Assembly: GCA_016869045.1 (NCBI GenBank) | Contig: VGFC01000016.1 | Location: forward strand, 1 to 38,464 | Length of the DNA: 38,464 nt | From: Armatimonadota bacterium | GTDB lineage: Bacteria > Armatimonadota > Zipacnadia > Zipacnadales > VGFC01 | Direction: 5' to 3' | Part shown: positions 1 through 38,464 of the stretch, one piece after another | How positions within the stretch are numbered: the stretch's first letter is position 1 | Layout of the letters: every line of letters starts with the position of its first letter | Program-made: the position numbers and the translations under genes | The notes under the pieces: generated by a model | Database searches by the model: none | Told to the model about the DNA's origin: nothing | The model's input: the letters and a program-made list of their open reading frames with translations, nothing else

Positions 1-408
1 GGGGATCACGCTGCACCACGCCCGCGCCTCCCACGCCCCGCCGCTGAAGTGCGAGACGGGGATCGCGTCGGCTTCGGTCCACGAGATGACGCGGTAGGCT
101 GTGCGCGTCTCGCCGCCGATCTCGAGGGTTGCTTCGAGCCAGCCGAACACCAGCGGCAGCCGGTGGCGCTGCGAGAGGAAGCCGACGTAGGGCAGCCCGA
201 ACAGCACGCCGGGGCGCAGGCCGGTCACGGCCCAGTCGGCCCACATCCGCCCGTTGCCCGTCGTCAGGACCGTATCGCTGTAATGCAGGCGGAAGCCGCC
301 GTGCGCGCGGTGGCCGCTGTGCATGAGTGTGTCGACGCACACGACCTCATCGGTCAGCGCCACGCCCTCCGTCGGGTTGCTGCCGTGGAAGACCTCATCC
401 CTGGGCAC
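1..408 (-). CDS. Partial hypothetical protein (N-terminal 136 residues)
   Basis: This open frame runs off the left edge. It begins at a GTG (408-406) inside the last codons of the upstream secreted glycosidase-like gene, overlapping it by 14 bases, which suggests translational coupling. The visible part begins PRDEVFHGSNPTEG and continues through a Trp- and Gly-rich stretch with no signal peptide, no membrane segment and no motif that I recognise. Codon use is strongly GC3-rich like its neighbours, so it is very probably coding. An ATG at 398-396 is in another frame that closes after 14 codons, so GTG is the better start. Context suggests it belongs with the LamG/TIM-barrel protein. No function can be assigned. 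Confidence 0.6.
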   Translation of the reverse strand, partial: MPRDEVFHGSNPTEGVALTDEVVCVDTLMHSGHRAHGGFRLHYSDTVLTTGNGRMWADWAVTGLRPGVLFGLPYVGFLSQRHRLPLVFGWLEATLEIGGETRTAYRVISWTEADAIPVSHFSGGAWEARAWCSVIP

Positions 409-3400
409 TGCGCTCCTCCAGCAGGTCCAGCGATGCCGGCTCCTCGAGAACGAGCTTGCACTTCGTGTAGTTGAGCTGATCGAGTTCCTTCTGCAGACGG
501 TCCGCGATGGCCGCCCCGGCCGGCCCGGTGGCGCGCAACCGCTCCGTCGCCGCCAGCAACTTCGCCCGACGCTCCGGCGGGAGGTCATAGCCGGCGATGC
601 TCACGTTCGCGGGCGTGACCGCGCCCTGGAAGCTGCGTAACTGATAGGGCTTCAACGCAATGCGCAGGTCGGGCCCCCTCAGTTGCGTGTTGTCCGATAG
701 GTCCGTCAGCGTTGCCGGGCCCTTCAGGTTCACGGTGACCGGGAACGGCGAGCGGCTGACGACATAGAGATATCCATCCGGCCCGACCCGCACGACCGCC
801 GTGTCCGACGTGCCCTCGATCGTGTCGAACTTCACCGCGGGCAGAGGCCGGTAGGACTTTGCGAACTCCGTGATCTCGTCCTGGTGACCCATCGTGCCCA
901 CGATGAAGCCGCCGATGGTGACCATCGGCGCGTCGTAGAGCGCAACCGCTTCGGCGAACAGCTCCAGCCAGTTGCGTCCGCCCGGCATGAGCCCCGCTAC
1001 GCGCCACTCCGGGCCCTTCCACCACAGGTCCTTGATCGGCTCGCGCGCGTCAATGTCGGACTCGAAGTACTCGATGTGCTGGTTGATGCTGACGGTCTGC
1101 TGCCCGCCCCGCGTGATCGTGTCCTGCAGCTCGCCGTTGCGCCGCATCTCCAGGCCGTTGTACATGGCGTTGCCGGTCGCGCCCAGCCGCCGCCACGCGA
1201 TGGCGGAAGGGAAGAGGTACTTCTGGACCTCGACGTTGGGGATCTGGGCGAGCAGGTCGAAGTCCAGCCCCGCCCCGCGGTAGACCGCCTTCATGCTGCG
1301 GCCCGACTGCTCCCACAGAGGAAGGTTGCCGTCGCCTTCGGACATGTAGCGCAGCCCGAGGATGAGCTTCAGGTCGGGCCGCGTGTCGGAGAGCACCTTC
1401 GCCAGCCGCGCGTAGAACTGCTTGATCTTGCGGCAGCGCCAGTCCAGCCACTCGATCCTCTTCTCCTGCATGAGCCAGCCGTGCCGCTGGGCGTAGCGGT
1501 CCTCGCCGGTGAAGGCCGGGAGCTTGATGCCCGTGTCCTGCTCGAACAGACCGATGGTGAAGTCGTCGTAACCCCACTTGGCATCAGCCAGCCAGAACGA
1601 ACTCTCATAGACGAGGTGCAGTTGCACACCCTGGAAGACGGGCGAATTCCCCCAGCGCGTGCACATCTCGCGGATGAGCGCCGTGAAACGCTCCTGGTAC
1701 AGCGGGTGCAGCGCGTTCATCTGCGGCCACTCAGCAGAGACCATGTTGCCCCGGTTGTCCACCCGCAGATAGCCGGCTTCCGGGGTGTTCACGAACTCCT
1801 CGACCGGCAGGACAATGCTCGGCGACAGGCAACAGTTGATCGAGGGCAGGAAGCCGAACTCGCCCGGCGCGCCGGCCTGTTCGAAGCGCTCCAGCAGAAG
1901 ATCCACGTACTCCTGCGGGTGGCGCAGGCCGGAGCACCCCAGGAGGTTCTCGGCAAGCGACGGGTAGCTCGGGCCCTGGTAGAAGCAGATCGGGTAGATG
2001 AGTTCATTCTGCCCGGTCGCGCGCATGGTGGCGATCATGCGGTCGGCCATGTCGCCAGTGAAGCGCGTGCCGTCCGTCTCGCGCTGTCGCCCGCCGAACG
2101 CCTCGCTGATCATCATGTCTTCCCAGTACAGGCCGAGGCGGCGCTTGCCCGGACTGCTCGCCGCCAGAGGCGACGGCGCAAGGCCCGGCAACTCGTACAC
2201 CTCGAACCCGCTGATCGCCGCCGGCGCGCCCTTGATCCACGTGGTCAGGAACAGCGCCTGGTCCTTCTCGCGCGGCCAGTAGAGCAAGTCGTAGTGCTGG
2301 AGTTGCCCCGTGTTCTCGAACTCTCGGCCAGTCAGCACGCCGCCCTGCGTGTCATAGGTGCAGGGGAAGCCCGGCGAGTTAACGATGAGGTCGAAGGCCC
2401 GGTCCTTGTCATCGGGGTAGAACACACGCAGCAGATGCGGCTTCCCCGGGGTTTTGGCCGCAAAGCGGAAGGCCAGTCGCGCGAATCGTGCCGCCCCGGC
2501 CTCGACATAGCGCGTGCCGTCTAGCGTGCCGATCTGCGAGGGTGCCGACTCGCGGAAGTTCTCCTTTGCCTCGCGCATGGCGACGGCATCGTACCTGCAG
2601 ATGAGCACGGGCGCACCGTCGGGGCCGGGCTGGGGCAGCGGCGCGAGCACGCTCAGGGTCTGCTGGCCAACCTTGCGGCCGTTGTAGCCGTAGACGAAAG
2701 CGTAGCGCCCGGCAGTGAGCTTGAGCGGCGCCGCGGTGACGGACGACTGGCCCTGGGGCGGGACGTCTACTGTGCTGGAGAAAACGGCCTTGTCCGCCGG
2801 GCCGCCGGTCAGCGTGACCTCGAGCTTTCCACTCAGCGGCGCGTCGTGGATGTTCTTGAGGTCGAAGACGGGCTGATAGGCTTCGCCCTCGATGGCAGCG
2901 GCGTGGCGGACAAGGATGAGTGGCGGCACGTTCGGCGCGCCGAAGCCCGCTACATAACGGGCCGCCACCTCCATATCGCTGAGCGGGCGGCTGTAGATGC
3001 TGAAGCTGTCCAGCACGCTCTCGCACGCCCCCCACACCGGCTCGGCGCTGTGGTAGACATCGCGCCCGCGATTGCCCAGGAAGAAGCGCGCGTGCTCCCG
3101 CGGCTTCCACGTGAAGCCGCGCACGCCGAAGGGGCGGTCACTGACGAAGTTGGCCATCTTCTGCCCGTCGAGGTACAGCCGTTGGCCGACCTGCGAGTCC
3201 CAGTTGAGCACGATCTGGTGCCAGGTGTCCTTCACGACGCCGCCGGGCACCGAGGCGTAGATGACGTCATCCATCGCCCTGGACACGCGCCGGTCGCACC
3301 GCAGCGTCCCAAAGCCGCCCGCGTTGTTCATCCACAGCCAGATGTTGTCCACCGGCACCGGCCCGAGTGGCGCGTCCTCCTTGAAGAAGCACGGGCATGC

Positions 3401-4384
3401 TGGTGGGTTGGCCTCATCGAAGCCGAACTTGACCCACATCTCGAAGCTGCCGTAGTCCTTGTCCAGGTTGCCCGGTTCTTCATACGCCAGGACTGCCTCG
3501 CCTTGCAGCAACACGCCCTTGCCGGAGAGCCCGGGCACGATCTGCAACTTGTCCTGCTGCGCGGGTACGGGGTTGCCGGCGGCCGGGTCGGCCCTCAGAG
3601 GGTCGGTGCCGTCGAAGCTGAGGTGAAAGAGCGTGCGCAGCTCGTTGGCCTGGCGCTTGGTGGTCCGGACGCCCAGTTGCACGGCGACGGCTGGGTCCAC
3701 ATACGCGGCCAACTGATCCGCCGTCAGCGGCACATCGAGAAGGCACAGATCATCGATGATCGAGTTGGCGGGATAGTTGCCCTCCGCGGACGTGCCGATC
3801 CACATGCGGTCGGGGAGGGTGGCCGTGCTTAAGACACCGGTGACGGTGGCGCTGCCGTGCTGGACGCCATCCACGAAGATCCGCAGCTGCTTGCGGTCCC
3901 ACGTGACCGCCACGTGGTGCCACTCGCCTGCCGCGGGCACGCCCGGCGTCTCCAGCGCCGCCAGCATCTTCCCGCCAGCTTTGAGGTGGCTGCACGTGAC
4001 GTCTTGCCCTTCTGCAACCCGGAAGGTCACGAAGTCCGGGCCATACCACGGGCCAAACGCGATCAGCGCGTCTGACCCCGCGCCGCGCTTGACCCACATC
4101 ATGATCGTGCCCTGCGCAGGACTGAAGTTCCCGGCGGTGGCGTAGGCGCAGCGAGTGCTCTGGTCGGCGGCGAGGCCCTGACCAGTCTTGGCCGGCCCAA
4201 ACTGCAGTCCCTCGGCCACAAGCGGCCCAGGGATGCCGCGCGCGATCTCGGCGGTGGCCGCGCCATCGAACGAAGCATACAGCAGGACATGAGGCTGCAG
4301 ATCCGGCGACAGCCCGGGCACGTCCGCCGCCCAAGCAGACGGCGCGCTCAGCACGGCGAGCACAACAAGGCGGCACACCCGCAT
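395..4384 (-). CDS. Large secreted protein: two LamG-like domains plus glycosidase-like TIM barrel
   Basis: A 1329-residue secreted protein. The ATG at 4384 is chosen because it opens a clear signal peptide ending AWA and follows a GGGAG-like ribosome site; the frame is open 23 codons further upstream but that part does not look like a signal. Residues of about 28-245 and 270-505 are two concanavalin/LamG-type domains: each has a start like LLYASFDG or LFHLSFDG, a G(T/S)-x-MWVK strand, an EWHHVAVTWD or TWHQIVLNWD strand and a DGVQ/DGQK turn. A beta-sandwich linker follows. From about residue 745 (LGLYWEDMMISEAFGG) to 1180 there is a TIM-barrel-like region resembling uncharacterised glycoside hydrolase-like proteins, ending in a small beta domain and a helical tail. 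A carbohydrate-binding or carbohydrate-degrading role is inference; I cannot name the GH family or the catalytic acids. Confidence 0.85.
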   Translation of the reverse strand: MRVCRLVVLAVLSAPSAWAADVPGLSPDLQPHVLLYASFDGAATAEIARGIPGPLVAEGLQFGPAKTGQGLAADQSTRCAYATAGNFSPAQGTIMMWVKRGAGSDALIAFGPWYGPDFVTFRVAEGQDVTCSHLKAGGKMLAALETPGVPAAGEWHHVAVTWDRKQLRIFVDGVQHGSATVTGVLSTATLPDRMWIGTSAEGNYPANSIIDDLCLLDVPLTADQLAAYVDPAVAVQLGVRTTKRQANELRTLFHLSFDGTDPLRADPAAGNPVPAQQDKLQIVPGLSGKGVLLQGEAVLAYEEPGNLDKDYGSFEMWVKFGFDEANPPACPCFFKEDAPLGPVPVDNIWLWMNNAGGFGTLRCDRRVSRAMDDVIYASVPGGVVKDTWHQIVLNWDSQVGQRLYLDGQKMANFVSDRPFGVRGFTWKPREHARFFLGNRGRDVYHSAEPVWGACESVLDSFSIYSRPLSDMEVAARYVAGFGAPNVPPLILVRHAAAIEGEAYQPVFDLKNIHDAPLSGKLEVTLTGGPADKAVFSSTVDVPPQGQSSVTAAPLKLTAGRYAFVYGYNGRKVGQQTLSVLAPLPQPGPDGAPVLICRYDAVAMREAKENFRESAPSQIGTLDGTRYVEAGAARFARLAFRFAAKTPGKPHLLRVFYPDDKDRAFDLIVNSPGFPCTYDTQGGVLTGREFENTGQLQHYDLLYWPREKDQALFLTTWIKGAPAAISGFEVYELPGLAPSPLAASSPGKRRLGLYWEDMMISEAFGGRQRETDGTRFTGDMADRMIATMRATGQNELIYPICFYQGPSYPSLAENLLGCSGLRHPQEYVDLLLERFEQAGAPGEFGFLPSINCCLSPSIVLPVEEFVNTPEAGYLRVDNRGNMVSAEWPQMNALHPLYQERFTALIREMCTRWGNSPVFQGVQLHLVYESSFWLADAKWGYDDFTIGLFEQDTGIKLPAFTGEDRYAQRHGWLMQEKRIEWLDWRCRKIKQFYARLAKVLSDTRPDLKLILGLRYMSEGDGNLPLWEQSGRSMKAVYRGAGLDFDLLAQIPNVEVQKYLFPSAIAWRRLGATGNAMYNGLEMRRNGELQDTITRGGQQTVSINQHIEYFESDIDAREPIKDLWWKGPEWRVAGLMPGGRNWLELFAEAVALYDAPMVTIGGFIVGTMGHQDEITEFAKSYRPLPAVKFDTIEGTSDTAVVRVGPDGYLYVVSRSPFPVTVNLKGPATLTDLSDNTQLRGPDLRIALKPYQLRSFQGAVTPANVSIAGYDLPPERRAKLLAATERLRATGPAGAAIADRLQKELDQLNYTKCKLVLEEPASLDLLEERSAQG

Positions 4385-5328
4385 GGTGTCACGCTCCCTA
4401 GTCCATTGCGCCGGCCGCCGCGATGTCTCCGACCGTGCCAGGTGGTACACCAAGATCCCGCCCGCAGTCGCGCATCATGTACCGGGACGCCTGAGGTAGA
4501 GCACAGCAGAGGTGCGGTCGCCCTGAACTACGGGCCGGCCGACTTGTGCATCTGCCGGAGCAGGGCGTAAGGCCCAAGAACCAATCTGCGCCGCCTCTGA
4601 GGCCGCCGGCGGCAGTTGGTGAGCTTGGCACCGGCGTTTGACCTTCCCCCAAGGCTAGTACCACTCACAGTGTCACAGATCCGGTCCGCTCAGCCCTGCC
4701 CGGAAGGGGAGGCTTAGCCAGCCCTGGAGGGCAGAGCCGGATCGCTTCGGGGGCCAGTGACCGGTAGCCCAGTGAGCTGTGAGGTCGCAGGGCGTTGCAG
4801 TGCCTTCGCCATCGCTTCCCGGATACCCTCGCTTTGACACCTCCTCAGTCGCGTCTCTCTCTACGCCCTCCTGGACAAGGGGAATGGGGCGCAGGGGGCG
4901 CCCCGTATAGACGATCCCGGGGGAGGGGAAACGGGCTCATCTCGGCATACGGGTTGCGCGCCCCACTACCGTGCCTCGCGCGCGCCTGTGGCGCGTTCCT
5001 GCGGGGCTGTGGAGCAGTCTGTGCCAATGCCGGGGGAGCGGGGAAACCAGGTGTGCCATAGCGAACTCCAGAGCAGTTGGTTAGCGGGGTCCTCCGTCTC
5101 CCCACTACTGGCGCGATGACTGTGGCGAGCCGACGACACCCACAGCTGCGGCAGAATGTGCCGATCACCTGCCACCGGAGGGGGCCCCATTCCGGTGGAA
5201 AACCACGAGGGCCGCCCAGTGTTGGTTGCAGGAGTTGCTCCAAGGGGGGCGAATTGCTCCGAATGAAGTGAGTTCGGCGGGCAGCAGTCGTCCTCCCCTG
5301 CCCATTGCTCGGGTGAAGGGGTGGTGCT
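4385..5328. other. Intergenic region between divergent genes
   Basis: 944 bases separate the minus-strand LamG gene from the plus-strand CHASE2 gene. No reading frame here has family resemblance or a convincing start. It should hold promoters for both directions, but I found no near-consensus -35/-10 pair. A 7-base inverted match (4678-4684 and 4737-4743, GATCCGG/CCGGATC) and one copy of a diverged interspersed repeat (listed separately) are the only structure I can support. Confidence 0.6.
4861..4975. repeat. Diverged interspersed repeat, copy 1
   Basis: A core around 4896-4915 (CCGTATAGACGATCCCGGG) recurs at about 14448-14467 as CCGCATAGACGATCCCGGG. Flanking bases still align loosely for about 65 bases, for example GGA-AC-CTCAT and a following TGC-rich part. 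Both copies lie in gene-free DNA. I do not recognise the element; shared ancestry of two intergenic regions or a shared regulatory site are both possible. Confidence 0.4.
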
Positions 5329-7194
5329 GTGGCCACACCTGGGGGCCGCGCGGAGGAGGCGTCCTATGCGCTGGCCCAGACGCAGCTAGCACGCAGGCGG
5401 CCGAGAGGCAGGCGGCTACGTCGGTCGCTGGCGACTTGGCTGTTTGGGAGCGTTGCGGGGCTTGTCTTTGTGGCCGCCTTCCGGGTTGGCTACTTCGGGA
5501 GCCTCACCGTTGCATGGCTCGATGGCCTCGTGGTGGGCACCGAGCCCACCCCAGTCAGGGTCCCCGTCAGCTTGGTCGTCGCCGGCGATGACGACTTCCG
5601 CAGTCTTGGCGAGTGGCCGCCCCCCAGCCTCTTCCCCAGAGACGTTCTGAGCGACACCATCAGGGCAGCAGTCGACGCGGGAGCAGCTGCCGTCTGCATC
5701 GACCTGCTGCTCGACGTTCCCTCCGCTCAGGACGACGCTCTCGAATCATCGCTGCGTACGGTCGCTGAGCGAGGCACTCCCGTCTTCCTGGTGTGCAGTG
5801 CGTGGTCAGCGGAGCCATCCCGGCCCCTTGAACGGTTCGCGCAGGTGGCTCGGGTGGCGTGCGCCGACGTCCTCGCGGGTCCCCAAGGCGAGGCTCGGGC
5901 GGTTCCGCCGACCGTGACGACACCGTGGGGTCGCAAACCCTCTCTCGCCTTTGCGGTGGCGGAGTCGTTGGCGGCTCAGGCGGGCCATGGCGGACGCCTC
6001 CCGGACCGGTCCGTTCCGATCGACTGCGCACAGGTGGAGCGGAGCGTAGGGCGCTACCCACTCTTGGCCGTGAACCGCCACGCAATCCCTCGCAACTGGC
6101 TGGCCGGCTCAATCGTCGTGATTGGACGAACCGACAGCCTGGGGGGCGATGTGCTGCTCATCGCTGACCCACGGGGCCTCGCCGAAGGCGGGACCCTGGT
6201 GCGCTCCGTCCCGGGTGTCGACGTGCAGGCTGCTGCGCTGTGCGCGCTGCTGGCCTCGCGCCGGCGAGCACAGGCAGGTCCGCTCGTGGACGCTGCCTTG
6301 GTGCTCTGCGCAGCCGGGATACTGACCTGGCTCCTGACACGCCTGGGCAATGTTGTGGGGACAGCCGTCGGCTTCGGGGTCATCCTGGTCGGTGGCGGGG
6401 CAGTCAGTCTCGGCCTGTTCGGCACGACGGGACACATACTGGGGCTTGCGCCGGTACTGCTCGGCAGCGCGACGCACGCCATGGCCATCGGTTGGCTGGA
6501 CCGGTGGCGGCTGTCGCGGACGCTGGGCCAACTCGTCAGCCCTGATCTGGCGGCCCGGATCGAGCGTTCCCTGGAGGTCGTGCCAGGTGAAGGACAGGTG
6601 TCGCCCGTGGCCGCGCTGACGTTCGACATTCGCGGCTCCACCGAACTCGCCTCCAGGGCTCGGCCGGAGCATGTCGGAAGCCTCCTCGCGGATCTGTTGG
6701 GTGTCGTCGCAGCCGAGGTTGTGGATGCCGGCGGGATGGTGAGCAAGTTCCTTGGTGATGGTCTACTGGCGCTGTTCGTGTCCGAGGGGAAGCATCACGA
6801 TGCCGGGCAGCGCGCTCTCCGGGCAGTGGAAGGCATCGACAGGGCAGTTGCCGGCGGGCCTGCGGCGGCGTGGTCTGAGGCCACTGGCGCGCGATTGGAC
6901 TACGTCGTCTCCGCCACCTACGGCTCAGCGTGGATCGGGTTCGTGGGCTTCCACCGACGTGCGGAGTTCACGGCCCTGGGTCAGACGATCAACCTGGCCT
7001 TCGAGTTGCAGGAGGCCGCCAAGCGAGACGGCTTCAGGATCCTGGTCAGTGCCGATCTTGCCGGCGAGGTTGGTGCCGAAACCGTCGCCCGCTACGCGGC
7101 GGTCACGGTGGAGCGCCCAAGAGGCGAAGGCACGTGGCCATGCCTCACGCTGTCCTGTACTGACTGGAGCGAGGAACCCCATGGAGCCCCGTGA
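5329..7194 (+). CDS. CHASE2-domain membrane protein with class III cyclase-like domain
   Basis: A 621-residue protein starting at GTG 5329, eight bases after GAAGGGG. After a basic N-terminus there is a membrane segment (about 37-57), an extracytoplasmic CHASE2-like sensor (about 65-310), several membrane segments (about 315-390) and a C-terminal class III nucleotide cyclase fold (about 425-590). Both metal aspartates are present (D433 in TFDIRGST, D477 in KFLGDG) and the purine lysine K473 is kept. The second purine residue, normally Asp, is Gln (Q552 in ALGQTINLA). The transition-state Asn is kept (N555) but the transition-state Arg is Glu (E559). By family knowledge, loss of that Arg predicts weak or absent cyclase activity; it may act as a nucleotide-binding relay. 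It overlaps the next gene by 14 bases and heads an operon with FecR-like and TPR-CHAT proteins. Confidence 0.88.
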   Translation: MATPGGRAEEASYALAQTQLARRRPRGRRLRRSLATWLFGSVAGLVFVAAFRVGYFGSLTVAWLDGLVVGTEPTPVRVPVSLVVAGDDDFRSLGEWPPPSLFPRDVLSDTIRAAVDAGAAAVCIDLLLDVPSAQDDALESSLRTVAERGTPVFLVCSAWSAEPSRPLERFAQVARVACADVLAGPQGEARAVPPTVTTPWGRKPSLAFAVAESLAAQAGHGGRLPDRSVPIDCAQVERSVGRYPLLAVNRHAIPRNWLAGSIVVIGRTDSLGGDVLLIADPRGLAEGGTLVRSVPGVDVQAAALCALLASRRRAQAGPLVDAALVLCAAGILTWLLTRLGNVVGTAVGFGVILVGGGAVSLGLFGTTGHILGLAPVLLGSATHAMAIGWLDRWRLSRTLGQLVSPDLAARIERSLEVVPGEGQVSPVAALTFDIRGSTELASRARPEHVGSLLADLLGVVAAEVVDAGGMVSKFLGDGLLALFVSEGKHHDAGQRALRAVEGIDRAVAGGPAAAWSEATGARLDYVVSATYGSAWIGFVGFHRRAEFTALGQTINLAFELQEAAKRDGFRILVSADLAGEVGAETVARYAAVTVERPRGEGTWPCLTLSCTDWSEEPHGAP

Positions 7195-8089
7195 TAGCAC
7201 ATCTTCCGCTGCCGTCGTCGTGTTGAGCCTGCTGTCGGGCTTCGCTTGGGCGTCGAACGAGCCGGTGGCGGCGGTCGTGACGATGACCTGCGGTCCCGTG
7301 TCCGTGCTGCGCGAGGGAAGGAGCTCGGAAGCCTGCCCCCCATACGGCCTCCACGTCGGTGACCAGGTGATCGTGGGGCCAAAGGGCCAGGCGGTCCTGT
7401 GCTTTCCGTGCGGGCCCCCTCAGCGGATCGTGGCCGGCGAGGAGAAGAGCACGTTCGAGGTCAAGCCACCGGGGTCACCTCCGGAGAACCCGGGACCCGT
7501 GAAGCGGATCTGGCGCTACATCGTCGCGCGTCTGCGGCCGCCCGGCGACGCAGCCCGTCACATCTCCCCGGCGAGCCGACCTCTCGACACGGGCGGTCCT
7601 GACGGTCTCTGGCCGCGCGACGCGCTCGTGACGTGCGCGCAACCGGACTTCGCGTGGCGTCCGAGCCGAGGGGGAAGCTACCAGCTCATCATCCTCGATG
7701 GCAAAGGCCGGCGGGTCTGGCAGAGCCCGCCGTCGAGAGAGCCGCAGACCACCTATCCCCTAGATGCCCCCGCGCTGCGGCGCGGGGTCGAGTACTGGTG
7801 GGAGGTGGCGGACACGGAGACCGGGGCCCGATCAACAGACGGGCCCTATTGGTTCCGCATCGCTGACCCCGACCGAGTCGAGGCCGCCGTTGCTGCTGCC
7901 GCTGCGCTCGACAGGAACGCTGAGGGGAGCGATCCGGCAGCCTTGGTCACGGCCAAAGCCCTACTCATGGCGTCCCGGGGGTTCGGCGGCGAGGCGGTCC
8001 GACTGCTCGCTCGGCAGACGGAGCCGGCCCTGACCAAGGCTGAACTGGAGTCATGGCTCCCACTGCTCGCCGCGCGAGAGGTGCCTTAG
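7181..8089 (+). CDS. Secreted FecR-like protein
   Basis: A 302-residue protein. ATG 7181 lies within the last codons of the cyclase gene and is preceded by GCGAGGA, so translation is probably coupled. Residues 1-25 form a signal peptide (VVVLSLLSGFAWAS). Residues of about 30-95 resemble the FecR/LysM-less sensor fold: a CGPVSVLREG strand, then GDQVIVGPKGQAVLCF. After a proline-rich linker, about 150-225 form a fibronectin-like beta domain (PDFAWRPS, YQLIILDGKG, GVEYWWEVAD), followed by an Ala-rich helical tail. FecR-type domains usually sense or transmit envelope signals. DUF928-type partners of CHAT proteins in cyanobacteria have a loosely similar layout, but I cannot claim that family. It lies between the CHASE2 protein and the TPR-CHAT protein, so a shared envelope-signalling role is likely but inferred. 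Confidence 0.75.
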   Translation: MEPRDSTSSAAVVVLSLLSGFAWASNEPVAAVVTMTCGPVSVLREGRSSEACPPYGLHVGDQVIVGPKGQAVLCFPCGPPQRIVAGEEKSTFEVKPPGSPPENPGPVKRIWRYIVARLRPPGDAARHISPASRPLDTGGPDGLWPRDALVTCAQPDFAWRPSRGGSYQLIILDGKGRRVWQSPPSREPQTTYPLDAPALRRGVEYWWEVADTETGARSTDGPYWFRIADPDRVEAAVAAAAALDRNAEGSDPAALVTAKALLMASRGFGGEAVRLLARQTEPALTKAELESWLPLLAAREVP

Positions 8090-8137
8090 GCAGGCCGCTT
8101 GGGTCCTGCAGCGTTGCTGCGCAGGGAGGTGTGCACG

Positions 8138-11011
8138 ATGGTGTTGTGGCTGACCCGACTTGCCGCCTTTGCGGTGACTGCAGGACTCGCAACGGGGGGC
8201 GGCACACCGGGCGTCTGCGCAGATGAGACGCCCCTGGAGCAGGCGCTGGACCGGGCTCAGGCCGCCGGCAGAGGAGGGGAGGGCCCCGGCGCCTGGGAGG
8301 CCGTGGCCAAGCTCGCCGAGGAGCTGGGAGAACTCGACAAGGCCGTCGCCTACTGGAACGAGGCGGCATGGGCCTGCGAGAACACGGGGCAGCTCGGCCG
8401 GGCGATAGCGTGTTTGGACCACGAACGAGGCATCCACCAAAGCCGAGGCAATGCTGAGCAGCAGGCGAAGTGCTTGATGCAGATCGCCTTCATCTACGAC
8501 AAGGCTGGCCAGTTCCTGGAGGGCCTGGAGGCGCGGAAGCGCTCGGTGCCCCTGTGGCGCGAATCGGAGAGTGAGGTCGGACTCGCGTGGGCCGAAGCCG
8601 GGATCGCCCTGCAGGACCACCGCGAGGGACGCTACGATGTTGCGGTGCCGGCCTATGAGCGCGCCATCGCCGTATTCGCCAAGAAGGGAGCCACGAGTCT
8701 GCAGGGCACGTTCATGAACAACCTCGGCGAGGCCCTGAGGGAGACCGATCGCCTGGATGAGGCGGCCGAGTGCTTCAGGGCCTACGTAGACCTCGTAAAG
8801 GACATCGACCGGGGCTTCCAGGTCGCCCAGGGACTCACGAACCTGGGCAACGTCTACTTCGAGAAGGCCGACTATGACCGAGCTCTCGACTACCATCTCA
8901 AGGCCCTGTCCCATGCCGCAAACATCGAGATCCGCAGTCACACGATGGAGAACATCGCGAGTCTCTACCAGCTCATGGGCGACTACCCGAACGCCAGGCT
9001 CTACTACGGAGCCGCCCTCTCCCTGGCGCGCGACTTCGGGAGTCGCGAAGAGGAGCTCAGGGCCCTGTCGGGCCTGGGAACCGTGCTCCTCGAGACCGGG
9101 CTTTGTCCGGAGGCGGTCGAGCGCTTCGAGGAAGGCCTGCGCCTGTCAACGGAGCTGGCACTCCGGACACGCATGGCCGACTTCCGAGAGCGTCTGGGTG
9201 AAGCCTGTCGCGTCGTGGGTCACTACCCCGAAGCCAGACTGGACCTGGAGCGCGCCCTCGCGCTCTACCGGGAGGAAGGCCGCCGTCGCGAAGCGGCGAC
9301 CGTGCTCCTCGGCCTCGCACGAGTTGGCCAGCAAGCCGGAGAGTACAGCGCGGCGCTGCAGTCCGTGGCCCAAGCCCGGGAGGGCATGGGCGACGATCCG
9401 CTGCTGAGCATGAAGGCGGGGATCACCGAGGGAGACTCCCTCACATGCCTCTCGCGGCTGGACGATGCCGCCGAGGCGTACCGTTCAGCCATGGTGGCGG
9501 CCGAGCGGGTCCGTGAGGGCTCCGCTGATCCCTATGTCGCCGCTCAGATTGGCGCTTCGGGCAGTGTGGCGTACGCGCGGCTCGTCGGCTTGGAGGCCCA
9601 ACGGGGGAGGCCGGAGGAGGCCTTCGCGTGCGCCGAGCGGGGTCGTGGTCAGGCACTCCTGCACGTCTTGGCCGCCGGCGGGATGCGCTTGACCCGTGGC
9701 ATGACGGAGGACGAAGTGCGGGAGGAACAGCAGCTTCTCGGGCGCGTCGGTCTGCTCACTCGGCAGTTGGCCCGGACGGACGAGCAGACGGACACGGACC
9801 GGCTGCACCGGGAGCGTGAAGAGGCGCGCCGGCTTCTGCGGGAGTTTCAGACGGCGCTGTTGGCTCGGCATCCGGAACTGGCCGTCCGGCGTGCGGAAGT
9901 GTCTCCCCTCACGGTCGAGGAGGCGCGCTCGTTCCTGCCCGATCACACGGCAATCGTGGAGTTCGTGGTTGACGAGGACCGAACAACGGTCCTCGTGGTC
10001 CCAGACCGCTCGGGCCGCCAACCTGTGGCCTTCGTGCTGGACGTCGGTCACGCCGCCCTGGCAGAGAAGACCCGCCTCCTGACGGCGCAACTGAACCAGA
10101 TGCGTCGGCGGCCGGATGGGCGGACCGACGGGTACCGCCAGACGGCGGAGACGTTCCACCTGCAGCTCCTGGGTCCGTGCGAGAGGCAGCTGTCTGGCGT
10201 CCGCCGTCTCATCGTCGTCCCCGACGGGCCCCTGCACGACTTGCCGTTCCAGGCGCTCGTAGCCAACGGCCGCTACCTGATCGAGACGTGCGAGGTGGTC
10301 TACGCTCCCAGTGCCACGCTACTGCGTCGTCTCCGAGGCGAGTCCTTCGGAGCGAGAGATCGGGCTCCGGCAACCGGCACGCTGGTCTGCGCCGACCCGG
10401 ATTTCGGCGGGCGGTACTGGCGTCCGGCAACCACTCGGGCCACGCTGGGCTCCCTGCCGTTTGCCCGGGACGAAGGCGAGGCCATCAAGACCGTGTACGG
10501 CGACGACGCCGTGCTCCTGGTTGGGGCGGGAGCCACGGAGGAACAGGTCAAGCAGGCCGCACCGGGGCGGCGGATCCTGCACTTCGCGACCCACGGTCTC
10601 ATCGACGCAGTGAACCCGCTCTACAGCGCGCTAGTGCTCGCCCAGCCGCCCGAGGGGTCTTGCGAGGATGGCTTCCTGGAAGCCCGGGAGATCGCCGGCC
10701 TGGAGTGGAACGCCGACATGGCCGTCCTGTCGGCCTGCGAGAGCGCGAACGGGCGAACCATGGGCGGCGAAGGCGTCATGGGGCTGACGTGGGCGCTTCT
10801 GTGCGCAGGGGTACCGACTACGGTTGCGACGCAGTGGCGGGTCGATGATCGGTCAACCTCGTTGCTCATGCGCGAGTTCTACCACCAGCTCGCCAAGGGC
10901 AAGCCCAAGGCCGCAGCGTTGCGTGCCGCACAACTCAGCCTGCTGAGAGACCGGCAGTATGCCGAGCCCTACTACTGGGCGCCCTTTGTCCTGATCGGAC
11001 GCTGGGATTGA
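8138..11011 (+). CDS. Secreted TPR-CHAT protein (caspase-like peptidase)
   Basis: A 957-residue protein. ATG 8138 follows GGGAGGT and starts a signal peptide ([13 protein letters not shown], cleavage near VCA). The frame is open 13 codons earlier, but without a ribosome site and with a worse signal. Residues of about 35-440 are tetratricopeptide repeats (for example [19 protein letters not shown] and [18 protein letters not shown]). A helical region follows to about 610. The CHAT domain covers about 630-957. The caspase-type dyad is intact: H819 in HFATHG and C867 in LSACESANG. The C-terminus shows [14 protein letters not shown] and the [10 protein letters not shown] end typical of CHAT proteins. 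Family knowledge says CHAT domains are cysteine peptidases related to separase and caspases; the substrate is unknown. It is the third gene after the CHASE2 and FecR-like genes, 48 bases downstream. Confidence 0.93.
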
Positions 11012-11054
11012 GGTCGGTCACACGAGGCCGCAACGGAGGCAAAGGAGGCTGGAG

Positions 11055-11744
11055 ATGAGACGAGCAGCTGCCTTCACTCTGATCGAGCTTCTTGTCGTCA
11101 TCGCGATCATCGCGATCCTCGCGGCCATCCTCTTCCCGGTGTTCGCGAGGGCGCGGAACAGCGCAAGGCAAGCCGCTTGTGTCTCGAACCTGAAGCAGAT
11201 TGGGATGGCCTTCCTGATGTACGCCCAGGACTACGACGAGCACCTGCCGAGCTGCCTCGGTACACCGGGCGTCGTCATTGGGGACTTCGGCGCATCGGGG
11301 TCGGCGGCGGAGGCTCACGCCCGGCATGAGAGCGGCTACCCCGCCGAGATCGCCCCCTACACCAAGATGGGCAAGTTCTTCCACTGCCCCAGCGACCCCA
11401 GCAGCACGAGCCGCCTCTCGTACTACTGGCGCTGGTGTCTGGAGTGCGCCGCCGTTCAGTGGGGAAGGCCGGTCCGCCTGCAGGACCGGGCCGTACCCGC
11501 CCAGCAGGTCATTATCCACGAGCATCGGGACTTCCATGGTGAGAACCTGGGGATCCCCGACCCTCGACCTGGCATCCGCACGGTAGTGGTCTGCTACGGT
11601 GATGGGCACGTGAAGGTCTACCAGGGGTTTACGGGCAGCACCCCATGGGGCGCAATGAACGACCCGAACTGGTTCGATGCTTCACTGGGTGGTTCCACGA
11701 ACCCCGAGCGGTTCTGGGATCCGCGGATCGGCTACGATAGCTGA
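11055..11744 (+). CDS. Prepilin-type N-terminal cleavage/methylation protein, DUF1559/H-X9-DG type
   Basis: A 229-residue protein with ATG 11055 after AAAGGAGG. The N-terminus is a short basic leader followed by [19 protein letters not shown], the type IV prepilin signal cut before the Phe. [20 protein letters not shown] segment and AQDYDE follow. The pattern [10 protein letters not shown] near the end is the H-X9-DG-like motif of this family. Such proteins are exported pseudopilin-like proteins of unknown role that occur in large numbers in Armatimonadota and Planctomycetota genomes. It is 43 bases after the TPR-CHAT gene and could be read from the same transcript. Confidence 0.92.
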
Positions 11745-11790
11745 AGCGGGCTGTGACCGGGACTGCCACGAGGCGGGGCAAGGGAGGCAA

Positions 11791-12480
11791 GTGACTGTGA
11801 CCAGAGGCTTCACCCTCATCGAACTCCTCGTCGTGATCGCGATCATCGCGATCCTGGCGGCCATCCTATTCCCGGTGTTCGCCAAGGCACGCGAGAAGGC
11901 CCGACAGACGTCCTGCCTTGCCAACATGCGCCAGCTCGGGATGGCGTCACTCATGTATGCGCAGGACTACGATGAGATCTTCCCGGACTGCGTTGTGGAC
12001 TTCGACAACTCGCTGACGTGGTCCATTGGGGACTACACCTGGCGCATTCTCCTCGTTCCGTACTGCCGCAATGCGCAGATCCTACAGTGCCCCAGCTACG
12101 GCCCGGGTGGCGCGCTGTTCGATGGGTCGATCCCCGACTACCGCCAGCGCGGGGGCTATGGGATGAACATCGTGCACGCCGTCGCGTACAACCCGGCGCC
12201 ACCCACGCCGCCGCCGGCAAAGCGGCTGGCCGCCATCCAAGACCCAGCATCGGTCATAGCGTACACGGACATGGACAACGACTACAGCACTTCGGGGCCA
12301 CCACGCCTCCAGTACACGTACAAGACGCACGACTTCCTCCGCGGCGATTGGCGAGCTGCCGGATCGCGTCACAATGCCGGCGCCAACCATGCCTTCTGCG
12401 ACGGACACAGCAAGTGGCTGACGCCGACGGCCGTGCCATGTGGGACTGGTGACTGCTACTGGTCAGTTGAGAAGGAGTGA
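11791..12480 (+). CDS. Prepilin-type protein, DUF1559/H-X9-DG type (second copy)
   Basis: A 229-residue protein. GTG 11791 is chosen because AGGGAGG lies just upstream and it gives a short basic leader before [18 protein letters not shown]; a frame open to 11677 would give an unnatural leader. It has [25 protein letters not shown], and near the C-terminus [19 protein letters not shown], the complete H-X9-DG type motif. It is homologous to the preceding gene in the N-terminal 70 residues and diverges later. It lies 46 bases downstream of it in the same direction, so this is a tandem pair. Confidence 0.92.
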
Positions 12481-13091
12481 GATACTCAGTCTCGCGTGAC
12501 ACTTCGGACGGCTGTGACCTTCCCCCGCGAAGCCACTCTAGGTCCGAATGGGCTGGGCCAATCAGCCCCCCTTGTCCTCGTATGTCCGGTACGCGAGCCG
12601 TCTCCCAACTCAGGGGAGAGGGGTGTGCGAAGGGCACAAAGAGACGGCACCTGAGGAACGCTTCATTGCGTGCCGTTTGAGATAGTAGACCTTGGTCACG
12701 TCGTTCTCCATAGCCCCTAACCCACACTCGTCTCTCACCGTGTCAGACCTGACCGAACCTCCCCAGCGGAGCCGTCTCCTGCGTTACCGCGCCTCGTTCT
12801 GGGCACTGCGGCAAGAGGCACCGGGAGTCCCGGCAGTCGGCCAGGAAGAGCATCGCGGATGGGACGGGCCTGCAAGCTCCTGGCCCTCGGCGCACGGGGA
12901 AACGCGCGGCCGACGAAGGAGCCGCGCTGGCCTCGGCCGAAGTGCGCGCCCTGGAGAGTGCCAGCGAACCGGTGGCGACGCTGGCGACCGGCGTGCACAC
13001 CTGGGCGATCTGCGGCTCATCGGTGCCCTGGAGGCCATTCGCCGGATCCGCGCGCCGTACGTGGGAAGCTGGGTCTGCGCCGACCTTCTGC
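12481..13091. other. Gene-poor region with probable decayed DNA
   Basis: 611 bases follow the second prepilin with no supportable gene. The frame that ends in the IstB-like fragment is open from about 12942, but residues before 13092 do not resemble IstB or any protein I know. This is probably degraded mobile-element DNA or a fusion scar. Confidence 0.5.
12550..12568 (+). terminator. Possible weak terminator after the prepilin pair
   Basis: GGGCTG (12550-12555) pairs with CAGCCC (12563-12568) around a 7-base loop, followed by CCCTTGT rather than a run of T. It is 70 bases after the prepilin stop. The short stem and missing T tract make this tentative. Confidence 0.25.
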
Positions 13092-13268
13092 ACCCAGCCC
13101 TTCGAGAACTGGGTCGAGGTCATAGGCAACGAGTGCCTCACCGGAGCCCTCCTGGACCGCCTCACCCATCACATCCACATCCTGGAAGCCAATGGGCCCA
13201 GCTATCGGCTCCGCGAAGCCAAGCAACAGCTCAAGAAGCCGCGAGGAACGACACCGGCTGCCCAGTGA
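13092..13268 (+). pseudogene. C-terminal remnant of IS21-family ATP-binding protein (IstB-like)
   Basis: Fifty-eight codons encode FENWVEVIGNECLTGALLDR, then LTHHIHILEANG and SYRLREAKQQLKK, closely matching the last part of IstB, the IS21-family helper ATPase, where LTGALLDRLTHH and HILE-NG-SYR are hallmarks. The Walker motifs and everything N-terminal are missing, and sequence upstream in the frame is unrelated. The fragment therefore cannot be functional. No IstA transposase is visible. Terminal-type repeats of the same element lie 140 bases downstream. Confidence 0.8.
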
Positions 13269-13372
13269 GCAGAGGAGGCCACCGCCACGGCACGCGCTCC
13301 CGCTCCGCAATTCTGAGGGTTGCTCCGCTGGGCACGCGAGGCCACCGCACCAACCGATAATCCGACGGACCG

Positions 13373-13401
13373 TTGACACCCGCCTTCCGGCGGGTTATAC
13401 A
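13373..13401 (+). promoter_or_regulatory. Sigma-70-like promoter with an inverted repeat in its spacer
   Basis: TTGACA (13373-13378) and TATACA (13396-13401) are 17 bases apart. The spacer contains CCCGCC-TTCC-GGCGGG (13379-13394), a perfect 6-base inverted repeat. It points toward the Shedu-like pseudogene at 13728 but lies next to the IS21 end, so it may be the element's outward promoter instead. Confidence 0.55.
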
Positions 13402-13407
13402 GGGGCC

Positions 13408-13446
13408 AACTGCCTCACTTTTCCCCCGTCAACCGCCTCACTTTCT
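13408..13446 (+). repeat. Short direct repeats typical of an IS21-family terminus
   Basis: AACTGCCTCACTTTTC (13408-13423) and AACCGCCTCACTTTCT (13431-13446) match at 13 of 16 positions with a 23-base period. Multiple short repeats of this kind are found at the ends of IS21-family elements, and the spacing after the IstB-like stop is as expected. Confidence 0.55.
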
Positions 13447-13596
13447 GACCGCGATTCACATGCATTTGGTGGCTCGTCAGCGCGTGGCCGGTTCCCGTAC
13501 TGCAGTCGTAACTGAGCAGACGCGCGGCGCGCTGTGCGGCTGCGGGACGCCGACGGCAGGGCCTGGCCGCGCGGAGTGCGAGTGTAGGGCGGCGCT

Positions 13597-13630
13597 AGAG
13601 GCACTGCATGGGCGACGCAGGAGTGCCTCT
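13597..13630. repeat. Inverted repeat, 9-base arms
   Basis: AGAGGCACT (13597-13605) and AGTGCCTCT (13622-13630) are exact reverse complements with a 16-base loop. It lies about 100 bases before the Shedu-like gene. It could be a regulatory site or a transcript hairpin. Confidence 0.35.
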
Positions 13631-13727
13631 CGCGGGCGTCTAGGGCCACCGTGACCGCACCGAATGGGCTGGCAGGACATATGCGCAGGAGCGACGTGGG
13701 AGGCAATTCGCGTACGACTGGCCGGGG

Positions 13728-14297
13728 ATGCGTGAGGCCCCTGATTGGTTCGCCTCCGTACTGAGGAGGACCAACACGACCGGACCCAAGTGGCAGCGTT
13801 TCCTCGCTGACTGCCCTTGCGTGTTCTCTGAGTCACTGCCTCTGCGCTTGCACCTCTCGGAGATACACCCTCTCGGCTGCCCCGGTCTGGGCGAGTTCGA
13901 CTTCGTCTTCTGCCCTCGGCAACTCCAGCAGGTGCCGCACGTCCATGGGGCGATCGATCTGAAGCGGCCCGGTACGCGTACTCTTGTAACGCCTCGCGAG
14001 ACGGTCTTGCCGCTGTCGAGGGGTGCGCGAACAGCACTCTCCCAGGTGCAGTTCTACCGGTCCTACAGCTGGGTTTTGAGCTGGTCACTCAGCTTCGGGT
14101 AAGCGGAGTGGGACCGCGTCGCGGTCCTTCCCTCCGTCGCGAAGCCCGAGCTTGACCACGGAGAGAGGGCCGCGAAGGACTTCGCCCGGGAGGTCGTGGA
14201 AGCGCAGGGCATCGGGTGGCTCGCCAGGACGGATGGGGACACCACACCGACCAGTGACCTGCTGGCAACGTGGCTGAGGCAGGAGCTGGGGCCGTAG
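13728..14297 (+). pseudogene. Shedu-like (DUF4263) nuclease gene interrupted by an in-frame stop
   Basis: The first part (13728-14102, 124 residues) has the DUF4263 pattern: KWQRFLADCPCVF, then FDFVF with D58, then GAIDLKRPGTRTL with D77 and K79, then LSRGARTALSQVQFY. D58 and D77-x-K79 fit a PD-(D/E)XK nuclease core, and Shedu proteins are anti-phage defence effectors. A TAA at 14100-14102 ends this part. The same frame then continues for another 64 codons with normal-looking coding sequence (DRVAVLPSVAKPELDHGE to LLATWLRQELGP) to TAG 14295. I read this as one gene broken by a nonsense change, possibly with compensating frameshifts between 14050 and 14100. The ribosome site before ATG 13728 is weak, and the frame is open upstream to 13644 without another good start. 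It lies beside an IS21 remnant. Confidence 0.6.
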
Positions 14298-14765
14298 AGG
14301 GGTCGGGGGGGGCGATGAGTACCGCGCCGCGCGAGACTGCACGTGGCCCCGGAACCGCTCTCCAGCACCTTTCAGCGGTCGGTCCCACCTAGTGGCTGGC
14401 CCCTCGGTAGGTGCCCCTCTCCTTGGAGGATTGTCGAGGCGAGATACGCTCCGCATAGACGATCCCGGGTAGCCGGAGACAACCTCATGCTCGCACGTGG
14501 GGCTGCACTCGCTCTCGGTGTGGGTAGGCCCACTCGGGGGTTCGCGTGGGCTTGTGGCGCGCCGGGGGCGGCCCTGTAACCCGGCGGCACCGCCCATCGA
14601 GGGGCCGAACTGGAGCGTCGTCAATCTGTTGGGGGAGGAAGCCCGCGGTTCCCGGCGACGCGAGTCTGCGGGAAGGACGGGCATGTGGGCCCGCAATCAG
14701 CGAGAGGTTGGCTTGCGCTTCTGGTTGGCGGGTAGAGCGCAGGGACGCTTCGTCGGCTTGGGGGC
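14298..14765. other. Intergenic region
   Basis: 468 bases between the broken Shedu-like gene and the convergent secreted protein gene. No convincing gene on either strand. It contains the second copy of the diverged repeat. Confidence 0.5.
14425..14520. repeat. Diverged interspersed repeat, copy 2
   Basis: The core near 14448-14467 (CCGCATAGACGATCCCGGG) differs from copy 1 near 4896 by one base, and the following GGAGAC and CTCAT blocks also align. The function is unknown. Confidence 0.4.
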
Positions 14766-15554
14766 CTACACCGGGTCAAGCGTCCCCTGGCACACCCGGA
14801 GTTCGTCGCGCTCGCGTTGGTCCAGGAGACCCGCGATGAGGTATTCCCGGGTGGCTCTCTCCGGCGTCTGGCGAGAAAGGCGCAGAGCCTGCTGCAGGGC
14901 CTCCAGCACCCTCACGTCTCGCACGTTGCGGCCCGGGCCAGCTAGCCACGCATCGAAGGCCGGATGGGGTCGGAGCAGCCGGCTGGGACCGAGCGCGGCG
15001 AGGGCCTCGAGCTGCTCGGCCATCTCCCTCACCGAAGTCCACTCACCGCGGGCGATCCTCGCGACCCCGCGGTTGCCCGCCAGGCGGTCCGCTGCATCGT
15101 TGCCGACGGCCCAGCCGACGTCGGCCCGCGCCCGCGCCGCGCGCTTGAGCAGCTCGGAGCTGCGCAGAATGTCCGCGCGCTCGGCGAGCCAGATGGCGTG
15201 GCGGCCGACGACCGTCACGCGGAACTGGTCGCCGGTCCGCTCCACACTGTCGCGCAGGGCCAGGGCCTCCTCCACGTCGCCCAACTCGGTGCCCAGCGCG
15301 TGCGCGGCGGCCCGGAGGAAGTCCGTCGCGTCCGCGTCGGACCACTCGCCGATCCACTCGCCGCCATCCGTCCTCACCCACTCCCACAGGTCCGAACGCG
15401 AGATCTCGGCCTCGATGCGCACCGGCACCCGCGCCGGCCAGACTGTCCCCGGCGCCCAGGGGTCAGCCGAGGCCAGACCCACCGCCAGTAGTGCCAAGGC
15501 CAAGGCCGGGCCGTAGAGGCCGTAGGCGTGCAATGCGTGACCCGTTCGTCTCAT
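14766..15554 (-). CDS. Secreted hypothetical protein
   Basis: A 262-residue protein with ATG 15554 preceded by CGGAGGGCGG. Residues 1-31 are a signal peptide with core LALALLAVGLASA. The mature part is mostly charged helices (for example EEALALRDSVERTG and LLKRAARARADVG). It has no cysteine pairs, repeats or catalytic motif that I can identify. It is the last of a run of minus-strand genes (15554, 16148, 16932, 18373), each separated by gaps too large for certain co-transcription. I do not recognise the family. Confidence 0.75.
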   Translation of the reverse strand: MRRTGHALHAYGLYGPALALALLAVGLASADPWAPGTVWPARVPVRIEAEISRSDLWEWVRTDGGEWIGEWSDADATDFLRAAAHALGTELGDVEEALALRDSVERTGDQFRVTVVGRHAIWLAERADILRSSELLKRAARARADVGWAVGNDAADRLAGNRGVARIARGEWTSVREMAEQLEALAALGPSRLLRPHPAFDAWLAGPGRNVRDVRVLEALQQALRLSRQTPERATREYLIAGLLDQRERDELRVCQGTLDPV

Positions 15555-15695
15555 GGTCCGCCCTCCGTTCCCCGGGTGGCTTCTCGCCCCTTACTGCGCC
15601 GTGCCGGCTCCTTCCCCCTGCTCACGAGAGGCCGCGGGCGTTCCGTCGTTGAGGCTGGCGCCGCCCTGAGGTTCGGCGCGGGTGCCGCGTGCCTG

Positions 15696-16148
15696 TCATT
15701 GCAGGTACAGCTGTGCGATGAGCAGGAAGGCGTCCTCGGGCGGGCCGGTCATGCTCCCGTCGTAGAAGACACAGGGCTCATAACGTTCGCCGCTGTAGGT
15801 GTACATCGCCACAGCCCAGGTGTCTTCGCTGCCGAGGTAGGTCAGGCGGCAGAGGTGGAGCGGCGTATCCCGCATTCGGTCGAGGTACTCGTCGGGCGTC
15901 TCGGTGCAGCCAGGCCAGGGGAAGCCGGGGGGCAGTTCAGGTTCCTGGTAGGCATCGATGTAGCAGAAAGCTCCGCGGAAGCGGATGTCGAGCCGGGAGT
16001 ACTTCCCGGCGAACTTGTCTTCGGCGCAGGCAAGGACCCGCTGCCGGACCCGCTCCTGCACCGTGGCAGGGATCTTCTGTCCACCGGACTGCGGGGCTAA
16101 GCGCCACGTCCGGCCAGACCTTCCGCGTGCTCCGGAACGTGCAGACAT
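15696..16148 (-). CDS. Conserved hypothetical protein
   Basis: A 150-residue cytoplasmic protein. ATG 16148 follows CAGGAGGCG. The core LDIRFRGAFCYIDAYQEPE, then TPLHLCRLTYLGSEDTW and MYTYSGERYEPCVF, resembles a widespread family of small uncharacterised proteins I have seen in cyanobacteria, Chloroflexota and related genomes. The first 25 residues are basic and low in similarity; a shorter protein starting later is possible, but no better start codon with a ribosome site is visible. No function is known. Confidence 0.75.
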   Translation of the reverse strand: MSARSGARGRSGRTWRLAPQSGGQKIPATVQERVRQRVLACAEDKFAGKYSRLDIRFRGAFCYIDAYQEPELPPGFPWPGCTETPDEYLDRMRDTPLHLCRLTYLGSEDTWAVAMYTYSGERYEPCVFYDGSMTGPPEDAFLLIAQLYLQ

Positions 16149-16206
16149 GGTGCGCCTCCTGTTGGGGCCAGCACCTCATCTCGGCCAGACCCGGACGGGT
16201 CTACCC

Positions 16207-16932
16207 CTATTCCTCGCCCAGAAGCCGCTCATCAAGCATCCGCTTCAGGCCGATGTCGTCGTCGGCGTAAGGGTCGAGCCCCACGCTGGCGTAGGCGGCC
16301 CGGCGGGCTCGTACCATCAGCGTCTCGATGCCCTCGACCGTCAGGCATCCGAGATCGCCCACACCAACGGCCAGTTCCTCTAGCACCCTCCGTCGGTCGA
16401 TGGGCGGCATCGGAGGGAGTTGATCCTGTGGGATCGCGTCGAACTCCCTCAACCAGTCGGTGAGCAGCGCCTCGTCGGTGGTTCGCGGATCGGGTGTACG
16501 CTGACTGGCCTTCCCGATCAGCATCTTCGCGCCCATCTTCTGCGGCCAGCGGCAGGCCCAGCCCAAGAAGGCCGCGTGGCGTCCCGTCTGCTGGGCCACA
16601 ACGGCCTTCAGTTCGTCATACCGTGCGGAGGTGCTCTTCCGTGTGATCCCGGACGGGAAGGAGACGGTGAAGCCCTCTGCCCTGAGGAAGCGGTATGTCT
16701 CCCGCAGGCTTTGGGCCATCCACGCGGCGCTCGTCTTCCGGCCCGCGTGCAACGGGTGCCAGAGGAAGGCGTAGAAGGCGATCTCGCGTTCGTGGAGATC
16801 GGGCAGCGGGCGCCGCGCAAACTGGTCTGCGAACTGGCTCAGGTACCCGAGGTTGGCTGCCACGGCTCGGCAGGACCAGGATTCAGGGTCTTCATCCAGC
16901 CAGCGCAGCAATCCGTCTATGATGTCGAGCAT
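16207..16932 (-). CDS. Hypothetical protein
   Basis: A 241-residue protein starting at ATG 16932 after GGAGGGCAGGGA. It ends 58 bases upstream of the 16148 gene and begins 31 bases downstream of the ATPase gene, so it probably shares the ATPase transcript. It is rich in Trp and charged residues (WLDEDPESWSCRAVAANLG, FYAFLWHPLHAGRKT), with no signal peptide or membrane segment. I do not recognise a domain. Its tight position after an ATPase/nuclease-like gene suggests a partner, but that is inference. Confidence 0.7.
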   Translation of the reverse strand: MLDIIDGLLRWLDEDPESWSCRAVAANLGYLSQFADQFARRPLPDLHEREIAFYAFLWHPLHAGRKTSAAWMAQSLRETYRFLRAEGFTVSFPSGITRKSTSARYDELKAVVAQQTGRHAAFLGWACRWPQKMGAKMLIGKASQRTPDPRTTDEALLTDWLREFDAIPQDQLPPMPPIDRRRVLEELAVGVGDLGCLTVEGIETLMVRARRAAYASVGLDPYADDDIGLKRMLDERLLGEE

Positions 16933-16963
16933 TCCCTGCCCTCCGTCGGTTCGCGCCTCTTCC

Positions 16964-18373
16964 CTACTCCACGCCGTACAGCTCCGCCAGGTCCACCAGG
17001 ATCACGTTCTCGCCGTCGGCTTGGGCACGGAGGGCCTCGGTGAACCCGGCGCGCGAGAAGATCACGTGTCGCAGTTTGCGGCGCCATGCCGGCGGCAGGC
17101 TTTGCGTCTTGAGTCTCAACTCCTCCAGGACGCGAATCCCCACCGGTCTGATTGTCCACTTGCACTCCCCGCAGTAGTGACTGCCGTCCGCGTTCCGGCA
17201 CAGCAGGTCGATCTCGACGTCTTTCGCCCAGTGGCGTCCGACCTCGCTTTGCGCCGGAACCGGCAGCTTCTCCCGCCAGTGACGCCGGATGTACTCGCGG
17301 CAAACGTGCTCAAAGGCCGGCCCCACGAACGCGTCCAGCTGCGGAGCAATGGAGTCCCGCCAAACCTGCGCGGTCTCGCCCAGCTCCAGCAGGCTGCGGT
17401 TGGGCATGACAAAGCGGTACCAGAAGCGCAGGAAGTTGTCGCGGAGGAAGTACCGGCCCCGCGTGCGCCGGCCGGGGGCTCGGTCAGCCACTGGAACCAC
17501 TCGTTGCACCAGGCGCAACTGCTCAAGGCGCTCAAGATACCGACTGATCGCGCCGGGCCGTGGATCGACGCGCTGGGCGATCTCGTTGTGCTTCGTCAGG
17601 CCCGAGGCAATTGCCTGGAGAATGCTGTTGTAGATCCGCGGGTCGCGCAGTTCGCTCTGCAACAGGAAGCTCGGCTCGTTGTGGAGCAGGGCTTGAGGCA
17701 GGAGGATCTCCTGTTGCACATTGTCCCGGAGCGGACGCCGGTCACTGAACTGCTGCAGGTACATCGGGATGCCGCCCAGCAGGGCGTACGCCCGCAACCG
17801 GTCTGCCGGCGAGTACCCCCCGACGAACTCCGCCGCCTCACGGTAGGTCAGAGGGAGAAGCTCCTGCTGCCCTGTGCGGCGGCCGAACAGCGGCGATCGA
17901 TACGCCAGGACTCCCTCCTCCATGAAGCCGATGGAGGAGCCGCAGAGGATGAGGAACAGACTGCTGCTCTGTCCGTGATGGTCCCAGAAGCGCTGCAGAA
18001 GCGAGGGCAGGCCCCGGTTTGCCTCACAGAGCCAGGGGAACTCGTCCAGGACCACGACCAGGCGCTCCTGACCAGCGGACTCGGCGACCTGCTGCAGCGC
18101 GTCCTCCCAGCGCGTGAAATGCGCGCGCCTGAAGAGGGGATTCCCGGTCGCCCGGGCTGCTTGGGCCGCGAAGTGACTGAGGTTGTCGTGGTCCGGCTCT
18201 TGGGCGGCCTGGAAGTACAGGTGCCGCCGGTTCCGGCAGAACTGACGTACGAGTTCGGTCTTCCCGACTCGCCGACGACCGTACAGCACGAACAACTGCG
18301 CGCCCGGACGCGCGTAGAAGCCTCCCAGTGCTTGCAGCTCAGCCTTGCGCCCGACGAAACGCTCCGTTGCCAC
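16964..18373 (-). CDS. Archaeal-type ATPase with DUF234-like C-terminal domain
   Basis: A 469-residue protein from GTG 18373. The N-terminus FVGRKAELQAL leads into Walker A GRRRVGKT (32-39) and Walker B LVVVLDEFPWL (D110, E111), with LCGSSIGFMEE as the sensor-like strand. This is the ATPase_2 (PF01637) pattern. A winged-helix part (about 235-300) follows, including RPGAISRYLERLEQLRLV. The C-terminal DUF234-type domain has the residues of a PD-(D/E)XK fold: E387-I-D389 in KDVEIDLL and E403-C-K405 in CGECKWT. The family is common near mobile DNA and its role is unsettled; DNA processing or a toxin/defence role are possible. The ribosome site is weak. An AT-rich promoter with palindromes lies 54 bases upstream. 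Confidence 0.9.
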   Translation of the reverse strand: MATERFVGRKAELQALGGFYARPGAQLFVLYGRRRVGKTELVRQFCRNRRHLYFQAAQEPDHDNLSHFAAQAARATGNPLFRRAHFTRWEDALQQVAESAGQERLVVVLDEFPWLCEANRGLPSLLQRFWDHHGQSSSLFLILCGSSIGFMEEGVLAYRSPLFGRRTGQQELLPLTYREAAEFVGGYSPADRLRAYALLGGIPMYLQQFSDRRPLRDNVQQEILLPQALLHNEPSFLLQSELRDPRIYNSILQAIASGLTKHNEIAQRVDPRPGAISRYLERLEQLRLVQRVVPVADRAPGRRTRGRYFLRDNFLRFWYRFVMPNRSLLELGETAQVWRDSIAPQLDAFVGPAFEHVCREYIRRHWREKLPVPAQSEVGRHWAKDVEIDLLCRNADGSHYCGECKWTIRPVGIRVLEELRLKTQSLPPAWRRKLRHVIFSRAGFTEALRAQADGENVILVDLAELYGVE

Positions 18374-18426
18374 GACTCATCTCTCGCTGGCCTTGCGCGT
18401 GCGGTTTCGCGCCGGCAGATGGATTT

Positions 18427-18467
18427 ATGATCTAGATCATTATAATCTAGATCATAGAATAGTGCAA
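18427..18467 (-). promoter_or_regulatory. AT-rich promoter overlaid by two palindromic operator-like sites
   Basis: ATGATCTAGATCAT (18427-18440) is a perfect 14-base palindrome, and ATAATCTAGATCAT (18442-18455) is a second copy with one mismatch, 15 bases away. On the minus strand TTGCAC (18467-18462) and TATAAT (18444-18439) are 17 bases apart, so the sites cover the -10 box and the spacer. The ATPase gene begins 54 bases past the first palindrome. This looks like a repressor-controlled promoter. TATAAT also occurs on the plus strand at 18441-18446. Confidence 0.65.
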
Positions 18468-18579
18468 GGGGGATTACGGCCGGCGTTGGTACGTGGGGAG
18501 GCGCGCTGCGTTGCGTGGGCAGATCCTCGCGTGCCGGCACTCCCGGCGGACGGGACTCCCCGAATGGGCTCCTCCGGTG

Positions 18580-20748
18580 TTACGACTTGGGTTTGCTGTG
18601 GCGGGCGATCTCAACGCGCAGGCGAGTGGCCCATTTGCCGTATTCGCTGTTCGGGTCGGCCTCCTGGACCTTGGCCAGTTGCTCGTCCGCCTTCTTCACA
18701 TCGCCGGCGTACAGGCACATCTGCGCGAAGGCGACCAATCGCGCCGAATCGGTGGGGTGCGGCCGGTGGATTCTGTCGAACTCCTCGGCCCGGCGGCGGA
18801 TGATGTCGGCGATGTAGCCATGGGGCATGGGTCGGCAGACGACAAAGAAGAACCAGATGTACACCAGGCCCATGAAGCCCCAGAAGTAGGGCATTCCGCG
18901 GGACCTGACGGCTCGGGCGATCGTGCGGCGCTCCTCCCGCACGAGGCGGGTCTCGGTCTGGCTCAGGACGCTGACCTCGGCCGGGCTCAACTGACGCACG
19001 ACCGTCGGTCGGTTCGCCTCGGCCTCCGCCTGGGCGGCTTGGCCGGCCTCGACCTTGCGCACGTCGCTCACTTCCTGCGTGTCGCCCGTTTCCTTGTCGG
19101 TGAACTTGAGTTCGCGCGTGACCTCCACGGTGCCATCGCGGACGGCGACCTGCCCCTCCTTGTCTCCTACGGCCACCTGGAAGGAGGTGCCGCGCACACC
19201 GAGGGTCAGGATGGGTGTCTCCACCGAGAACTCCGAGTCGCGGGTCGCCAGGCGGCGGACGCGGGCGAAGAAGGCCCCGGCGCGGGCGTTGAGGCGCGTG
19301 AGGGTGGCGCCGCTGAGGCGTTTGGTCAGATCCGTGACCGCTAGCTCGCTGCCCCCTGTGAGCCGGACCTCGGACCCGTCGTGGAAGCGAAGAAGCGCTT
19401 CGCCCGTGGCGCCGGTGGTCACGAGATCGTTGGTGCGCAGAATGGTGCCTTCGGGCGCCGGCACGGCCTGCAGAGCGCCGGGATGTGTGACGAGGACTTC
19501 CCCAGAAACACGGGCGAGCACTGCGCAGCCATCGGGCACCTTGCGCAGGATCGAAGCGCAGACCAGGACGTAGATCACGCTGGACACGATCAGCAGACCA
19601 ACGACCCCCAGCGCCTTCACGACCCAGTGTGTGCGGCGCCAGACGCCGACGAAGATCGGGAGCCGGAGATCGCCGGGGAGGGCCAGGAGGTTGCCCATGC
19701 GGGCCTGCTTGAGCATATGCCAGGTCATGCTCCGCCAACGGTCGCCCAGGATACCGACGGCCAGGTACGGGATTTCGGCGATGGGGCCGGCGACACGCAG
19801 GCCCACCTGGCTGGAGAGCCAGTCCGTGGTGGCGACGACCGCCGCGCCGACGGTGACGGTCCGCAGGTTGCCGATGCCGCCGGCGACGGAGCCGCCGCCG
19901 ATCAGTGCCGCAGCCAGTGGAGTGAGCAGCCAGAGAAGCTGCCCACCCAGGCCGATCGCAGGGAGCCCCGAGCAGGCGATGAGCAGGCCGGCGGTTCCGG
20001 CCATGAAGCCGCTGGCGAGGAAGCTGGCCAGGATTCGGGAGGCTGTGGCCCGGCCCTCGGCCTCGGCGCGATGAGGGGCCGTGCCGACCGCCAGGAAGGT
20101 GGGGCGGTTGAACAGCACCTTCGCCAGCAGGAGCGCCGCAAGGAAGAGGGTCAGCACTACCGGTATATGCAGGACGTCGGTCTCGCCGAGGGAGTTGAGG
20201 AAGGGGTTGCTCACCGCAAGGTCACTGTGCGAGGTGAAGTGAGTGGAGACCTGGAGCGCGACCGCGCCGGTGGCGATGGTGATCATGGCGGAGGGCAGGC
20301 GCGTCCAGCCCGTCACGAAGCCGTTCAGCAGACCCACGAAACAGCCGACGGTCAGCGCGGCCAGTACCGCCCAACCCGGCCCGATCATCGAGGCCATCAC
20401 GGCGCAGCAGGCCGCCAGGGCCGCCAGGGGTCCTGCCGAGAAGTCATACTGCCCCTTGAGCAAGGGGAAGGTCACGCCCAGGGTCACCAGGCCTACCAGC
20501 CCGAAGGTCAGCAGGAGTTGGCGCCAGCCGAGACCGGAGGGCTGAAGCGCCAGCGCGCCGAGCAGCAGGAGCAGCAGGAGGAGGAAGGGCGCGATCTGGC
20601 CGATGGAGGTCGCCCTCAGCCAGAGCACGGGGTTGTAGCCGAGGGCCTTGCGGATGGTCGCCGGCACCAGCGGCTGGCCGCACTCGTCGCAGAGGCGGGC
20701 GCCGATGGGGTTGTCGTGTCGGCAGCGCGGACAAGGGATGGTGTTCAT
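18580..20748 (-). CDS. Zinc ribbon - RbsC-like permease - FecR - TPR-like fusion protein
   Basis: A 722-residue membrane protein. ATG 20748 is 8 bases after AGGAGA, which lies in the end of the upstream cyclase gene; the two genes are 4 bases apart. Domains in order: a zinc ribbon (C6, C9, C20, C23); an ABC sugar-permease-like BPD_transp_2 domain (about 50-340) with LKGQYDFSAGPLAAL, VGLLNGFVTGW and GGGSVAGGIGNLRTV, as in RbsC; a membrane segment (about 375-397); a FecR domain (about 405-545) with ARVSGEVLV, LVTTGATGEALLRF, and ETPILTLGVRGTSFQVAV; another membrane segment (620-638); and a helical TPR-like tail (about 655-715). No ABC ATPase or sugar-binding protein is nearby, so transport is doubtful; the permease fold may be a sensor. 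Partnership with the adjacent CHASE2 cyclase is inferred. Confidence 0.85.
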   Translation of the reverse strand: MNTIPCPRCRHDNPIGARLCDECGQPLVPATIRKALGYNPVLWLRATSIGQIAPFLLLLLLLLGALALQPSGLGWRQLLLTFGLVGLVTLGVTFPLLKGQYDFSAGPLAALAACCAVMASMIGPGWAVLAALTVGCFVGLLNGFVTGWTRLPSAMITIATGAVALQVSTHFTSHSDLAVSNPFLNSLGETDVLHIPVVLTLFLAALLLAKVLFNRPTFLAVGTAPHRAEAEGRATASRILASFLASGFMAGTAGLLIACSGLPAIGLGGQLLWLLTPLAAALIGGGSVAGGIGNLRTVTVGAAVVATTDWLSSQVGLRVAGPIAEIPYLAVGILGDRWRSMTWHMLKQARMGNLLALPGDLRLPIFVGVWRRTHWVVKALGVVGLLIVSSVIYVLVCASILRKVPDGCAVLARVSGEVLVTHPGALQAVPAPEGTILRTNDLVTTGATGEALLRFHDGSEVRLTGGSELAVTDLTKRLSGATLTRLNARAGAFFARVRRLATRDSEFSVETPILTLGVRGTSFQVAVGDKEGQVAVRDGTVEVTRELKFTDKETGDTQEVSDVRKVEAGQAAQAEAEANRPTVVRQLSPAEVSVLSQTETRLVREERRTIARAVRSRGMPYFWGFMGLVYIWFFFVVCRPMPHGYIADIIRRRAEEFDRIHRPHPTDSARLVAFAQMCLYAGDVKKADEQLAKVQEADPNSEYGKWATRLRVEIARHSKPKS

Positions 20749-20752
20749 GCTC

Positions 20753-22729
20753 TCACTCTCCTGGAGCGGGCGCCGGAGGGGTGCTTGCGGCCGACCTCTT
20801 GCGGTCCGTCAGCTCGAAGACCTCGACCGGCTCCGGATGGCCGCGTACGTTCTGCTCGCCCAGCGGGCGGGACTCGATCTCCTCGGCGACGGCCTCGGCC
20901 ACCGAGCGTGTCACAAGGATGGTGGTGCCGAGTTCCTTGTTGAGGCCCTGCAGGCGGGAGGCCAGGTTGATGACCGATCCGAGCGCCGTGTATTGAGTGC
21001 GGATCTGGGAGCCGAGGTTCCCGACGACCGCTTCGCCCGAGCTAATCCCGATCCCGATGCGCAGCGGCGTGTCCAGGACCTTCTCCTCCTGCCAGCAGCG
21101 GTTCAGCGCGTCCAGCTCGTGGACCATGTTCACGGCCAGGTGGGCGGCGCGAACCATGTGATCCGGCTGGTCATCGAGAGCATTGAAGGTGATGAAGATC
21201 TCGTCGCCGACCAGATTGTCCACCGTGCCATCCAGGTCAAAGGCGAGTTCTGTCATGCGCCCGAAGTAGGTGTTGAGCACGGAGACGACGGCCCGGGGGT
21301 CGGCAGTGCCCATCCACGCTGTGAAGCCGCGGACATCGGCGAATAGCGCCGTGACGGTGCGCAAGACCCCCGCCGACCGGGCCTGAAGCTCCCCCGCCTC
21401 CAGACGCGCGACGAGCTGCGGGGGCGCATAGCGGCCGAACTCCGTACGCAGGCGGCGCCGCGTGCCCTCCTCCGTCGCCAACCGAATCGCCGCCGTCGGC
21501 AGGTAGGCGGCCAGCAGGGCCAGCCCCGGCCCGAGCATCGGCCACACCGTTCGGCTCTCGCTGAAGGCACGCATCGCCAGGGCGTTGTACACCACCAATG
21601 CGAGCAGCAGCGCCGCGAAGCCGACCACTGGGCGCGCCAGCCGCGCCATCAGCGCACCGAGAATCCCCAGCAGGATCGCCAGCCCGAAGACCGTGGCTCG
21701 GTTCACCTCGGTCAGGAAGCTGTTGTGCAGCATGTTCTCCAGAACCTGCGCGTGAATCTCCACGCCGAACATGCCGCCGGGGTACGGGACCACGAAGAAG
21801 TCCTGCAGGCCGGGAGCGGTCAGGCCGACTAGCACGATCTTGTCGGTGAACGTGCCCGGCGAGAAGCGCCCGTCAAGGACATCCCGGAACGAGTAGCGGG
21901 GAACCGTGCCGGTCGGGCCCAGGAAGTTGACGAGCGCGTTGCCCCAGTCGTCAAGCGGCGTCACTTGGCCCGGCGTCAGGACCGCCTGGCTCGCCAGGTC
22001 GAAGCGCATCGCCCCGGGGTCCCACTTCTGGGCGCGCGCAGCAGTGGCCAGCTCGAAGGTCGGGTAGAAGTGGCCGCTGGCCGCGCCTTGAATGAGGAAG
22101 CACGCCCGCCGCAGCGTACCGTCGGGGTCGGGCCGGCCAGCGATGACGCCGGTTCCGGCCGCCGCCTGCGCGAGGGGAGCGATGGGCTGCATTACCCCCG
22201 CCACGCGCGGGGCAAGCCCCTGATGGACGACGATCTGCGGCCTGATCTGGCCCTGCCGGACGAGGAGTTTCGTGGCGGCGCCAATCGGCTGGTCGGAGGG
22301 ATACGCCGCGTGGATGACGCAGCCAGCCTCGCGAGTGGCTGCCGCCAGCGCCACGTCGTCGTCGGGCCTGCCCCGCGAGGGCTCGGAGAAGATCACGTCA
22401 TAGGCGATGGCGCGCGGACGCTCCGACCTGAGGCGCCGAAGGAGCCGCGCGTGCCAGATCCGGTCCCACTCCCATCGGCCGAGTCGGGGGTCGCGGATGC
22501 TTGCCTCGTCGATGGCTATGATGACCACATCGCTCGGCGGGGGAGGCGTGGTGCGGAACCGGTAGCGGGCGTCGAGGGTGCGGAGTTCGAGCGCGTGTAG
22601 CGGCCAGCCGGGGAGGAACAGCGCGGTGCTCACGACGCCCAGAGCGATGCCCAGCGCGCTGCAGCGGAGAATGGGGCCAACAACCGTGTTTCTCGGCCTC
22701 CGCGAGGTGTCCTCGGACACGGGTACCAC
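20753..22729 (-). CDS. CHASE2-domain class III adenylate/guanylate cyclase
   Basis: A 658-residue membrane protein starting at GTG 22729 (no strong ribosome site visible). A membrane segment (about 22-42) precedes a CHASE2 sensor (about 45-325, with ELRTLDARYRFR and VLVGLTAPGLQDF); three membrane segments (about 345-412) connect to a class III cyclase domain (about 455-645). Metal aspartates are D465 (FADVRGFT) and D509 (NLVGDE); transition-state N588 and R592 are intact (INLASRL). The purine-selecting pair is unusual: the expected Lys is N505 and the expected Asp is S585. The enzyme is probably active, but ATP versus GTP preference cannot be read from the usual rule. It is the first gene of a two-gene operon with the permease-FecR fusion. 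Confidence 0.92.
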   Translation of the reverse strand: MVPVSEDTSRRPRNTVVGPILRCSALGIALGVVSTALFLPGWPLHALELRTLDARYRFRTTPPPPSDVVIIAIDEASIRDPRLGRWEWDRIWHARLLRRLRSERPRAIAYDVIFSEPSRGRPDDDVALAAATREAGCVIHAAYPSDQPIGAATKLLVRQGQIRPQIVVHQGLAPRVAGVMQPIAPLAQAAAGTGVIAGRPDPDGTLRRACFLIQGAASGHFYPTFELATAARAQKWDPGAMRFDLASQAVLTPGQVTPLDDWGNALVNFLGPTGTVPRYSFRDVLDGRFSPGTFTDKIVLVGLTAPGLQDFFVVPYPGGMFGVEIHAQVLENMLHNSFLTEVNRATVFGLAILLGILGALMARLARPVVGFAALLLALVVYNALAMRAFSESRTVWPMLGPGLALLAAYLPTAAIRLATEEGTRRRLRTEFGRYAPPQLVARLEAGELQARSAGVLRTVTALFADVRGFTAWMGTADPRAVVSVLNTYFGRMTELAFDLDGTVDNLVGDEIFITFNALDDQPDHMVRAAHLAVNMVHELDALNRCWQEEKVLDTPLRIGIGISSGEAVVGNLGSQIRTQYTALGSVINLASRLQGLNKELGTTILVTRSVAEAVAEEIESRPLGEQNVRGHPEPVEVFELTDRKRSAASTPPAPAPGE

Positions 22730-22751
22730 CGCCCTGGAGAGCCCCAGAAAG

Positions 22752-22772
22752 CCGCCTCGCTGACCGAGGCGG
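22752..22772. promoter_or_regulatory. Hairpin or operator upstream of the cyclase gene
   Basis: CCGCCTCG (22752-22759) and CGAGGCGG (22765-22772) are exact reverse complements with a 5-base loop. It lies 22 bases before the cyclase start on the minus strand, so it could be in the leader transcript or be an operator. No T tract follows. Confidence 0.4.
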
Positions 22773-23069
22773 TCAGGCCAACGTCCCGAGCACGTCGGTG
22801 CAAGTTCCCGTTCGCCAAGCCGGCGCTGTGCTCCTTCTATCTTGGACCCTCGCGCCGCATTCTACCTCGATCTGAGCCCCTGCTACGTGGCGTTAGCGCA
22901 CCCCCACGCGAGGGACCGGGAGCGCCAGGTCGGTGGCGAAGAGGCCCTGGCGAGGACCTGACCTCGCATCGCCAGCAGACGCCCGCGACATCCACGAACG
23001 ACCCCCTGGATGCGCCGACGAACCCGGCAGATTCAGAACTCCTCCGCGCTGAGAGAGGGTGTCTTTAGG

Positions 23070-23083
23070 GGCGCAACAGCGCC
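23070..23083. repeat. Hairpin sequence, left copy of an inverted pair
   Basis: GGCGCAACAGCGCC is a 5-base stem with a 4-base loop. Its first 13 bases occur in exact reverse complement at 27507-27519, just after the last gene of the integrative element. Confidence 0.4.
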
Positions 23084-23105
23084 GCCGTACTCCCGAAGGG
23101 GCCGT

Positions 23106-23183
23106 CATGGCGTTGTCGTATGCTGTTGTCGTTTGCCGTGGTCTCTTGCTGTGGTCGTGTGCTGTGGTCGCATGTCGTGGTCG
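23106..23183. repeat. Six tandem 13-base repeats
   Basis: Six consecutive 13-base units start at 23106, 23119, 23132, 23145, 23158 and 23171, with plus-strand consensus YRTGCTGTGGTCG. Units three to six differ from the consensus at only a few positions, while the first two have TTGTCG endings. The array is in non-coding DNA about 250 bases left of the element's promoter. It resembles a short minisatellite or an iteron array. Confidence 0.75.
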
Positions 23184-23435
23184 TGCGCCCGCGCTGGAGG
23201 TCGAACGCGCGTTCCTCATCCAGGGCTGCAGGCGTGCGGATGGCCCTGTCCAAGTTCTCAAGCGCCCTCCATTATCCATTATGAGAATAGTCATTCCAGG
23301 AACCATCCGGGCTGCCGGTCGAGGGCGTTCTCAGGCAGAGCTTCCGGTCGGGCGCATGGCCGAGAATGCCTGTAATGCTAGGGGATGCGCGCGCTCGGGC
23401 ACCGAGAGAAAGGGGCGCTCGGCAGAGAATACCTG

Positions 23436-23464
23436 TTGACATCTACTCGCGGATGTGATATGCT
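23436..23464 (+). promoter_or_regulatory. Sigma-70-like promoter of the ParB-like gene
   Basis: TTGACA (23436-23441) and TATGCT (23459-23464) are exactly 17 bases apart. It is 90 bases upstream of the first gene of the plus-strand cluster and is the only near-consensus promoter there. Confidence 0.7.
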
Positions 23465-23553
23465 GTTGTTGCCTTCATACGCGCGAGCCGGGAGTGAGAG
23501 GGTGACTCCCTCCTCCCTCTCCCCGAAGTCCAGCCGGACGAGGAGGCCCTGCG

Positions 23554-24756
23554 ATGGACGGTCAGCCGATGCCGGAGGCGCCGGAGGTCTGTTGCCTTCG
23601 CCTTGCCGATGTCGAGCCCGACCCCGACCAGCACAGGAAGCACTTCCCCGAGGAGTACCTTGCCGGGCTGGCGGAGTCGATCCGGGAGAATGGGCAGCTC
23701 GACCCCGTCAAGGTGATCCGCCAGGGCGACGGATACCAGCTCGTGGACGGGGAGTGCAGATACCGGGCGTGCCTGCGGGCAGGGCTGGAGACCATCCGGG
23801 CGGTCGTGCTCGACCTGGACGAAGGGCAACGGTTGGCCATCCAGGCGACGGCCAACCTCGCTCGCCAGGACGTGAGGCCCTGCGAGGAGGCGACGGCCTA
23901 TGCGAAGATCGTCGAGCACCTGCGGGCGGAGAAGCCCTGGCTGAGCGAGGAAGACGCACGGAAGCGGTGTGCGAAGGTGACGGGGCGGCCGTTGCAGCGG
24001 ATCGCGTTCAAGCTGAAGCTCCTCGCCCTGCCGGTAGAGGTCCAGGAACTGGTAGACAAGGGGGCGCTCGGGGAAGGGCAGGCGCTGGCCCTGGGGCGGC
24101 TGGCGGAGGGCGAGGCGGGACGGGCGGAGTGTGTTCGGCTCGCCCGGAAGGCAGTGGCTCAGGCGCTGTCGGTGGCGGATGTGAAGGCGAGGGTGGCGGC
24201 ATACGTGGGTGAGCAGGCGCAGTGCTCGCTGTTCGGGGCGGACGAGGGGAAGGCGTCGGTGGAGGCCAGGAAGACGAGGGACACCCTTGGCCGCGTCGTG
24301 GGCCACCTCGAACGCGTCGCCGACCTGACCTTCGACGAGAAGCAGCAGGCGCTCGCCCTCGGGGAACTGCGGGCGGATGAGTTGGCCGCGGCGCGTGCGA
24401 AGCTCGCCGGCGCGGCGAAGCACCTGGGGGCGCTGCTGGCGGAGGTCGATGCGGCGCGAGGGGAGGATGGGCCGGCCAGTGTCGCCGGCGGCTCAGCCGG
24501 CCCTGTGGCGCTCGCACCGGACCCTCTCGACGAGCTGCGAACGGAGGCAAGGGGCGCGTGGCTCTGGGTGCTCGGGGCGCCCGCGCCGAACGGTCACCCT
24601 CTCACTCGCGACCTCTACCTGGCGGGCGCAGTGTGGTCGTCGAGGCGCGGGGCGTGGTATGCGCCGGACGAAGTGCGGGCACAAAGGGTGGCGGCAGTGA
24701 TCGAGGACTATCGGCAGGCAGTCCTGCCGGAGATTCAGCGGGAGGCGTCGGCATGA
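23554..24756 (+). CDS. ParB/Srx-fold (KorB-like) DNA-binding protein
   Basis: A 400-residue protein with ATG 23554 after GAGGAGG. Residues of about 12-105 are a ParB N-terminal domain: LAESIRENGQLDPVKV, YQLVDGECRYRAC (66-73, the GExRxRA CTP-binding box) and ANLARQDVRPCEEA (100-113, related to the ENxxRxD/PxEEA box). A helical DNA-binding part (about 125-185) with ARKRCAKVTGRPLQRIAFKLK follows, as in KorB. About 340-395 is a small C-terminal domain with WLWVLGAPAP and WSSRRGAWYAPDE. Such proteins act in plasmid partition or as regulators using CTP. No ParA is present, so regulation or a lone role in element maintenance is more likely. It overlaps the next gene by 4 bases. Confidence 0.88.
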   Translation: MDGQPMPEAPEVCCLRLADVEPDPDQHRKHFPEEYLAGLAESIRENGQLDPVKVIRQGDGYQLVDGECRYRACLRAGLETIRAVVLDLDEGQRLAIQATANLARQDVRPCEEATAYAKIVEHLRAEKPWLSEEDARKRCAKVTGRPLQRIAFKLKLLALPVEVQELVDKGALGEGQALALGRLAEGEAGRAECVRLARKAVAQALSVADVKARVAAYVGEQAQCSLFGADEGKASVEARKTRDTLGRVVGHLERVADLTFDEKQQALALGELRADELAAARAKLAGAAKHLGALLAEVDAARGEDGPASVAGGSAGPVALAPDPLDELRTEARGAWLWVLGAPAPNGHPLTRDLYLAGAVWSSRRGAWYAPDEVRAQRVAAVIEDYRQAVLPEIQREASA

Positions 24757-24965
24757 AGAAGGCTACGGTCGGCAACCTGTTCGGTGGGCATGATGAGGTG
24801 AGCGTTCGGAAGGACGGGACCTGTCGCGTTCGGTCGTCGCACGCGGAAGGTCCGAAGCAGCTCAACCTGCTGACCGGACAGCCGGAGTTCGCGCACACGA
24901 AGCGCAATCCGTGGACTGACGAGCGCGAGGCCGAGGATACCCGCAGGGGCCTCGTCGCCAAGTGA
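24753..24965 (+). CDS. Small hypothetical protein
   Basis: A 70-residue protein. Its ATG 24753 overlaps the ParB-like stop (ATGA), with GGAGG 8 bases upstream, so translation is coupled. It is polar (KKATVGNLFGGHDEVSV, PKQLNLLTGQPEFAHTKRN) with no membrane segment, and no family that I recognise. It ends 15 bases before the DUF3560 gene. Confidence 0.7.
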   Translation: MKKATVGNLFGGHDEVSVRKDGTCRVRSSHAEGPKQLNLLTGQPEFAHTKRNPWTDEREAEDTRRGLVAK

Positions 24966-24980
24966 AAGGGGGAGAGTGAA

Positions 24981-25910
24981 GTGCTCGATGGACTGACGGT
25001 GACGCAGGGCATGACGACGCCCACCCGACCGGGCAAGCAGCCCCGCCCGGTGTGGGAGGTGTCCGGCCGGACGCAAGGGCTCGAAGCAGTGTTCCGGGAG
25101 CTGGGAGGCCGACCGTGGCGGGGCGCCTGGTCCTTCTTCGAAGACCCTACCGAGGCCCTGTCCGAGCTCACGGAGGCCGACCGGGTGACGTTCGCCGAGC
25201 AGCGCAAGGCGGAGCGCCAGCGGGCGGAGGACCGGGCCGACCGAATGGCCGGCTACGCGGCGAACGCGACGGCTCGCAGTGACGCAGCCTACGAGCGGGC
25301 GAGGCAGATTGGCGACCGCATCCCGTTCGGCCAGCCCATCCTGGTCGGGCACCACTCGGAGCGGGGCCACCGGGCGGACCTGCGCCGGATCGACCGGGCC
25401 ATGCGCACCAGTGTCGAGGAAGCCGCGAAGGCCGAGCACTACGAGCGGCGAGCGGAGCTGAACGACCGCAAGGCCGAGGGCGACGAGCGGCATACGATGG
25501 CCTTCTGCGTCCGGCGGGCGGAGGAAGCCGAGGCCCTGGCCCGCAAGGCGGAGCGGACGCTCGCCGGCGAGGACCTGTGGCCGGGTGAGACCCTCTGCGA
25601 GGCCGAGCGCATCCGGCAGGAGGGCTTCCTGGCCGACGCGCGGGAGCGGGCCGCCTACTGGCGAGGCCTCATCGAGGCCAAGGGTGGCGTGCAGTTCACC
25701 AAGGAGACCCTCAAGCCGGGCATGGAGGTGTTCATCCGCCGGGAGTGGTGGCGCGTCGAGCGCTGCGGTCCGAAGAACGTCCGGGTGGTCTCACTGAGGA
25801 CCGAGCACCTGACCGGCTACCAGCGGTGGGTGATGTCCTACCCCTACGCCGAAGTCCGGGAGGTCCGGGAAGCGCCGGGCTCGGCAGGCCAGGGCTGTCT
25901 GGACCTGTAG
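24981..25910 (+). CDS. DUF3560 domain-containing protein
   Basis: A 309-residue protein from GTG 24981, preceded by AAGGGGGAG. The central part (about 70-170) has the DUF3560 signature: ERADRMAGYAANATARSD-like helix, IPFGQPILVGHHSERGHR, then RRIDRAMRTSVEEAAKAEHY. Such proteins are typical of plasmids and integrative elements of Gram-positive and related bacteria, with unknown biochemical function. The C-terminal 75 residues (PGMEVFIRREWWRVERCGPK, MSYPYAEVREV) form a small beta domain. It is predicted to be a coiled, highly charged cytoplasmic protein. It is part of the element's operon. Confidence 0.85.
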   Translation: MLDGLTVTQGMTTPTRPGKQPRPVWEVSGRTQGLEAVFRELGGRPWRGAWSFFEDPTEALSELTEADRVTFAEQRKAERQRAEDRADRMAGYAANATARSDAAYERARQIGDRIPFGQPILVGHHSERGHRADLRRIDRAMRTSVEEAAKAEHYERRAELNDRKAEGDERHTMAFCVRRAEEAEALARKAERTLAGEDLWPGETLCEAERIRQEGFLADARERAAYWRGLIEAKGGVQFTKETLKPGMEVFIRREWWRVERCGPKNVRVVSLRTEHLTGYQRWVMSYPYAEVREVREAPGSAGQGCLDL

Positions 25911-25976
25911 CGGGACCGGCTCGACCGGCCCGCGCGGGTGGAGTCGAACCTCGACGGAGACAGGGAGGCGAACGCC

Positions 25977-26096
25977 ATGCTGAAGCTGGGGTGTTGCATC
26001 CTGTTGGTGTTTGGGCTCTTACTGTTCGGGCCACTTCTCTTCTGCATCCTGCTGGCCGCCCTTGACCACAACACCGGAAGGAGGCGGTGGCGGTGA
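25977..26096 (+). CDS. 39-residue membrane peptide
   Basis: ATG 25977 follows GGGAGG with suitable spacing and encodes 39 residues. A single long hydrophobic stretch (CCILLVFGLLLFGPLLFCIL) is followed by AALDHNTGRRRWR, so it should span the membrane once with a basic tail inside. Its TGA (26094-26096) overlaps the recombinase GTG start by the sequence GTGA. The ribosome site and the 4-base overlap argue that it is translated. I know no homologue. Confidence 0.6.
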   Translation: MLKLGCCILLVFGLLLFGPLLFCILLAALDHNTGRRRWR

Positions 26097-27043
26097 CCGA
26101 CCTGGCCAAGATGACCTATCCCGTGCCGCCCGACCGCAACCCGCTGGCCGTCTACCTGGCCGGGCTGAAGCCGACCGGCCGGCGGTCGATGCTGAGCAAG
26201 CTGAACCGAGTGGCAGGGCTGCTCGGGCACACCAACGCGCTCAGCGTGCCGTGGGCGGAGCTGCGCTTCCAGCACGTCGCCGCCGTGCGGTCGAAGCTGC
26301 AGGAGGAGAACCTGGCCGCCGCCACCGTGAACGCTACCCTCGCCGGGCTGAAGGGTGTGGCGCGGGCCGCGTTCAACCTCGGCCTGATGTCGGGCGAGGA
26401 TCTGGAGCGCATCCGCTCCGTCCGGCCAGTACGCGGCGAGAAGCTCCTGGCCGGGCGCGCGCTCACGAGGGACGAGGTCTCCGCCCTGCTGCGCGCGTGT
26501 GTCCGGCGGGACGGCGCGGGCGGGGCGCGGGATGCCGCGCTGATCGCGCTAATGTCCGCCGGCGGCTTGCGTCGAGCGGAGGTCGTGGCCCTGGATCGCG
26601 CCGACTATGACGCCGAGAAGGGCGAGCTGGTCGTGCGCGGCAAGGGCGACAAGGAGCGGATGCTGTACGTGACCGGCGGGGCGGCGAGGGCGCTGACCGA
26701 CTGGCTGGAACGCCGGGGGGACGAGGAGGGGGCGCTGTTCCAGCCGGTGAGCAAGGGCGGGCGTGTCCTGCGCCGCCGGATGACCGACCAGGCCGTCTAC
26801 AACGCCCTGGTCAAGCGGGCGCGGCAGGCCAAGGTCAGGCGCTTCAGCCCGCACGACCTGCGGCGGACGTTCGTCTCGAACCTGCTGGACGCCGGCGCGG
26901 ACGTGGTGACCGTGCAGCAACTCGCCGGCCACGCGAACGTGCAGACCACGGCGCGGTATGACCGGCGAGGCGAGGAGGCGAAGCGGCGGGCCGTGGAGCT
27001 GGTGGACACGCCCTACAGCCGGACAGGGGAGATCATCCTGTGA
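26093..27043 (+). CDS. Tyrosine recombinase (XerD-like integrase)
   Basis: A 316-residue recombinase. I choose GTG 26093 because the AAGGAGG at 26078-26084 is 8 bases away, and it overlaps the preceding stop; a GTG at 26087 would be too close. The N-terminal SAM-like core-binding domain spans about 15-105. All catalytic residues are visible: R160 (GGLRRAEV), K184 (GKGDKER), H254 and R257 (SPHDLRRTF), H280 (LAGHANVQTT) and nucleophile Y289 (ARYDRR). It should catalyse integration and excision of the element. It overlaps the HTH gene by 4 bases. It is shorter than phage lambda-type integrases and lacks an arm-binding domain, like XerC/XerD. Confidence 0.95.
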   Translation: MTDLAKMTYPVPPDRNPLAVYLAGLKPTGRRSMLSKLNRVAGLLGHTNALSVPWAELRFQHVAAVRSKLQEENLAAATVNATLAGLKGVARAAFNLGLMSGEDLERIRSVRPVRGEKLLAGRALTRDEVSALLRACVRRDGAGGARDAALIALMSAGGLRRAEVVALDRADYDAEKGELVVRGKGDKERMLYVTGGAARALTDWLERRGDEEGALFQPVSKGGRVLRRRMTDQAVYNALVKRARQAKVRRFSPHDLRRTFVSNLLDAGADVVTVQQLAGHANVQTTARYDRRGEEAKRRAVELVDTPYSRTGEIIL

Positions 27044-27504
27044 GACGCGACCGCTTCGGACCCTTCCCCGACTACGACCCCGACCTGCTGGCGGCGGTGG
27101 CCGCCGGCGACGCGGCTCTCGCGCAGCTCTCGACCATCGAGGTCCGCGCCGAGTGGGGCGATGACGACCTTCAAGCCCATTGCATCCTCTGCCACCAGGG
27201 GAAGCCCCACAACCGGCAGACGCACACGCTGCTGCTTCGGGACACACAGCGCCGTCTGCCGCGAGGTCACCACGGCAGCAGGATCCGCGAAGCCGAGCTC
27301 GCCTGGAAGCGGGCGACCGGACAGGCCTTGAGCCTGGAGCGCATTCTCTTCCAGGAGATGCGAGACAAGCAGCCCCCGACGAGCGCCAAGAGCTTGGGCG
27401 AGGTGTTCGGCGTCAGCCATCTTACGGTCATCGATTGGGCGCGCCGCCTCGGCGTTCCCGTCCGGGGGCGCTTCGACTGGCGCGAACGGGACGACCAGAA
27501 GTGA
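27040..27504 (+). CDS. HTH protein with possible zinc-binding site
   Basis: A 154-residue protein. GTG 27040 overlaps the recombinase stop (GTGA). Residues 48-62 contain C48, C51, H57 and H62 in AHCILCHQGKPHNRQTH, which could bind zinc. Residues of about 113-137 (TSAKSLGEVFGVSHLTVIDW) form a helix-turn-helix. It may regulate the element or act as a directionality factor, but no family is recognised. A decayed second copy of its HTH end lies at 28164-28280. A hairpin follows 2 bases after its stop. Confidence 0.75.
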   Translation: MRRDRFGPFPDYDPDLLAAVAAGDAALAQLSTIEVRAEWGDDDLQAHCILCHQGKPHNRQTHTLLLRDTQRRLPRGHHGSRIREAELAWKRATGQALSLERILFQEMRDKQPPTSAKSLGEVFGVSHLTVIDWARRLGVPVRGRFDWRERDDQK

Positions 27505-27506
27505 GC

Positions 27507-27519
27507 GCGCTGTTGCGCC
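27507..27519 (+). terminator. Hairpin just after the element's last gene
   Basis: GCGCTGTTGCGCC folds into a short stem and is the exact reverse complement of 23070-23082. It begins 2 bases after the HTH gene stop. No T run follows, so a terminator role is uncertain; a border or regulatory site is also possible. Confidence 0.3.
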
Positions 27520-28163
27520 AACCCCCGCAGTGTGCCTGCCCGGTGTAGTCAGCAGGCGCCCCGCTACGACGCCCCGTCAGGCCGCCCAGGACGGCCCAGA
27601 AGGACCTCCCAGGTCTCGGGTAGGTAGGAAGGCGCACCCCGAGGCCAGGACGCGCCCAGAACGGCTCTACGCGCGAAGGGGCCAAGCGGGCAGACCGTCC
27701 GCGCGTCGGGGGGGCTCGCCGCCCTCCGCGAGGGCGTGTCACGACCCGCGTGGAGGGGAGGCCAGACGGTGCGCGGTGAGTCTGCTGCGGACACCAAGTC
27801 TGCCCCAAACAGGGAGGGGCTGATCGTCGCATAATAGGACTCCCTATTATAGGAGACATGGAATCTGGCACGGGCTGCTAGTACGAGCTGGGGCGTGGTA
27901 CGGTGTTTGCTCCGTGCCCAGACCACTCGTCATCGCCCATTCACCCGACGCGGGATGCCCGTCCGCGTCCCCCGGCAAGCGCGTGTGCTTGACCGACGGC
28001 TTAGGGCCATGGCGGGGTCGCCAATCGAGGCGCCGGCGGGCAGCGGCGATGGCCGCCAGGATGGTCCAGACCCTCCCGTGGGAAGCGTCCTGAGACCCTA
28101 CAATGCGCCGCGGCGGACGATTCGGGTAGAAGGGGCGGGGCCGTCGGCGGCAAGCGGCGTCGG
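27520..28163. other. Gene-free stretch right of the element
   Basis: About 640 bases with no supportable gene. The only structure I can support is the AT-rich palindrome near 27831. This is probably degraded element DNA, since a remnant of the HTH gene follows. Confidence 0.5.
27831..27850. promoter_or_regulatory. AT-rich palindrome in GC-rich DNA
   Basis: ATAATAGG (27831-27838) and CCTATTAT (27843-27850) are exact reverse complements with a 4-base centre. On the minus strand it contains TATAAT-like boxes. Plus-strand AGGAG (27851-27855) and an ATG at 27858 follow, but that frame ends after seven codons. Likely an operator or a former promoter. Confidence 0.45.
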
Positions 28164-28280
28164 ACCAGTGCGAAGGACCTGGGGGAGGTGTCGGGCGTCA
28201 GCCACCTCACGGTGCTTAACTGGGCGCGCCGCCTGGGCCTCCCGGTCCAGAGCCGGACGGCGTGGAGGAACTGGGAGTGA
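28164..28280 (+). pseudogene. Decayed second copy of the HTH gene (C-terminal part)
   Basis: Thirty-eight codons and a stop encode TSAKDLGEVSGVSHLTVLNW and ARRLGLPVQSRTAWRNWE, matching the C-terminal HTH of the 27040 gene at about two-thirds of positions. Upstream the frame continues as basic, unrelated sequence and nothing resembles the N-terminal half. There is no usable start. It looks like the 3' end of a related gene left by an older element or a duplication. Confidence 0.65.
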
Positions 28281-28583
28281 GCCTCGCCCGCGGGCTTGGC
28301 CGAACGCGGGCCCTGGCGAGTGTTAGCACGACCGCAGAACGCAGCCGATCCCCTGGCCCTGCGGCCCCCCTTCTTGCCCGCGTGCGTGAGCGCATACAAG
28401 GTGCGCCTGCAGGGACGCTCGGGACGACGGGTGCGCCGCCGACAACCACGTCTTTGCGCAGGTCTGCATCTGTCTCCGGCCCTGGGAAGGCCTAAGGAAG
28501 CGACCAGCGGGAGGGTGACCCGCGCAAGTGGAGGGTCGCGTCAGCACCGCCGTCCAAGACTCCCTCCAGTGGCGAGCGCGGGA
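28281..28583. other. Gap between two remnants
   Basis: 303 bases between the HTH remnant and the IS3-type remnant. Open frames exist, but none resembles a known protein or has a ribosome site. Confidence 0.5.
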
Positions 28584-29030
28584 CTATCCGTGAGCATGTG
28601 CTTGCTGTACCGGCGACCCGAGCGCCGCAGCGGGTGGCTGTACCGATGGGGGCAGGTCTCGCGTCAGCGGGGTCTGCCCCTCGTGGTGATCGGCATCCAT
28701 CAGCCCAGAACGCGACAAACTCAGCCGTTCGCCTGGGGCGGGTGCGGCTTCCCAGGCGCGCCGGAACTCGACGGGCGTCCGGCAACCCAAGCTGCTGTGC
28801 GGCCGTTCCTGGTTGTACTCCCGCCGCCCGAGTTCGGTGACCACCCGGGCTTCGGCCACGGTGGCGAAGACCTCCACGTTCAGGCATTCGTCCCGCAGCC
28901 GGCTGTTGAAGCTCTCGCCAGACCCATTCTGCCACGGGCCGCCGGGCTCGATGAACAGCGTTCTCATGCCCAGATGCCACAGTCCGTAGCCCGTGTGCGA
29001 GCCGTGGCACGACGTCCAGCCCCTCCGCAA
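28584..29030 (-). pseudogene. Truncated IS3-family transposase (C-terminal integrase part)
   Basis: The frame encodes MRTLFIEPGGPWQNGSGESF, then NSRLRDECLNVEVFATVAEA, then REYNQERPHSSLGCRTPVEF, the last third of an rve/DDE transposase of the IS3 family; the final Glu of the DDE triad is in the GSGESFNS part. The first two acidic residues and the HTH-bearing OrfA are absent upstream, so this is a remnant. The last 45 residues are proline-rich and less conserved. It marks the right border of the mobile-DNA region. Confidence 0.8.
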
Positions 29031-29127
29031 ACGAGAGCCACCCCAACTACCAGTTCGACTGCGGTTTCCCGCCAGCGGCCGCGCGGCGAGACCCTCGGTC
29101 GTTGGGCGACGCTGACTGCTATCGTGC

Positions 29128-29655
29128 CTACAAGCGGGGCGGGCGAAGTGAGGCCGCCACGATGATCGTCCAGGTGAGGCTCACGAAGAGAAGGAAGGCG
29201 AGGCTGGTGCTCCAGAGGCCACCCATGAGGAAGGTCATTACGCCGACGGCGAGTGCCATGATGGCGGCAGTGGCCCTCGGGATCCGACGTAGCGCCCTCC
29301 TCCAGACGGGTCCGAACGCCCCCCTCAACCACCGGCGGAAAGCCGTCAGCACAACGGTGCCGACAATCCCCCATAGAGCCCAGACGAGGATGATGAGGAC
29401 GACACTCCAGAACTGGCTCGTGCCCGTAATCTGGAGCATGTCCATGGCCTTGCGTGCGGCGCCGAGCAGGAAGATGTTGGCCACGAAGACGATCGCCAGG
29501 ATGCAGGCGAGGAGGACGGCCCACGCCCAGGGCCGCAGCGTCCGGGCTTGCCCACGTAGCAGGTCGTCGTCGGCAGAGCGCGGCCCGCGGACAGCCTCTC
29601 GCGGCTCGTCTGCCGCAGGCCCCGTGCCGTCATCCGTCGGCGGCTTCGATCCCAT
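29128..29655 (-). CDS. Small membrane protein
   Basis: A 175-residue protein with four predicted membrane segments (about 43-66, 82-105, 128-147 and 150-170) after a 40-residue polar N-terminus. ATG 29655 is preferred over a GTG 27 bases upstream; GGGGGC lies upstream at a usable distance. It has basic loops (RRWLRGAFGPVWRRALRR), so the ends and that loop should be handled by the positive-inside rule. I do not recognise a family. It is divergent from the aminotransferase gene. Confidence 0.65.
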   Translation of the reverse strand: MGSKPPTDDGTGPAADEPREAVRGPRSADDDLLRGQARTLRPWAWAVLLACILAIVFVANIFLLGAARKAMDMLQITGTSQFWSVVLIILVWALWGIVGTVVLTAFRRWLRGAFGPVWRRALRRIPRATAAIMALAVGVMTFLMGGLWSTSLAFLLFVSLTWTIIVAASLRPPRL

Positions 29656-29798
29656 GGTTAGCCCCCAGCTGGATCGCAGCACTCGCCTTGGCTTGGCCCA
29701 ACAATTCGCCGACCGGGGCGGGAAGGCCTGCTACGGAGTTGGCTGGAAACACGGGAACAGAGGGGGCGGGGACTGAGCAAGACCAAGGATGGCACACG

Positions 29799-31070
29799 AT
29801 GCGTTCGACCCTGGCGACCGACGGAGGCACTCCCGTTGTACCGAGCGGCGCGGTGAAGACCTGGCCGGAGTTCACGGAGGGGGACCGGGAAGCGGTCCTG
29901 AAGGTCTTCGAGAACAACCAGCTGCACACGAACGCCGCGCCGTTCGCGCAGGAGCTGCAGCAGAAGTGGGCGGAGTACTGCGGCGTGAAGCACTGCCTGG
30001 TCACGAATGGGGGAACGGGCGCCCTGCACATGGCTGTAGCTTCGGCCGGAGTGCGGGCCGGAGATGAGGTCATCACCAGCGCGTACTCGTACTGGGCCAG
30101 CGCAGCCAGCATCCTGCACCAGAACGCGATCCCGGTCTTCGCGGACGTCGATCCCCTGACGACCACCATCGACCCCGCGAGCATCGAGGAGCAAATCACA
30201 GAGCACACGACGGCGATCCTGCCCGTGGACATTCACGGGATGCCGGCGGACATGGACCCAATCCGCGAGATCGCGCGGAAGCACGGGCTGCTCGTGGTCA
30301 GTGACTGCTGCCAGGCGCATGGGGCCGCCTACAAGGGCCGCAGGGTGGGGAGCCTGGCGGACACGAGCGGCTTCAGCCTGAACCGCTCGAAGAACCTGAC
30401 CGGCGGCGAGGGGGGCCTAGTCACCACCGACAGCGATGAGTTCCACCAGCGCGCCGAGGCGATGCTGCGCTTCCAGAACGTGACGGACGAGGAGGGGGCG
30501 GTCGTCTTCTCGGGCCTGGGCTTCAACTACCGCCCGCACGAGTTCATCAACGCCTTCGTCGTCAGCCAGTTCAGCCGCTTCGAGGCGCTCAATGACGCGC
30601 GCAAGCAGATGGCGGGCCACCTCACGGCAGCCTTCGCCGAACTCCCCGGCGTGTCCGGCCCGTACACGCCCGAGTACGCCGACCCCGTGTACTTCTCGTA
30701 CCTCTGGGAAGCCCGACCCGAGGAGCTGGCCCTCGACATCCCCGCCTCGAAGCTCCGGAAGGGGCTCTGCAAAGCGCTCGCCGCCGAAGGCGTGCCGGCC
30801 GGTCCCGCGCAAGCCAAGCCCGTGCCGGGCGAGGGTGTGTTCCAGGCGAAGCTCGGCTACGGCCGAGGCTGCCCGTGGAAGTGCCACGACCGTGAGGTGA
30901 CGTATCGCATCGAGGACTACCCGGGTACGCTGGAGATCTGCGCCTCACGGGCCTTCCTGGGAGGCGTGTACCCCCCCAACGGCATGGACCTGATGAAGCT
31001 GTATGTGGACGCCTTCAGCAAGGTCCTGGGGCGACTTGACCGCGTGCTTCAACTCGCGGAGGAAGAGTAG
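29799..31070 (+). CDS. DegT/DnrJ/EryC1/StrS-family PLP aminotransferase
   Basis: A 423-residue cytoplasmic enzyme. ATG 29799 follows AAGGA at a distance of 10 bases; the longer open frame upstream is not protein-like. Fold-type I markers: CLVTNGGTGALHMAV (cofactor phosphate region), TSAYSYWASAASILHQNAIP, DIHGMPADMDPI, VVSDCCQAHGAAYKGRRVGS, and the PLP lysine K198 in SLNRSKNLTGGEGG. The family transfers amino groups to keto-sugars for surface glycans or antibiotics. The residue usually following the lysine cluster, with TGGEGG, is intact, so the enzyme is probably active. No nucleotide-sugar dehydratase is near, so the substrate is unknown. Nearby CpsB and GHMP genes suggest cell-surface sugar metabolism. 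Confidence 0.92.
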   Translation: MRSTLATDGGTPVVPSGAVKTWPEFTEGDREAVLKVFENNQLHTNAAPFAQELQQKWAEYCGVKHCLVTNGGTGALHMAVASAGVRAGDEVITSAYSYWASAASILHQNAIPVFADVDPLTTTIDPASIEEQITEHTTAILPVDIHGMPADMDPIREIARKHGLLVVSDCCQAHGAAYKGRRVGSLADTSGFSLNRSKNLTGGEGGLVTTDSDEFHQRAEAMLRFQNVTDEEGAVVFSGLGFNYRPHEFINAFVVSQFSRFEALNDARKQMAGHLTAAFAELPGVSGPYTPEYADPVYFSYLWEARPEELALDIPASKLRKGLCKALAAEGVPAGPAQAKPVPGEGVFQAKLGYGRGCPWKCHDREVTYRIEDYPGTLEICASRAFLGGVYPPNGMDLMKLYVDAFSKVLGRLDRVLQLAEEE

Positions 31071-31137
31071 CCCGCGGTCGGGCGGGGAGTGGGAGAGGCC
31101 GCTCGGGGCGCTCCAGGTGCGAACAGCCTCTGGGATG

Positions 31138-31668
31138 TCAAACCTCGGAAGAGGCGCTCCGTCCGGAGACCCGCCGACGCCTTCGGCGGCGACGCTGGCG
31201 ACGAATGTGCCGGACGGCTACCCCGCCGACGGCCCCAACTACGAAGATCACCGCTGGGATCCACACCATGCGCAGGGCCTGCAGTAGGAGGTTCCCCAAG
31301 GCCCCGAAAGCGCTGCCCGCGGCGTCAACGCCATACTGGGCCCGGCCGGTCACCACAAAGACCCGGATGCCGTAGGCGATCCCGACGACAAGGAGGGCAC
31401 CAGCGCCCCCAATGAGGGCGGCGCGCCACGTTCGCTCTCGTCGCTCTACCTTGCTCCTGCCCCGCGAGCGGCGAATCCGCGACCAGTCGGTCTCGCACGC
31501 CGGGCAGGTGGCGGCTCCTCGCGAGATCGTCACGCCACAGAAGCAGACGCGGCTCTGCGCCCGTCCGCACTCGGGGCAAACGTCAGGTGTGGCCGCGTGC
31601 AAGAGAGCCTTGCAGCGGTAGCACTGTCGTGGGGTCTCGACGATGACAGCCTCAGCGGCTTCCGGCAT
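31138..31668 (-). CDS. Zinc-ribbon membrane protein
   Basis: A 176-residue protein with two zinc-binding modules: C16, C19, C31, C34 (CYRC, CPEC) and C42, C44, C55, C58 (CFC, CPAC). Two membrane segments follow (about 83-106 and 132-153), then an arginine run (156-166). I take ATG 31668, with GAGGA 10 bases upstream; a TTG at 31710 would add 14 residues but has no ribosome site. Zinc-ribbon/membrane proteins of this style are common and of unknown function. It converges with the aminotransferase gene. Confidence 0.7.
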   Translation of the reverse strand: MPEAAEAVIVETPRQCYRCKALLHAATPDVCPECGRAQSRVCFCGVTISRGAATCPACETDWSRIRRSRGRSKVERRERTWRAALIGGAGALLVVGIAYGIRVFVVTGRAQYGVDAAGSAFGALGNLLLQALRMVWIPAVIFVVGAVGGVAVRHIRRQRRRRRRRRVSGRSASSEV

Positions 31669-31797
31669 TGCGGAGCAATCCTCGTTTGTGCTCAACCCAT
31701 CTTCGCTCAAGGCGGTACCGCCCGAGTGAAGACGAACACCTCGTGGCTCTGCTCAGACTCCTGGGCCGACGAGCCTGTTCGGCGCTTGACTTCCCTG

Positions 31798-31817
31798 GGA
31801 GGTGACCATCCACCTCC
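31798..31817. repeat. Short inverted repeat
   Basis: GGAGGTG (31798-31804) and CACCTCC (31811-31817) pair around 6 bases. It lies between the phosphatase stop and the zinc-ribbon gene on the minus strand, and could be a weak terminator of the kinase-phosphatase transcript. No T tract is present. Confidence 0.3.
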
Positions 31818-31939
31818 TCTCGGCGGGAGACCCTCATACTCTGACCCCTCAGCAGCCATCAACGCAATGTGAGATGGATCACTTCAGGCCTGGGGGGTGG
31901 TGCCTCGCGATCCGGCCGGCGGCCCTCGTCCTCGCTCGG

Positions 31940-32638
31940 CTATGTAATGCCCTCGAGGCTGCAGTACTTCCCCAATGCCGTGTCCCGCATTGGCTTCGGG
32001 AAGCCTCGCAGGCAGACGGTCAGGATGGGCGGCCGGTAGGCTGGCGAGTGCGCGTCGGTGGCGATGAGATGGACCAGGCCGTCTTTGACCATCTGCTGGC
32101 ACAGCCGGCGCATCCGCCTGCCGACCTGGCCCCCGATGGCATCGGCGTTGGCCTGGACCAGACCACCTTGCTCGACGAACCGCCGCACGAAGGTCAGCCC
32201 GGCTTCTGTCACGGCGAGGCGTTCGCCATGGGCCAGGATCGGCTGGATCCCCATCACCCGCAACTGGAAACTCACCTCCAGCGCGTAGAGGGGGATGGGT
32301 TCGGTGGGGACCTCGATGAGCAGGTAGTGGCGCTCGCCGCCGAAGGTGACGAGCTTCCCGGCCTCCGCCTTGGAGGGCAGCTCCAGGTCGAGGTAAGCCT
32401 CGCAGCCCGCCAGCACCGTGACCGGCAGCCCCTCGTCCGCCGCGCGCTCGTTCACGCGCTGCACCAGGGCGCGGATCAGGTCCGGCGGGGGCTCCCCGAA
32501 CCGCCCGGCGAAGTGCGGAGTGGCCACGATGGTGCGGATGCCGTCGGCCTCGGCGATCCGCAGCATCGCGAGGGCCTCGTCCATGGTCTGCGGCCCGTCG
32601 TCCAGGCCGGGCAGGATGTGGCAGTGGATGTCAAGCAT
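31940..32638 (-). CDS. PHP-type protein tyrosine phosphatase (CpsB/YwqE-like)
   Basis: A 232-residue enzyme. ATG 32638 overlaps the end of the kinase gene by 8 bases (ATGCTTGA), indicating coupled translation. The N-terminal LDIHCHILPGLDDGPQTMDE has the PHP metal ligands H5 and H7 and the LDDGP loop. Further metal sites are TIVATPHF, a Glu after VLAGCEAYLDLEL, ILAHGERL, and the C-terminal LIATDAHSP. CpsB/YwqE proteins dephosphorylate tyrosine on the bacterial kinases that control capsule export. No BY-kinase is seen in the window. Alternatively it could hydrolyse a small phosphate ester, as in histidinol-phosphate phosphatases of the same fold, but the LPGLDDG motif favours CpsB. Confidence 0.85.
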   Translation of the reverse strand: MLDIHCHILPGLDDGPQTMDEALAMLRIAEADGIRTIVATPHFAGRFGEPPPDLIRALVQRVNERAADEGLPVTVLAGCEAYLDLELPSKAEAGKLVTFGGERHYLLIEVPTEPIPLYALEVSFQLRVMGIQPILAHGERLAVTEAGLTFVRRFVEQGGLVQANADAIGGQVGRRMRRLCQQMVKDGLVHLIATDAHSPAYRPPILTVCLRGFPKPMRDTALGKYCSLEGIT

Positions 32639-33662
32639 GGAGGTGGCGCCAAGGCTCGACGACCCGAACCTGCAGACCCTCACGAGCGATGCGGTAGGGG
32701 ATGGCGCGGGCGCCGGCGGCTTCCAGGGCGACCTCGACCATAGGCCGGCGGCCCGGAGCGGTGAAGGTGGTCATGCAGCCACCGCCGCCGGCGCCACAGA
32801 CGCGGCTGGAGATGGCCCCGGCCTCGCGGGCAGCCGCCATCAGGCCCTCGATGCAGTCGTTGGTGACCCCCTCCGCCAGGCGGCAGCGGTTCGCCCATTC
32901 CTCGGCCAGCAGCTCCCCGAAGCGGTCCAGGTCATGGTCGATGAACGCCTCCCGCATCCCGACCGCGGTGGCCTTGATGGCCTCCATGTTCGCCCTTGTG
33001 GTGCCGAGATCGTCGATGTACATCTTCAGCATGTTCCAGTTGCTGGTGCCGGAGAACCGGCACTCGCCGGTGAACGAGAGGACGAGCCGGTCCTCGAACT
33101 CCCGCAGGAAGTCCTCGCCGACGTCCAGGGGCTCGAGAACGTCCCCCTTCACATCGAACCAGATCGCGTTGATCCCGCCGAAACACGCCGGGTAGTAGTC
33201 CTGTCGGCCGGTCGGCACCCGCACGTTCTGGGCCTCCAGGTCCGCGCTGTAGCCGATCATGGTCATCGGGTCAGGGCCGCCCCCGTTCAGCTTGAGTAGG
33301 GCCCCGGTGGTGGCGATGAGAAGCGAACTGGACGCCCCCAGTCCCGAACCATGGGGCGCGTCGTTGTGGGTCTCGATGGTGACCCCGACGGAGGGGCGGT
33401 AGAACCTCACCAGGCGCGCGACCAGGTCCATCGGCCCGCCAAGGGCCAGAGCGTCAACCGATTCGGCCTCCTCCTCCATCCCGCTGTCCAGGGACACCAG
33501 GCGGACGTGACCGTCGCCATTCGTGGTCAGGCGGACCTTGCTCTGGACCGTGATCGCGGCATTGACCGTGATCCCGCCCTCCTCGAAGAGGTACAGCGGG
33601 TAGATGTCAAGGGTCCCGCCGGCCAGGTCAATCCTGGAGGGTGCAACGGACTCGATGACCAT
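32631..33662 (-). CDS. GHMP-family sugar kinase
   Basis: A 343-residue kinase with ATG 33662 after GGGAGG. It has the N-terminal SRIDLAGGTLDIYP pattern of the sugar 1-kinase/heptose-7-phosphate kinase group, the phosphate loop PHGSGLGASSS (103-113) and the C-terminal motif CGAGGGGCMTTF (about 291-302). The RIDLAGGTLD start is seen in HddA-type D-glycero-D-manno-heptose 7-phosphate kinases and L-fucose kinases. Which sugar it phosphorylates cannot be told; no other heptose gene is near. It is coupled to a CpsB-like phosphatase, which is not a usual partner. The two enzymes together with the DegT protein suggest nucleotide-sugar or capsule metabolism. Confidence 0.88.
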   Translation of the reverse strand: MVIESVAPSRIDLAGGTLDIYPLYLFEEGGITVNAAITVQSKVRLTTNGDGHVRLVSLDSGMEEEAESVDALALGGPMDLVARLVRFYRPSVGVTIETHNDAPHGSGLGASSSLLIATTGALLKLNGGGPDPMTMIGYSADLEAQNVRVPTGRQDYYPACFGGINAIWFDVKGDVLEPLDVGEDFLREFEDRLVLSFTGECRFSGTSNWNMLKMYIDDLGTTRANMEAIKATAVGMREAFIDHDLDRFGELLAEEWANRCRLAEGVTNDCIEGLMAAAREAGAISSRVCGAGGGGCMTTFTAPGRRPMVEVALEAAGARAIPYRIAREGLQVRVVEPWRHLHA

Positions 33663-33817
33663 GCGCGACCTCCCAAGGGCCTTCGTGTCGGCGCCGCCGG
33701 GAGAGGGGGTTCGTCGGCACCCCCTGCCGGGCCTCCCAAAGCGGCCCTGCGATCAGCGGGCCGGCTGCCGGCAGGGAGGTGGAGCAGCAGCATGGGTTGA
33801 GGAGGTGTGCTGAATCG

Positions 33818-33853
33818 CGCGGGGCAGTCCCGCCTAGTCGGGACTGCCCCGCG
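33818..33853. terminator. 15-base perfect hairpin after the pseudopilin gene
   Basis: CGCGGGGCAGTCCCG (33818-33832) and CGGGACTGCCCCGCG (33839-33853) pair perfectly around CCTAGT. It begins 25 bases after the pseudopilin stop on the minus strand and 156 bases before the kinase start. No T tract follows on the minus strand, so it is a strong structure but not a textbook intrinsic terminator. It probably ends or stabilises the pilin message. Confidence 0.6.
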
Positions 33854-33878
33854 AGTTGGCCCCGCGCAGAGCGTGGGC

Positions 33879-34307
33879 TTACCAGTTGCTGTAGTTCGTG
33901 CCGTCCACGGCGGTGCCGGACTTCGCCTTCACCGCGCCGGAGGTGGCGGTGTAGGTCCAGTCGGTGCCGACAACGTTCGCGCCGGTGATCGGGTTCTTCG
34001 GCAGGTTGCCGTCGGCGGTCGTCAGGTAGGGGCCACGGAAGTCGGCGGCATTGATCGTGACGCCGTTGCCACCCGTGGCGGGTGCCGAGGTCGCCATGAT
34101 GTCCGTCAGAGCGGCCGGGTAGTCGCCGCACTGCGCCTGGAAGAGACCAATCGCGTTGCGAATCTCCTGGAGGTGGGCCCGCAGGCTGGCTTCGCGCGCT
34201 TCACGGCCGGCGCCGAGCAACCTGGGGACGACGATCGCCGCGAGGATGGCGATCACGACGATGACGATCAGGACCTCGATCAAGGTGAAACCGCTGCGTC
34301 GCTTCAT
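33879..34307 (-). CDS. Type II secretion/type IV pilus pseudopilin (GspG-like)
   Basis: A 142-residue protein. ATG 34307 begins MKRRSGFTLIEVLIVIVVIA, a prepilin leader with cleavage before Phe7 and Glu at position 5 of the mature protein. VPRLLGAGREAREASLRAHL continues the long N-terminal helix, and the remainder (GPYLTTADGNLPKNPITG, DWTYTATSGAVKAKSGT) matches the beta region of GspG major pseudopilins. It is the only secretion gene here, so its partner machine is elsewhere. A GGGAGG lies about 11 bases before the start. It is followed by a strong hairpin, suggesting a single-gene, well-expressed transcript. Confidence 0.88.
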   Translation of the reverse strand: MKRRSGFTLIEVLIVIVVIAILAAIVVPRLLGAGREAREASLRAHLQEIRNAIGLFQAQCGDYPAALTDIMATSAPATGGNGVTINAADFRGPYLTTADGNLPKNPITGANVVGTDWTYTATSGAVKAKSGTAVDGTNYSNW

Positions 34308-34570
34308 GGTGGGTGAGCCTCCCCTGGGTTGGATTTCGTCGTGGTTCCGGACCGTGAGCAATCCCTGCGTGGGCTGGCGCTTGGCGCGGGGCCCGTCCGT
34401 CGCTGGTTGTCTCCGTCGTCCACTCCACGACAGCGCTCTAGGCGCTTCCGAAGCCCGTATACCGCACTGGGGGATGTCACCCACAAGACTTTTTCGGTCG
34501 AAAGAGCCCGTGACGGCGGTCACATGCAGCCCTGGAGCTGGACGGGGGCGCGACAGGGGAAAAGGGCGGG

Positions 34571-37500
34571 CTACTGGGGCTCTACGAGCAGTTCCAGGCC
34601 GCAGAGGAGGGGAGGGGCCTGGGTCGCGGGCGCAGGTGTGAGTGTGATCACGAGGTCGTCTGTGATGGGCACATCCGTGAAGTCCTTCACGACCACGCCG
34701 CGCGGCGTCCCGGCTGCGGCGGCGATCTCGAAGTCGGTCAGGACCTCCCTCCCTTGAACCGCAACCGAGAACACTCGCTCGCCGGGCCCGAGATCGTCCG
34801 GCTCGGCGAAGTACAGCCGCACGGTGTAGGCTTGTGGCGCGGGGAAGCGCCCTTCCATGGACGCTGGCCAGTCGAGCGCTGTCGTGAACGCGTTCCGTAC
34901 GTAGGCCTCGGCCGCGTCCGCAGGCTTGTCTGCAGGCTGCACGAACGGACGGATCGTGAGCGTGCCCGCGCCCTGCAGGCCGGAAGCCCCGACCCAGCTC
35001 ATCGAGCCCTGGAACAAGGCCGAATGCCTCCGGAACCACCGTGGTCCGTCACCCGACCAACGCACCGGGACGTCCGGCGAGGGCCCGCCGACGCTGGGGG
35101 CCTCGAGAAAGAGCGTGCCGTCCTCCGCCATCCGGTTGCCGGGCGCGCCCAGGTTCAACCCCAGCCGCACGACGGGCGTCGGCTGGGTGGGCGGTGGGTA
35201 ATCGTCGAACGACCACTGGTCAGCGCCGGGGTCGTGCACGAGCGCCAGGGAACTCTGGTTCTGGTACGAGCAGGTACACGTCCGCGTGTAGTCCGGCGCG
35301 TTCAGGACTCCATCGGCGGCAACCAGGTTCGACGTGCACCCGGACTTGAAGCCCCCGATGCTGCTCGTGCCCTGACCCGAAGCCAAGTCTACGAAGCTCG
35401 CCGCTGCCGAGCGGAAGGTCAGGAGGTTCTCACTCGCGATGGCGGTGTTGCAGCCGTAGAACCGGACCCACGTCCAGGGGATCTCCTCGCCGGTGAGGGG
35501 ATGCGTGCGCTTGACCTCTTCCCCGGTCAGCAGGCTGTAGACCTTCGCCGGCGTGGCCTTCTGCGTGCCATAGGCAACCTGTGTGATGATCCGGTCATGG
35601 TGCAGGATGGGCGGGCCGAGATACGTCTCCTTGCTCTGCCAGAGGACCATGCCATCCGCCCCGCGATATGCGACCATCCCGGAGGCGGCTTCATCGGATG
35701 GCCGATCGCCGGACTTGCTGCCCCCTTGCAGCAGGACGTCGTGCTCCTCGGAGTACCCCAACCATGTGCCGAAGACATCGGCCTCCGTGCCCCAGAGCAC
35801 CTTCCCGGTCCGGATGTCCAGCGCAAGCAGCCGCGGCTTCTCCGTCGGCTCCTCGCCCCGCCGCTTCAGCAGGTCCAGCTTCGCCTGCGTGAGCGTGTCG
35901 AGGCAGAAGACCTTGTCGCTCCCGGCCACAATCGCGTTGTGCCGAAACGCATAGGCCGCCTCGCGCGTCCACAGGGCGGCGCCGGAGTGGGCGTCCATTA
36001 CGACCAGGTACCGGCTCTCGGCCGCGAAGCGCGCGTTGGGCGTAACGTCCTCCCCGGCCAGCTTGACCGGCGCCGCCGTCGCGATCAGCAGGCCCTCGTA
36101 GGCGCCAACGTAGCCCCAGTTCAGCTCCTGGTCTTCTCCCTCGACCGTCAGCGTGAGGTCGTCAAGCGTCGCTCCCGTGGCCGGATCGAGCACGTGACAC
36201 AGCGGACCAGCGGTCACGTAGACGCGGTCCTCGGTCACCACGAAGTTGCTGCCGACCTCGTTCGCGCCGGGGATGTGCTGTTGGTTGTAGCTGCGATCGA
36301 AGGGGTCGGGGTTGTAGCTCTCGTTGTAGTAGGCGCCGAAGGTGTCAAGGTCCTCGAGCTTCCGCGTCCACAGCAGGCGGCCGGTGTACACGTCCCGCGC
36401 GCTGAGCACGCCGATGCCCTCGATGAACAGCCGCCCACCGATCACCTCCGGCGACGGCCCGTGCCCGTGTCGCGGGAGCACATCGAGGTTCGGCGGCCCG
36501 CCGAACCACAGCAGCCCGAGCGGAGCCTTCACGAGGCTGTCGCTGGACATCACGGTGTTCGCCGCGTTCCCGTACTGCTGCGTCCACGAGCCCGCGCCGG
36601 GGAGGGGACCCTCCCGCACGAGCAGCGTCCAGTCGCCGACCTGCCGAGCCACGGCGTTCGGCGGGTTCGTCGGGGCCTGGGCGCTGTCCCGCCGCACGCA
36701 GATGGTGCCACCGTAAGGTCGCAGGCACCGAATGGCTGCCCGGCGAGCGTCGCCCACTTCGGGCGGCTCCTCGTACGCAATCAGGCTCGCGAAGTACGGC
36801 GGCAAGCCCGCCGAAGCGACGTTGCCGGCCAACACGGCCACCCGTGACCCATACAGCCCCGCTGCGTCGAGCCGCCGTCGCACCGCCTCGACCTGCTCCG
36901 CATCCGCGCCGAGCGTGACCACGTGCAGGTTCGACTGGCGGGCCAGCTCCTCGGCCACCCGTCCGGTGCCCAGGCTCGGCACGAGCGCGTAGCCTTCAGT
37001 GATCCCGGTCTCCTTCAGAAGCGACGCAGCGGCCGTCGTCCATTGGTCGTTTGCAGGTTCCGGCGCAGTGGCTTCGGTGAGGAGTGGGGGAGACGCGCTG
37101 GCCGGGGCCTGCCCGAAGCAGTACAGGCGCCCCTCCTTCGTGACCAAGAAGAGCCGCCCACTGGCCGCGATCATGCTCCACGGCTCGCCCTCAACCTCGG
37201 CCTGCCACGCGAGGCGCGCCAGCACGGTGTCGATCACCGCAACCAGTCCCTCCTTCCCACTCGCGTAGAGCCGTGGCCCGGCCTTCAGGTGGACCCGCGT
37301 CAGGGGCAAGCCCGTCTCCAACCGCCAGAGCTCAGGGAACGTGTACTCGGTGACCTGGGTCTCCTGCCCTCGGTTGTCGGTCTTCGTGACGACCTTCTCA
37401 TCGGGTTTGCGCAGGGCCTGGGCCACCACCGACCCGTCCTTGCCCACGCCGTACATCGCCCCTTCATCCAGCACCGTCGCGCTGCAGGTCGTCAAAGCCT

Positions 37501-38368
37501 GCCCATCCGCCGCGCGGTAGATGGCGCCGCCATTCACGAACCACTCGTCGCGCGCGGCAACCGCGTAGTCACCCTCCTTGGTGTTCCCGTGGTAGTAGCG
37601 GAAGGCGCCGGTCGCACGATCGTACACTGCCGGCACCGATCTCCCGCCGGGCAGGAACAGCGCGTCGCCCAGCGCGGCGACGTACCCCTGCGGCGCGACG
37701 TTCGCGAAGGCCGGGCTGTTGTGCGGCTGCAAGAGGTACATCGTCCCGCTGCCGCTATTCTCCCAGACGACCTCGCCGGTCTCCGCGTCCAGGCCGTAGA
37801 TCAGCGTGCCCATGAACGGCCAGATGCCCGCCGCAAAGTACACGACCCCATCGACGACAACCGGCGCACCCCGCGCAGGCCAGGTGGAGATCATCCGGTC
37901 GTTGCCGAGCACCCGCCGGCCGACGGGGGCGCCCTCGAACCGGAAGCGCAGCGAACCATCCGCCGCGTTCAGGCAGTACAGGGAGCCGTCGTCGCTGGTG
38001 AAGAAGAGCTTCCCATTCGCCGCCGCAGGCGCGAAGCGCACCGGCCCATCGGCGTAGAAGCGCCATTTCTCGGCGCCCGTCGCGGCGTCATAGGCGGTCA
38101 CGCAGTCACGCACCATCGAGGGCACGAACAGCGTGTCGCCGACCGCGATGGGCTCGTAGGAGGCGTCGAATTGCAGCTTGTACTGGTTCCACGGCCAGGC
38201 GGCTTTGGGGGCCGGGAGCTGGCGGACCCAGTGGACTGCCATCTCCGCCGGCAGGACCTGGGGCGAAGCCGCCGTCCTCCCCGCGTCGTACCTCCACATC
38301 GGCCAGTCCGCGGCCCACGCCGAGGCCGCCAGAAGCCCGATCAGCGCCGCCGTGCTTCCTGCCTTCAT
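34571..38368 (-). CDS. Large secreted PQQ-type beta-propeller protein with methyltransferase-like and malectin-like domains
   Basis: A 1265-residue secreted protein starting at ATG 38368 with a signal peptide (ALIGLLAASAWA). PQQ-type propeller repeats fill about 25-430 and 590-1000, for example CVTAYDAATGAEKWRFY, IYGLDAETGEVVWE and LLALDIRTGKVLWG. Between them, about 440-590, is a Rossmann-like stretch resembling an SAM methyltransferase: VPSLGTGRVAEELARQ, VVTLGADAEQVEAVRRRL, VAVLAGNVASAGLP, then a CLRPYGGTICV strand. The C-terminus (about 1060-1265) is malectin-like: YTVRLYFAEP, ERVFSVAVQGREVLTDFEI, GVVVKDFTDVPI. Similar very large proteins occur in Planctomycetota and Armatimonadota without known function. 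The methyltransferase part may be degenerate; the loop GTG replaces the usual GxGxG. An extracellular binding or oxidoreductase role is inferred. Confidence 0.85.
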   Translation of the reverse strand: MKAGSTAALIGLLAASAWAADWPMWRYDAGRTAASPQVLPAEMAVHWVRQLPAPKAAWPWNQYKLQFDASYEPIAVGDTLFVPSMVRDCVTAYDAATGAEKWRFYADGPVRFAPAAANGKLFFTSDDGSLYCLNAADGSLRFRFEGAPVGRRVLGNDRMISTWPARGAPVVVDGVVYFAAGIWPFMGTLIYGLDAETGEVVWENSGSGTMYLLQPHNSPAFANVAPQGYVAALGDALFLPGGRSVPAVYDRATGAFRYYHGNTKEGDYAVAARDEWFVNGGAIYRAADGQALTTCSATVLDEGAMYGVGKDGSVVAQALRKPDEKVVTKTDNRGQETQVTEYTFPELWRLETGLPLTRVHLKAGPRLYASGKEGLVAVIDTVLARLAWQAEVEGEPWSMIAASGRLFLVTKEGRLYCFGQAPASASPPLLTEATAPEPANDQWTTAAASLLKETGITEGYALVPSLGTGRVAEELARQSNLHVVTLGADAEQVEAVRRRLDAAGLYGSRVAVLAGNVASAGLPPYFASLIAYEEPPEVGDARRAAIRCLRPYGGTICVRRDSAQAPTNPPNAVARQVGDWTLLVREGPLPGAGSWTQQYGNAANTVMSSDSLVKAPLGLLWFGGPPNLDVLPRHGHGPSPEVIGGRLFIEGIGVLSARDVYTGRLLWTRKLEDLDTFGAYYNESYNPDPFDRSYNQQHIPGANEVGSNFVVTEDRVYVTAGPLCHVLDPATGATLDDLTLTVEGEDQELNWGYVGAYEGLLIATAAPVKLAGEDVTPNARFAAESRYLVVMDAHSGAALWTREAAYAFRHNAIVAGSDKVFCLDTLTQAKLDLLKRRGEEPTEKPRLLALDIRTGKVLWGTEADVFGTWLGYSEEHDVLLQGGSKSGDRPSDEAASGMVAYRGADGMVLWQSKETYLGPPILHHDRIITQVAYGTQKATPAKVYSLLTGEEVKRTHPLTGEEIPWTWVRFYGCNTAIASENLLTFRSAAASFVDLASGQGTSSIGGFKSGCTSNLVAADGVLNAPDYTRTCTCSYQNQSSLALVHDPGADQWSFDDYPPPTQPTPVVRLGLNLGAPGNRMAEDGTLFLEAPSVGGPSPDVPVRWSGDGPRWFRRHSALFQGSMSWVGASGLQGAGTLTIRPFVQPADKPADAAEAYVRNAFTTALDWPASMEGRFPAPQAYTVRLYFAEPDDLGPGERVFSVAVQGREVLTDFEIAAAAGTPRGVVVKDFTDVPITDDLVITLTPAPATQAPPLLCGLELLVEPQ

Positions 38369-38395
38369 GGTCAGCCCTTCCCGGAGGTTCTCGAG

Positions 38396-38464
38396 CTACT
38401 TCGCGACTACGTCCTCGGCCTCGCCGAGGCAGTTGAACTCCCATCGCGACCACGGCGCCGGTCC
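38396..38464 (-). CDS. C-terminal end of a partial upstream gene
   Basis: The last 22 codons of a minus-strand frame that runs off the right edge: PAPWSRWEFNCLGEAEDVVA and K, then TAG 38398-38396. Strong GC3 use and natural composition support coding, but too little is visible to name the product. It ends 27 bases before the propeller gene, so the two may be in one operon. Confidence 0.4.
   Translation of the reverse strand, partial: GPAPWSRWEFNCLGEAEDVVAK

Follow-up and report, generated by a model that had tools for sequence, protein, structure and literature searches.

A CHASE2 receptor, an MtxA/DUF928-like partner and a predicted exported TPR-CHAT protease as a probable envelope signalling module of Armatimonadota

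Why is a caspase-like protein that is predicted to leave the cytoplasm encoded beside a CHASE2 membrane receptor, and do the two, together with the gene between them, form a functional unit? We addressed this question at a locus of an Armatimonadota bacterium, within a window of 38,464 nucleotides (the whole stretch of DNA analysed, contig VGFC01000016.1). The trio is probably a genuine cell-envelope signalling module, since it recurs in distant relatives, sometimes with another protease or another sensor output. As to how it works, we favour tentatively, and short of calling it probable, a reading in which the exported caspase-fold protease would act on the complex of CHASE2 receptor and partner; we infer from the sequences that the protease would serve as an input to this pathway rather than as its effector.

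Locus architecture and protein domains

The initial annotation described an overlapping or closely spaced trio, and this arrangement holds: genes 1 and 2 have 14 bases in common, and 48 bases separate gene 2 from gene 3 (Table 1).

Table 1 Features of the three-gene locus, in window coordinates
Feature	Position	Strand	Basis
Gene 1 (621 aa), CHASE2 receptor ending in a class III nucleotidyl cyclase domain	5329..7194	+	Open frame, Pfam, PDB matches
CHASE2 domain, residues 45-335	5461..6333	+	PF05226 E 1.5e-14; hydropathy peaks on either side
Cyclase domain of gene 1	6511..7104	+	PDB cyclase matches, residue alignment
Gene 2, putative exported MtxA/DUF928-like partner, 302 aa from ATG	7181..8089	+	Open frame; profile and structure comparison
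Gene 2 N-terminal half of FecR-type domain, ~residues 25-105	7253..7495	+	hhalign
Gene 2 Ig/FN3-like domain, ~residues 150-228	7628..7864	+	Profile and structure comparison
Gene 2 TPR-like part, four helices, ~residues 230-298	7868..8074	+	Structure model
Ribosome-binding-like GGGAGGTG, ahead of gene 3 ATG (8138)	8124..8131	+	Sequence
Gene 3, predicted exported TPR-CHAT protein, 957 aa from ATG	8138..11011	+	Open frame, Pfam
Gene 3 predicted signal peptide (MVLWLTRL...GVCA)	8138..8221	+	Ad hoc rule; cleavage point by eye
Gene 3 TPR region (approximate)	8285..9508	+	Pfam
Gene 3 CHAT domain; H819 = 10592-10594, C867 = 10736-10738	10139..11002	+	PF12770 E 2.7e-76

Gene 1 bears out the membrane sensor with a cyclase fold that had been proposed, through its CHASE2 domain (54.7 bits against a Pfam cut-off of 26.3) and through matches of its C-terminal domain to solved cyclases in the PDB (E 1.4e-12 and 2.2e-11). 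This domain falls under the Pfam cut-off (E 0.18) and matches a profile built in this analysis at E 2e-28. It retains D433, K473, D477, T548 and N555, which, like the Arg/E559 position, we take to have catalytic roles; in an alignment of 13 proteins the complete catalytic residue set is absent from gene 1, with E559 at the position where the other 12 carry the catalytic Arg. Because E559 stands for this Arg, the earlier label "cyclase-like" is apt, and the cyclase of the window may be weak.

In gene 2, an N-terminal half-domain of FecR type is predicted to precede Ig-like and TPR-like parts, in an MtxA-like build related to DUF928 by profile. The similarity of its first ~80 residues to the FecR domain was seen by profile comparison only, in which the gene 2 family profile (A4) aligned with a set of CHASE2-linked FecR proteins (A5) at hhalign probability 97.4 and E 1.4e-11 over 80 columns. 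Profile-profile comparison with DUF928 gave probability 95.4 and E 1.9e-8 over 172 columns, against a probability of 0.5 for the control (A2). In Pfam, the window protein had no match to DUF928 (PF06051), and matches under the cut-off (E 0.002-0.033) were obtained in three of the seven middle proteins scanned. The structure predicted for gene 2 alone reached a pLDDT of 40.9, and its C-terminal part 64.6. Among 350,542 chains searched with Foldseek, those of MtxA (PDB 4z29) ranked 2 and 11 for the full model and 2 and 5 for the C-terminal model; their alignments were the longest among the matches listed, at a Foldseek E of ~5e-3 and with gene 2 models that are poor or middling. The same entry was absent from the listed matches of VIA and, by sequence at E<=10, from the best 60 of 72, the best 60 of 75 and all 4 matches. 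Signal peptides were called by an ad hoc rule (gene 3) or by eye (gene 2 and the cyanobacterial CHAT proteins); that of gene 2, MEPRDSTSSAAVVVLSLLSGFAWA, was recognised by eye only and missed by the rule because its n-region carries no net charge. The secreted FecR-like protein of the initial annotation therefore stands in part, namely in its export, judged by eye, and in its FecR-type N-terminal half, while the remainder is MtxA/DUF928-like. The Pfam FecR label itself is ruled out, as PF04773 gave no match to the protein at E<=10.

Gene 3 is predicted to encode an exported protease that joins many TPRs to a CHAT domain with an intact dyad. Both the dyad and the signal peptide had been claimed before; H819 and C867 are correctly numbered if the ATG at 8138 is taken as the start, and the ad hoc rule finds the signal peptide. 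An obvious signal peptide is also visible by eye at the start of most of 18 cyanobacterial TPR-CHAT proteins inspected; putative export of such proteins is not peculiar to this locus. The related-locus search with the CHAT protein returned four distant TPR/CHAT matches, which were set aside.

Recurrence of the trio in the host phylum

The initial annotation staked its reading on a conserved neighbourhood, and it withstood this check: the complete trio was found at 13 loci in 11 genomes from six families of Armatimonadota. These are the window and C58 (f1), G118 and G120 (f32), G049:C3 (f14), G110 (f17), G068:C150 (f22), and G192, G193, G197:C12, G200 (twice) and G201 (f21), with the protease on the facing strand in G068:C150 and G192. 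Across these loci the protease slot holds either a TPR-CHAT protein or an exported C14 caspase, and the receptor output is either a cyclase or a HisKA-HATPase-receiver arrangement. In G200:C8 and G201 partner and CHAT share a single open frame. All 10 trio CHATs tested (a set without G197) and all three C14 proteins retain the dyad. On the CHAT tree the trio label needs five changes, two of them forced by starred branches, which suggests that trios recruited CHAT proteins repeatedly.

CHASE2 occurs at five of the 60 top CHAT loci, against 0.78 expected from class density (P ~0.001); the other 55 loci read lack it. Separate CHASE2 and cyclase profiles placed a cyclase without CHASE2 at seven of the 60, and the one checked is a cyclase-AAA-TPR protein. 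CHAT genes are widespread in the phylum (156 of 291 genomes), and the distribution of the trio is patchy. The window partner had no match in one same-genus and 39 same-order genomes; no full-length partner was found in these 40, of which the partner profile matched only five, via FecR-type N-termini. The 25 full-length partner loci, several at contig ends, include five with CHASE2 and no protease, two with a protease and no CHASE2, and eight with neither; because loci without a protease occur, the partner can presumably function without one. Profile A4 misses the partner of G200:C10, which an earlier profile detects. A parallel set exists on cyanobacterial plasmids, where 13 DUF928 loci were read, with CHASE2 in 10, CHAT in nine and both in seven.

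Role of the protease and competing explanations

In the mechanism that we favour, the partner would dock onto the CHASE2 ectodomain and the TPRs would bring the exported protease into this complex, where, upon an envelope signal, it would cut the partner or the ectodomain. The cut would relieve CHASE2 inhibition and thereby alter the cytoplasmic output, a cyclic nucleotide or, in some relatives, a phosphorelay. The host genome has three cyclic-nucleotide-binding proteins, one of which would mediate the action of the cyclic nucleotide. Ectodomain loss can switch a cyclase on, since plasmid-borne Sinorhizobium meliloti CyaD1 without CHASE2 makes cAMP constitutively, according to the available text of PMC5498481. 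Of the envelope stress or cell-fate role suggested by the initial annotation, the envelope location agrees with a membrane sensor and two predicted exported proteins, and cell fate is unsupported here.

It is possible, if on the doubtful side, that the protease is instead the effector, with CHASE2 and partner sensing the envelope and the exported CHAT or caspase cutting surface proteins, for instance adhesins or two-partner-secretion exoproteins. In outline this would resemble LapG, or SphB1, which the part of the source available presents as the processor of FHA. Filamentous-hemagglutinin, S-layer or ShlB/FhaC genes lie at seven of the 13 cyanobacterial plasmid DUF928 loci, a Caballeronia plasmid carries a CHAT-ShlB-FHA set, and a Burkholderia CHASE2-FecR operon governs biofilm (PMC5192318, available part). 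However, the next genes of the window encode two prepilin-like proteins, with no adhesin or FhaC gene recognised there on inspection, and a periplasmic protease is not directly switchable by a cytoplasmic cyclic nucleotide. That CHAT is an inactive scaffold, whose fold and TPRs merely assemble the receptor complex, we regard as quite improbable: cyanobacterial CHASE2 proteins do carry a diverged CHAT-like domain (AGHS...NSC) at the N-terminus, but the retained H and C of the trio CHATs and C14 proteins argue against it.

The patchy distribution, the different lineages of the trio CHATs and the frequency of CHAT in the phylum would fit a unit of CHASE2 and partner alone, with CHAT adjoining by chance or as mobile cargo. 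We consider this improbable given the abutting same-strand genes in several families, the replacement of the protease by C14 at the same place, the shared frames of partner and CHAT, and the parallel cyanobacterial set. Both the infection-triggered killing by caspase-fold proteins elsewhere and the PADLOC matches of the cyclase to PycC profiles (E 1.8e-12) would suit programmed cell death or phage defence, in which infection would lead the protease to kill the cell. Yet the PycC matches reflect the shared class III cyclase fold, an exported protease would be separated from cytosolic targets, and PADLOC indicated no complete defence system from any of the three proteins, with a weak BovA match of the CHAT protein, so that a defence role appears highly improbable.

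Extending the protease-as-input reading, exported caspase-fold proteases (TPR-CHAT or C14) might in general act as built-in triggers for CHASE2 receptors. A member of either clan CD family would then gate a second-messenger switch by making a cut that is read by a cyclase or a histidine kinase; we offer this generalization as speculative and rather unlikely. What CHASE2 domains recognise is stated as unknown in the available part of PMC5192318. The compact trio joins exported bacterial caspase-like proteins with CHASE2, with protease and output exchangeable, and therefore makes both the role of the former and CHASE2 recognition directly testable, by asking whether the protease cuts partner or receptor and whether the output changes.

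Comparison with known systems

In the literature searched, no paper contains both "CHASE2" and "CHAT domain", and the whole words CHASE2 and CHAT meet in only two, a metacaspase survey and a conference volume on addiction. Each known system shares part of the trio. The gene of MtxA in magnetotactic bacteria adjoins a CHASE2 adenylate cyclase, and MtxA is an exported protein of ~35 kDa built of an N-terminal part, an Ig-like and a TPR domain, an architecture that the predicted exported gene 2 protein may share; unlike the case here, the available text describes no protease (PMC4439547), and MtxA is not among the sequence matches listed for gene 2. In S. meliloti, the CHASE2 cyclase CyaD1 (SMc02176) likewise lies beside a predicted extracytoplasmic FecR-domain protein (SMc02177) and a Crp-type regulator mediates cAMP action, whereas the part of PMC5498481 available mentions neither a CHAT nor a caspase gene. 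The Burkholderia BiofilmReg operon, which controls biofilm, also pairs a periplasmic FecR-domain protein with a CHASE2 receptor, but has a histidine kinase, a response regulator and a LysM domain, and no protease in the available account (PMC5192318). Trichodesmium ties a caspase-fold protease to CHASE2 as a metacaspase-CHASE2 fusion, in a single protein whose caspase domain is predicted to be cytoplasmic (PMC3501461, PMC2853523, available parts). Csx29 of type III-E CRISPR (Craspase) has the TPR-CHAT architecture of gene 3, which differs in its predicted signal peptide and scores 19 bits against the Csx29 model NF041237 (NCBIfam, cut-off 300). In the cyanobacterial DUF1822 - CHASE2 - DUF928 - TPR-CHAT sets, the scanned CHASE2 proteins carry a CHAT-like domain rather than a cyclase and FhaC/FHA is often present, but CHASE2, DUF928 and a predicted exported TPR-CHAT protein adjoin as in the window, with a DUF928 that is profile-related to gene 2.

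A CHASE2-partner-protease gene trio

Three same-strand genes of the window encode a CHASE2-cyclase, a partner protein and a TPR-CHAT protein; the open frames of the first two overlap by 14 bases, and the third starts 48 bases past the end of the second, preceded by GGGAGGTG. Pfam assigned a CHASE2 domain to gene 1 (E 1.5e-14) and placed its cyclase domain under the cut-off (E 0.18), and solved cyclases in the PDB matched the latter at E 1.4e-12 and 2.2e-11. Gene 3 carries a CHAT domain (E 2.7e-76) plus many TPRs in Pfam, and both residues of the CHAT dyad proposed in the initial annotation, H819 and C867, are present at those positions.

Coordinates of the trio and related features
Feature	Location	Position	Strand
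Gene 1, CHASE2-cyclase	window	5329-7194	same as genes 2, 3
Gene 2, partner	window	7181-8089	same as genes 1, 3
FecR-like N-terminal half of partner	window	7253-7495	
Gene 3, TPR-CHAT	window	8138-11011	same as genes 1, 2
Two prepilin-like genes directly 3' of trio	window	11055-12480	+
Second, ordinary CHASE2-FecR pair	window	18580-22861	-
First gene of pair, second CHASE2-cyclase	window	20753-22729	-
After it, true FecR protein containing a zinc ribbon and a permease-like membrane part	window	18580-20748	-
nSTAND1-TPR protein in receptor's place, ahead of partner and exported caspase	L118	3-2024	
Single open frames with partner and TPR-CHAT (G200:C8, G201)	L170; L181	6294-10349; 9589-13758	

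The middle protein, initially described as FecR-like, had no match to PF04773 (FecR) at E<=10 and did not figure in the FecR hits for its genome. By profile comparison, its first ~80 positions matched CHASE2-linked FecR proteins (prob 97.4, E 1.4e-11); the family profile of this half hit a PDB antifreeze protein fragment as well (5ix9, E 3e-4). DUF928 gave weak matches in three of seven scanned members of the partner family (E 0.002-0.033), and a profile of 11 partner relatives (A4) aligned with 13 cyanobacterial DUF928 proteins over 172 columns (prob 95.4, E 1.9e-8; control against caspase proteins, prob 0.5). Single-sequence structure models were poor for the whole partner (pLDDT 40.9) and middling for its C-terminal half alone (pLDDT 64.6; a beta sandwich, then four helices). 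In two Foldseek searches, with the full and C-terminal models against 350,542 chains, the MtxA C-terminal domain (4z29) ranked second each time (E about 5e-3, from poor or middling models) with the longest alignments among the matches listed, 131-164 columns, where neighbouring FN3 matches cover one domain; 4z29 was not among the matches listed by VIA for these models or in any sequence search with the partner. According to the available portion of PMC4439547, MtxA is exported, has a mass of ~35 kDa and combines Ig-like with TPR domains, and mtxA precedes a gene for a CHASE2 adenylate cyclase; this gene context makes the likeness more than a curiosity.

The trio recurs within the phylum

Searching 291 genomes of the phylum with A4 (E<=1e-12) gave 48 matches in 41 genomes, one of them the window; the surroundings of all were taken, and 47 were classed within 6 kb. 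The 25 full-length partners had CHASE2 and a clan CD protease in 10 cases, CHASE2 alone in 5 (two at contig ends), a protease alone in 2 and neither in 8 (six lying <=2.1 kb from a contig end). C-terminal-only matches (n=16) had CHAT nearby in eight cases and a cyclase in one, all five N-terminal-only matches had CHASE2 nearby, and one match of another type had CHAT nearby. The 48th, G200:C10, was unclassed with A4 and is a trio by an earlier partner profile. In total, the trio occupies 13 loci in 11 genomes and 6 families (G193, G200:C8 and G200:C10 included), with the protease gene on the facing strand at two (G068:C150, G192). Many partner genes lack a protease. The same-genus genome and 39 same-order genomes held no full-length partner: a first search with the window's partner found nothing there, and A4 found 5 matches only, through FecR-type N-termini.

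Around 60 top-scoring CHAT places (the window, contig C58 of its genome, G118 and G120, already in hand, were left out), CHASE2 occurred in five stretches, each time with the partner, against 0.78 expected (P about 0.001) from 186 CHASE2 matches in 204 Mb, the density measured for the class. A further seven stretches had a cyclase without CHASE2. At L135, L142, L144, L148, L150, L166 and L168, a CHAT gene is adjacent or close to a class III cyclase that lacks CHASE2; in L144, which was checked, the cyclase is a cyclase-AAA-TPR protein. Family f45 (L128, L214, L216, L222, L225, L232) places TPR-CHAT near a partner-like protein matching in its C-terminal Ig/TPR part, a CHASE2-free version of the partner/TPR-CHAT pairing. 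At L128 a sigma-factor-like gene lies between the two, and by eye the partner's start resembles an anti-sigma zinc-finger protein.

Exchangeable parts and protease export

At G049:C3 and G110:C255 the CHASE2-cyclase comes first, then the partner, then an exported protein that combines a caspase domain with PEGA and TPR; at G068:C655 an nSTAND1-TPR protein precedes the partner and a like caspase. All three caspases share the H and C of the caspase motif. G118 and G120 have TPR-CHAT, CHASE2-histidine kinase-receiver, partner; G193, G200 and G201 have partner, CHAT, CHASE2-cyclase, with partner and TPR-CHAT in a single open frame at G200:C8 and G201. C58 holds a second set, with two TPR-CHAT genes. 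An 82-row CHAT tree needs five changes of trio label, two forced by starred branches, so different CHAT lineages were probably recruited into the module.

Within the 60 CHAT stretches, signal peptides, called by a home-made rule unless stated, occurred in 22 of 46 CHAT frames and in 49 of the 296 remaining long frames. Outside family f21, all seven module proteases tested had one (window, two on C58, G118, G049, G068:C655, G110). None of five f21 protease frames tested had one by this rule; there the partner may lead a fused or coupled protease out.

DUF928 matched 18 plasmid records, of which 13 cyanobacterial loci were read. CHASE2 was present in 10 and CHAT in 9, eight of the latter called by profile and one, at the end of its stretch, from the annotation; seven loci had both and one had neither. 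Most of 18 cyanobacterial CHAT proteins have an obvious N-terminal signal peptide by eye, and all three scanned CHASE2 proteins of these plasmids carry an N-terminal CHAT-like domain. A Caballeronia plasmid (L115) has a CHAT - ShlB/FhaC - filamentous hemagglutinin set within a type VI secretion cluster.

Proposed direction of signalling and known systems

Across 13 aligned CHASE2 cyclases, the window protein retains D433, K473, D477, T548 and N555 and carries E559 at the position occupied by Arg in the other 12. With this catalytic Arg replaced, the window cyclase may have low activity; this caveat is limited to the window copy and leaves the family unaffected.

The CHASE2 sensory domain, partner and protease are predicted to share one side of the membrane, with the cyclase on the other. 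Because the protease is out of reach of a cyclic nucleotide, the simplest flow would run from outside to inside, the protease acting upstream of CHASE2-partner and, through them, the cyclase, a reading that we hold tentatively. A plasmid carrying CyaD1 minus CHASE2 gave constitutive cAMP in S. meliloti (available text of PMC5498481), and a protease cut disabling CHASE2 could likewise turn the cyclase on. The window's genome encodes three cNMP-binding proteins. Alternatively, the protease would be the effector, acting on surface proteins; adhesin genes within the cyanobacterial sets (FHA, S-layer/ShlB or FhaC in 7 of 13 loci) favour this, and we consider it somewhat less likely than the first reading.

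No description of an exported clan CD protease recurring as the third member emerged from a literature search, mostly short of full text. In the portions available, CHASE2 with FecR or MtxA partners is already published (PMC5498481, PMC5192318, PMC4439547), CHASE2 together with DUF928 has one mention, in the only paper that was listed for DUF928 (PMC5587647), and a metacaspase-CHASE2 fusion has been described (PMC3501461, PMC2853523).

Follow-up and report, generated by a model that had tools for sequence, protein, structure and literature searches.

The gene at positions 18580–20748 of the window, the whole 38,464-nucleotide stretch of an Armatimonadota contig (VGFC01000016.1) that was analysed, encodes a protein in which a zinc ribbon, an RbsC-type permease, a FecR domain and a TPR-like tail are fused, and it lies beside the gene of a CHASE2 cyclase. 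We regard it as probable (about 0.6) that a sugar-permease fold has here been recruited to nucleotide signalling and that the fused protein does not transport but serves a CHASE2–FecR cyclase as a subunit, either receptor or scaffold. The observed base is the domain order, the conserved pairing of the two genes, the loss of the ATPase-coupling loop and the retention of the core-fold and cyclase metal residues; recruitment is the best reading because the loop is gone, the core is kept and the two genes stay paired in both classes.

Domain organisation of the fused protein and its neighbour

The following features of the two genes are given with their positions in the window.

18580–20748, minus strand: fused protein (zinc ribbon, RbsC-type permease, TM helix, FecR, TM helix, TPR-like tail), 722 aa, ATG start
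20665–20733, minus strand: zinc ribbon of the form CxxC...CxxC, aa 6–28
19732–20604, minus strand: BPD_transp_2/RbsC-type permease, about aa 49–339 (PF02653, AF2, Foldseek)
20041–20109, minus strand: degenerate coupling loop, aa 214–236, joining TM5 to TM6
19549–19626, minus strand: TM helix before FecR, aa 375–400 (homolog hydropathy, AF2 secondary structure)
19123–19425, minus strand: FecR domain, aa 442–542, predicted periplasmic (K/R-rich cytoplasmic flanks)
18838–18894, minus strand: TM helix after FecR, aa 619–637 (homolog hydropathy, AF2 secondary structure)
18598–18753, minus strand: TPR-like C-terminal helices, aa 666–717, predicted cytoplasmic
20757–20762, minus strand: AGGAGA, resembling a ribosome-binding site for the fused gene and lying within the final codons of the cyclase
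20753–22729, minus strand: CHASE2 cyclase of 658 aa, the next gene upstream of the fused one
21659–22636, minus strand: CHASE2 domain, aa 32–357 (Pfam)
20816–21358, minus strand: class III cyclase catalytic domain, aa 458–638

The fusion of zinc ribbon, RbsC-like permease, FecR and TPR-like modules proposed in the preliminary description was recovered as a single 722-aa open reading frame, and the same full-length architecture was present in seven other genomes. The plus-strand translation of the same interval has no meaning, as the gene is on the minus strand. The search against Pfam gave a significant match of BPD_transp_2 (PF02653) to aa 77–314, with an E-value of 2.4e-11 and 43.7 bits (cut-off 26.8), which bears out the permease features noted earlier, and a match of FecR (PF04773) to aa 442–542 with an E-value of 3e-14. 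The zinc ribbon was below the Pfam threshold (DZR, 1e-4), whereas its four cysteines C6, C9, C20 and C23 were invariant in the alignment of all eight intact fused proteins, as were the VRGT core of FecR and the permease-core residues. No TPR was matched by Pfam in the 722-aa protein, and in its homologs the TPR matches were sub-threshold (best TPR_19, 3.3e-5, 24.6 bits against 25). Among the NCBIfam models, the nearest were the sugar permeases AraH, GguB and allose permease for the permease part and LipL45/Lsa33 for FecR, all far below their cut-offs.

The cyclase next door was likewise confirmed, with E-values of 1.5e-59 for CHASE2 (PF05226) and 1.4e-19 for Guanylate_cyc (PF00211). The gap between the cyclase gene and the fused gene is 4 bp, and co-translation of the two proteins is implied by the overlap of the AGGAGA site with the 3' end of the cyclase gene.

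Further genes were observed in the window. A second CHASE2 protein (5329–7194, plus strand) has a divergent cyclase-like domain that received no Pfam call, retains the metal aspartate and is 29% identical to the cyclase at 20753 over aa 355–621; close downstream of its gene lies that of a TPR–CHAT protein (8099–11011, plus strand; CHAT E-value 2.7e-76). A row of ParB-like, DUF3560 and phage-integrase genes (23554–27043, plus strand), lying just upstream of the cyclase gene, is likely a mobile or plasmid-derived element. A 1265-aa protein (34571–38368, minus strand) combines PQQ/BamB propeller repeats and malectin domains with a weak methyltransferase-like match (7e-4).

Recurrence in Armatimonadota

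Intact copies of the fused gene were found in eight of the 291 Armatimonadota genomes, seven of them in Candidatus Zipacnadia and one (G110) in another class; all of these genomes are uncultivated MAGs. The full-length homologs in the relatives were 48% identical to the window protein in G008 and G014 and 33–36% identical in G028, G022, G004 and G025, and the permease part of the G110 copy was below Pfam detection. A CHASE2 cyclase adjoins every intact copy, upstream in seven and downstream in G110, and the pairing of permease–FecR fusion and CHASE2 cyclase is thus recurrent (8/8). The neighbours were identified by reading the loci, by a Pfam check of two of them and by CHASE2 matches at the same places. 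An assembly join of two genes, named earlier as a finding that would overturn the fusion, is ruled out by the eight full-length copies in independent genomes.

A scan of genome contigs with the single protein gave no match, and the alignment-based contig scan gave matches in Zipacnadia/Armatimonadota records only; beyond Armatimonadota the coverage consisted of pattern-based contig scans, so distant relatives may be missed. The patchy spread of the copies over three families in the order means that the gene has been lost or horizontally transferred. Candidatus Zipacnadia has been described from deep-sea and other hypoxic or anoxic environments (PMC10290634).

A ninth genome (G036, contig C92) carries only a remnant, the end of the permease joined to the TPR tail (L035:2033-2502). 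It was considered as a variant lacking FecR and was rejected as such, since it reads as a decayed gene in which an internal stretch is deleted and the frame is changed. Three f4-g4 copies (L033:7480-9894, minus strand; L034:1400-3850, minus strand; L031:2486-4948, plus strand) carry at the N-terminus an additional helix-turn-helix (HTH_17, sub-threshold) that is fused in frame ahead of the zinc ribbon, and these proteins could be membrane-tethered DNA binders. Beside the f4-g4 cyclase gene, a short FecR-like protein is encoded divergently (L033:12026-12730, plus strand; L034:5990-6718, plus strand), so that two FecR-like partners are possible at these loci.

Fold and membrane topology

The AF2 model of the permease half, built on a 22-row alignment, had a pLDDT of 87.7 and a pTM of 0.85. 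Its best Foldseek matches by probability were transmembrane domains of type II importers, namely BtuC, the 2nq2 metal-chelate importer, BhuU and PsaC, with probabilities of 0.94–0.99 and E-values all above 0.04. A sequence search of the PDB gave no permease match. For the whole protein, AF2 gave a poor model with a pLDDT of 59; the tail of this model resembled designed TPRs (Foldseek 1na3, probability 1.00, TMt 0.64, weak E-values).

From the helix count and the K/R-rich flanks, we infer that FecR is outside, in the periplasm, and that the zinc ribbon and the TPR-like tail are inside. The same features are consistent with FecR and CHASE2 lying on the same, periplasmic side of the membrane.

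Loss of the putative ATPase-coupling loop in the permease

The permease parts of the eight fused proteins were aligned with ordinary RbsC-type permeases, 14 distinct sequences taken from the same and related genomes. In all 22 sequences, eight columns were invariant: D102, G106, G139, T157, G284, G285, G293 and G301. The conserved cytoplasmic loop between TM5 and TM6, which by analogy with BtuC/FhuB-type importers presumably contacts the ATPase, reads GRxxYAxGxNxxAAxxxGI in the ordinary permeases; in every fused protein it is four residues shorter and the N and AA are gone. The coupling motif GxNxxAAxxxG was kept in none of the eight fused proteins and in all 14 ordinary permeases. The fused permeases look uncoupled from an ATPase by this analogy, since the putative ATPase-contacting loop is lost in all eight.

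The preliminary description had reported no ABC ATPase near the gene, and indeed the motif scan revealed no ABC-ATPase signature in the 38-kb window. The motif was absent from seven of the eight loci of fused genes, this one included; the only occurrence, at the locus L055, has an MCE-like gene next to it. With the ABC ATPase motif as the marker, an operon containing an ATPase and a substrate-binding protein for the fused permease was found at none of the eight loci.

These data bear on the view of the fused protein as a subunit of an ordinary sugar ABC importer, whose RbsA ATPase and binding protein would be encoded elsewhere, whose FecR and TPR parts would be accessory and whose cyclase would be an unrelated or regulatory neighbour. 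There are ten other PF02653 matches in the genome, so partner ATPases very probably exist, and both the PF02653 match over the cut-off and the intact membrane-core residues would suit such a subunit. However, the loss of the coupling loop from every fused protein and its retention in every ordinary permease argue against a transporter of this kind, as does the constant association of the fused gene with a cyclase gene and never with an ABC ATPase operon. We therefore consider an ordinary importer improbable.

Another view is that the permease fold is a mere membrane anchor or oligomerisation scaffold, which holds FecR and the TPR-like tail by the cyclase, and that the input comes through CHASE2 or FecR alone. 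RbsC-type permeases act as dimers. Elsewhere in the class, the sampled FecR proteins that partner CHASE2 cyclases carry one TM helix and no permease, which makes the permease dispensable for the general system and favours the anchor. On the other hand, the G-x-x-D at 99–102, G106, N142 and the GG at 284–285 are invariant or nearly so in both fused and ordinary permeases, and this conservation exceeds what a passive anchor needs. A role limited to anchoring is accordingly rather unlikely.

The paired cyclase

The metal-binding aspartates D465 and D509 and the transition-state residues N588 and R592 are all present in the cyclase of the window, and both aspartates and the catalytic arginine are kept in all eight paired cyclases. 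Judging from these residues, catalysis by the paired cyclases is plausible. The purine-specifying pair is the non-canonical N505/Q579 in the clade of the window and K/D in the f4-g4 copies, and the transition-state asparagine is replaced by serine in the four f4-g4 cyclase copies. Because of the N/Q purine positions in the one clade and the change from Asn to Ser in the other, both the activity and the product are uncertain.

In the tree of 35 cyclases, the seven Zipacnadia cyclases paired with the permease fusion formed one clade (support 100/99), to which none of the class's other cyclases in the sample belonged. A single origin that also takes in the long-branch cyclase of G110 was neither demonstrated nor rejected (p-AU 0.108). 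The genome encodes three proteins with a cNMP-binding domain, all on other contigs, which could be readers of the cyclase signal.

Pairing of CHASE2 and FecR genes

Of the 150 CHASE2 matches listed in Zipacnadia, at least 91 had a FecR match, likewise from a list of 150, within 3 kb, in same-strand as well as divergent arrangements; the chance expectation is about 0.5% by our own estimate, which assumes about 3 FecR genes per 4-Mb genome. Partnership with FecR is general for the CHASE2 genes of this class. Similar associations have been published: Campylobacterota have clusters of a CHASE2 adenylate cyclase, a phosphodiesterase, FecR and a TPR protein (PMC9239204), and the BiofilmReg operon of Burkholderia encodes FecR with LysM and a CHASE2 kinase (PMC5192318). 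The architecture, which was unfamiliar to the preliminary description, is therefore familiar in one part, the FecR beside CHASE2, and new in the other; the only new element is the permease, with the zinc ribbon, added to the FecR partner.

In S. meliloti, CyaD1 without CHASE2 is constitutively active, and the FecR gene SMc02177 beside cyaD1 is a Clr/cAMP target that is unnecessary for signal perception (PMC5498481). As it is unnecessary for perception there, FecR partners may act downstream of cAMP. The fused protein could by this precedent be an output, that is, an envelope protein under cyclic-nucleotide control, co-transcribed with a cyclase that is otherwise regulated. Such a role is very improbable, as the 4-bp gap, the overlapping ribosome-binding site and the occurrence of both gene orders are more typical of subunits of one complex, and the location of the three cNMP-binding proteins away from this contig also speaks against it.

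Proposed mechanism

In the preferred reading, recruitment of the permease fold to nucleotide signalling, the fused protein would be the membrane partner subunit of the CHASE2 cyclase, and its RbsC-type (type II ABC importer) permease, devoid of the ATPase-coupling loop, would serve as a receptor or scaffold module. The first TM helix would place FecR in the periplasm, on the side of CHASE2, and the second would return the chain to the cytoplasm, where the TPR-like tail and the zinc ribbon may lie near the catalytic domain of the cyclase. The permease dimer would change when the cavity of the permease is occupied or when a periplasmic binding protein docks on it in the loaded state; FecR would relay this change to CHASE2, which would set the output of the class III cyclase, itself a dimer, and so alter cAMP or cGMP. 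The topology, the ligand, the nucleotide, the contact between FecR and CHASE2 and the direction in which the cyclase is regulated are put forward here as suppositions.

A more specific version is tentative: the type II importer permease may have become the ligand-binding receptor of the cyclase, with its cavity and its docking face for a binding protein kept and the ATPase dropped, and may signal through FecR to CHASE2 in a 2:2 membrane complex. The earlier idea of a permease taken over as a ligand sensor for nucleotide signalling thus gains from the recurrent gene pair and the loss of the coupling loop; the ligand-sensor role itself stays conjectural, and the dispensability of the FecR gene for perception in S. 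meliloti weighs against it (PMC5498481).

Comparison with known systems

To our knowledge, the input of CHASE2 is in general unknown, and no mechanism has so far been given for FecR partners. An identifiable transporter fold on such a partner provides a concrete and testable idea of the input: either a ligand resembling a sugar or a binding protein in its loaded state. If true, an ABC permease domain would have turned from transport to signalling through loss of its ATPase-coupling loop, and a class of transceptor would be built on the RbsC-type permease. In the literature search, no report of ABC permeases as receptors was found, also under the older term 8TMR-UT.

The fused protein shares with RbsC/AraH-type ABC permeases the family match (PF02653), the invariant core residues and the BtuC-like predicted fold, and differs from them in the missing coupling motif, the absence of an ATPase and a binding protein from the operon and the fusion to FecR and TPR. 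As in the FecR of the ferric citrate system FecIRA, a FecR domain is (by prediction) located in the periplasm on a membrane protein; unlike it, the fused protein has no anti-sigma N-terminus, and the zinc ribbon and permease stand instead. No FecI-like sigma factor was present among the Pfam-scanned neighbours in the window, and no TonB receptor was found near the fused gene.

In the CHASE2–FecR pairs of Burkholderia, Campylobacterota and S. meliloti, too, the gene for a CHASE2 sensor enzyme adjoins one for a protein with a FecR domain, and the Campylobacterota clusters include a TPR protein, as here. In the published pairs, however, FecR is separate and periplasmic or outer-membrane, whereas in the fused protein they share one chain, TPR included, with a permease of about ten TM helices and a zinc ribbon. 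Transceptors also couple a transporter fold to signalling machinery: CbrA is an SLC5–STAC histidine kinase (PMC13022988), and the 5TMR kinases carry the fold of an S-component (PMC11109136). These combine SLC5 or ECF S-component folds with histidine kinases, whereas the present protein has a type II ABC permease fold and would act, if at all, on a separate cyclase. The fused protein is thus placed among the CHASE2–FecR systems and the transceptors, and not as a new category.
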